Shown here one piece after another: positions 1-30,318 of a stretch of DNA of 30,318 bases. The notes under the pieces are model-generated. The model had not been told where the DNA came from and made no database searches. It saw nothing but the letters and a program-made list of their open reading frames with translations. This stretch comes from a virus: positions 1-30,318 of IMG/VR virus record IMGVR_UViG_3300006869_000060. One strand, given 5' to 3'. The translations under genes and the position numbers were made by a program. The first letter of the stretch is position 1; each line of letters starts with the position of its first letter.

Positions 1-2729
1 ACACCATCTTTACCAAGTGCGTTTAGATAATAATCGAATAACTTAGATTGTTCTTCTAAATTCTTAACTTCTTGGATTCTATCTTCTATTGTTTCTTTTT
101 GGTTTTGAAGAGCAGATACTTTACCATTTAATTTTAGAACATCTGAATTTATTCGTTTTAATTCATCTTTAACACCACTTTGTTTTTCTCGTACTGCGGT
201 TATTTGTTCTCGAATTTCTTTATTGGTTTTTATTTGTTCTTCGTTCTTGTAATACTCATCAATTAGTTGTTTTTGTTGTGTAACTTGAGTATCTAAACGA
301 ATTTCTTCTGTTTCTGTTGTTGATAACTTGTTAATAAGTTGAGAAATCTCTCTATCGAGTTTATCTTCTTTATCTTTAGCATCTTGATATTTTTCCCATT
401 CTTCTTCGTATTTGGATAAAGTTTCAATATCTAAATTAAAATGTAATTTCGATTCATTTTCTTTTTGTAATATAGATTCATATTCTTTTATATCAAAATC
501 TACCTTTTCTTTTTGTTCTAATATTGTTTGAGAGTTTTCTATACAGATATCACATTCTTCATTATATTTGTGAGAATCTAAATGTTCTTTTCTTTCATAC
601 AAAGAATCTAACTTTACTTGCAATTTATCTATCGTTGATTCTACATCTCTTAATCTATCTTTTGAATCTTTTAAATTTTTAATCCCAACTTCTAAATCTT
701 CTTCATCGAATTGGTCAAGGATTTCATCAAGGGTAATTTGTAATTCCTCACGATATTCGATTCTTTCTTGTATAGATTGTTTTGTGGTTTCAAGTTCTCC
801 CTTTTTGGATTCGAGGTTATTCAATCTTTTTTCTAACTCATCTATCGAAACACCACTATCCGCATTTAACTTTACGATTTTCTCGTTTAGTTTAATAATC
901 TGTCTATTAAGGATATCATCTTCTTCTTTCAGAGCCTTTTGAGACATCTCCAAAAGTTTGTATTCGTTTTTGTCGGTTTTAAGTTGTGTGTCGATTTCCG
1001 CTAACTTTGTCGTAAAATCATCGGACTTGAATTTTCTGATAAGTGTTGCATTATCCCTATTCTCATCACTTGCTCTTTGATACAACTTATCAAAGATATC
1101 TACTCCAATAAATTGTGAGAGTATCTCTTTTCTCTCACTTTGTGATTTATCAATAAAGAGTGCATTGTTTCCTTGTAGAGATAGTGCAGTTAAAACAAAA
1201 TCTTCAAACTTACCTAAATACTTTTCAATATTTTGGTTTGTATCTCTTCTTTGTTCTCCATTGAGTGAAGTAATGATACCACCACTTTCAGACCAGAAGT
1301 TTACATCTACCTTTACTGCAGTTTTCTTTCTAACATACTTAGCAGTTCTTTCAATGAAATAATCTACCCCATCTATCTCGAAATTAAACTTACAATAAAA
1401 CTTATCTTTACGATTGTTTAAAACGTTCTTTGCTACATTAGTACGAGAAGTTTTATCATAGATACAGAAAGAGAGTGCATCCCACATTGAGGATTTACCT
1501 GAAGCATTGGGAGCAAAGATACCCATGATTCCTTGTGCTTTATCAAATCTGATTAGGTTATCTTCACCATAAGAAAACATATTAGAGAACTCAAAGGTCT
1601 TGGGTGTCCATAAAATGTTACCAGCAATATCAGATGTATCTATTTGTGTATTGAGTTCTTTATTGATTTCTGCAATCTTATCCAATTCATCTGAATCCAA
1701 TAGATACTGACGTTCTAAGTAATCTCTAATTAAAGAGTTTTGGAATGTTTCATCTTTAACATCACCAACGATGTTTTTGTTTACCTTAGTGTTGGTTTTT
1801 AATTGACCTATGGTATCTGTTCTTGTAACCGTAACTTCTGCAACTTTAAATAACTTTTTAAGTTCGGTGATACATCGTTTCATATCACTTGCTTCAGTAT
1901 TAGTAAACCTTAACCTTAATCTAGGGAACTTTGGAAGTTTAGTACCAACTTCATCATATACCCATTGTGGTATTTCACCATCAACAACATCAACTGTTAG
2001 AAATCCATAATCATTATGGATATGGTGTTCAGTAAAGGTGCGAGTGGGTACATCCCATAATAAGTAACCATGATTTTCGAGTAGTTCTCCATGATTCTGT
2101 TGAATCATTGAACCCGCATAGGCAACCCACTCATAACCTTCACCAAAAGTTTGTCGTTTGTGTATATCTCCTAAAAGGGCCATATCAAATCCATCAAACA
2201 TATCCACTTGGAATGAGTTGGATGATACGGTATAACCAATATCGGTCTGTGCTTTGTTTACTGGTCCATGGAATAAAACAATTTTGTTTTCTCCTTCTAT
2301 ATCATTTCCCTTGGGCCAGTTTTCTTTGTCATCAAGAATGGAGTAGACAACAAAAGTAAGGTTATGAATATGATAAGTGCCAGTATCTCTAAGATAATGA
2401 ATCCTATCATTTTTAAGGTTGTCAATAATCGGTGTAAGAACATCTAATCTGTGTGAGTTATTTAAGTTACAATCGTGATTACCTGTGATTAACACAGTTT
2501 CTCTAAGTTTAGAGCACTCAGTTAGAAACCAAGAGATTTCTTGTACGAGTTCTGGTGACATCTCTGTTTTAGCATGAGCAATATCACCCGCTATATAAAT
2601 GATAGAATCTTCTATCTTATCTTCTTTAACTTGTTTGAGGAACTTTTTGAATACTAGTCTATATTCTTTGTGCCTTTGGAGATTTCGAATGTGTAAATCT
2701 GCAAGATGGTAAATCTTGTTTATTATCAT
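1..2729 (-). CDS. Fused Mre11-Rad50 (gp47-gp46 / SbcD-SbcC) recombination nuclease-ATPase, 3' end off the left edge
   Basis: One uninterrupted frame of 909 codons starts at ATG 2729 and is still open at base 1. I checked it triplet by triplet and found no stop. Residues 1 to about 335 are an Mre11/SbcD calcineurin-like nuclease: DLH (11-13), GDIAH (48-52), GNHD (83-86), H154 and GDIH (187-190) supply the metal ligands. After a linker, a Rad50/SbcC N-terminal ATPase lobe begins near residue 371, with Walker A APNASGKSS (406-414, K412). A long Glu/Lys/Leu-rich coiled coil follows, with a zinc-hook CDIC motif at C726 and C729 and then the returning coil. The signature motif and Walker B should lie beyond the window. 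T4 makes these two subunits, which process double-strand ends for recombination-dependent replication, as separate proteins gp47 and gp46. No in-frame ATG lies just before the Rad50 lobe. The start overlaps the stop of the upstream SGNH gene (ATGA). Confidence 0.93.
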   Translation of the reverse strand, partial: MIINKIYHLADLHIRNLQRHKEYRLVFKKFLKQVKEDKIEDSIIYIAGDIAHAKTEMSPELVQEISWFLTECSKLRETVLITGNHDCNLNNSHRLDVLTPIIDNLKNDRIHYLRDTGTYHIHNLTFVVYSILDDKENWPKGNDIEGENKIVLFHGPVNKAQTDIGYTVSSNSFQVDMFDGFDMALLGDIHKRQTFGEGYEWVAYAGSMIQQNHGELLENHGYLLWDVPTRTFTEHHIHNDYGFLTVDVVDGEIPQWVYDEVGTKLPKFPRLRLRFTNTEASDMKRCITELKKLFKVAEVTVTRTDTIGQLKTNTKVNKNIVGDVKDETFQNSLIRDYLERQYLLDSDELDKIAEINKELNTQIDTSDIAGNILWTPKTFEFSNMFSYGEDNLIRFDKAQGIMGIFAPNASGKSSMWDALSFCIYDKTSRTNVAKNVLNNRKDKFYCKFNFEIDGVDYFIERTAKYVRKKTAVKVDVNFWSESGGIITSLNGEQRRDTNQNIEKYLGKFEDFVLTALSLQGNNALFIDKSQSERKEILSQFIGVDIFDKLYQRASDENRDNATLIRKFKSDDFTTKLAEIDTQLKTDKNEYKLLEMSQKALKEEDDILNRQIIKLNEKIVKLNADSGVSIDELEKRLNNLESKKGELETTKQSIQERIEYREELQITLDEILDQFDEEDLEVGIKNLKDSKDRLRDVESTIDKLQVKLDSLYERKEHLDSHKYNEECDICIENSQTILEQKEKVDFDIKEYESILQKENESKLHFNLDIETLSKYEEEWEKYQDAKDKEDKLDREISQLINKLSTTETEEIRLDTQVTQQKQLIDEYYKNEEQIKTNKEIREQITAVREKQSGVKDELKRINSDVLKLNGKVSALQNQKETIEDRIQEVKNLEEQSKLFDYYLNALGKDG

Positions 2730-3508
2730 AAAATATTATTTTTGTTGATGAACTTATATAATTCATCTGATATAATTCTATATCCTTCTTTATTTGGATG
2801 TTGTGTTGCTATTTCTTGGTAATTTTCTAATTTTTCCCAAATATCATTTCTTTTTAAAGTATTTAGAAATGTTCTAAAAGTTAAATTTCCATTACCAAAA
2901 TAGTTTTTATAATTTATTAAGTGAGTCTTATCATCTAATTTATTTACACCATCCACCATCAACTCTAATCCCTCTGACATAATATACTTTATCTTATAAT
3001 GAGAAAACATTTGTTGTAAAAAAATTATATAATTTTGATTTACTATGTTATAGTAGTTTTGTGAAAATAAATTAGTAACAAAATATTTTTTATAATTTGA
3101 TAAGAATTCATTAAAAGAACGAGAAACACCATGTTCATCATAACTATGATAAAATCTATCAGGTGTTTGTAATAAATGTTTAACTGACCAAGAAATCCAT
3201 TCTCCATCTGGTAAAAATGGAACATAATCTCGTAGAGAAGATGAAAACATTATACACACAAAATCAGAAGATGTGATATTACCAGACTCAACATCTTTTA
3301 TAATATCATTAAACATTTTTCTGTTAGAATTACCACTAATACCTTTATTTATAATCAAAGGTATTTCTAACTTATCTGCAAGAAGTTTTGGCCAAGAATG
3401 TTCATTTCTAAACTTTCTTTTTTCATTTGCAGATAAAGTTGATTCAATCGAAACATCAGCACCCTCTCCCTCTGTCCAAGAGCAACCATACGCAACTAAT
3501 CTATTCAT
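2726..3508 (-). CDS. SGNH/GDSL-hydrolase-like protein
   Basis: This 260-residue protein resembles the SGNH/GDSL esterase-lipase fold. The N-terminal block I is YGCSWTEG, with S10 as the presumed nucleophile. A glycine/asparagine block (KGISGNSN, around residue 55) and a C-terminal HPNKEGY block (H237) follow. The Asp that usually sits two or three residues before the catalytic His is not visible (ATQH), so activity is uncertain. There is no signal peptide or membrane segment. Family members remove acyl or acetyl groups from lipids and glycans; the substrate here is unknown. The gene is translationally coupled on both sides: its ATG overlaps the primase stop and its TGA overlaps the Mre11-Rad50 start. 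This is an odd place for a hydrolase and suggests co-expression with replication genes. Confidence 0.65.
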   Translation of the reverse strand: MNRLVAYGCSWTEGEGADVSIESTLSANEKRKFRNEHSWPKLLADKLEIPLIINKGISGNSNRKMFNDIIKDVESGNITSSDFVCIMFSSSLRDYVPFLPDGEWISWSVKHLLQTPDRFYHSYDEHGVSRSFNEFLSNYKKYFVTNLFSQNYYNIVNQNYIIFLQQMFSHYKIKYIMSEGLELMVDGVNKLDDKTHLINYKNYFGNGNLTFRTFLNTLKRNDIWEKLENYQEIATQHPNKEGYRIISDELYKFINKNNIL

Positions 3509-4446
3509 AACCCTTTTAATTTTTGTGATATAATATCACCGAATCCTGTTTGTTTTGATTCTTTTAGAATTGTATTAACTTGGGAGAATCCCATTTCACC
3601 AGCATCTTTATCTGATGGTTTTATGTTTCTTGTAGTGATTCCTTGATTTTGGAATTGCATAGTGTAATATAACGCTTGGTCTTGTGCATCCTCATCAAGT
3701 AAGATGTTGATACTTTTAACTTCCTTTTTATATATAGTATCGTTTAAAGTTTTTGGAATAAATTTACCAAGTAGAGGGATTGCATTTCTCTTCACAGCCA
3801 TTGCATCAAATACTCCCTCTACTAAGGTAATAGGTTCTTGCCAGTTTATTTGGTTTTCGAACATGATAACGTTTTTCGAAACTGGCGGATTCTTATACTT
3901 AAATTTTTCCTCATCGAATACAGAACGTGCGATGAAGTAATTGAGTCGATTATCGTTATCATAACTTGGAATAATAATACGATTGGCATAATGACCAGAA
4001 TCGCAATAACCAATGTTATAACGTTTGATATCCCCTTGAGTAATACCTCTCTTTCGTGCATACTCTTTCACCTTTCTGAACGTTGGGTTTAATCCCTTTG
4101 GTTCTTCTAATAGTGAACGAAACTCGTTAGGTAACCTTAACTCTACCTTTTCATCTTCGGTATTATTACTATATACAACATAATCATCACCGTAAATCTC
4201 GTATATCTTTTTTAACTTATGAGAATCAACGTGCAATCTTCTAAGTAAACTTTGGATTCGTTTTCCTTTGGAATCACAAACCCAACAGTGCCACTTTTGT
4301 GTCTGTATGTTTATCTGTAACTTTTTCTTGTGATGATGACAGAAAGGACAGTAATGTGCTTGTTCATCCCCTTTCATGGATGTACCTGGTCCTAAGACAT
4401 CATCTAAGATGTTTATAACTTGTTGTTTATCGTGATGTGCAAGCAT
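3505..4446 (-). CDS. 61: DNA primase (DnaG/T4 gp61 type)
   Basis: This 313-residue protein would make RNA primers for lagging-strand synthesis. A CHC2-like zinc ribbon is formed by C33-P-F-C36 and C54-W-V-C57, separated by a basic His/Lys stretch. The TOPRIM core is visible as LVEGVFDAMAV (about residues 203-213, with the catalytic Glu in VEG) and ILLDEDAQD (about 245-253, the acidic DxD pair). The length is close to T4 gp61 (about 340 residues), and there is no fused helicase domain, so a separate gp41-type helicase is expected elsewhere. Two Bacteroidota-type promoters lie directly upstream, and the gene heads a three-gene coupled operon with the SGNH protein and the Mre11-Rad50 fusion. Confidence 0.9.
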   Translation of the reverse strand: MLAHHDKQQVINILDDVLGPGTSMKGDEQAHYCPFCHHHKKKLQINIQTQKWHCWVCDSKGKRIQSLLRRLHVDSHKLKKIYEIYGDDYVVYSNNTEDEKVELRLPNEFRSLLEEPKGLNPTFRKVKEYARKRGITQGDIKRYNIGYCDSGHYANRIIIPSYDNDNRLNYFIARSVFDEEKFKYKNPPVSKNVIMFENQINWQEPITLVEGVFDAMAVKRNAIPLLGKFIPKTLNDTIYKKEVKSINILLDEDAQDQALYYTMQFQNQGITTRNIKPSDKDAGEMGFSQVNTILKESKQTGFGDIISQKLKGL

Positions 4447-4465
4447 GGTTACTTTTTACTTGATA

Positions 4466-4497
4466 CAAAGATACGAATAATATTTTAATTATCCAAA
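4466..4497 (-). promoter_or_regulatory. Bacteroidota-type promoter, proximal to primase
   Basis: On the minus strand, TTTG (4494-4497) and TATCTTTG (4466-4473) are separated by exactly 20 nt. This matches the Bacteroidota sigma-ABfr consensus (TTTG at -33, TAnnTTTG at -7). The primase ATG lies 20 nt downstream of the -7 box. The flanks (TTTGG at one end, TTCGTATCTTTGTA at the other) are shared with the promoters at 27564 and 29469. Confidence 0.88.
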
Positions 4498-4554
4498 TTA
4501 TTTTTAAATTTTATAAAAGTATAAAATATTTTTTATTATAAAATGGGTTACATA

Positions 4555-4586
4555 CAAATATACGAAAAATTTTCCATTATTCCAAA
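4555..4586 (-). promoter_or_regulatory. Bacteroidota-type promoter, distal tandem copy before primase
   Basis: On the minus strand, TTTG (4583-4586) and TATATTTG (4555-4562) are separated by 20 nt, with the same TTCG immediately before the -7 box as in the other copies. The -33 box lies inside the last codons of the GIY-YIG gene. It lies 89 bp upstream of the proximal copy, so the primase operon has two start sites in tandem. The stretch between them is extremely AT-rich. Confidence 0.82.
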
Positions 4587-5068
4587 TCTTTTCGAAAAAA
4601 TTTTCCAAGAAGATTATCGTTTAGTGAATTTTCATCAGCAAGAACATTATGTGCAAACTGTTCTTGTAGTTCGTAATATGTAAGTGATTTTTTATTTGAA
4701 CAAAAATGAAGTATCTCTAATTTTAGTTGGTCATTGATATCATCTCTTCTATCTTCTTTAAGAGCTTTATCATTTTCGTGAAACCACATTCTTACTGTTC
4801 CATTGGATGAACGATATGTTTTCCAATCAGATTCTTTGGTAACCATTTCGTATTTTTTCATTCTCTTATCTTCAAGAGCAGCAATTTCTTTTTTACCGAA
4901 ATTTCTTTTACGAACTGAAACTACTTGTTTTTTTCCAATATAGTATTCATCAGTTTTACCATTTGTTATTTTGTAAATAAACCCAAATACATCTTCGGGC
5001 ATGTCTGATAATTCAGTTATTAGTTTTCCTTTATATGTCCATGTCATAGTTAAAAATTTTGAAATCAT
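4577..5068 (-). CDS. GIY-YIG endonuclease-like protein (Seg-like)
   Basis: This protein has up to 163 residues. The N-terminal half carries GFIYKIT (29-35) and EYYIGKK (41-47), the paired strands that define the GIY-YIG nuclease fold. DWKTYRSSN (81-89) and Y132-E133 are candidates for the downstream conserved block and the metal-binding Glu. T4 encodes several free-standing GIY-YIG (Seg) endonucleases, many of them homing enzymes; others act in repair or DNA degradation. I see no separate DNA-binding module. The start is uncertain: ATG 5068 overlaps the sulfotransferase gene by 38 nt, while a second in-frame ATG at 5047 shortens the overlap to 17 nt. The 3' end contains the -33 box of the distal primase promoter. 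Confidence 0.7.
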   Translation of the reverse strand: MISKFLTMTWTYKGKLITELSDMPEDVFGFIYKITNGKTDEYYIGKKQVVSVRKRNFGKKEIAALEDKRMKKYEMVTKESDWKTYRSSNGTVRMWFHENDKALKEDRRDDINDQLKLEILHFCSNKKSLTYYELQEQFAHNVLADENSLNDNLLGKFFRKDLE

Positions 5069-5600
5069 CTTCGTACCTTTCTCGTACCCAATCTTTCATC
5101 CACTCCTCTTGATACAAAAACTTATAATATTGTTCTTGATTTAAGTTTGGATGTCTATCATAAATTGGATTACGATTTAGGTGAGGAATTTGACTCGATA
5201 TATTTAATTTATCAAGTACATTTTTAAAATCGTTTATAAAATTTTCGTACCTACAAATGTACGATATATTTTGATTAAGTTCCTTACCGGTTTTTAAATA
5301 ATAACTTTGGGGAAGATATAATATATAATTCTTGTCTATCTCTTTTAAAAAATTAGAAAAGGGTATTTGTTGTGATTTTCTACATTCGTGATAATATGTA
5401 GAAGCTAATCTTGTAAAAGGATTTCTAACACAAGAAAATATATAATATCCATTTATATCAGATAATTTATTTATAGAATTGTGAGAATCCAACACTTCTG
5501 TATTTGGTTGAGTTCTAAGCACAGTAGATATTGTTGTTCCACCAGTTTTTGGTATATGAACAAACCCCCATTTGTTAAAATGATTGATTAATAAACTCAA
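5031..5600 (-). CDS. PAPS-dependent sulfotransferase family protein
   Basis: This protein of about 189 residues has the two cofactor loops of the sulfotransferase fold. FVHIPKTGGTT (13-23, K18) is the 5'-phosphosulfate loop, and SCVRNPFTRLASTYYHE (56-72, R59 and S67) is the 3'-phosphate loop. The pattern is closest to the carbohydrate sulfotransferase group (Sulfotransfer_2). It would move sulfate from PAPS to a sugar or other hydroxyl; the acceptor cannot be inferred. Host surface glycan and a virion or fibre glycan are both possible. The start codon chosen is TTG at 5600, because no ATG or GTG precedes the cofactor loop in frame after the upstream stop, so the N-terminus is tentative. It follows the 61-residue gene by 11 nt and probably belongs to the same late transcript. 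Confidence 0.8.
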   Translation of the reverse strand: MSLLINHFNKWGFVHIPKTGGTTISTVLRTQPNTEVLDSHNSINKLSDINGYYIFSCVRNPFTRLASTYYHECRKSQQIPFSNFLKEIDKNYILYLPQSYYLKTGKELNQNISYICRYENFINDFKNVLDKLNISSQIPHLNRNPIYDRHPNLNQEQYYKFLYQEEWMKDWVRERYEDDFKIFNYDMDI

Positions 5601-5611
5601 AAGTGATTGGT

Positions 5612-5797
5612 TTAGTATTGAACCGAATCTGAGTATTTTTTCAGATTTAATTTAGCTCCTCTTGCTTTTTCAAGAGCCTTTTCATCTTTAGACAAATCTT
5701 TACCACCATCCGCTTCGATTGGTGTTTTGTCTAATTTAGTACCCAATGGATATTTAGAAAAATCTGATTTGTCGTATAAGTCTTTAATTGAAGCCAT
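5612..5797 (-). CDS. Small charged protein of unknown function in the virion cluster
   Basis: This 61-residue protein is rich in Lys and Asp, without Cys, membrane segments or a recognisable domain. The start ATG 5797 is supported by AGAGGAAG about 8 nt upstream and by a TATTTATA box 20 nt upstream. It probably belongs with the late genes as a minor structural or assembly protein, but nothing in the sequence proves that. It is the first gene after the box and is followed at once by the sulfotransferase. Confidence 0.65.
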   Translation of the reverse strand: MASIKDLYDKSDFSKYPLGTKLDKTPIEADGGKDLSKDEKALEKARGAKLNLKKYSDSVQY

Positions 5798-5816
5798 AAT
5801 AATCTTCCTCTTTTAG

Positions 5817-5824
5817 TATAAATA
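5817..5824 (-). promoter_or_regulatory. Putative late promoter box TATTTATA
   Basis: The minus strand reads CATATTTATAC here, 20 nt upstream of ATG 5797 and followed by the ribosome site AAGAGGAA. It is one of six intergenic copies placed 16-26 nt upstream of a gene start. No TTTG element lies at the -33 spacing. Confidence 0.6.
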
Positions 5825-5828
5825 TGTT

Positions 5829-6959
5829 CTAAGTATCAAAACGAACAATAAAGTTCACATCATAATCTGGTAAATTCTTAATTGGTTGAGGTAATTTAGC
5901 TACCGCAATCATATTACCTTCGTTATCATATAACCCAATAGTTGTTACAAACGGAGCTAAATATGAACCAGTTGGGTCTGTAATTTTATAATTATCATAA
6001 TCATCCCAAGAGCCAGTATTAGAACCATATGAACCATCATAAGATGTTTTTTGTGATATATCTAAAACTTCTTTAATTTTAACTGTTTTAGCAGGTGATA
6101 CATTTGTAATTGCGGTTGTAGTAAAATCATACGAACCACTAAGTGTAACATCAACAGCAGATGGGTTTTGTGAGAAATTAAATTCGCCTGATTTTGCTTC
6201 AAGTAAAACTTCGGTTTCGTGTATTGTTTGTGTTGCTCTATATTCTATTTCATAATTTTCTAAATCAACATCAAGTTCTGTAAATACAATTAAACCATCT
6301 GAGTAAAATATATTTCCAAAATCTTGTCTTGGAAATTGCAAACTACCAAACTGAAGTTCAGCAGTAAAAGTAATTGTATCATTTTCAAAATCAATAATAG
6401 ATATAAATTCAGTATCAGTAGAAGAACCATAGGTCAAAATTGCAGCACCTGTTTCCAAATCAATTGAAGTAACTGTTAAAATGACATCATTACCATCTAT
6501 CGATAAAGTCAATGTTCCATTTTCAACATCTAAACTTGTTATAACATAAGTTGGAGAAGAACTTGTCAATCTACCATCACCACTATCTATATATGTAATG
6601 TTTCTATCTGTATCTGTAATGTCTAAAGAACCTGGTTTGATTCTCTCACCAAATTTTGATTGATTTATTTTTATTACATAAATAGTATCACCAAATTCTC
6701 GTTCTTCCGCAAATGTACGATTTTTATTAGTTAAACCATAATTGTTTAATAAACCATTATCAGTATAATATTTTTTTTCAATTGATTTATAAATCAAATG
6801 AACATATACACCTTCATCTTTAGTGAATGTATCGGAATCAAACACCCCATCCTCAGAATATGCCTTTATTACCGGATAAACTGATTGGTCTGCTGTAAAT
6901 CTCTTATAGACTTTAAAACTCCTATGAGATATATTTGATTTTGGTATTGATTTTAACAT
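5829..6959 (-). CDS. Virion structural protein, paralogue of the next upstream gene
   Basis: This 376-residue, beta-rich protein has no catalytic motif. Three blocks align with the 403-residue neighbour: DTIYVIKINQSKFGERIKPG (91-110), GEFNFSQNPSA (258-268) and the C-terminal TTIGLYDNEGNMIAVAKLPQP (339-359). The two genes are therefore diverged duplicates. A central stretch (about 141-200) holds three related strands (SLDVENGTLTL, SIDLETGAAIL, IIDFENDTITF) that the neighbour lacks. The product is probably a tail, baseplate or head decoration protein; the exact T4 counterpart is not recognisable. The gene has its own TATTTATA box 16 nt before the start and sits just after a terminator, so it is transcribed separately from its paralogue. 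Confidence 0.75.
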   Translation of the reverse strand: MLKSIPKSNISHRSFKVYKRFTADQSVYPVIKAYSEDGVFDSDTFTKDEGVYVHLIYKSIEKKYYTDNGLLNNYGLTNKNRTFAEEREFGDTIYVIKINQSKFGERIKPGSLDITDTDRNITYIDSGDGRLTSSSPTYVITSLDVENGTLTLSIDGNDVILTVTSIDLETGAAILTYGSSTDTEFISIIDFENDTITFTAELQFGSLQFPRQDFGNIFYSDGLIVFTELDVDLENYEIEYRATQTIHETEVLLEAKSGEFNFSQNPSAVDVTLSGSYDFTTTAITNVSPAKTVKIKEVLDISQKTSYDGSYGSNTGSWDDYDNYKITDPTGSYLAPFVTTIGLYDNEGNMIAVAKLPQPIKNLPDYDVNFIVRFDT

Positions 6960-6974
6960 ACGATAATTCCTCTA

Positions 6975-6982
6975 TATAAATA
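6975..6982 (-). promoter_or_regulatory. Putative late promoter box TATTTATA
   Basis: The minus strand reads CATATATTTATATAG, 16 nt upstream of ATG 6959, with AGAGGAAT as the ribosome site between. It lies 9 nt past the terminator at 6991-7016, forming a compact terminator-promoter unit. Confidence 0.62.
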
Positions 6983-6990
6983 TATGGAAA

Positions 6991-7016
6991 CAAAAAACCC
7001 CACCGAAGTGGGGTTG
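6991..7016 (-). terminator. Intrinsic terminator after the 403-residue structural gene
   Basis: On the minus strand, AACCCCAC, loop TTCG and GTGGGGTT form a perfect 8-bp stem with a stable tetraloop, followed by a T-rich tract. It starts about 19 nt after the stop at 7035. Confidence 0.9.
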
Positions 7017-7034
7017 TTCATAGGTTAAGTTAGA

Positions 7035-8246
7035 TTAAAAATCAAGTTTTACTTTGATTAATACTTCTTTATCAAATGATTTAGCAATTGGTTGTGAAGT
7101 TTTAGCTACCGCGATAAGTTCATTTGCATCAGAATAAAGTCCTACCGTTGTGATGAAAGTTTTTGGGTCTTTCTCAAAAGTAGATTCTGCAAATGTTCCA
7201 TCCGAACCTGTTACGAATGAGGGGTTATTTGAATAATTAAATTCTCTGTTTGTTGCTCTTACAAAATAATGAGATGTAGAAACATTTTCAGTTCTACGAG
7301 CTTCAAATCCTGGATTGGTAGATGAACCCGCTCCTAATTTAATAGAATTCCATAGTAATTTATGGTTTTCTTGTTCAACAGTTACACTATCCGAAGGTGA
7401 AAGTTCAGAACCAACTACATTAGATATAGCGGCTGGGTTAAGTACGATAAGACCTTGGTCTGGATAGAACAATCCAAATCCTTGTCCGTTAGAAGCAGTT
7501 GCAGTATTAACAGTTGCAGCATTTTCAGTTCCTAAGTTAAGAGAACCACTTACCACATTAAACACTCTACCAGCTTTACCAACCGTATCATCGAATTTCT
7601 TACCACTATCATCAATGAAATAAGAAACACCATTAGAACCACTTAAACAAAGTGTCCAGTTTCCTGCATCCATTTTTTCTTTGTATCTTGCTCGAGCAAC
7701 ATTGATTACATAGATGGCATCCGAATCATGAGTTCCCGCTGCAGAAGATGAGAAAAATGTAAATTGAGAATCATCTTGTTCTAATAAAATTTGTTTGTAT
7801 TGTGCGTAAGTTGCTTTTGTAGCCACTGTTGAATTATCATTATTAGCTAATGATACCGAACCACTACCCAATCTATGTCCATATGCAACTGCGAATTGTA
7901 CTGATGAAGTTTCTGCGGTATTATAAACATTATAGTAATAATCTCCACTTGCAGCGGATACTTGAGCAGATGAAGTATAGAAAGTAGTTAAACTACCAGT
8001 ATCTCCACTCCACAAACCAGTAGTTACCACTTCAACTTTTCCAGTTACTTGGTCAAATTCACCAAATCTTTTATAGATTCCTTGTGTTACTGAACCACCC
8101 TGAGTGGCTAATTTATCACCACCAGTCAAATAGTTATTGATAATTTGACTTAATTGTTCAGAAGTGAGGTTACCTTGATTAGCTGATAAATAATTAGCTA
8201 ATTCGGTAGATAAATTTACTCCTGCTTGTCCTGTTATTTGTGCCAT
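7035..8246 (-). CDS. Virion structural protein, paralogue of the next downstream gene
   Basis: This 403-residue protein is Ser/Thr/Gly-rich and beta-rich. It shares with the 376-residue neighbour a DAIYVINVARARYKEKMDAG block, NREFNYSNNPSF, and a C-terminal TTVGLYSDANELIAVAKTSQP module (about 366-386). The C-terminal module looks like one seen in structural proteins of other T4-like phages. No enzyme motif is visible. It is likely a major late virion component; which T4 protein it replaces is unknown. Its ATG is preceded by AAGAGGAAC. No TATTTATA box is present here, so it is probably cotranscribed with the 209-residue gene 19 nt upstream. A strong terminator follows. Confidence 0.75.
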   Translation of the reverse strand: MAQITGQAGVNLSTELANYLSANQGNLTSEQLSQIINNYLTGGDKLATQGGSVTQGIYKRFGEFDQVTGKVEVVTTGLWSGDTGSLTTFYTSSAQVSAASGDYYYNVYNTAETSSVQFAVAYGHRLGSGSVSLANNDNSTVATKATYAQYKQILLEQDDSQFTFFSSSAAGTHDSDAIYVINVARARYKEKMDAGNWTLCLSGSNGVSYFIDDSGKKFDDTVGKAGRVFNVVSGSLNLGTENAATVNTATASNGQGFGLFYPDQGLIVLNPAAISNVVGSELSPSDSVTVEQENHKLLWNSIKLGAGSSTNPGFEARRTENVSTSHYFVRATNREFNYSNNPSFVTGSDGTFAESTFEKDPKTFITTVGLYSDANELIAVAKTSQPIAKSFDKEVLIKVKLDF

Positions 8247-8265
8247 CTTTTATTGTTCCTCTTTA

Positions 8266-8895
8266 TTATGTTGGTTGTACATAGGTTACCGTAACAGGAA
8301 TAGTTTGTGAACCACCTGTTTCGTTACCATATACAGTCAATGTTGTCTTAATAGTAGTAGTAATATTTGGGTTAGGAATAAATGTAAATGTAAGACCCGT
8401 TTCTACTGCTGCAGTTGTTGTAATTTCATCTCCTAAGAATACTGGTACAGTTCCACTTCCAGCTCCCGCTCCTTCACCAATTACAGAACCAGCGTTTTTG
8501 TTTGAAAGAACTACTGTATATCCTGCTTGTGAATTTCCACTTGGGGATGTAGTTGGTGATAAAGCAACTTGACCTGAAGTTTGGTTCACCGAAATATTCG
8601 GAACACCAAATTCTACTTTTGGAATCTTCTTTGTTCCTTTTGGTAAAGTTACCAATTTGTATTTTAATACTTGAGTTTCATCTGGTGAAGCTTCTGTGAT
8701 TGGGATTGCTCTAATTGCTGCATCATAATATGCAGAACCTTTTGGATGTGCTGGTTCGTATAGAGTGTAATCTACCTCATCATCACCCAAAGCAAACTTT
8801 GTAATGTTTAAACCTTGACCGGCTGCAAGTTTTTCTCTACCCTTTTTAGTAAGAATTGCATCTACGGTAATTGTTGAATTATCTAAATAAGCCAT
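8266..8895 (-). CDS. Tail or fibre-like structural protein
   Basis: This 209-residue protein begins with a conserved-looking N-terminal module: ILTKKGREKLAAGQ (14-27), then ITKFALGDDEVDYTLYEPAHP (31-51). That module resembles the N-terminal attachment part of structural proteins in T4-like phages. The rest is Thr/Gly/Ser-rich beta sequence with no catalytic residues. It probably mounts a small fibre or decoration domain on the tail or baseplate. The start is fixed by AAGAGGAAT and by the TATTTATA box 26 nt upstream. It is probably cotranscribed with the 403-residue gene. Confidence 0.7.
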   Translation of the reverse strand: MAYLDNSTITVDAILTKKGREKLAAGQGLNITKFALGDDEVDYTLYEPAHPKGSAYYDAAIRAIPITEASPDETQVLKYKLVTLPKGTKKIPKVEFGVPNISVNQTSGQVALSPTTSPSGNSQAGYTVVLSNKNAGSVIGEGAGAGSGTVPVFLGDEITTTAAVETGLTFTFIPNPNITTTIKTTLTVYGNETGGSQTIPVTVTYVQPT

Positions 8896-8920
8896 AATTT
8901 ATTCCTCTTGTTATTCAATA

Positions 8921-8928
8921 TATAAATA
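8921..8928 (-). promoter_or_regulatory. Putative late promoter box TATTTATA
   Basis: The minus strand reads TTATATTTATATATTG, 26 nt upstream of ATG 8895, in the 65-bp gap after the 1630-residue gene. No -33 TTTG is present. Confidence 0.6.
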
Positions 8929-8960
8929 TAACATTTATAATTTTTAATTATTTTCTTTTA

Positions 8961-11900
8961 TTAATCTACCTCTAAAATTGGTTCACCACTACCTCTACCA
9001 CTATCATTAACTCTAAGTGTGTTAGGATTAGTAGTAAATGTTTGTACAGGTGAACCACCATCTAAGGTAGTTCCGCTTGTTTGTTTTGAACCATTAAAGA
9101 ATGAATTTTCTAATCCACTTGTTAAATCTTCTACTATTCTATAATGAGTTGAAAATGTTCCGTTTAAAGGTGTAACTTCTACAATATTACCACCTGATGT
9201 AATATCAGTTGATTCAGAACCATTTGAATCTAAAAATGGTAGTATAGTAACTTTTGTTCTATATTTTTCTACTCCAACAACATCATAAGCAACTTGGTCA
9301 TTCGAACCAGTTGTTTTAGGCCAACCACTAACTTGTTGTCTTTCGTATTCAGTATAAGATTCTTTTACTTTAAAAACTTTAATTCTATCTTTAACTATAT
9401 TCCCATATAAATCAAATCGTGTTCTAATAGCATGAGAACCACTACCATATAAACCAAATCCAGCCACGGCTAAATCTTCAGGACCGAATCCACCTACTTG
9501 TTGGAATGTAGTTGAGTCATAGAATGCATTTGCAGAGCCAGTTAGTTTGGCATCTATAAATATCTCAAATCCTCCCATAGTAGAGCCACTATTTCTTGTA
9601 ATTACTCCACTTAAAGAAGTATCATCAAAAGATGAGTATGTTCCATCATAGTTTAAAATTTCAGTAGAAACTCTCGTATCATCCGATTCACTAATGTGTC
9701 CATCATAGAATGGAGTATCTACATTAAGTTTAGTATCTTCAGAAGCAGATACTAAAGCTAAGTATTGTGGATTGTCTGATGTTACTATTGTATCTTCAGT
9801 AGTGTTAATAACAGTTTCATGGTAATTTTCATCACCTGTTGGTTTTGTCCATTTAGTTTTACTTCTCTCTAAGATATGTGGTTCAAAAAGTAAACCTTTT
9901 GCAACTTTAGCTCTTGCTGGTACAAGGGATTCGAGTTGGTCAAACAACCCTCGTTCTATATAACGAACTAACTGAACATATTCATTGAAATTTAAATTAA
10001 ATCTTTCGAAATAATAATTTCTAAATGTTTCCAATGAAGAATATGTATCATTATAATTGTCAGATGGGTCTCCTATGTAATCATCAATATTTAAAGGACC
10101 TACTGATTTTAGGATATCCATATTAATCTCTTTAATTGGAGAGAAAAATAATCCTAATTTATCAGAATCAATTGGTGATTTATCAAATGACTTTTTGGTT
10201 GAACGAGAACGATATGATAAATCAATACTTGATGTAGCCGATAATACATTTGTTTCTCCCAATTCATATTGAGACTCAAATCTTAATTTGTTATTAAGAT
10301 TAAATCCACTTGAAGGAACTTTTGCGGTTACTGTTCTATCATATGGAGTATATTGATATGGATACATAGCAACACTATCAAATCCACTTGCAATTGAACC
10401 AGTACTATATGTTCTTGTTATTGATACGTTTTTAATTTCAGTATCAGTATTTCTGTTTTTTGGATATTCGAAGTCATGTCTTAAAATTAAATCTTCGGTT
10501 GACGCGGAAGGGGATGTACCATCAATAGCATCAGGTAACAAAGTATGGTTGTCAATATTTACCTCATCTAATGGAATTTTCCATAAACGAAATTCATCAA
10601 CCGAACCATTAAATGTACTTCCACCAATTTTAATTTCACTACCACTTGTCCACGCTTTTGTTGTTGCGGATAATGTAGTTGATACCTCGTTTCTAATTCT
10701 TTCTTGGAATGCCTCTTTTGCATAAAGAGTAAATTCATCACCACTACTACCAGTTACTCTATTTACAACAATTTGAGTGTACTCATCATTGAAGAATGGT
10801 ATTGGTTGAGTTGAAGAGGAAACAGAACCAACAGTTAGTTGGAACGTAGCCAATGAGCCGGTATCCTTTAAAACATCTAATGACCAATTAGAACCACTAA
10901 TTATTTGTTGGTCTTGTCTTTCTTGAGTATTTAATCTTATTTCAACAGAGTTTGGATAATCCGATGTATGTGTTTTCCAAGGTATCGTTATGGAAGCAGA
11001 CCCACTTATATTAATAGATGCAGTTCTATCCTCATAAGTGAAATTACTTGTACCGGATTGAGTAACGTCTTTTGGTCCACCGAACTCCATTACCGTTAGT
11101 AATGAAGCAGGAACACCATAACAAGACATTAAAGCATGAAGTGCTCTTTTTGTACCCTTGTGTTTTAAAAGGTATGGTAAGTTATTTAGAATTCTTCTCC
11201 AAACCTGATTTTGTCTATCTTTTCCACTTGTTAATCTTTCTACCGAAGAATCACTCGATTTACCAAAAGCATATTCCCACAAGGCCTGTGATTGAACACC
11301 TAAATCAGCATCCCAACCAAGAGATTCTAACATTTGGTATATAAACTCATCTTTAATTCCAAATTTTTGTTTATGTTCAATTTTTTTGCTTTTAGAAAAT
11401 TCTTTAGTATATAACCAAAGAATATCAAAATGCTGACCTATCATGTCAAAGAACAGAACAAACTCTTGACCAACATCTTCGTTTTGAACATGAGATGGTA
11501 AGTTATTTACTAGTCTTGATGTGTTGTATTTATCATAATTTTGAGCAGAACTGTAAATCCCCTCATACCAAGCGGTAGAATCAGAATCCGTAGAAGATGA
11601 TAGTGTTATCTGACCTGCACCTGGATATGTAAGACCATCAACAGATGAACTTGTGTACAACCATTTTTCAAATGCATCAAAACCAAGTGTTACTTCATTT
11701 TTCTTTCGTTCTATTCTATTTTTTTCGTTTAATAAAGATATAGAAGATGTGAAATCAGAACCAGATGTAATCAATTCTAATTTATTATCATAAAACTCAA
11801 TAAGTTCTAATTTATACCAAAAGTTTTGTACCCTTTCCGATGCAGATGAATATTTTACAAAATTATTCCATGCATAAGTTTCACCCGATTTTTGGTAAAC

Positions 11901-13853
11901 ATATCCTGTTTCTTCTGAACCAACTAATGAAACAGATTCAGAAACAAACTGTATGTCTAATTTATCTAAATTAAAACCAGAAGAACTAACTATTTCATTA
12001 ATAATATTAGTTGAGGTTGCAGAACCACTTGATATTAAATCATCGTAAATTTGTAAACCAACATTATCAACAAATTTATCATTTAAATTTGGTTGTAATA
12101 CAATACAATCGTCACCCCCCTCGTCAATTACTGTTATTTGTTCAATAATTGGTATTGATTCTATTTTAGAAATCCAAACTTGTTGGTTTGGTTGTATATC
12201 TTTTGGTAATGGTTCATAAAGTTTTAGTACAAGAGTTTTTACTTCTTTTACTTTTTCTTCTCTACCCGTCATCTCATCAACAACTCTATATTCAGAAAAA
12301 GTTTCTTTATCAATTCCCCATGTAGATATTAACTTATTATCCGCATCTCCTATGTGTAATATGTGAGTTAGATATTTTGAAGATTGATTTTTTAGAATAT
12401 CGGTATTAAATTGTTTCTTAATTGATTCCCTAATATCTCTTACAACATCTCCTCTACGAAGTTTAAGATTACCTTTATCAAAATTAATTAAAATTTCTTC
12501 TTCCTTACCACTTACTGTTTGGTCACCTTGGTCGTTATATGGAATTAAAATTAATTTAAATTGTACAACATCAGTATCTTCCGATAATCTATCTTCTGCT
12601 TTTTTAAGAACATCTGATATGTTTAATGTCAAAGAACCCTGTGGGGATTTTTTAGAAGCCAATCCATTGGAATTTGATTTTTTACCAACATAAACATCTA
12701 CCCAATCAGTATTAACAGAAGCCCAGTCTATTCTAAAATCAACATCATACCCTTGGAAATCTTTACCAATAATATTCTGAGGATAAGTAATATGGGTAAT
12801 GTCAGGACCAGGAAGTGTGGTTTTTTGTAATACATTTAGAACAACCTTACCCACATCACCACTACCACCATCTCCAACTGGTTGTAAATACGCAGTATAT
12901 TGACCCGCTCCGTTTGGAAAATCGGAAGGTCTTAACGTTAATGAACCACGAGTACCTAAAGTTCTTTTAACTTTTCCTAAAGTGAAATTTACTGATTTTG
13001 CGTTTGTAGTATTCCAACTAATATTAACACCACTATCATTTAAATTATAAGAGGTTGATGATGGTGATACTGATATAGATGGTCTTGATAATTTTACAGT
13101 TGCACCTGAAGCTCTTCTTATAATTGGTTCACTTGTAGTTGGTTCTAAAATTGTTTCCAAAGTATCGTTAACATCACTAATTACAGGTGAGGCTTTGGTT
13201 ACAGGAGGAGTATCCCAAATAGAAGTATCAAATTCTAAAATAACCAAATCACCATCTTTATCATATGTTTTTTTAGAATTGAATACACCATTAATATACT
13301 TATCAACATAAACCACCCATTTGGTAGTAGGATATCCACCTATGTTACTAACTTGTCTACTATATACTTTATAAGATTCTTTTGTTTTTTTACCACTCTC
13401 CCTTATATCATATGTTAGAGTACTAGAAAGCTCCTTGACATTATATATTTTAGTAGTATTATTATTTAAAGAACCATTAATATGAACGTCTCCCCTAAAA
13501 AGACTTCTCCTTATGAGAACATTTACTTTTATATCATATGGTTTAGAAATAATGGAAATGGCGTTTGTTGTACCTCCACCATATATTGCTTGTAGGTTTT
13601 GTATTCCTCTACCAACTCCACTTAAATCGCCCATTTGTTCTCTAAGAGAAGTTGCAACATCAACAGCAATATTACTTCTTTCTAAATTATATGATAGTTT
13701 TTCAAATGCCTCGCTATATGGATTTGTAATACTGATATTACTACCAAGATTAGCAATACCACCAAGGTTGAGCCATGTACCGGTCACATCTGACCAGGTC
13801 CATTCTCCTACTTTTTCTCCATTAAAATTACCCCTGCGGTTTGGTGCTGCCAT
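8961..13853 (-). CDS. Giant tail/baseplate or fibre protein with Ig-like and LamG-like domains (1630 residues)
   Basis: This is the largest protein of the window. From the N-terminus I see a globular region (1-250); two Ig-like beta modules (about 254-340 and 347-465); and a middle region that includes NLPYLLKHKGTKRALHALMS (about 893-912), which recalls the helical repeat of phage tail protein I. A concanavalin/LamG-like sandwich (about 950-1100) ends in FNGSVDEFRLWKIP. Near residues 1345-1425 there are four repeats of about 19 residues, each with an acidic D-T pair and mostly a later aromatic-Gly pair. The LamG and Ig-like parts suggest glycan contact or fibre scaffolding. It has no self-cleavage or hydrolase motif that I can identify. 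It lies 13 nt after the 522-residue gene and starts MAAPNRRGN. Confidence 0.75.
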   Translation of the reverse strand: MAAPNRRGNFNGEKVGEWTWSDVTGTWLNLGGIANLGSNISITNPYSEAFEKLSYNLERSNIAVDVATSLREQMGDLSGVGRGIQNLQAIYGGGTTNAISIISKPYDIKVNVLIRRSLFRGDVHINGSLNNNTTKIYNVKELSSTLTYDIRESGKKTKESYKVYSRQVSNIGGYPTTKWVVYVDKYINGVFNSKKTYDKDGDLVILEFDTSIWDTPPVTKASPVISDVNDTLETILEPTTSEPIIRRASGATVKLSRPSISVSPSSTSYNLNDSGVNISWNTTNAKSVNFTLGKVKRTLGTRGSLTLRPSDFPNGAGQYTAYLQPVGDGGSGDVGKVVLNVLQKTTLPGPDITHITYPQNIIGKDFQGYDVDFRIDWASVNTDWVDVYVGKKSNSNGLASKKSPQGSLTLNISDVLKKAEDRLSEDTDVVQFKLILIPYNDQGDQTVSGKEEEILINFDKGNLKLRRGDVVRDIRESIKKQFNTDILKNQSSKYLTHILHIGDADNKLISTWGIDKETFSEYRVVDEMTGREEKVKEVKTLVLKLYEPLPKDIQPNQQVWISKIESIPIIEQITVIDEGGDDCIVLQPNLNDKFVDNVGLQIYDDLISSGSATSTNIINEIVSSSGFNLDKLDIQFVSESVSLVGSEETGYVYQKSGETYAWNNFVKYSSASERVQNFWYKLELIEFYDNKLELITSGSDFTSSISLLNEKNRIERKKNEVTLGFDAFEKWLYTSSSVDGLTYPGAGQITLSSSTDSDSTAWYEGIYSSAQNYDKYNTSRLVNNLPSHVQNEDVGQEFVLFFDMIGQHFDILWLYTKEFSKSKKIEHKQKFGIKDEFIYQMLESLGWDADLGVQSQALWEYAFGKSSDSSVERLTSGKDRQNQVWRRILNNLPYLLKHKGTKRALHALMSCYGVPASLLTVMEFGGPKDVTQSGTSNFTYEDRTASINISGSASITIPWKTHTSDYPNSVEIRLNTQERQDQQIISGSNWSLDVLKDTGSLATFQLTVGSVSSSTQPIPFFNDEYTQIVVNRVTGSSGDEFTLYAKEAFQERIRNEVSTTLSATTKAWTSGSEIKIGGSTFNGSVDEFRLWKIPLDEVNIDNHTLLPDAIDGTSPSASTEDLILRHDFEYPKNRNTDTEIKNVSITRTYSTGSIASGFDSVAMYPYQYTPYDRTVTAKVPSSGFNLNNKLRFESQYELGETNVLSATSSIDLSYRSRSTKKSFDKSPIDSDKLGLFFSPIKEINMDILKSVGPLNIDDYIGDPSDNYNDTYSSLETFRNYYFERFNLNFNEYVQLVRYIERGLFDQLESLVPARAKVAKGLLFEPHILERSKTKWTKPTGDENYHETVINTTEDTIVTSDNPQYLALVSASEDTKLNVDTPFYDGHISESDDTRVSTEILNYDGTYSSFDDTSLSGVITRNSGSTMGGFEIFIDAKLTGSANAFYDSTTFQQVGGFGPEDLAVAGFGLYGSGSHAIRTRFDLYGNIVKDRIKVFKVKESYTEYERQQVSGWPKTTGSNDQVAYDVVGVEKYRTKVTILPFLDSNGSESTDITSGGNIVEVTPLNGTFSTHYRIVEDLTSGLENSFFNGSKQTSGTTLDGGSPVQTFTTNPNTLRVNDSGRGSGEPILEVD
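9555..9840 (-). repeat. Tandem Asp-Thr repeats of about 19 residues inside the giant protein (approximate limits)
   Basis: Four consecutive units read roughly NTTEDTIV..., ASEDTKLNVDTPFYDGHIS, ESDDTRVSTEILNYDGTYS and SFDDTSLSGVI. Each has an acidic-D-T core; the middle two have a following Y-D-G. The DNA has diverged, so the repeats are visible only in the protein. They may form a short beta-solenoid or a calcium-binding stalk. Confidence 0.5.
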
Positions 13854-13866
13854 TTTTTATTCCTAT

Positions 13867-15435
13867 TTAAAATCTATCTTTTAAAAATCTTTTTTGGGAT
13901 GTAACTATTCTTTCATTAAACAAATTCGGTTCTTCAGTCAAAGGACTTCGACCACTATTCAAGGCGGTAGCTCTACCACTTACTGTTGTAGTATCACTAA
14001 TTGGATTTAAAAATCTAGAACCAACTGATATTGGTGTGTTTACTACCGGTGGTGTATAAGTTACTATCGGAGTTGACTGTTCCTCTAAAATAGCAGCTAA
14101 TGGTCCATAATCACCAGTATCATATCTTTCTCTCAATCCCGTTCTATCTAAACCACCTGGTTCTGACAATACCTCTCTTGTAAACTCAACCGAATCATTT
14201 AATATGAAATCAGGGTCAACCTTTGGTTTTGGTATTACCACTGGTTTAGGTTTTGGTTTTGGTGGTATTACCACTGGTTTAGGTCGTGGTTTGGGTTGTA
14301 ATTTAGGTTGTGGTTTAGGTTGTGGTTTAGGTTGTGGTTTTTCAATAAAAACACACAATCCCTCATCATGTATATCTGCATCAGGATTATAATTTGATGC
14401 CGATGGGTTCTTACATCCAACTATTTTAGCGGATACTGAGGATGGTATTGTAGATGTATATTTGGAATTACTTGTTACTGTTTTTAATATATCATTTACC
14501 TTATCTAAACTTTCTTGTTGTTCTATGGTTAAAGAATTTTCAGAACGAACATTTCTTTTTGGCAATGAATATTCAACACAATTACCTACTATATTAATAA
14601 TATCATATAGAATATTATTTACATCAGTACAAATACCTTTTGTATTTCCTAATGGTTGGCCGTAGTTATTAGATAAAATATTAGAATCTCTATTTTGTTT
14701 ATAATAATTAACAGATTTTATAAATCTATCCCTTATTTGTTGAATTAACAAATCAAAACTTTCTATTTTAAATTCATCTCTAATTAAACTAATGTAAGAT
14801 TGTCCAGATTTAACATCCCCCTTAGAAATTAAAAAATCTCGTATAACCTTTTCTACATCAAATTGTTCAACAAAAGAATCGATAAAAGGAGATAAATCTG
14901 AGTAAAATGTTTTTTCATTTATAAAACAATTATATCTTTCTTCCAAATCAGAATTCGGTTTACCAGTTTTATCATCAATTGTTGGCAATACTCTTATTTC
15001 AGTTCTAGAGGGAGCAATTTCATGTATCCACACTTTATCATTCTCTCTATCTTCAGAACCGAGCCTTCTATTTAAGAGAGATATTTGAGTCTTGAAAACA
15101 CCATTCTTATATCCAGCTTCCGTAATTAGTTTTTCAGTATCAATAAAGAACTCATCGGAATCGTTTGATTTTAATGTTGTTTTATTTTTTTGAACTTTAC
15201 CAAAGTATTTCTTTTCAGAATCATCGTTGTATTCTATGTACCTTACATATTTACCACCACTTGATTCTTGAGGTAATATGTTATCATTTGAATCATATAT
15301 GACAAACTCAATAATATCTCCTATATTCATACCAAAATAACCCTTGGAGACTTCTCTCTCAAAGATTTTTCTATCACTATCATTGACAAAATATCCTTTG
15401 GTATTTTCTATATTTTTAAAATTACTAATTGCCAT
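13867..15435 (-). CDS. Structural protein with Lys-Pro-rich linker
   Basis: This 522-residue protein has a mixed alpha/beta N-terminal domain of about 330 residues. A short NCKNPSASNYNPDADIHDEG-like segment follows (about 337-357), which resembles calcium-binding thrombospondin type-3-like loops. Then comes a stiff linker of alternating Lys/Gln and Pro (about 365-405) and a low-complexity C-terminal tail. The linker probably spaces two parts of a tail or baseplate component. No T4 counterpart can be named. It lies between the coiled-coil protein and the giant protein with 3 and 13 nt gaps, which suggests the products assemble together. No local promoter box is seen. Confidence 0.65.
   Translation of the reverse strand: MAISNFKNIENTKGYFVNDSDRKIFEREVSKGYFGMNIGDIIEFVIYDSNDNILPQESSGGKYVRYIEYNDDSEKKYFGKVQKNKTTLKSNDSDEFFIDTEKLITEAGYKNGVFKTQISLLNRRLGSEDRENDKVWIHEIAPSRTEIRVLPTIDDKTGKPNSDLEERYNCFINEKTFYSDLSPFIDSFVEQFDVEKVIRDFLISKGDVKSGQSYISLIRDEFKIESFDLLIQQIRDRFIKSVNYYKQNRDSNILSNNYGQPLGNTKGICTDVNNILYDIINIVGNCVEYSLPKRNVRSENSLTIEQQESLDKVNDILKTVTSNSKYTSTIPSSVSAKIVGCKNPSASNYNPDADIHDEGLCVFIEKPQPKPQPKPQPKLQPKPRPKPVVIPPKPKPKPVVIPKPKVDPDFILNDSVEFTREVLSEPGGLDRTGLRERYDTGDYGPLAAILEEQSTPIVTYTPPVVNTPISVGSRFLNPISDTTTVSGRATALNSGRSPLTEEPNLFNERIVTSQKRFLKDRF
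14222..14343 (-). repeat. Tandem Lys-Pro/Gln-Pro coding repeats
   Basis: A 12-bp unit (TTAGGTTGTGGT on the plus strand) is repeated about three times near 14302-14340. A 20-bp GGTATTACCACTGGTTTAGG segment occurs twice (about 14231 and 14264). They encode the PKPQPKPQ and KPVVIP runs of the linker. Replication slippage probably changes its length among related phages. Confidence 0.8.
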
Positions 15436-15438
15436 CTA

Positions 15439-16617
15439 TTAACTTTTCTCCGAACCAGCAGCACTTCGTGTACTACCTTGTGTAAAATCTTTATTTAATC
15501 TTTGTACCTCTTTAAACATAATAGCTGATATAGTGTGTTGTTCTCCACTTGGAGAAGCGGTTATTGTAACTGTACCAGGTATTTCTTGTTTTCTCTTAGA
15601 CGTTCTTGGTCCTTTTGACCATTGAACTCCTATATAACCTTTACCAGCTTCATTTCCTTCTCGTGGCTGAACTGTAATTGGTCCTCCAACTCTTAACCAT
15701 GAAACATTACTTGACGCAGTAAACGTCTGTGGTTCTTCTTCATTGAAGTTATAAACGTTAATAGCGGTTCCTTGAACAACTCTAATATCATTCTTATTAT
15801 TTCTAGTCCATATTTCAAGATAAAGTTGTTTATCTTGTTTTTTAATTTCAGACTGAGGTAGTTTCCAACCTGTATTTGTTTTTTGCTCATATGTTCCAAC
15901 TACACCTTCAAGGGCTTCAGATGCAGCTTGTCTAACTTGTTCGGCTTCTACTTGTGCTTGTAACTGACCAATTATCAGGTTAAGAGATTTTAATTGTTCT
16001 CTTAGAGTTTCTTTCTGTGCTCTTAAACCTTCTACTTGTGCTTTTAATGATACCCTTTCTATTGCATCTCGTGTTCCTTTTACAATAGCGTTTGAAAAAT
16101 CTTTTAATAAATCTCCATATCTTTGATTAGCAGACTGTGCCTCATTTTCCGCAGTTGAGGTTCTTAATTGTAATGAATCGTTTTCTATTTTAAGAGCCTC
16201 ATTCTCAGCTTCAAGCTGTGCAATTCTTGATTCTAATTCACTAACTAAGTTTTCTAATCTTGATATTTCAGCTAAGGCTTCGTTGTATAATCTTCTTAAA
16301 TCTTCATATACAGGTCTTGGAACTACATCAGGTTGTGGTTTCTTTGGAGGTCCAATTAATTCATCAACTTTAGTATCAACTGCCTTTATTAACTCTTCTT
16401 CGTTATATTTTGGTTTTTCAATTCTACCAGTCTGCTCCCCATCTCTTTCACCTTTTAAGTGTGTATATGGAGCTTGTCCACCTTCTGATTTTCCAAGAAC
16501 AATTGTTTTAGAACCTTGCACAAAGGTATGATTTCCAGTGATACTATCTTTTGATACGATAGCTCCGGAACCACTACTTATGAGTTCATTAATTCTAAAT
16601 TGATTATCAATTGCCAT
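15439..16617 (-). CDS. Coiled-coil structural protein with C-terminal beta domain
   Basis: This 392-residue protein has an N-terminal segment rich in Gly/Ser (1-60) and a proline-rich turn near residue 95. A long heptad-like coiled coil spans about 103-240 (for example LENLVSELESRIAQLEAENE). The C-terminal beta domain (about 250-375) contains SSNVSWLRVGGPITVQP, which recalls BACON/Ig-like folds. This layout is typical of trimeric fibres or baseplate connectors. The order immediately after gp6 and the DNRLRE-like gene supports a tail or baseplate role. Spacing to both neighbours is 3 nt, consistent with one operon. Confidence 0.65.
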   Translation of the reverse strand: MAIDNQFRINELISSGSGAIVSKDSITGNHTFVQGSKTIVLGKSEGGQAPYTHLKGERDGEQTGRIEKPKYNEEELIKAVDTKVDELIGPPKKPQPDVVPRPVYEDLRRLYNEALAEISRLENLVSELESRIAQLEAENEALKIENDSLQLRTSTAENEAQSANQRYGDLLKDFSNAIVKGTRDAIERVSLKAQVEGLRAQKETLREQLKSLNLIIGQLQAQVEAEQVRQAASEALEGVVGTYEQKTNTGWKLPQSEIKKQDKQLYLEIWTRNNKNDIRVVQGTAINVYNFNEEEPQTFTASSNVSWLRVGGPITVQPREGNEAGKGYIGVQWSKGPRTSKRKQEIPGTVTITASPSGEQHTISAIMFKEVQRLNKDFTQGSTRSAAGSEKS

Positions 16618-16620
16618 TTA

Positions 16621-17679
16621 TTATTTCTCTATTGTGAAAGTTAAATCCTTATCTTCGAAATATTCGATTACACCATTTCTATCTACTTTAATTTCAATAT
16701 AATAATCTCGTTGATATTCCCAATTTGTTAAATCGAGTTTAAAGAAGTTACCATTTGAATCACACGAAACTTTTGTATAATCTCCAAACGGTACAATCAC
16801 ATCTTCTGTTACTATATCTTTTATTTGGTAATAAGTAGATGATGGTAAATATTTTACATCTGTGTAAGAGTATTGATTGGTGTATGTTTTGAGAGGATAC
16901 TTCTCTCTACCGAAAACTCTGATTTCAGGTTTACTTCCACGCTTGTATCTGGTCTTTAATCTTTTGAATGTTACATGAATATCATCAGCGGTAAGTTCTG
17001 TTAAAGAGCCAGTAGAGAACGAAGAATCATCCCAACCAATTCTTAATTTAGGTTGGTAAATAGTATTTGTTTCTTTTGAAAAGAATTTTAATTGACCATA
17101 ATCATCTGTATCATTTTCTACTGCAGAATCGTGTTTTAAAATCCAACCTTCATTTGGAATTGAACCACTTAACCAAGTATTCATTGGTTCTAATACATCC
17201 ATTTCAATATCAGATGTTTCGTATGAGAATGATTGTGTTGCAACCGAACCAGTGTACCAAACACCACCCTTACCATTGAATGAACCAGAAGTTCCTTCGG
17301 CGAAATCATTACCCAACCAATTGTCAGTTGTTGTTCTTTTATTCCAAGAAACTCCATCTGTTGTAATATCATCAAAGCGAGTTCCAATTCCCATATCCCA
17401 TGATTGAGAAACTTGATATGCATAAATTGTATAATCCAACGGAATTTCACTTGATTCACACTCTCGAAGGATTAATTCGGCAGATGACATGGTTACCTCA
17501 CCACTTGTAATTAAAGTTGATAATTGAGTTGTATCAAATTTAATAAGTGAATGAGCAACATCTTTTAAGTTTCCATAATAAGTTTTAGAAACTTCTAAGA
17601 TTTCATCCAAGCCAGTATTCTGAGTTGGTTGTTGTAAGTAAATCGTTGCATCTTTGGATGCTGTTACAAAGTGATACAT
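16621..17679 (-). CDS. DNRLRE-like beta-sandwich structural protein
   Basis: This 352-residue protein begins YHFVTASKDATIYLQQPTQNTG. Further on, HSLIKFDTTQL, ILRECESSEIPLDYTIYAYQVSQSW and the closing YQPKLRIGWDD (about 210-220) match the pattern of DNRLRE domains. These are carbohydrate-associated beta-sandwiches found in surface proteins and phage tails. A second beta region (about 230-352) resembles an Ig-like fold. It is likely a tail or baseplate accessory component that could bind glycans. Its ATG at 17679 overlaps the last base of the gp6 stop, so the two are translationally coupled. Confidence 0.65.
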   Translation of the reverse strand: MYHFVTASKDATIYLQQPTQNTGLDEILEVSKTYYGNLKDVAHSLIKFDTTQLSTLITSGEVTMSSAELILRECESSEIPLDYTIYAYQVSQSWDMGIGTRFDDITTDGVSWNKRTTTDNWLGNDFAEGTSGSFNGKGGVWYTGSVATQSFSYETSDIEMDVLEPMNTWLSGSIPNEGWILKHDSAVENDTDDYGQLKFFSKETNTIYQPKLRIGWDDSSFSTGSLTELTADDIHVTFKRLKTRYKRGSKPEIRVFGREKYPLKTYTNQYSYTDVKYLPSSTYYQIKDIVTEDVIVPFGDYTKVSCDSNGNFFKLDLTNWEYQRDYYIEIKVDRNGVIEYFEDKDLTFTIEK

Positions 17680-19694
17680 TATACAACCCTCCCCTTTATG
17701 TCCTTATCAGGAAATTTTAATTCAAATACCGATGGGTCAAGTGATGGGTAAACTAATTTGTTTTTAGTTGCCGCTGAAATATTATATTTAACATTTGAAT
17801 AATTTCCACCACATTTATTAGTAACGTCACATTTTGGAACAGATTGTACTCCCTCAACTCCAGCAATTACCAATTCTAATTCAGATAAATTTATAGGTGT
17901 ATTGAATCCCCAATTATTAATATTAAAAAATTGTTTTATTTCTCTTATACAAGAGGTCATTACTTGTCTATTATTATATCCACTATACACTCTTATTTCA
18001 AAATCAACTCCAATATTTATTATGAATCCATCTAAAATATTTAGTCCATCAGTTAAAAGTCTATACTCACCTAAATAAGTTTTTACGTTTTCTTTAACTG
18101 CTCTGTTTAGATTAGTTAATTTGTTATTATTATCATATCCAAGTAGATATAAATTGATAGCAAATGGGTTATTTTTTTCATCTAAGTTAGATTTTTTACC
18201 AACTAAAAATTTATTTATTTCTTCTTGTATTTGTGATTCTGATAAGTCTTTTTCTTTTAAAGAAATAACCAAATCAGAAAATTGTTGTAGGGATTGTGGA
18301 TTTGATAATATTGAGGAAGGAGAATTATTATCCAACTCCCCATCAGGTGCACAATATGCCTTTGCAACACCACCATATTTTCCAGGTAAAGACAGTACTC
18401 TTACTTGATAATCTTTACGAGTTACCGCTCTATTTTGAGAACCAAACATTGCTAATGAATTCTCTCGTATCTCATTTATAGTTTCAGGACCTCTCCCACC
18501 TGTTGCTGGAATTTCGTTGTCTACTGCAACCGAGGATTTGCAAAATTTATATAAACTCAATTCACTTGGTGTGAATATACCGTCATCATCATCATAAGAA
18601 ATTGATTCTATTTTAACAAGTTGTCCTTTGGATACATTTGAATCAATCCCACCACCAACTAAATATGAAATTGTCATAGTTCCACTTGGGGATTGACCAT
18701 ATGATTTTGTTTTTAAAAAGTTTGATGGGTCAAATGAGTCATTTAATCTATCAATAGAAGAATTCAATCCCAAACCAACATTTTTAAAATTAGGTATTAA
18801 AGTTTCATCATCAGAAGCGGTTCCTCCTCCAAATACTATTGATGTTGTATTATCAGGATTTATTTGTTTTACAAATCTTCTTGAAGTCTTTAATACTTTT
18901 AATATGTTTGAAACAGAATCTTTAAATTGAGATAAGTCTTTGTCATATTGTTCTGTATTTGGATAATCTATATAAACCGATTCTTGTGCAAGATAAGGAA
19001 CTTCATACCACTTGTTTCCATTTGAATCTCTAACATCATGAATGTTGATTATATTAGTTTCACCAAGAGTGAATGTTTGAAATGAATCAGAAGCGTTTGC
19101 AGTAACTTCTACTGTTTTTAAAAGACCAGACAAAGCTTTAACCTGTTTTTTTACAAGATAGAATTCAGGTTTTCCATTTTCATCTCTTTGATAAATTGAA
19201 ATTTCTCTATCATAAGATTCATTAAAATCAACCAATTCAGAAGTCCTAAATGTGACTCCACTTTCAGTTGATTCTACCAACATACCTTCTTTTATTCTCA
19301 AGTAAAATCTACTATCAGGTTCGTATTCTGTATTTTGACCACTTTTAAGTTTACTTGGTACCAGTTGATATACAGAAATAGTTGTAATCGCTGGTGATGT
19401 AACTTTTGGTTTATATCCCATTATGTTTGATAAGGCCACTATGTTCTCCCTATCAGTTGCGGTTGTTATAAAAGATTCTTTTAAAGTATCATCTATATAA
19501 TAAGAAAGTACATCACCTAAGTAAGATGCCATTTCTATAAACATCATACCTGGTGATGATTCATTAAAATCTGTATATGTTTGTGGGAAATACGTTTTGG
19601 CGTATTCAACAAGATTATCTCTAAATTGATTAAAATCTTTATTAAGATAATTTATATTTCTACCACTTGTATTATTTCTTGCGTTTAAAGCCAT
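17679..19694 (-). CDS. 6: Baseplate wedge protein gp6
   Basis: This 671-residue protein is close in length to T4 gp6 (660 residues). The N-terminal block (about 16-75) with YLNKDFNQFRDNLVEYAKTY, NESSPGMMFIEMASYLGDVL and the following YYIDD is the hallmark of gp6 / baseplate J-like wedge proteins of T4-type phages. The C-terminal third contains the conserved FGSQNRAVTRKDYQVRVLSLP segment and a late IGVDFEIRVYSGYNNRQVM block. gp6 forms the continuous ring that joins the six wedges around the hub and drives the sheath-contraction signal. It follows gp25 by 3 nt, the same gene pair as the wedge core in T4-like viruses. Confidence 0.92.
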   Translation of the reverse strand: MALNARNNTSGRNINYLNKDFNQFRDNLVEYAKTYFPQTYTDFNESSPGMMFIEMASYLGDVLSYYIDDTLKESFITTATDRENIVALSNIMGYKPKVTSPAITTISVYQLVPSKLKSGQNTEYEPDSRFYLRIKEGMLVESTESGVTFRTSELVDFNESYDREISIYQRDENGKPEFYLVKKQVKALSGLLKTVEVTANASDSFQTFTLGETNIINIHDVRDSNGNKWYEVPYLAQESVYIDYPNTEQYDKDLSQFKDSVSNILKVLKTSRRFVKQINPDNTTSIVFGGGTASDDETLIPNFKNVGLGLNSSIDRLNDSFDPSNFLKTKSYGQSPSGTMTISYLVGGGIDSNVSKGQLVKIESISYDDDDGIFTPSELSLYKFCKSSVAVDNEIPATGGRGPETINEIRENSLAMFGSQNRAVTRKDYQVRVLSLPGKYGGVAKAYCAPDGELDNNSPSSILSNPQSLQQFSDLVISLKEKDLSESQIQEEINKFLVGKKSNLDEKNNPFAINLYLLGYDNNNKLTNLNRAVKENVKTYLGEYRLLTDGLNILDGFIINIGVDFEIRVYSGYNNRQVMTSCIREIKQFFNINNWGFNTPINLSELELVIAGVEGVQSVPKCDVTNKCGGNYSNVKYNISAATKNKLVYPSLDPSVFELKFPDKDIKGRVV

Positions 19695-19697
19695 TTT

Positions 19698-20126
19698 TTA
19701 CCCCTGAAACGTTATTCCTAATGTACTTATTTGTTCGTCTGTTCCAACCTTAAAAGAAACCTCTAAACCAACTTGGTTTTTATCTTTCATTTCATCAGTC
19801 GCTTCTATTGTTATTTCATCAATAGTAATATAAGGTAACCAAAAACTAACACTATCAGTTAGTGTAGTTTGTATATTTGTTTCAAAATCTTCATCAATTT
19901 GACCAAATAAAAGTTCGTGTAATCCTGTTCCAAATTCAGGTTGCATTACTCTCTCACCTTGTCTTGTTAGTAACAAATTACGAAGATTTGATTTAGCAGC
20001 TTCAAATGAAGTAAATGTTTGTTCAAACATAACATTACCTCTTTTTGTTGGCGATGAAATGCCATATGCATAAGAGTCAAACTCTTCTGTATCTAATACA
20101 ACTTTTCTACCTAACTCGTAAGCCAC
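19698..20126 (-). CDS. 25: Baseplate wedge protein gp25 (GPW/gp25 family)
   Basis: This 142-residue protein is close in length to T4 gp25 (132 residues). The core NLRNLLLTRQGERVMQPEFG (about 47-66), followed by TGLHELLFGQIDEDFE, is the family signature; this includes the EPR-like ERVMQPEFG motif that links wedge to sheath. In contractile systems gp25 connects the gp6 ring with the first sheath layer. The start codon is GTG at 20126; GGAGGA 7-12 nt upstream is a strong ribosome site lying inside the last codons of the 39-residue gene, which suggests coupled translation. Confidence 0.93.
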   Translation of the reverse strand: MAYELGRKVVLDTEEFDSYAYGISSPTKRGNVMFEQTFTSFEAAKSNLRNLLLTRQGERVMQPEFGTGLHELLFGQIDEDFETNIQTTLTDSVSFWLPYITIDEITIEATDEMKDKNQVGLEVSFKVGTDEQISTLGITFQG

Positions 20127-20129
20127 TTA

Positions 20130-20249
20130 TTATCCTCCACATTGGCACTTCCCACATCCACATTCACCATAAGCCTTTTTCTTTAAACTTTTGGTAAGTG
20201 TAAATACAGAAACACCTAACATTACTAATATGATTAAACCTTCAATCAT
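20130..20249 (-). CDS. 39-residue membrane protein with Cys-rich tail
   Basis: I read this small frame directly. It starts at ATG 20249 within a TAATG stop-start overlap with the upstream gene, and ends at TAA 20130-20132, 3 nt before gp25. The product has a hydrophobic N-terminal helix (EGLIILVMLGVSVFTL, 3-18), a basic patch TKSLKKK (19-25), then a tail ECGCGKCQCGG with four Cys at 30, 32, 35 and 37. By the positive-inside rule the tail would sit in the cytoplasm. The four closely spaced Cys could bind a metal. The tight coupling on both sides supports a real gene. No family is recognised; a role in lysis, membrane attachment of the baseplate, or tail-tip assembly would be speculation. Confidence 0.75.
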   Translation of the reverse strand: MIEGLIILVMLGVSVFTLTKSLKKKAYGECGCGKCQCGG

Positions 20250-20818
20250 TATCTTTTAAATCTTTTAACTAATTCAGAGTTATCTCTGTTTAAAACTCTA
20301 TCTAAAGCTGGTAATCCTGTCTGAACACCCAATCCACTTTTTTTAGCTCCACCACTTGTTTGTAGGTCACCATAACCCATTTGTGATGCCATTGAAGCTC
20401 TCATTCCATCTAAACCAGCTCCTGCTCCTCCTTGAGTAAACTCAACTGTTTTATCCATACTTTCATTTACTGGTTGAAATGAATCTAATACAGATTTAAC
20501 TTGTGTTCCACCCGCTCTTTGTTCTTTAGTGAATGGTTTTGTTTGATTTAGAACTTCATTTAACGCTTCATTTTTAGTGAATTGTCTTTTTGGTTGTTCT
20601 TGTCTTTCATTTTGTAATACTTGATTTGCCACTTCAAAGGGGTCTACTTCTTCACTCACCACATTTGTTGGTGTGGTTTTTTTCAAAGTTTTCATTTTAC
20701 CTTTAACGGCTTCATCAAGTATTGCTGGAAATTGTTCTTTAAGAAACTTTTCATGTTTCTTTGCTACTTCAACTTCCACTAGTGCTTTTATTACTTTTAT
20801 AAGTTGTTTGTTATCCAT
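20249..20818 (-). CDS. Unknown late protein with helical N-terminus
   Basis: This 189-residue protein has an N-terminal amphipathic helix rich in Lys/Glu/Val (about 4-50). A low-complexity Gln/Lys/Glu linker follows, then a Gly-rich section (TQGGAGAGLDGMRASMASQM, about 128-147) and a basic C-terminus (LDRVLNRDNSELVKRFKR). The composition suggests an assembly factor or scaffold rather than an enzyme. The TATTTATA box lies 26 nt before its ATG, with AAAGGAAA between, so it begins a transcript that also carries the 39-residue protein, gp25, gp6 and downstream genes. I cannot assign a T4 counterpart. Confidence 0.65.
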   Translation of the reverse strand: MDNKQLIKVIKALVEVEVAKKHEKFLKEQFPAILDEAVKGKMKTLKKTTPTNVVSEEVDPFEVANQVLQNERQEQPKRQFTKNEALNEVLNQTKPFTKEQRAGGTQVKSVLDSFQPVNESMDKTVEFTQGGAGAGLDGMRASMASQMGYGDLQTSGGAKKSGLGVQTGLPALDRVLNRDNSELVKRFKR

Positions 20819-20843
20819 TTTGTAAAATTTCCTTTTATCTTAA

Positions 20844-20851
20844 TATAAATA
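20844..20851 (-). promoter_or_regulatory. Putative late promoter box TATTTATA
   Basis: The minus strand reads GATATATTTATATTAAG, 26 nt upstream of ATG 20818, in the 47-bp gap after the 190-residue gene. It would start the wedge-protein transcript. Confidence 0.6.
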
Positions 20852-20865
20852 TATCTTTGTTAGTT

Positions 20866-21438
20866 TTATGGTAATTGATATCCAGTCAGAGTTACAACAC
20901 CAGGAGATGGTGGTAATAATGGAAAACCAGGATATAATGATGTTGTAGATACAATTGCTTGAACTGTTGTTAGGTGTGTTGTTGCATATGCAATAAATAA
21001 ATCTAAAAATTTACCACTATCATCTGTTGGGAATTCTGGTGGTGTTTCTGGCCAAGTACCCGCATTAGAAACCACTGCCGTTGTTGCTGCTATATTTTGA
21101 AATGAACCTACGGCTGGAATCGATGGTGGTATTAATTGTAAGGTTGCTCCACCCCAATATCCCAATACTGCCTTACCTAAATCTTTTATGAAAGTATGTC
21201 TATCTTTTTTAGTCAATGCTATTGAACAAGCAAGAACTACCATAGTTTCCATTAACTCTTTATTTCCTTTTTGAATTGGAAGAGGAAACCCACCAAAACC
21301 ACGAGTAACAACAGAACCAGTAATCATTGCAGAATCATATGCCTGAGTAAATTGTTTGGCAAAATCTTCTTTGGATTTTACTCCATTCGGATTACTCATA
21401 TAAGCATTCATAATGGATTTAAAACTATTCCAAGACAT
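20866..21438 (-). CDS. Unknown protein in baseplate cluster
   Basis: This 190-residue protein has a helical N-terminal half (MSWNSFKSIMNAYMSNPNGVK..., with a hydrophobic METMVVLACSIALT stretch near 63-76). The C-terminal half is Pro/Gly/Thr-rich and ends PLLPPSPGVVTLTGYQLP. The hydrophobic stretch is short and followed by charged residues, so I do not call it a membrane helix. The position between the gp5-like spike and the wedge genes suggests a hub-associated component or chaperone. The start ATG 21438 is 3 nt after the spike gene stop. No homologue is recognised. Confidence 0.6.
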   Translation of the reverse strand: MSWNSFKSIMNAYMSNPNGVKSKEDFAKQFTQAYDSAMITGSVVTRGFGGFPLPIQKGNKELMETMVVLACSIALTKKDRHTFIKDLGKAVLGYWGGATLQLIPPSIPAVGSFQNIAATTAVVSNAGTWPETPPEFPTDDSGKFLDLFIAYATTHLTTVQAIVSTTSLYPGFPLLPPSPGVVTLTGYQLP

Positions 21439-21441
21439 CTT

Positions 21442-22695
21442 TTACTCCGTAAAGTTTAAAGTTGATAGAGCATCTCTAAGTTTAGATTTAATATCATTAA
21501 AGGTTGCTCTGTTATTCGGTCCTAATGCCGTTGGTCCTGATGGTGTATTGAAAGTTTGTTGATTTATTGCATCTATAAGTTGAGTAAGTAAATCTACAAG
21601 AGTGTTACCTCTAACAATCGCTTCATTGGTATTATCAGTATTAAGTAAGATATTGCCATTACCTGTATTTACTGAAAAATTCCCATTGTTTCTATCAGTA
21701 GTAATATTTACATCATCACCAAAATCTAAATCAGCACCACCATTACCATTATCTATCGTAAACTTACCATCTGATATAAATCCATAATTTCCTTTTGAGA
21801 AGAAAATCATCTCTTGTGATTTAGCAGATAAGATAATTCTTTCAGATGATAACAACATTTGGTCAAATCCTGTATATTCTTGTGGTAATTCAAAGTTAAT
21901 TGGATTTGTTTCAAAATCAGACGAACCACCATCATCAACAGTGCCAGGTTGAAAATCGATTTTATATTTGTTAGATGAAAGTAATATCGTTGAACCATCT
22001 TTATTTACATCTTCTTCAACAGAATCAAATCTTTTTAATTTAGATAAACTTTCAGAGTTTTGTCTATTTCTTATTATAATAGTTGGTGACAATTCTTCAT
22101 CTTGATTATTGTATCCACTAAATCTAATAGATTGTCCAAATCTAGATTCAATTATTTTATCACCTTCATATTTTAATAATCTATTTACTTGGGTAGGTTC
22201 AAAATACTTACCTATTTTTTCATCATTATCTGTTGCAGATGATTTTGAAGTACCAGTAGAGGAGGTTGATGAATAGTCACCAGATGGAGATTCTTTTTCA
22301 TCTGCCTTAAAACTTCTTGTTGTTTTCCCTTCAAATGCATTTCCAACATTTAAGTCGGTTGAATTTAATCGTTTGTAATATAAACTATTTCCTAACTTTA
22401 TTAACTCAACTTCTTCATTTTTTAAAGGAAGGTCCTCGTCTGTATTAAAAGGGGGAATTGGTTCTCCTGTATATTTAAAAGAAGATTCTAAACTTTTAGT
22501 TTTTTTAACAAGAACACATCCAACAAATCTAGTATCTTTACTAGTGGAAAAATTATCAGTATCATTTATTGATAAGTCAGGAGAAGTATCATCATCTAAT
22601 ATAACATCTATAACTATTCCAGTTACACTACTAGTTCTGCTCTTTTTATTTGTTGATTTATTTTTATAGGACTGTACTAATATTTCTTTTGCCAT
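21442..22695 (-). CDS. Putative baseplate hub/spike protein (gp5-like OB fold and beta-helix)
   Basis: In this 417-residue protein, the segment about 25-115 (TGIVIDVILDDD, RFVGCVLVKKTK, PFNTDEDLPLKNEEVELIKL) has the pattern of the OB-fold domain of gp5/VgrG/gpV spikes, with the typical loops around a beta barrel. The C-terminal part (about 285-365) is a run of short beta strands in which Asn/Asp/Gly alternate with hydrophobics (SSERIILSAKSQEMIFFSK, then FTIDNGNGGADLDFG and NFSVNTGNGNILLNTDN). This is what a triple-stranded beta-helix spike looks like. It lacks the lysozyme domain found inside T4 gp5, so peptidoglycan digestion during entry would need another protein. The gene follows the 136-residue gene by 1 nt. 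Confidence 0.72.
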   Translation of the reverse strand: MAKEILVQSYKNKSTNKKSRTSSVTGIVIDVILDDDTSPDLSINDTDNFSTSKDTRFVGCVLVKKTKSLESSFKYTGEPIPPFNTDEDLPLKNEEVELIKLGNSLYYKRLNSTDLNVGNAFEGKTTRSFKADEKESPSGDYSSTSSTGTSKSSATDNDEKIGKYFEPTQVNRLLKYEGDKIIESRFGQSIRFSGYNNQDEELSPTIIIRNRQNSESLSKLKRFDSVEEDVNKDGSTILLSSNKYKIDFQPGTVDDGGSSDFETNPINFELPQEYTGFDQMLLSSERIILSAKSQEMIFFSKGNYGFISDGKFTIDNGNGGADLDFGDDVNITTDRNNGNFSVNTGNGNILLNTDNTNEAIVRGNTLVDLLTQLIDAINQQTFNTPSGPTALGPNNRATFNDIKSKLRDALSTLNFTE

Positions 22696-22696
22696 G

Positions 22697-23107
22697 TTAC
22701 TTACCTACCTTTTGTTTTAATTCTTCTATTTCGTTTGTAAGTTCATCAACCTTTAAATCTTGTTCATCGGCCACTTCTGCGATGGTTTCATCTAATTGTT
22801 TTAGAAGTTGTTCTTTTTCTTCATCAGAAAGGAATCCACTATCTCCTTCTGCTTTGTGTTGTGCACCAATGATACGTTGAGCAATTGCTGCCATCTTGAT
22901 TAAAGCATCATCGTTCTTTACTGAGGTATCAACTAAATCTTTGATGATTGGTCCAATAACTGCCATATCACCTGCGTGTCTGATTACCTTCTTCATTTCA
23001 GCAATCAGTTCTGAGATTCTTTGTTTCTTGTTTTGTTGGTTATCGTAGATATCCTTGAACAATCCACTTAGATTCTTTCCTGGAAATAATTCAAAATCTG
23101 TACTCAT
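22697..23107 (-). CDS. Helical protein of unknown function upstream of the spike gene
   Basis: This 136-residue protein appears to be almost all alpha-helical. It has a short N-terminal FELFPGKNLSGLFKDIYDNQ motif (5-24), a central hydrophobic AVIGPIIKDLVDTSV helix (about 49-63), and a C-terminal Glu/Lys/Leu coiled coil (about 95-134). There is no signal, Cys or enzyme motif. It begins the spike transcript, with a TATTTATA box 23 nt upstream and a terminator 38 nt upstream. An assembly chaperone or small structural part of the hub is a reasonable guess, but only from position. Confidence 0.65.
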   Translation of the reverse strand: MSTDFELFPGKNLSGLFKDIYDNQQNKKQRISELIAEMKKVIRHAGDMAVIGPIIKDLVDTSVKNDDALIKMAAIAQRIIGAQHKAEGDSGFLSDEEKEQLLKQLDETIAEVADEQDLKVDELTNEIEELKQKVGK

Positions 23108-23129
23108 GATTTTTATACATTATGTTGTA

Positions 23130-23137
23130 TATAAATA
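23130..23137 (-). promoter_or_regulatory. Putative late promoter box TATTTATA
   Basis: The minus strand reads GTATATTTATATAC, a near-palindrome, 23 nt upstream of ATG 23107 and 8 nt past the terminator at 23145-23174. Confidence 0.62.
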
Positions 23138-23144
23138 TACTGAA

Positions 23145-23174
23145 TAAAAAAACCTCACCGAAGTGAGGTTTTTA
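23145..23174 (-). terminator. Intrinsic terminator after the two-helix membrane gene
   Basis: On the minus strand, AACCTCAC, TTCG and GTGAGGTT form an 8-bp stem with a TTCG loop, followed by seven T. The plus strand also has five T after the stem, so it could work in both directions. The stem resembles that of the terminator at 6991-7016. Confidence 0.9.
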
Positions 23175-23201
23175 TCCAACGCGCTTATGGAAGTTGAGTC
23201 C

Positions 23202-23438
23202 TTATGATTTGTTTTTAAGGATGTGGTATAAAATGAATGCTCCTACTAAACCAAGTAGTCCTTCATTACTCAATCCACCCAAAATACTCATTAGATTATC
23301 TACTACTGAGTTATCTGGCCAGAAAGGAATCGTTGCACCTTTGAATAGTACTTCTAATACTACTCCAAGAGCGATGATACTTATACCAATTTCTGTTAAT
23401 GAGTTAGCCCAAGAGCCAATCTTTTTTAGAAATTCCAT
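23202..23438 (-). CDS. Two-helix membrane protein, holin candidate
   Basis: This 78-residue protein has two hydrophobic segments: about 14-34 (LTEIGISIIALGVVLEVLFKG) and about 57-74 (SNEGLLGLVGAFILYHIL). They are separated by a polar turn with PFWPDNS, and the protein has a charged start (MEFLKKIG) and a Lys-rich end (KNKS). The size and topology fit small phage holins, and its place among late genes fits lysis timing. No residue proves the function, so another small inner-membrane role remains possible. GGAGATAATTT precedes the ATG and is a good ribosome site. A terminator follows 28 nt after the stop. Confidence 0.65.
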   Translation of the reverse strand: MEFLKKIGSWANSLTEIGISIIALGVVLEVLFKGATIPFWPDNSVVDNLMSILGGLSNEGLLGLVGAFILYHILKNKS

Positions 23439-23592
23439 AAATTATCTCCTTTGTTTTGGTTAAGCAATCTATAACTTTTTCATATTACAAAACATTGGGA
23501 TATCCATCAAATAACTATGAAAAGTCCATAAAAAAATTAGCTAATATATATGGAATCCTCAATTATCGTTTGTATTTAATAAAATATATATG
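23439..23592 (-). other. Long AT-rich leader before the holin-candidate gene
   Basis: There are about 150 bases without a supportable gene between a terminator and the ATG at 23438. On the minus strand CATATATATT occurs twice, about 40 nt apart. The only ATG frames are 12 codons or less without a ribosome site. No exact TATTTATA box is present; TATATTTTATT near 23577 is a weaker relative. The promoter for the 78-residue gene is therefore not settled. Confidence 0.4.
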
Positions 23593-23621
23593 AAAAAAAA
23601 CCCACCGAGTTGGTGGGTTTT
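23593..23621 (-). terminator. Intrinsic terminator after the secreted-protein gene
   Basis: On the minus strand, AACCCACC, a 5-nt loop and GGTGGGTT form an 8-bp stem, followed by a run of T (about eight). It ends a single-gene unit and starts a few bases after the stop at 23627. Confidence 0.9.
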
Positions 23622-23626
23622 AGATT

Positions 23627-23959
23627 TTAGTTAGATGCGATTCTTTCTTCTAATCTCGCAATCTTTAATTCTAATTGTTTGATTTTGATTTGTTCTGAGG
23701 TAAACTTTCTACCATCTTTTAATTCAATCCAAACCATTTGTCCATTGTCATACTCGGCAGATGCATAGTGATGTTTCCATATACCATGTCTTAACCATTT
23801 ACCATCTTTCTTGATGAAGTAACCTGTTTGACAATCTTGTTTGTACTTTTTTATTTCTCCTTCTGAAGTTTGGGAGAAAATTGGTGTACTAAATAGTGCT
23901 AATAAAAGAATACACACTATCTTAACCATTTTTACTAAAAGTAAATGTTGTGTTCTCAT
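23627..23959 (-). CDS. Secreted or periplasmic small protein
   Basis: This 110-residue protein has an N-terminal signal peptide: a basic start, a hydrophobic core VKIVCILLLALFSTPIFS (about 12-29) and a likely cleavage just after SQT. The mature part has YFIKKDGKWLRHGIWKHHY (about 47-65) and VWIELKDGRKF, reminiscent of the repeated W-x-x-G-x-W/Y strands of MORN/YwqK-like bacterial proteins. A short Lys/Glu coiled coil (about 90-108) closes it. A phage protein sent across the inner membrane could act in lysis (a spanin-like or lysis-regulating role) or in superinfection exclusion; the sequence does not decide. It is a single-gene late unit with a TATTTATA box 17 nt upstream and a terminator after it. 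An internal ATG at 23929 is a possible alternative start. Confidence 0.65.
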   Translation of the reverse strand: MRTQHLLLVKMVKIVCILLLALFSTPIFSQTSEGEIKKYKQDCQTGYFIKKDGKWLRHGIWKHHYASAEYDNGQMVWIELKDGRKFTSEQIKIKQLELKIARLEERIASN

Positions 23960-23975
23960 AGGTATTCCTCTTTAT

Positions 23976-23983
23976 TATAAATA
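23976..23983 (-). promoter_or_regulatory. Putative late promoter box TATTTATA
   Basis: The minus strand reads TGTATTTATAATAAAGAGG, 17 nt upstream of ATG 23959. Four phased AATGTTAA-like repeats lie immediately upstream of it. Confidence 0.62.
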
Positions 23984-23987
23984 CACC

Positions 23988-24027
23988 AATGTTAAGAAAA
24001 TGTTATGTAATGTTAATTTAGTGTTAA
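23988..24027 (-). repeat. Four helically phased AATGTTAA-type repeats, putative regulatory site
   Basis: On the plus strand, AATGTTAA (23988), AATGTTAT (23999), AATGTTAA (24009) and AGTGTTAA (24020) recur every 11, 10 and 11 bp, one helical turn each. The set ends 4 bp upstream of the TATTTATA box of the secreted-protein gene. Such in-phase spacing suggests a protein binding along one face of the DNA, as an activator or repressor array. The gene concerned has its own terminator, so its regulation may be separate. Confidence 0.5.
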
Positions 24028-24044
24028 GTTAAAGTGGAATTTAT

Positions 24045-24076
24045 ATAAAAAACCAAACCCACCTATTGGTGGGTTT
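24045..24076 (-). terminator. Intrinsic terminator of the gp55-carbamoyltransferase transcript
   Basis: On the minus strand, AAACCCACC, a 4-nt loop and GGTGGGTTT form a 9-bp stem, followed by GGTTTTTTATA. It lies about 110 nt after the carbamoyltransferase stop; the intervening bases hold no supportable gene. Confidence 0.85.
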
Positions 24077-24185
24077 CTATCGAATCATTTTGAATTACGA
24101 TTAGGGTATCATATGGATGCTAGTAGTGTTTCTAAACTAACGAACTTTAAAAGTTTTTTCCATCCCTTCTATAATCATAAATATC

Positions 24186-25892
24186 TTATAAAATCTTTTT
24201 CTTTATAATATAATTGTGAATTACTAAAGTATCCATTTCACAATCTAAGAAAGTTTCGATTGCAGTTCTTGGGTCTAAAACCATTGTTTGGTCTTTTAAA
24301 TTGAATGAAGTGTTGAGAACTATTGGATATCCATTATCTTTGTGAAGTTGTGTGAGAAGTTCGTAGATTCTCTTATGTTGTCTTTTGGTAACTGATTGAA
24401 TTCTTGCAGAACCATCAACATGAGTGATTGCTGGTAATTTAGATTGATGCTCTTCTTTTACCTTTACCACTTGATTCATATAAGGAACTTCTTTTTTATA
24501 ATCAAAGTATTTTGTTTGTTCTTCTAACTTTACCATTGGAGCAAAGGGTCTGAATCCTTCTCTCTTTTTAATTACTCGATTTACCCTTGATTTCATTTGT
24601 GGGTCACATGGATTTGCTAAAATAGAACGATTTCCTAATGCACGAGAACCAAATTCCATTTTACCTTCAAACCAACCTACTACATTTCCTTCTGTGATTT
24701 CTTTTGAGATTAAAGGAATTATTTCTGAATGTGATTTCTTTTCGAACCAAACATCTACATCCATTTCTTCTAAAGCCTTTTCTACATCTTCGTTTTTGTA
24801 GTGAGGACCAAGATAAGGAGTTGTGTTATCTACCTTTTGAGTTCCCCCCATTTCGAAATAAACATGAAGTGCGGCACCGATAGCAGAACCAGCATCAGAT
24901 GGAGCAGGTGGAATCCAAACATTCTTAAAGTTTGATTTCTCTAATATCTTTCCATTTGCAGTTCCATTGTATGCACATCCACCACTCAAACATAAATTGT
25001 TAGATGAACGAACTGCGAATAATCTATTTACTAATCTAAAGAATAGAAATTCGTATTCGTGTTGTAGAGTTGCTGATAAATCTTTGTGAGGTTGATTTAA
25101 ATTATCTTCAGGTAACCGATTTGGAATACCCAAGAGTTGTCCCAACTTCTCGTTAAACATATGAGTATCTGACCAATCATATGTAAAGTATTCCATATTC
25201 AGTTCGAATCCACCATCATCTGTGAGGGTATATAGTTTCCTAAATTTATTAAGAAACGTTTTTGGGTCACCATATGGAGCCAAACCCATAACTTTGTACT
25301 CACCTTCGTTTGGTTTGAAACCTAAGAAAGCAGTAAAGGCTGAATATAACATCCCAAGTGAATGTGGGAAGTTAATCTGTTGTATTTTTGAAATCTTATT
25401 TCCTTCACCATACCAAAGAGTGGTTGTTTCCCATTCACCAACTCCATCTACCGAAAGAATAGATGCTCTATCATATGGAGATGTGTAAAAGGAATATGAT
25501 GCGTGTGAAAGGTGGTGGTCTGAATAAAATATATTTACGTTGGTATGTGTAATACCATAAATTTGTTTTTCAAAAGTATCGTATTTTATTTTATTTCTTT
25601 TTAGAATTTTACCACGATTAAAATATTGAGATATAGGTCCTCGTTTAAGAGATTTTTGTATTCTATCTAATTTGGTTTTGGGATTATCATAGAAAGCAAC
25701 TGATTCTATATCCTCACCTTCTATTTTGAATTCTTTGTATAACCATTGGATTGTATTAATAGGAAAAGATGAATCGTGTTTTATACCAGTAAATCTTTCT
25801 TCTTCTACCGCTCCTAAAACTTTTCCATCTTTAATCAGTGCAGCTGCACTATCGTGATATCCACACGATATTCCTAAAATATAACCTTTCAT
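24186..25892 (-). CDS. NodU/CmcH-type carbamoyltransferase
   Basis: This 568-residue protein has the typical length and motifs of the NodU/CmcH/TobZ family. The N-terminal ASKHA-like half starts GISCGYHDSAAALIKDG (7-23); the metal-binding DHHLSHA is at 125-131; and SVDGVGEWETT (147-157) is present. The nucleotide-binding LSGGCAYNG is at 302-310. The C-terminal half carries GWFEGKMEFGSRALGNRS (406-423) and FRPFAPMV. These enzymes transfer a carbamoyl group from carbamoyl phosphate, through carbamoyl-AMP, to a hydroxyl on a small molecule or sugar. Some phage members have been reported to carbamoylate 5-hydroxymethylcytosine in DNA. Whether this one modifies phage DNA or a glycan cannot be told from sequence. 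It is last in the operon with gp55. The start has no clear ribosome site. Confidence 0.92.
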   Translation of the reverse strand: MKGYILGISCGYHDSAAALIKDGKVLGAVEEERFTGIKHDSSFPINTIQWLYKEFKIEGEDIESVAFYDNPKTKLDRIQKSLKRGPISQYFNRGKILKRNKIKYDTFEKQIYGITHTNVNIFYSDHHLSHASYSFYTSPYDRASILSVDGVGEWETTTLWYGEGNKISKIQQINFPHSLGMLYSAFTAFLGFKPNEGEYKVMGLAPYGDPKTFLNKFRKLYTLTDDGGFELNMEYFTYDWSDTHMFNEKLGQLLGIPNRLPEDNLNQPHKDLSATLQHEYEFLFFRLVNRLFAVRSSNNLCLSGGCAYNGTANGKILEKSNFKNVWIPPAPSDAGSAIGAALHVYFEMGGTQKVDNTTPYLGPHYKNEDVEKALEEMDVDVWFEKKSHSEIIPLISKEITEGNVVGWFEGKMEFGSRALGNRSILANPCDPQMKSRVNRVIKKREGFRPFAPMVKLEEQTKYFDYKKEVPYMNQVVKVKEEHQSKLPAITHVDGSARIQSVTKRQHKRIYELLTQLHKDNGYPIVLNTSFNLKDQTMVLDPRTAIETFLDCEMDTLVIHNYIIKKKIL

Positions 25893-25898
25893 TTTTTT

Positions 25899-26672
25899 CT
25901 ATAAAAATTCGTTATCTAAATATGGGTTCTCACCCTCATCTTCTTGAGTTGGTTTTTGCCAAAATGGTTTTCTATTTGGTTCTTTAAACTCACCATGTTC
26001 AAGATACTCATTTAACATTTTTTTCTGATGTTGTTTCATTACATTTACAACTTTGGTGATGTAGTGAGTTTTACAATCAGTCATCTCTCTTATAAGTAGG
26101 TATAGATGTTTTTTATTAAAGTTTTCTATATGGTCACTTCGTCTAAATAATTCTAATACGGCATCAGCAATTTGTAAATCTCTTTTCTTTGTAAATACGG
26201 AGTTTAAATTTCTATCCCAATATGCAATCATCATATATTTAAATTCTTTAAACTCATTATTCTCTTGTACTACTTCAAAATCATTTTCAGGATTCCAAGT
26301 TTCTGGCATCTCTGAAAGAAGTGAATTTTGTTTCCACCTTTTATAATTTCCATTATTTTTTAAGATAAGATGGTTTTTTGCAATAATAGTAAAGTATGAA
26401 AACGCTCTCCCCTTACCTTCTTTAAACATATGCATTTTTTCTACCATTGTAGAAACTACTTCTGTTTGTATATCTTTCTTAGGAACATCAAAGTAAGTAA
26501 ATTTAAATGTGTTTAAAACATTTTCTGCAAGTTTTTCAAAAGGATATTTAATTCTTGTTTCGTAAATCTTAGACCTTTCTGCTGGGTCTTTTGATTTGTT
26601 GTATTCTATGATTGCTTCTTGTGCAGGAGTACCAAAATATATTTTGGATTTTTTTCTTCTTTGTTTGGCCAT
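25899..26672 (-). CDS. 55: gp55-type late transcription sigma factor
   Basis: The central block of this 257-residue protein (about 35-112: KIYETRIKYPFEKLAENVLN, DIQTEVVSTMVEKMHMFKEG, GRAFSYFTIIAKNHLI) matches the sigma region-2-like core of T4 gp55, which binds core polymerase and recognises the late -10 element. As in T4 gp55, no classical region 4 is obvious. The C-terminal end is charged and may contact a clamp-linked coactivator. It is somewhat longer than T4 gp55 (185 residues). Its promoter is of the host Bacteroidota type, so it can be made before late transcription. The six TATTTATA boxes upstream of virion genes are its probable targets. TAATATG links it to the upstream 91-residue gene (1-nt gap). 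Confidence 0.82.
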   Translation of the reverse strand: MAKQRRKKSKIYFGTPAQEAIIEYNKSKDPAERSKIYETRIKYPFEKLAENVLNTFKFTYFDVPKKDIQTEVVSTMVEKMHMFKEGKGRAFSYFTIIAKNHLILKNNGNYKRWKQNSLLSEMPETWNPENDFEVVQENNEFKEFKYMMIAYWDRNLNSVFTKKRDLQIADAVLELFRRSDHIENFNKKHLYLLIREMTDCKTHYITKVVNVMKQHQKKMLNEYLEHGEFKEPNRKPFWQKPTQEDEGENPYLDNEFL

Positions 26673-26673
26673 A

Positions 26674-26949
26674 TTATAGGTCGTTGTTTAGTTCTTCAAC
26701 TACTTTTTTTAATTCTTGGAAAGTTACACCAACTTCATCATCTTTTTCAAAGGCTTGTTTGAAATCTAATTGTCTCATTCTATCAAGTGATGCTTCTACT
26801 TTATTCTTTACGAAATCATTGGTTTCAACTAATCTATCTTCCAACTGTTCGTTCTGTCTAAGTAGGTTTCTAACACCTACCAATAATATAACATTTGTGA
26901 TAACCGAAATACCAATAATGATATTATAGGTTGTAAATAGTTCTAACAT
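26674..26949 (-). CDS. Small membrane-anchored coiled-coil protein
   Basis: This 91-residue protein has one N-terminal membrane helix (about 8-26, YNIIIGISVITNVILLVGV). A cytoplasmic-side coiled coil rich in Glu/Arg/Leu follows (about 27-65), then an acidic FEKDDEVGVTFQELKKVVEE segment (about 67-86). Similar small proteins with a helix and a conserved D-D-E-V-G motif occur in other T4-like marine phages next to gp55, as I recall them; their role is unknown. A gp33-like coactivator is unlikely because of the membrane helix. It is linked by TAATATG-type 1-nt junctions to the genes on both sides, so the three products are made together. Confidence 0.65.
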   Translation of the reverse strand: MLELFTTYNIIIGISVITNVILLVGVRNLLRQNEQLEDRLVETNDFVKNKVEASLDRMRQLDFKQAFEKDDEVGVTFQELKKVVEELNNDL

Positions 26950-26950
26950 A

Positions 26951-27535
26951 TTAATCGATATTTATTTCATAACCGCTAAATAAGGTAAGGTATCTTGTAA
27001 GTTTTGTACCATTGCCATCTTTAAATTCTTTTCCTTCTTTAAGGAATCTTTTAACATTACCAGGTCCTGCAAGATGTGCAGCTGCTAAGATACCACTTTC
27101 GGTAATTATAGTACCATTGATTTTTTTACCATCCCAATAATTTATATACTTCTGTAAAATTTTCTTATTGTGATTTAGTAAATCTAACATTGCTCTTTCT
27201 TGTAGTATTGGTGAATTCAAAAACTCTTTTTTTGTTATATCGTAACCCAATGATTTAAGAGTTCTTCTTCCAAATTGATATTTTCCCATATATCCCCATT
27301 TGTTCACAACATCGTATCGGTTTGATGATTCTCTCATTCCGATTGCATCTAAGAACATTTGTGTTTGGTCAATTTCAATTTTGATTGGTTTAATTTCAAT
27401 AGTAGGTTCTATCGTTACTATTGGTTTTGCTTTGAGGATTGTTGTTTCAACAGAATCTCTCATTATATAACTTGTAAAACTCATCAGTATTAATGATATA
27501 AGGGATACAAGTCCTATTACATTATATTTTTTCAT
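26951..27535 (-). CDS. Membrane-anchored lytic transglycosylase/lysozyme-like protein
   Basis: In this 194-residue protein, residues about 5-24 form a hydrophobic, Gly/Ser-containing signal anchor (NVIGLVSLISLILMSFTSYI). A Lys/Pro/Ile-rich spacer leads to a lysozyme-like domain: GMRESSNRYDVVN (66-78, E69 as the presumed catalytic acid), WGYMGKYQFG (80-89) and AAAHLAGPGNV (about 151-161). This order matches goose-type lysozyme/SLT-like transglycosylases that cut the peptidoglycan glycan strand. The N-terminal helix could be a signal-arrest-release segment, so the protein could wait in the inner membrane before lysis. It heads an operon with gp55 under a host-type promoter, not under a late box. 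Confidence 0.75.
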   Translation of the reverse strand: MKKYNVIGLVSLISLILMSFTSYIMRDSVETTILKAKPIVTIEPTIEIKPIKIEIDQTQMFLDAIGMRESSNRYDVVNKWGYMGKYQFGRRTLKSLGYDITKKEFLNSPILQERAMLDLLNHNKKILQKYINYWDGKKINGTIITESGILAAAHLAGPGNVKRFLKEGKEFKDGNGTKLTRYLTLFSGYEINID

Positions 27536-27563
27536 AGTTTCTCCTTTTGGGATAATACTTTTA

Positions 27564-27595
27564 CAAAGATACGAAAAATATCTTATATATCCAAA
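27564..27595 (-). promoter_or_regulatory. Bacteroidota-type promoter of the gp55 operon
   Basis: On the minus strand, TTTG (27592-27595) and TATCTTTG (27564-27571) are separated by exactly 20 nt, with TTCG before the -7 box and GTA after it. The first gene starts 29 nt downstream of the -7 box, with AAAAGGAGAAACT before the ATG. Confidence 0.9.
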
Positions 27596-27611
27596 TAAAT
27601 ATTAAGTTATC

Positions 27612-27902
27612 TTAACATTCACCAATTGGACCGAAGTACATTCCCTCCATTAGACCCTCATCAAATGCATTATTAAACTCATCTTCAACTGAGATTTGTA
27701 TCTTAGTTGGTTTGAGTTTTTTTGTTAGTTCTTTTAACTCGTCTTTTCGAGTTTCTATATTATTGTAAATGAGATTTTCTAACTCATCATGTGTAACCAC
27801 TTCTTTACTAATCAACAATTCACAGAGGGTTTCAATAACTGCTGATTGAGTAAATAGGCGTTCATTCAAATTCTTGATTGTTTCTTTTGATGTTAAGTTC
27901 AT
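27612..27902 (-). CDS. Small unknown protein
   Basis: This 96-residue, mostly helical protein has a hydrophobic-charged helix QSAVIETLCELLISKEVVTHDELENLI (about 18-44) that looks like a small helical protein-binding or DNA-binding unit. A Lys-rich segment follows, then an acidic FNNAFDEGLMEGMYFGPIGEC tail. There is no signal or membrane segment. The ATG at 27902 overlaps the upstream gene by 41 nt; no other start fits, because the next Met is near the C-terminus. It is the last gene before the gp55-operon promoter. Confidence 0.6.
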   Translation of the reverse strand: MNLTSKETIKNLNERLFTQSAVIETLCELLISKEVVTHDELENLIYNNIETRKDELKELTKKLKPTKIQISVEDEFNNAFDEGLMEGMYFGPIGEC

Positions 27903-28125
27903 CTAATAATTCCTTTAATGTGTTTACATCTTCATCACCGAAAACCAAATCTCCAAATGATTTTTGGATAGATTTTTCTTGATATCCCATAGCAGATGCC
28001 ATTCTTACACACATAACTTTAAACTCATTGATATCCATATCATCTGGTACGGTGAGTTCAATTTCTTTTGCTTCTCGTATATCTTCTACGAGTTCATCTG
28101 TATATCTAAATATAAGTTTTCCCAT
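27862..28125 (-). CDS. Small unknown protein of T4-like phages
   Basis: This 87-residue acidic protein begins MGKLIFRYTDELVEDI and contains VPDDMDINEFKVMCVRMASAMGY followed by SIQKSFGD (about 26-57). That pattern, helix-turn-helix-like in outline with a conserved FG-D end, is one I associate with small uncharacterised proteins of other T4-like phages. There is no membrane segment or catalytic motif. It may be a regulator, but the function is unknown. It is followed by an overlapping frame, and the deformylase gene ends 13 nt upstream of its start. Confidence 0.6.
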   Translation of the reverse strand: MGKLIFRYTDELVEDIREAKEIELTVPDDMDINEFKVMCVRMASAMGYQEKSIQKSFGDLVFGDEDVNTLKELLDELNIKRNNQEFE

Positions 28126-28138
28126 TTTTACAAATTTT

Positions 28139-28753
28139 TTAGAGGATTTCTGCTCCTTGTGAAAGTAAAGGTTGTGCCTTTTTATACTTCATAAATTCAG
28201 TATCTCCATTAGCAAGTTTTACCATTACTCTATCGTTTCTACCATACTTTTTAGTTGATACAACTGTTGTTGTATATCTTCTGATTTTATCGGTGATTAG
28301 AACCCCATTAAGGTGGTCTAGTTCGTGTTGTGCACAAACACACTCTAATAACCCCTCATCTGAAAAGAATTCATTAGAATCCTTCCAAGGTTCTTTTTGG
28401 TCTGGTGAAAAGATAACAGTTCCTAAATTATCACACTCAACTGTAAATGATTTATGTCTTACAGTCTTGACAGGTTTCTTCATTGTTTTATCTAATGATA
28501 AACATTGTTCTACATATGCAACGGTATCTTTTGATACTTCTGTAACGATTGGGTTTATTAGTACCAAAGGTTCTTTTACATTGATTACACAGGCACGAAC
28601 ATCTAAACCTATTTGGTTTGCAGATAATCCTATACCACCATGTTTTGTAAGTTCTGTTAATAGAGTTGTTGATATTTCATCAATCTGTTCTTGAGTCATT
28701 GGTTTTGGTTCCAATGGTTTTCTCAACTTATTTGGGTCTTTAATTAGCCTCAT
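28139..28753 (-). CDS. def: Peptide deformylase
   Basis: This 204-residue protein has the three conserved deformylase motifs: GIGLSANQIG (40-49; the usual A is S in GLSANQ), EQCLSL (82-87; the Cys C84 is the metal ligand, and the usual EGCLS Gly is Gln) and QHELDHLNG (142-150; H143 and H147 bind metal, E144 is catalytic). It would remove N-formyl groups from new proteins using Fe2+ or Zn2+. A C-terminal extension of about 45 residues follows the core. Phage deformylases are known from cyanophages and others, and may speed maturation of phage proteins. The start ATG 28753 overlaps the preceding gene by 14 nt, so translation is likely coupled. Confidence 0.95.
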   Translation of the reverse strand: MRLIKDPNKLRKPLEPKPMTQEQIDEISTTLLTELTKHGGIGLSANQIGLDVRACVINVKEPLVLINPIVTEVSKDTVAYVEQCLSLDKTMKKPVKTVRHKSFTVECDNLGTVIFSPDQKEPWKDSNEFFSDEGLLECVCAQHELDHLNGVLITDKIRRYTTTVVSTKKYGRNDRVMVKLANGDTEFMKYKKAQPLLSQGAEIL

Positions 28754-28979
28754 CGAATAAATTTAATTGTGTTGTAACTTTTTTTCTTGAAGAAACATCT
28801 TCACCCCACCCACGAACATAAACAGTTTTACCTCCATCTGGTGATTCAAAGATTTTTGCATCTTTCATTTTTTCTTTTAGAGTATCAAAGTTCTCTCTAC
28901 CTTTCCAATAGAGTTCTCTAATCTTCCCACCCAACTCCATATCGTTGGGATAATCTTTTACTAATTGTTCTATATTCAT
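28740..28979 (-). CDS. Small unknown protein (79 residues)
   Basis: The start chosen is ATG 28979, which forms a TAATG overlap with the stop of the nucleotidyltransferase gene. The longer frame beginning at 29048 would run 70 bases into that gene and adds an unlikely hydrophobic head. The product begins MNIEQLVKDYPNDMELGGKI (1-20) and has RELYWKGRENF. It is a small helical protein with a basic middle and a polar GGKTVYVRGWGED turn. No family is known to me. It sits between the nucleotidyltransferase and the deformylase and overlaps the latter by 14 nt, so all three are made from one message. Confidence 0.65.
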   Translation of the reverse strand: MNIEQLVKDYPNDMELGGKIRELYWKGRENFDTLKEKMKDAKIFESPDGGKTVYVRGWGEDVSSRKKVTTQLNLFDEAN

Positions 28980-29449
28980 TATTCTGCAATATTTAAATAC
29001 TTTTCTAATAACCAAGATGAAGATTGTACTTTTTCTCCCAATCCCCATACTGAATCAATTCCAAATCCATTACAAGTATCATTTTCTGGTGTTGTAGTTT
29101 CTGTTCTATCACCACCATTACCAAATGCCATTACACCTTTTGGTAATTCACCATTTTCTTTGATATATTTTAATCTAGCTTGTTCTATGAAATCAATTGC
29201 AGTTTTATCTTCGTAGTCTTTGGGATTCATTATATAAACCCAATCAACATTTTTAAGATTACTCATTATAAAATGTCTTTCTTTTTCGTTCATAAATGCT
29301 TTACCTTTTTTCTGTTGTAACCATCTATCGTTATTAAGACCAATCCAAACTTCATCAGCAAGTTCTTTGGCATTATTAATACATTCGATGTGTCCTCTAT
29401 GAACAGGGTCAAATCCTCCACTAATTAAAATAACTTTATACTTTTTCAT
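28979..29449 (-). CDS. Nucleotidyltransferase (HxGH, cytidylyltransferase-like)
   Basis: The N-terminus of this 156-residue protein, KVILISGGFDPVHRGHIECI (about 5-24), carries the HRGH signature of the HxGH nucleotidyltransferase superfamily. EVWIGLNNDRWLQQKKGKAF follows. The second conserved region is VMAFGNGGDRT (about 106-116), and GLGEKVQSSSWLL (about 136-148) replaces the usual ISSTxxR end motif. This combination resembles RfaE-type and glycerol/sugar-phosphate cytidylyl- or adenylyltransferases more than NMN adenylyltransferases. The acceptor is unknown; it could activate a sugar for glycan synthesis. It is the first gene after a host-type promoter and is coupled to the 79-residue gene. 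Confidence 0.82.
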   Translation of the reverse strand: MKKYKVILISGGFDPVHRGHIECINNAKELADEVWIGLNNDRWLQQKKGKAFMNEKERHFIMSNLKNVDWVYIMNPKDYEDKTAIDFIEQARLKYIKENGELPKGVMAFGNGGDRTETTTPENDTCNGFGIDSVWGLGEKVQSSSWLLEKYLNIAE

Positions 29450-29468
29450 TTATTATAGTTTTGTTATA

Positions 29469-29500
29469 CAAAGATACGAATAATTTTTTATATTTCCAAA
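29469..29500 (-). promoter_or_regulatory. Bacteroidota-type promoter of the nucleotidyltransferase-deformylase operon
   Basis: On the minus strand, TTTG (29497-29500) and TATCTTTG (29469-29476) are separated by exactly 20 nt, with the shared TTCG and GTA flanks. The -33 box is placed immediately after the metK stop, so metK and the next operon are separated by only about 50 bases. Confidence 0.9.
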
Positions 29501-29501
29501 T

Positions 29502-30318
29502 TTATTTCCAAGAAAATCCTGCACCCATATGTCCAAACTTTGCGGTTTCTGCAAAGATTGGTTTTCTTAAATCTAAAAATTCGATAATTCCTTTTGGTGA
29601 TAAATCATATCCTTCGATTGGAGTTTCTACTCCATCGATTACTGCAGTTGCCTGAAGTGGTTGGTCATATCCAATTGCATAAGCGAGTTGAATGAATACT
29701 TCTTGTGCTTCTTGATTTTGTTCTAAGATATCTACTGCAACTCTACGAGCCATGTAGGCAGCACTTCTATCAACTTTGGTTGAGTCTTTACCACTAAACG
29801 CACCTCCACCGATTGGGATACGAGGACCATAATTATCTACTGCAAGTTTTCTACCAGTTAATCCTGCATCCGCAGTAAATCCTCCAATGTTCCAATCACC
29901 CGCAGGATTACAATGGATTTCTTGTAAAGTGTATTGTGGGTATTCTTTGAAGAAATCGGTTACCAAAGTGTATAGTTCAGTAGTGGGTGCTTTCTGAAAA
30001 GAGGCAACTGCTCTGATTCTATTTCTATCTAAAGTGATTTGAGTTTTACCATCAAAAGGAAACTTCTCAAAAATGAATTTGTTGAGTTCTCTTGCAAGGA
30101 AATATTCTTGTGGTAGTAGTTGTTCGTTTTCTCTACAAGCATAACCAGTCATAATTCCTTGGTCTCCTGCACCACCAGTATCAACTCCATTTGCAATCTC
30201 TGGTGATTGTGAGTTAAGGTTTATAAGAACGATAACATCATCCTTCACAATTTCTTTAACTACTTCGGTAATTTTTTCTTCAGATACATTTGCATTTGAA
30301 GTAACTTCTCCTGTTATA
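29502..30318 (-). CDS. metK: S-adenosylmethionine synthetase (MetK), N-terminus cut by the right edge
   Basis: 271 residues are visible, in frame from the right edge (ITGEVTSNANVSEEKI...), so about the first 70 residues of the family are missing and the GTG at 30248 is an internal Val. The signatures are GGAGDQGIMTGYA (about 48-60) and GGGAFSGKDSTKVDRSAAY (about 170-188), which bind ATP/phosphate and metal. The C-terminal AKFGHMGAGFSW is of the family type. The enzyme makes SAM from methionine and ATP. A phage-encoded MetK would raise the SAM supply for DNA or RNA methylation or counter host SAM depletion; no methyltransferase is in this window. Its own start and promoter are outside. Confidence 0.93.
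   Translation of the reverse strand, partial: ITGEVTSNANVSEEKITEVVKEIVKDDVIVLINLNSQSPEIANGVDTGGAGDQGIMTGYACRENEQLLPQEYFLARELNKFIFEKFPFDGKTQITLDRNRIRAVASFQKAPTTELYTLVTDFFKEYPQYTLQEIHCNPAGDWNIGGFTADAGLTGRKLAVDNYGPRIPIGGGAFSGKDSTKVDRSAAYMARRVAVDILEQNQEAQEVFIQLAYAIGYDQPLQATAVIDGVETPIEGYDLSPKGIIEFLDLRKPIFAETAKFGHMGAGFSWK

Follow-up and report, generated by a model that had tools for sequence, protein, structure and literature searches.

A probable single-chain Mre11-Rad50 nuclease encoded by a fused gene in a large clade of phages broadly related to T4

A gene at the left edge of the window (the whole stretch of DNA analysed, a 30,318-base virus fragment, IMGVR_UViG_3300006869_000060, whose source is described as a marine virus of bacteria) very probably encodes a single-chain Mre11-Rad50 (SbcD-SbcC) end-processing nuclease, the phage's only one, which would serve recombination-dependent replication. 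This functional reading is drawn from sequence, and its observed basis is the fusion itself, the order of its domains, the conserved catalytic and ATPase residues, the signs of selection and, in relatives, the single copy of the gene together with a recombinase. Joined Mre11-Rad50 proteins are not new as a kind, having been described in 2011 (PMC3175470). New here are full-length phage genes, a fixed primase neighbourhood, an active-site variant found throughout the clade, and a clade in which no cleanly divided member was found.

From its ATG, the minus strand of the window (translation of 2729-1) reads 909 codons without a stop and runs off the window edge. The fused gene thus occupies 3..2729 (minus strand), the first 909 of 1052 codons, and continues past the left edge. 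All 909 residues are matched at 100% identity by a 74.6-kb viral contig, L001, in which the frame reaches its stop after 1052 aa and contains the ABC signature SGMER and the Walker B sequence LVIDEG, both outside the window. The original prediction of a single frame of at least 909 codons, Mre11 then Rad50, is therefore borne out, and L001 has supplied the signature, Walker B and stop that it expected from a leftward extension; the order of nuclease then ATPase within a phage protein is supported as well. Along this one frame, Pfam Metallophos is followed by AAA_23 and PHROG SbcD by SbcC. Because two domain families occur in order and 80 relatives at 49-100% identity were found in the first scan, the frame is far beyond chance.

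The frame can be divided into a series of domains, all on the minus strand, whose boundaries are approximate since the confidence of the AlphaFold model (a monomer of moderate quality, mean pLDDT 73.4, pTM 0.39) is moderate. Residues 1-240 (2010..2729) form the Mre11/SbcD calcineurin-like phosphoesterase domain (Metallophos 3.1e-08; PHROG SbcD 9e-28). The Mre11 capping region follows at residues 241-326 (1752..2009), an approximate boundary based on predicted strands and helices and on Foldseek matches to T. maritima Mre11 (3tho_B/3qg5). Next is the Mre11 helix-loop-helix, residues 327-360 (1650..1751), with predicted helices at 327-342 and 346-360, which is expected by homology to hold the Rad50 coiled coil at its base. 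An inter-domain linker of about 14 residues, 361-374 (1608..1649), separates this element from the first Rad50 strand and is of low confidence at 367-372. The N-terminal ATPase lobe of Rad50/SbcC spans residues 375-580 (990..1607; AAA_23 5.1e-09; PHROG SbcC 5.9e-54 for the Rad50 half) and contains Walker A, PNASGKS (1491..1511), whose K412 is present in 149/149 loci. Residues 581-909 (3..989) comprise predicted helices of the coiled coil and the zinc hook, a CxxC at 543..554 in which both C726 and C729 are kept in 142/142 loci reaching the hook. For the whole protein the coiled coil is predicted at approximately 544-905, followed by the C lobe to 1052. Between them, the window and L001 contain every mark of a Rad50/SbcC ATPase: Walker A, signature, Walker B, coiled coil and CxxC zinc hook.

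Foldseek matches both halves to Mre11-Rad50 complexes, including full-length T. maritima Mre11 and fungal Rad50; the low global TM-scores are what a monomer with a long coiled coil should give. A linker of 9-12 residues has been calculated for the gap of about 28 A between the domains (PMC3175470), and the roughly 14 residues that follow the helix-loop-helix in the model are compatible with it. Thus, the protein has the capping region, the helix-loop-helix and the linker of about 9-12 residues or more of the fusions described by Yoshida and colleagues in 2011.

The residues of the phosphoesterase are D11, H13, D49, H52, N84, H85, D86, H154, D188 and H190, and each is retained in all aligned loci or in all minus one. 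Every residue named in the original prediction (DLH, GDIAH, GNHD, H154, GDIH, K412 and C726/C729) lies exactly where it was placed. The Mre11/SbcD metal motifs DxH, GD, GNH[D/E], H and [H/D]xH are all present, with the strict GHxH replaced by GDIH. Across the fusion clade the site reads GDxxH (H52) and GDxH (D188), in contrast to the GDxxD and GHxH of T4, cyanophage S-SKS1 and E. coli. In SPO1-type phages the first motif is GDxxH, as in the fusion clade, but the second is still GHxH, and a T5-like phage pairs GDxxD with GDxH. The same two substitutions, GDxxH and an Asp for P. furiosus His206, are reported for Mimivirus R555 (PMC3175470). Since H52 and D188 match the residues reported for R555, placement with the R555/GOS group is supported, a kinship judged from the residues given in that paper. 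Because D188 occupies a metal-ligand position (P. furiosus His206), activity and polarity may differ from those of the Mre11 enzymes that have been studied.

Loci were collected from scans of viral contigs, genome contigs and phage records. Among 225 loci, a total that excludes one interrupted gene and the copy in the window itself and counts some contigs twice, 122 distinct fused proteins are closed and full-length, at 988-1250 aa; the search with the joined protein that had been proposed as a check thus finds the fusion many times over. No cleanly divided locus was found when an unfused clade member was sought with three distant queries (L147, L213 and L084). The only broken cases are LR756508, which carries an extra ORF, and L210, frameshifted close to where its contig stops; L221 is too short for a verdict. 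A simple count-based estimate from synonymous and nonsynonymous counts gives dN/dS of about 0.06 for the phosphoesterase, 0.16 for the linker (346-378), 0.18 for the coiled coil and 0.05 for the C lobe. Every region, linker included, is under purifying selection. In one contig, represented by both L070 and L121, an in-frame loss removes about 57 residues (approximately 264-320 of the fusion) from the Mre11 capping region and the fusion stays open; this may be a real deletion or an assembly fault.

The surroundings of the gene are also conserved. A DnaG-type primase gene (3505..4446, minus strand; PHROG DNA primase 4.1e-45) is the upstream neighbour, and a primase lies upstream of the fusion in 158/160 loci with enough flank. 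In 66/109 distinct cases it directly abuts the fusion, with a gap of at most 50 bases, and in 2 it was not seen, while inserted genes of more than 500 bases separate the two in 40 of about 107-109 distinct cases. These variable gap lengths indicate that the space between primase and fusion is a variable cargo slot. In the window this slot holds a 260-aa ORF (2726..3508, minus strand) with a weak resemblance to GDSL lipases, which is present in 20/160 loci. Its stop overlaps the start of the fusion (ATGA), suggesting translational coupling. Upstream of the primase, at 4577-5068, is a SegE-like GIY-YIG protein found in 113/160 loci, a family that PHROG labels "NAD synthetase", probably a mislabel.

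A profile of the fusion has one match in 13/14 relatives' records, and the remaining record has two, one for each half of an interrupted gene. A second Mre11-Rad50 pair was sought elsewhere in long relatives and none was found; the only extra metallophosphatases are other calcineurin-like phosphoesterase genes, which some of these relatives bear. The T4-type capsid family Gp23 is present in 11/14 of the records and a RecA-family protein in 9/14, and absence elsewhere among the 14 may reflect incomplete contigs. Neither Gp23 nor a RecA/UvsX-type recombinase was found in the 74.6-kb twin L001, itself a fragment. The neighbours of the fusion in the window include gp6- and gp25-type baseplate genes.

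A mechanism can be proposed from these features. Two chains would dimerise through their Mre11 phosphoesterases and their ATP-bound Rad50 heads, so that two identical polypeptides would make one M2R2 machine. Each Mre11 would dock through its helix-loop-helix onto the base of a Rad50 coiled coil, either in cis on its own chain or in trans on the partner's, and the short linker would span the gap between the domains. Such an enzyme would recognise DNA ends, and ATP would open the nuclease site. The presumed end resection would leave 3' single-stranded tails for a phage RecA/UvsX-type recombinase, and these tails would feed recombination-dependent replication and repair, much as T4 gp46/gp47 do (reviewed in PMC3175470). 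The fused chain may also be cleaved after translation.

Separate Mre11 and Rad50 proteins already act 1:1 as an M2R2 complex. The fixed stoichiometry once put forward as an effect of the fusion is thus little gain, and tethering, also proposed, and co-inheritance are more plausible effects. Given that the separate proteins assemble 1:1 in any case, the likely benefit is guaranteed co-expression, faster assembly and co-inheritance, as has been raised before (PMC3175470).

The window is a metagenomic virus fragment, and such contigs do contain errors, as the apparent frameshift of L210 near residue 463 of the reference attests. Two genes might therefore have been joined artificially through a missing stop or an indel, by an assembly artefact or read-through error. 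However, one frame spans Mre11, the junction and Rad50 in 148/149 loci from the first two rounds, at 26-100% identity and from many samples, and in an isolate genome, that of Microcystis phage Mel-JY01, the fusion is likewise annotated as a single protein of 1066 aa (WWT39521.1). Independent contigs and an isolate genome together refute assembly error, whose probability is close to nil. A different question is whether a free Rad50 is also made by internal initiation, giving fused and separate forms side by side. In alignments with split enzymes, W374, a Trp in 149/149 loci, aligns with the initiator Met of SPO1-type SbcC or with its immediate neighbour, and the fusion therefore contains the whole Rad50 lobe. 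The window has no ATG immediately before this lobe, in agreement with the original reading of the junction, and a search of 71 distinct full-length relatives for a conserved start codon before it found none. The one conserved internal ATG, M384, is present in 69/71 distinct relatives and could in principle serve as such a start. But M384 lies about 10 residues inside the Rad50 lobe, and since split enzymes begin at about W374, its product would lose the first beta strand (375-381); moreover, residues 350-383 have no in-frame ATG in 58/71. With its sole conserved ATG in the region of the first strand, internal initiation is rejected as a source of free Rad50, and we consider it highly improbable.

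The function of the single-chain nuclease could also be viewed otherwise, as degradation or exclusion turned mainly on host or rival DNA rather than phage recombination. The T4 record assigns both recombination and host-DNA degradation to gp46/gp47, and the Asp at a metal-ligand position of the active site is unusual. Against this, the fusion stands next to a replication primase in nearly all relatives, is present in single copy and co-occurs with a RecA-type recombinase, a combination that fits a core replication role. A nuclease directed mainly at host or rival DNA is thus unlikely, although the two roles are not exclusive, and an end-processing enzyme for recombination-dependent replication is the reading we prefer.

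The relation of the phage to T4 appears to be a broad one. FastTree trees were built from the Mre11 half, the Rad50 half and the two combined; in each, all fused proteins form one clade apart from the split T4-, T5- and SPO1-type enzymes, with support of 0.98-1.0, though the long branches and lone cellular outgroup leave the precise root uncertain. The fusion is thus not an ortholog of T4 gp47/gp46 in the sense of two genes grouping with T4, as it is one gene and its clade is apart from both T4 and S-SKS1. The description of the phage as T4-like appears to hold broadly, in that most long relatives carry Gp23 and a RecA-family recombinase, but it does not extend to the fusion clade or the primase. 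The fusion-adjacent primase matches those of Flavobacterium phage immuto and Microcystis phage Mel-JY01, and then those of SPO1/Staphylococcus-type phages. Nor is there support for the proposed origin by loss of an intergenic stop: T4 has two genes (46.1 and 46.2) between 47 and 46, and S-SKS1 likewise has two. In Bacillus phages the two genes are about 105-114 bp apart. The simplest reading is a single origin of the fusion, no later than the base of this diverse clade of broadly T4-related phages, with the fused form retained ever since. A more tentative extension, which we hold to be possible rather than probable, is that a single ancient fusion founded a large, mostly uncultured clade with a broad kinship to T4 in which a single-chain enzyme, changed from His to Asp at a metal ligand, fully replaced the two-protein form, with altered chemistry or regulation. 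If true, the Mre11-Rad50 cycle could be studied in a model enzyme made of one polypeptide. The main text of the Far-T4 paper (PMC4360716) does not mention gp46, gp47 or the fusion.

Several known systems resemble the fusion in part. Yoshida, Claverie and Ogata (2011; PMC3175470) reported Mre11/Rad50 fusions in Mimivirus R555, bacteria, plasmids, eukaryotes and Bacillus phage 0305phi8-36, together with abundant marine GOS sequences with phage-type primases (SPO1, Twort, A511), and proposed that many homologues are phage-borne; from the short marine reads, full-length fusions were mostly unconfirmable. R555 and the GOS sequences share an N-terminal Mre11 and a C-terminal Rad50 in one protein, and the GOS scaffolds also have the primase neighbour. 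However, R555 is a protein of 1351 aa with a long coiled coil from a giant virus of amoebae, whereas the window protein has 1052 aa, a shorter coil and a phage origin. The fusion of 0305phi8-36, a phage SbcD-SbcC known since 2011, is by description in PMC3175470 without the capping/helix-loop-helix region and one P-loop segment. The split enzymes of T4 (gp47/gp46) and of Synechococcus phage S-SKS1 have homologous halves in the same order and presumably the same role, but they are two proteins with two small genes between them, have the classical GDxxD and GHxH, and belong to a separate clade. SPO1-type (Herelleviridae) SbcD/SbcC (SPO1 gp21.3 and gp21.9) has GDxxH (H52) and a homologous primase nearby, and its SbcD, unlike that of T4, matches the Mre11 half of the fusion by tblastn. 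It is encoded by two genes, however, with GHxH rather than GDxH and a longer insert just before Walker A of SbcC.

Among annotated phages, the closest relatives are Mel-JY01 and LR756508, joined by Flavobacterium phage immuto where primase and baseplate are concerned. Mel-JY01 has the same fusion in the same order with the primase neighbour, at 35-39% identity over the full length, but its protein is labelled only "AAA domain containing protein". Catalogues that seek gp46 and gp47 separately can mislabel the fusion, as this copy shows. Two uncultured huge phages carry the fusion in the same order: LR756501, in which it is longer and more distant (26%) and has S in place of H52, and LR756508, which also has the primase neighbour but in which the fusion is interrupted by an extra ORF. 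What had been inferred in 2011 from short marine reads is now seen as full-length genes with genome context, and far from being a sporadic oddity, the fusion is the norm in a large phage clade, common to hundreds of related viruses. At about 1050 residues, a single-chain Mre11-Rad50 would also be convenient for structural and single-molecule work.

Further observations concern individual genomes. In LR756508 (484 kb), an ORF (6671-7588) interrupts the Mre11 domain of the fused gene (5950-10175) immediately behind GDIHKRQ; this ORF matches HNH-endonuclease profiles and has zinc-finger-like cysteines. A search for a group I intron there gave no Rfam match at E 0.1, and the interruption may be an intron, an intein-like insert or a plain splitting of the gene. 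Phage immuto (NC_055915), related through its primase (40.7%) and baseplate (37.7%), has no detectable Mre11-Rad50; directly after its primase, at 9908-10690, lies a Cas4/PD-(D/E)XK-type exonuclease, an apparent swap of the end-processing nuclease for an unrelated one in the same place. In the window, a sub-threshold Rfam match to STnc370 at 23110-23180 (plus strand; 38.7 bits vs a cut-off of 54) is probably due to chance. The window also bears auxiliary genes, namely a Nol-like carbamoyltransferase, a peptide deformylase and a sulfotransferase-like ORF (coordinates listed as 24186-25892, 28139-28753 and 5031-5600).
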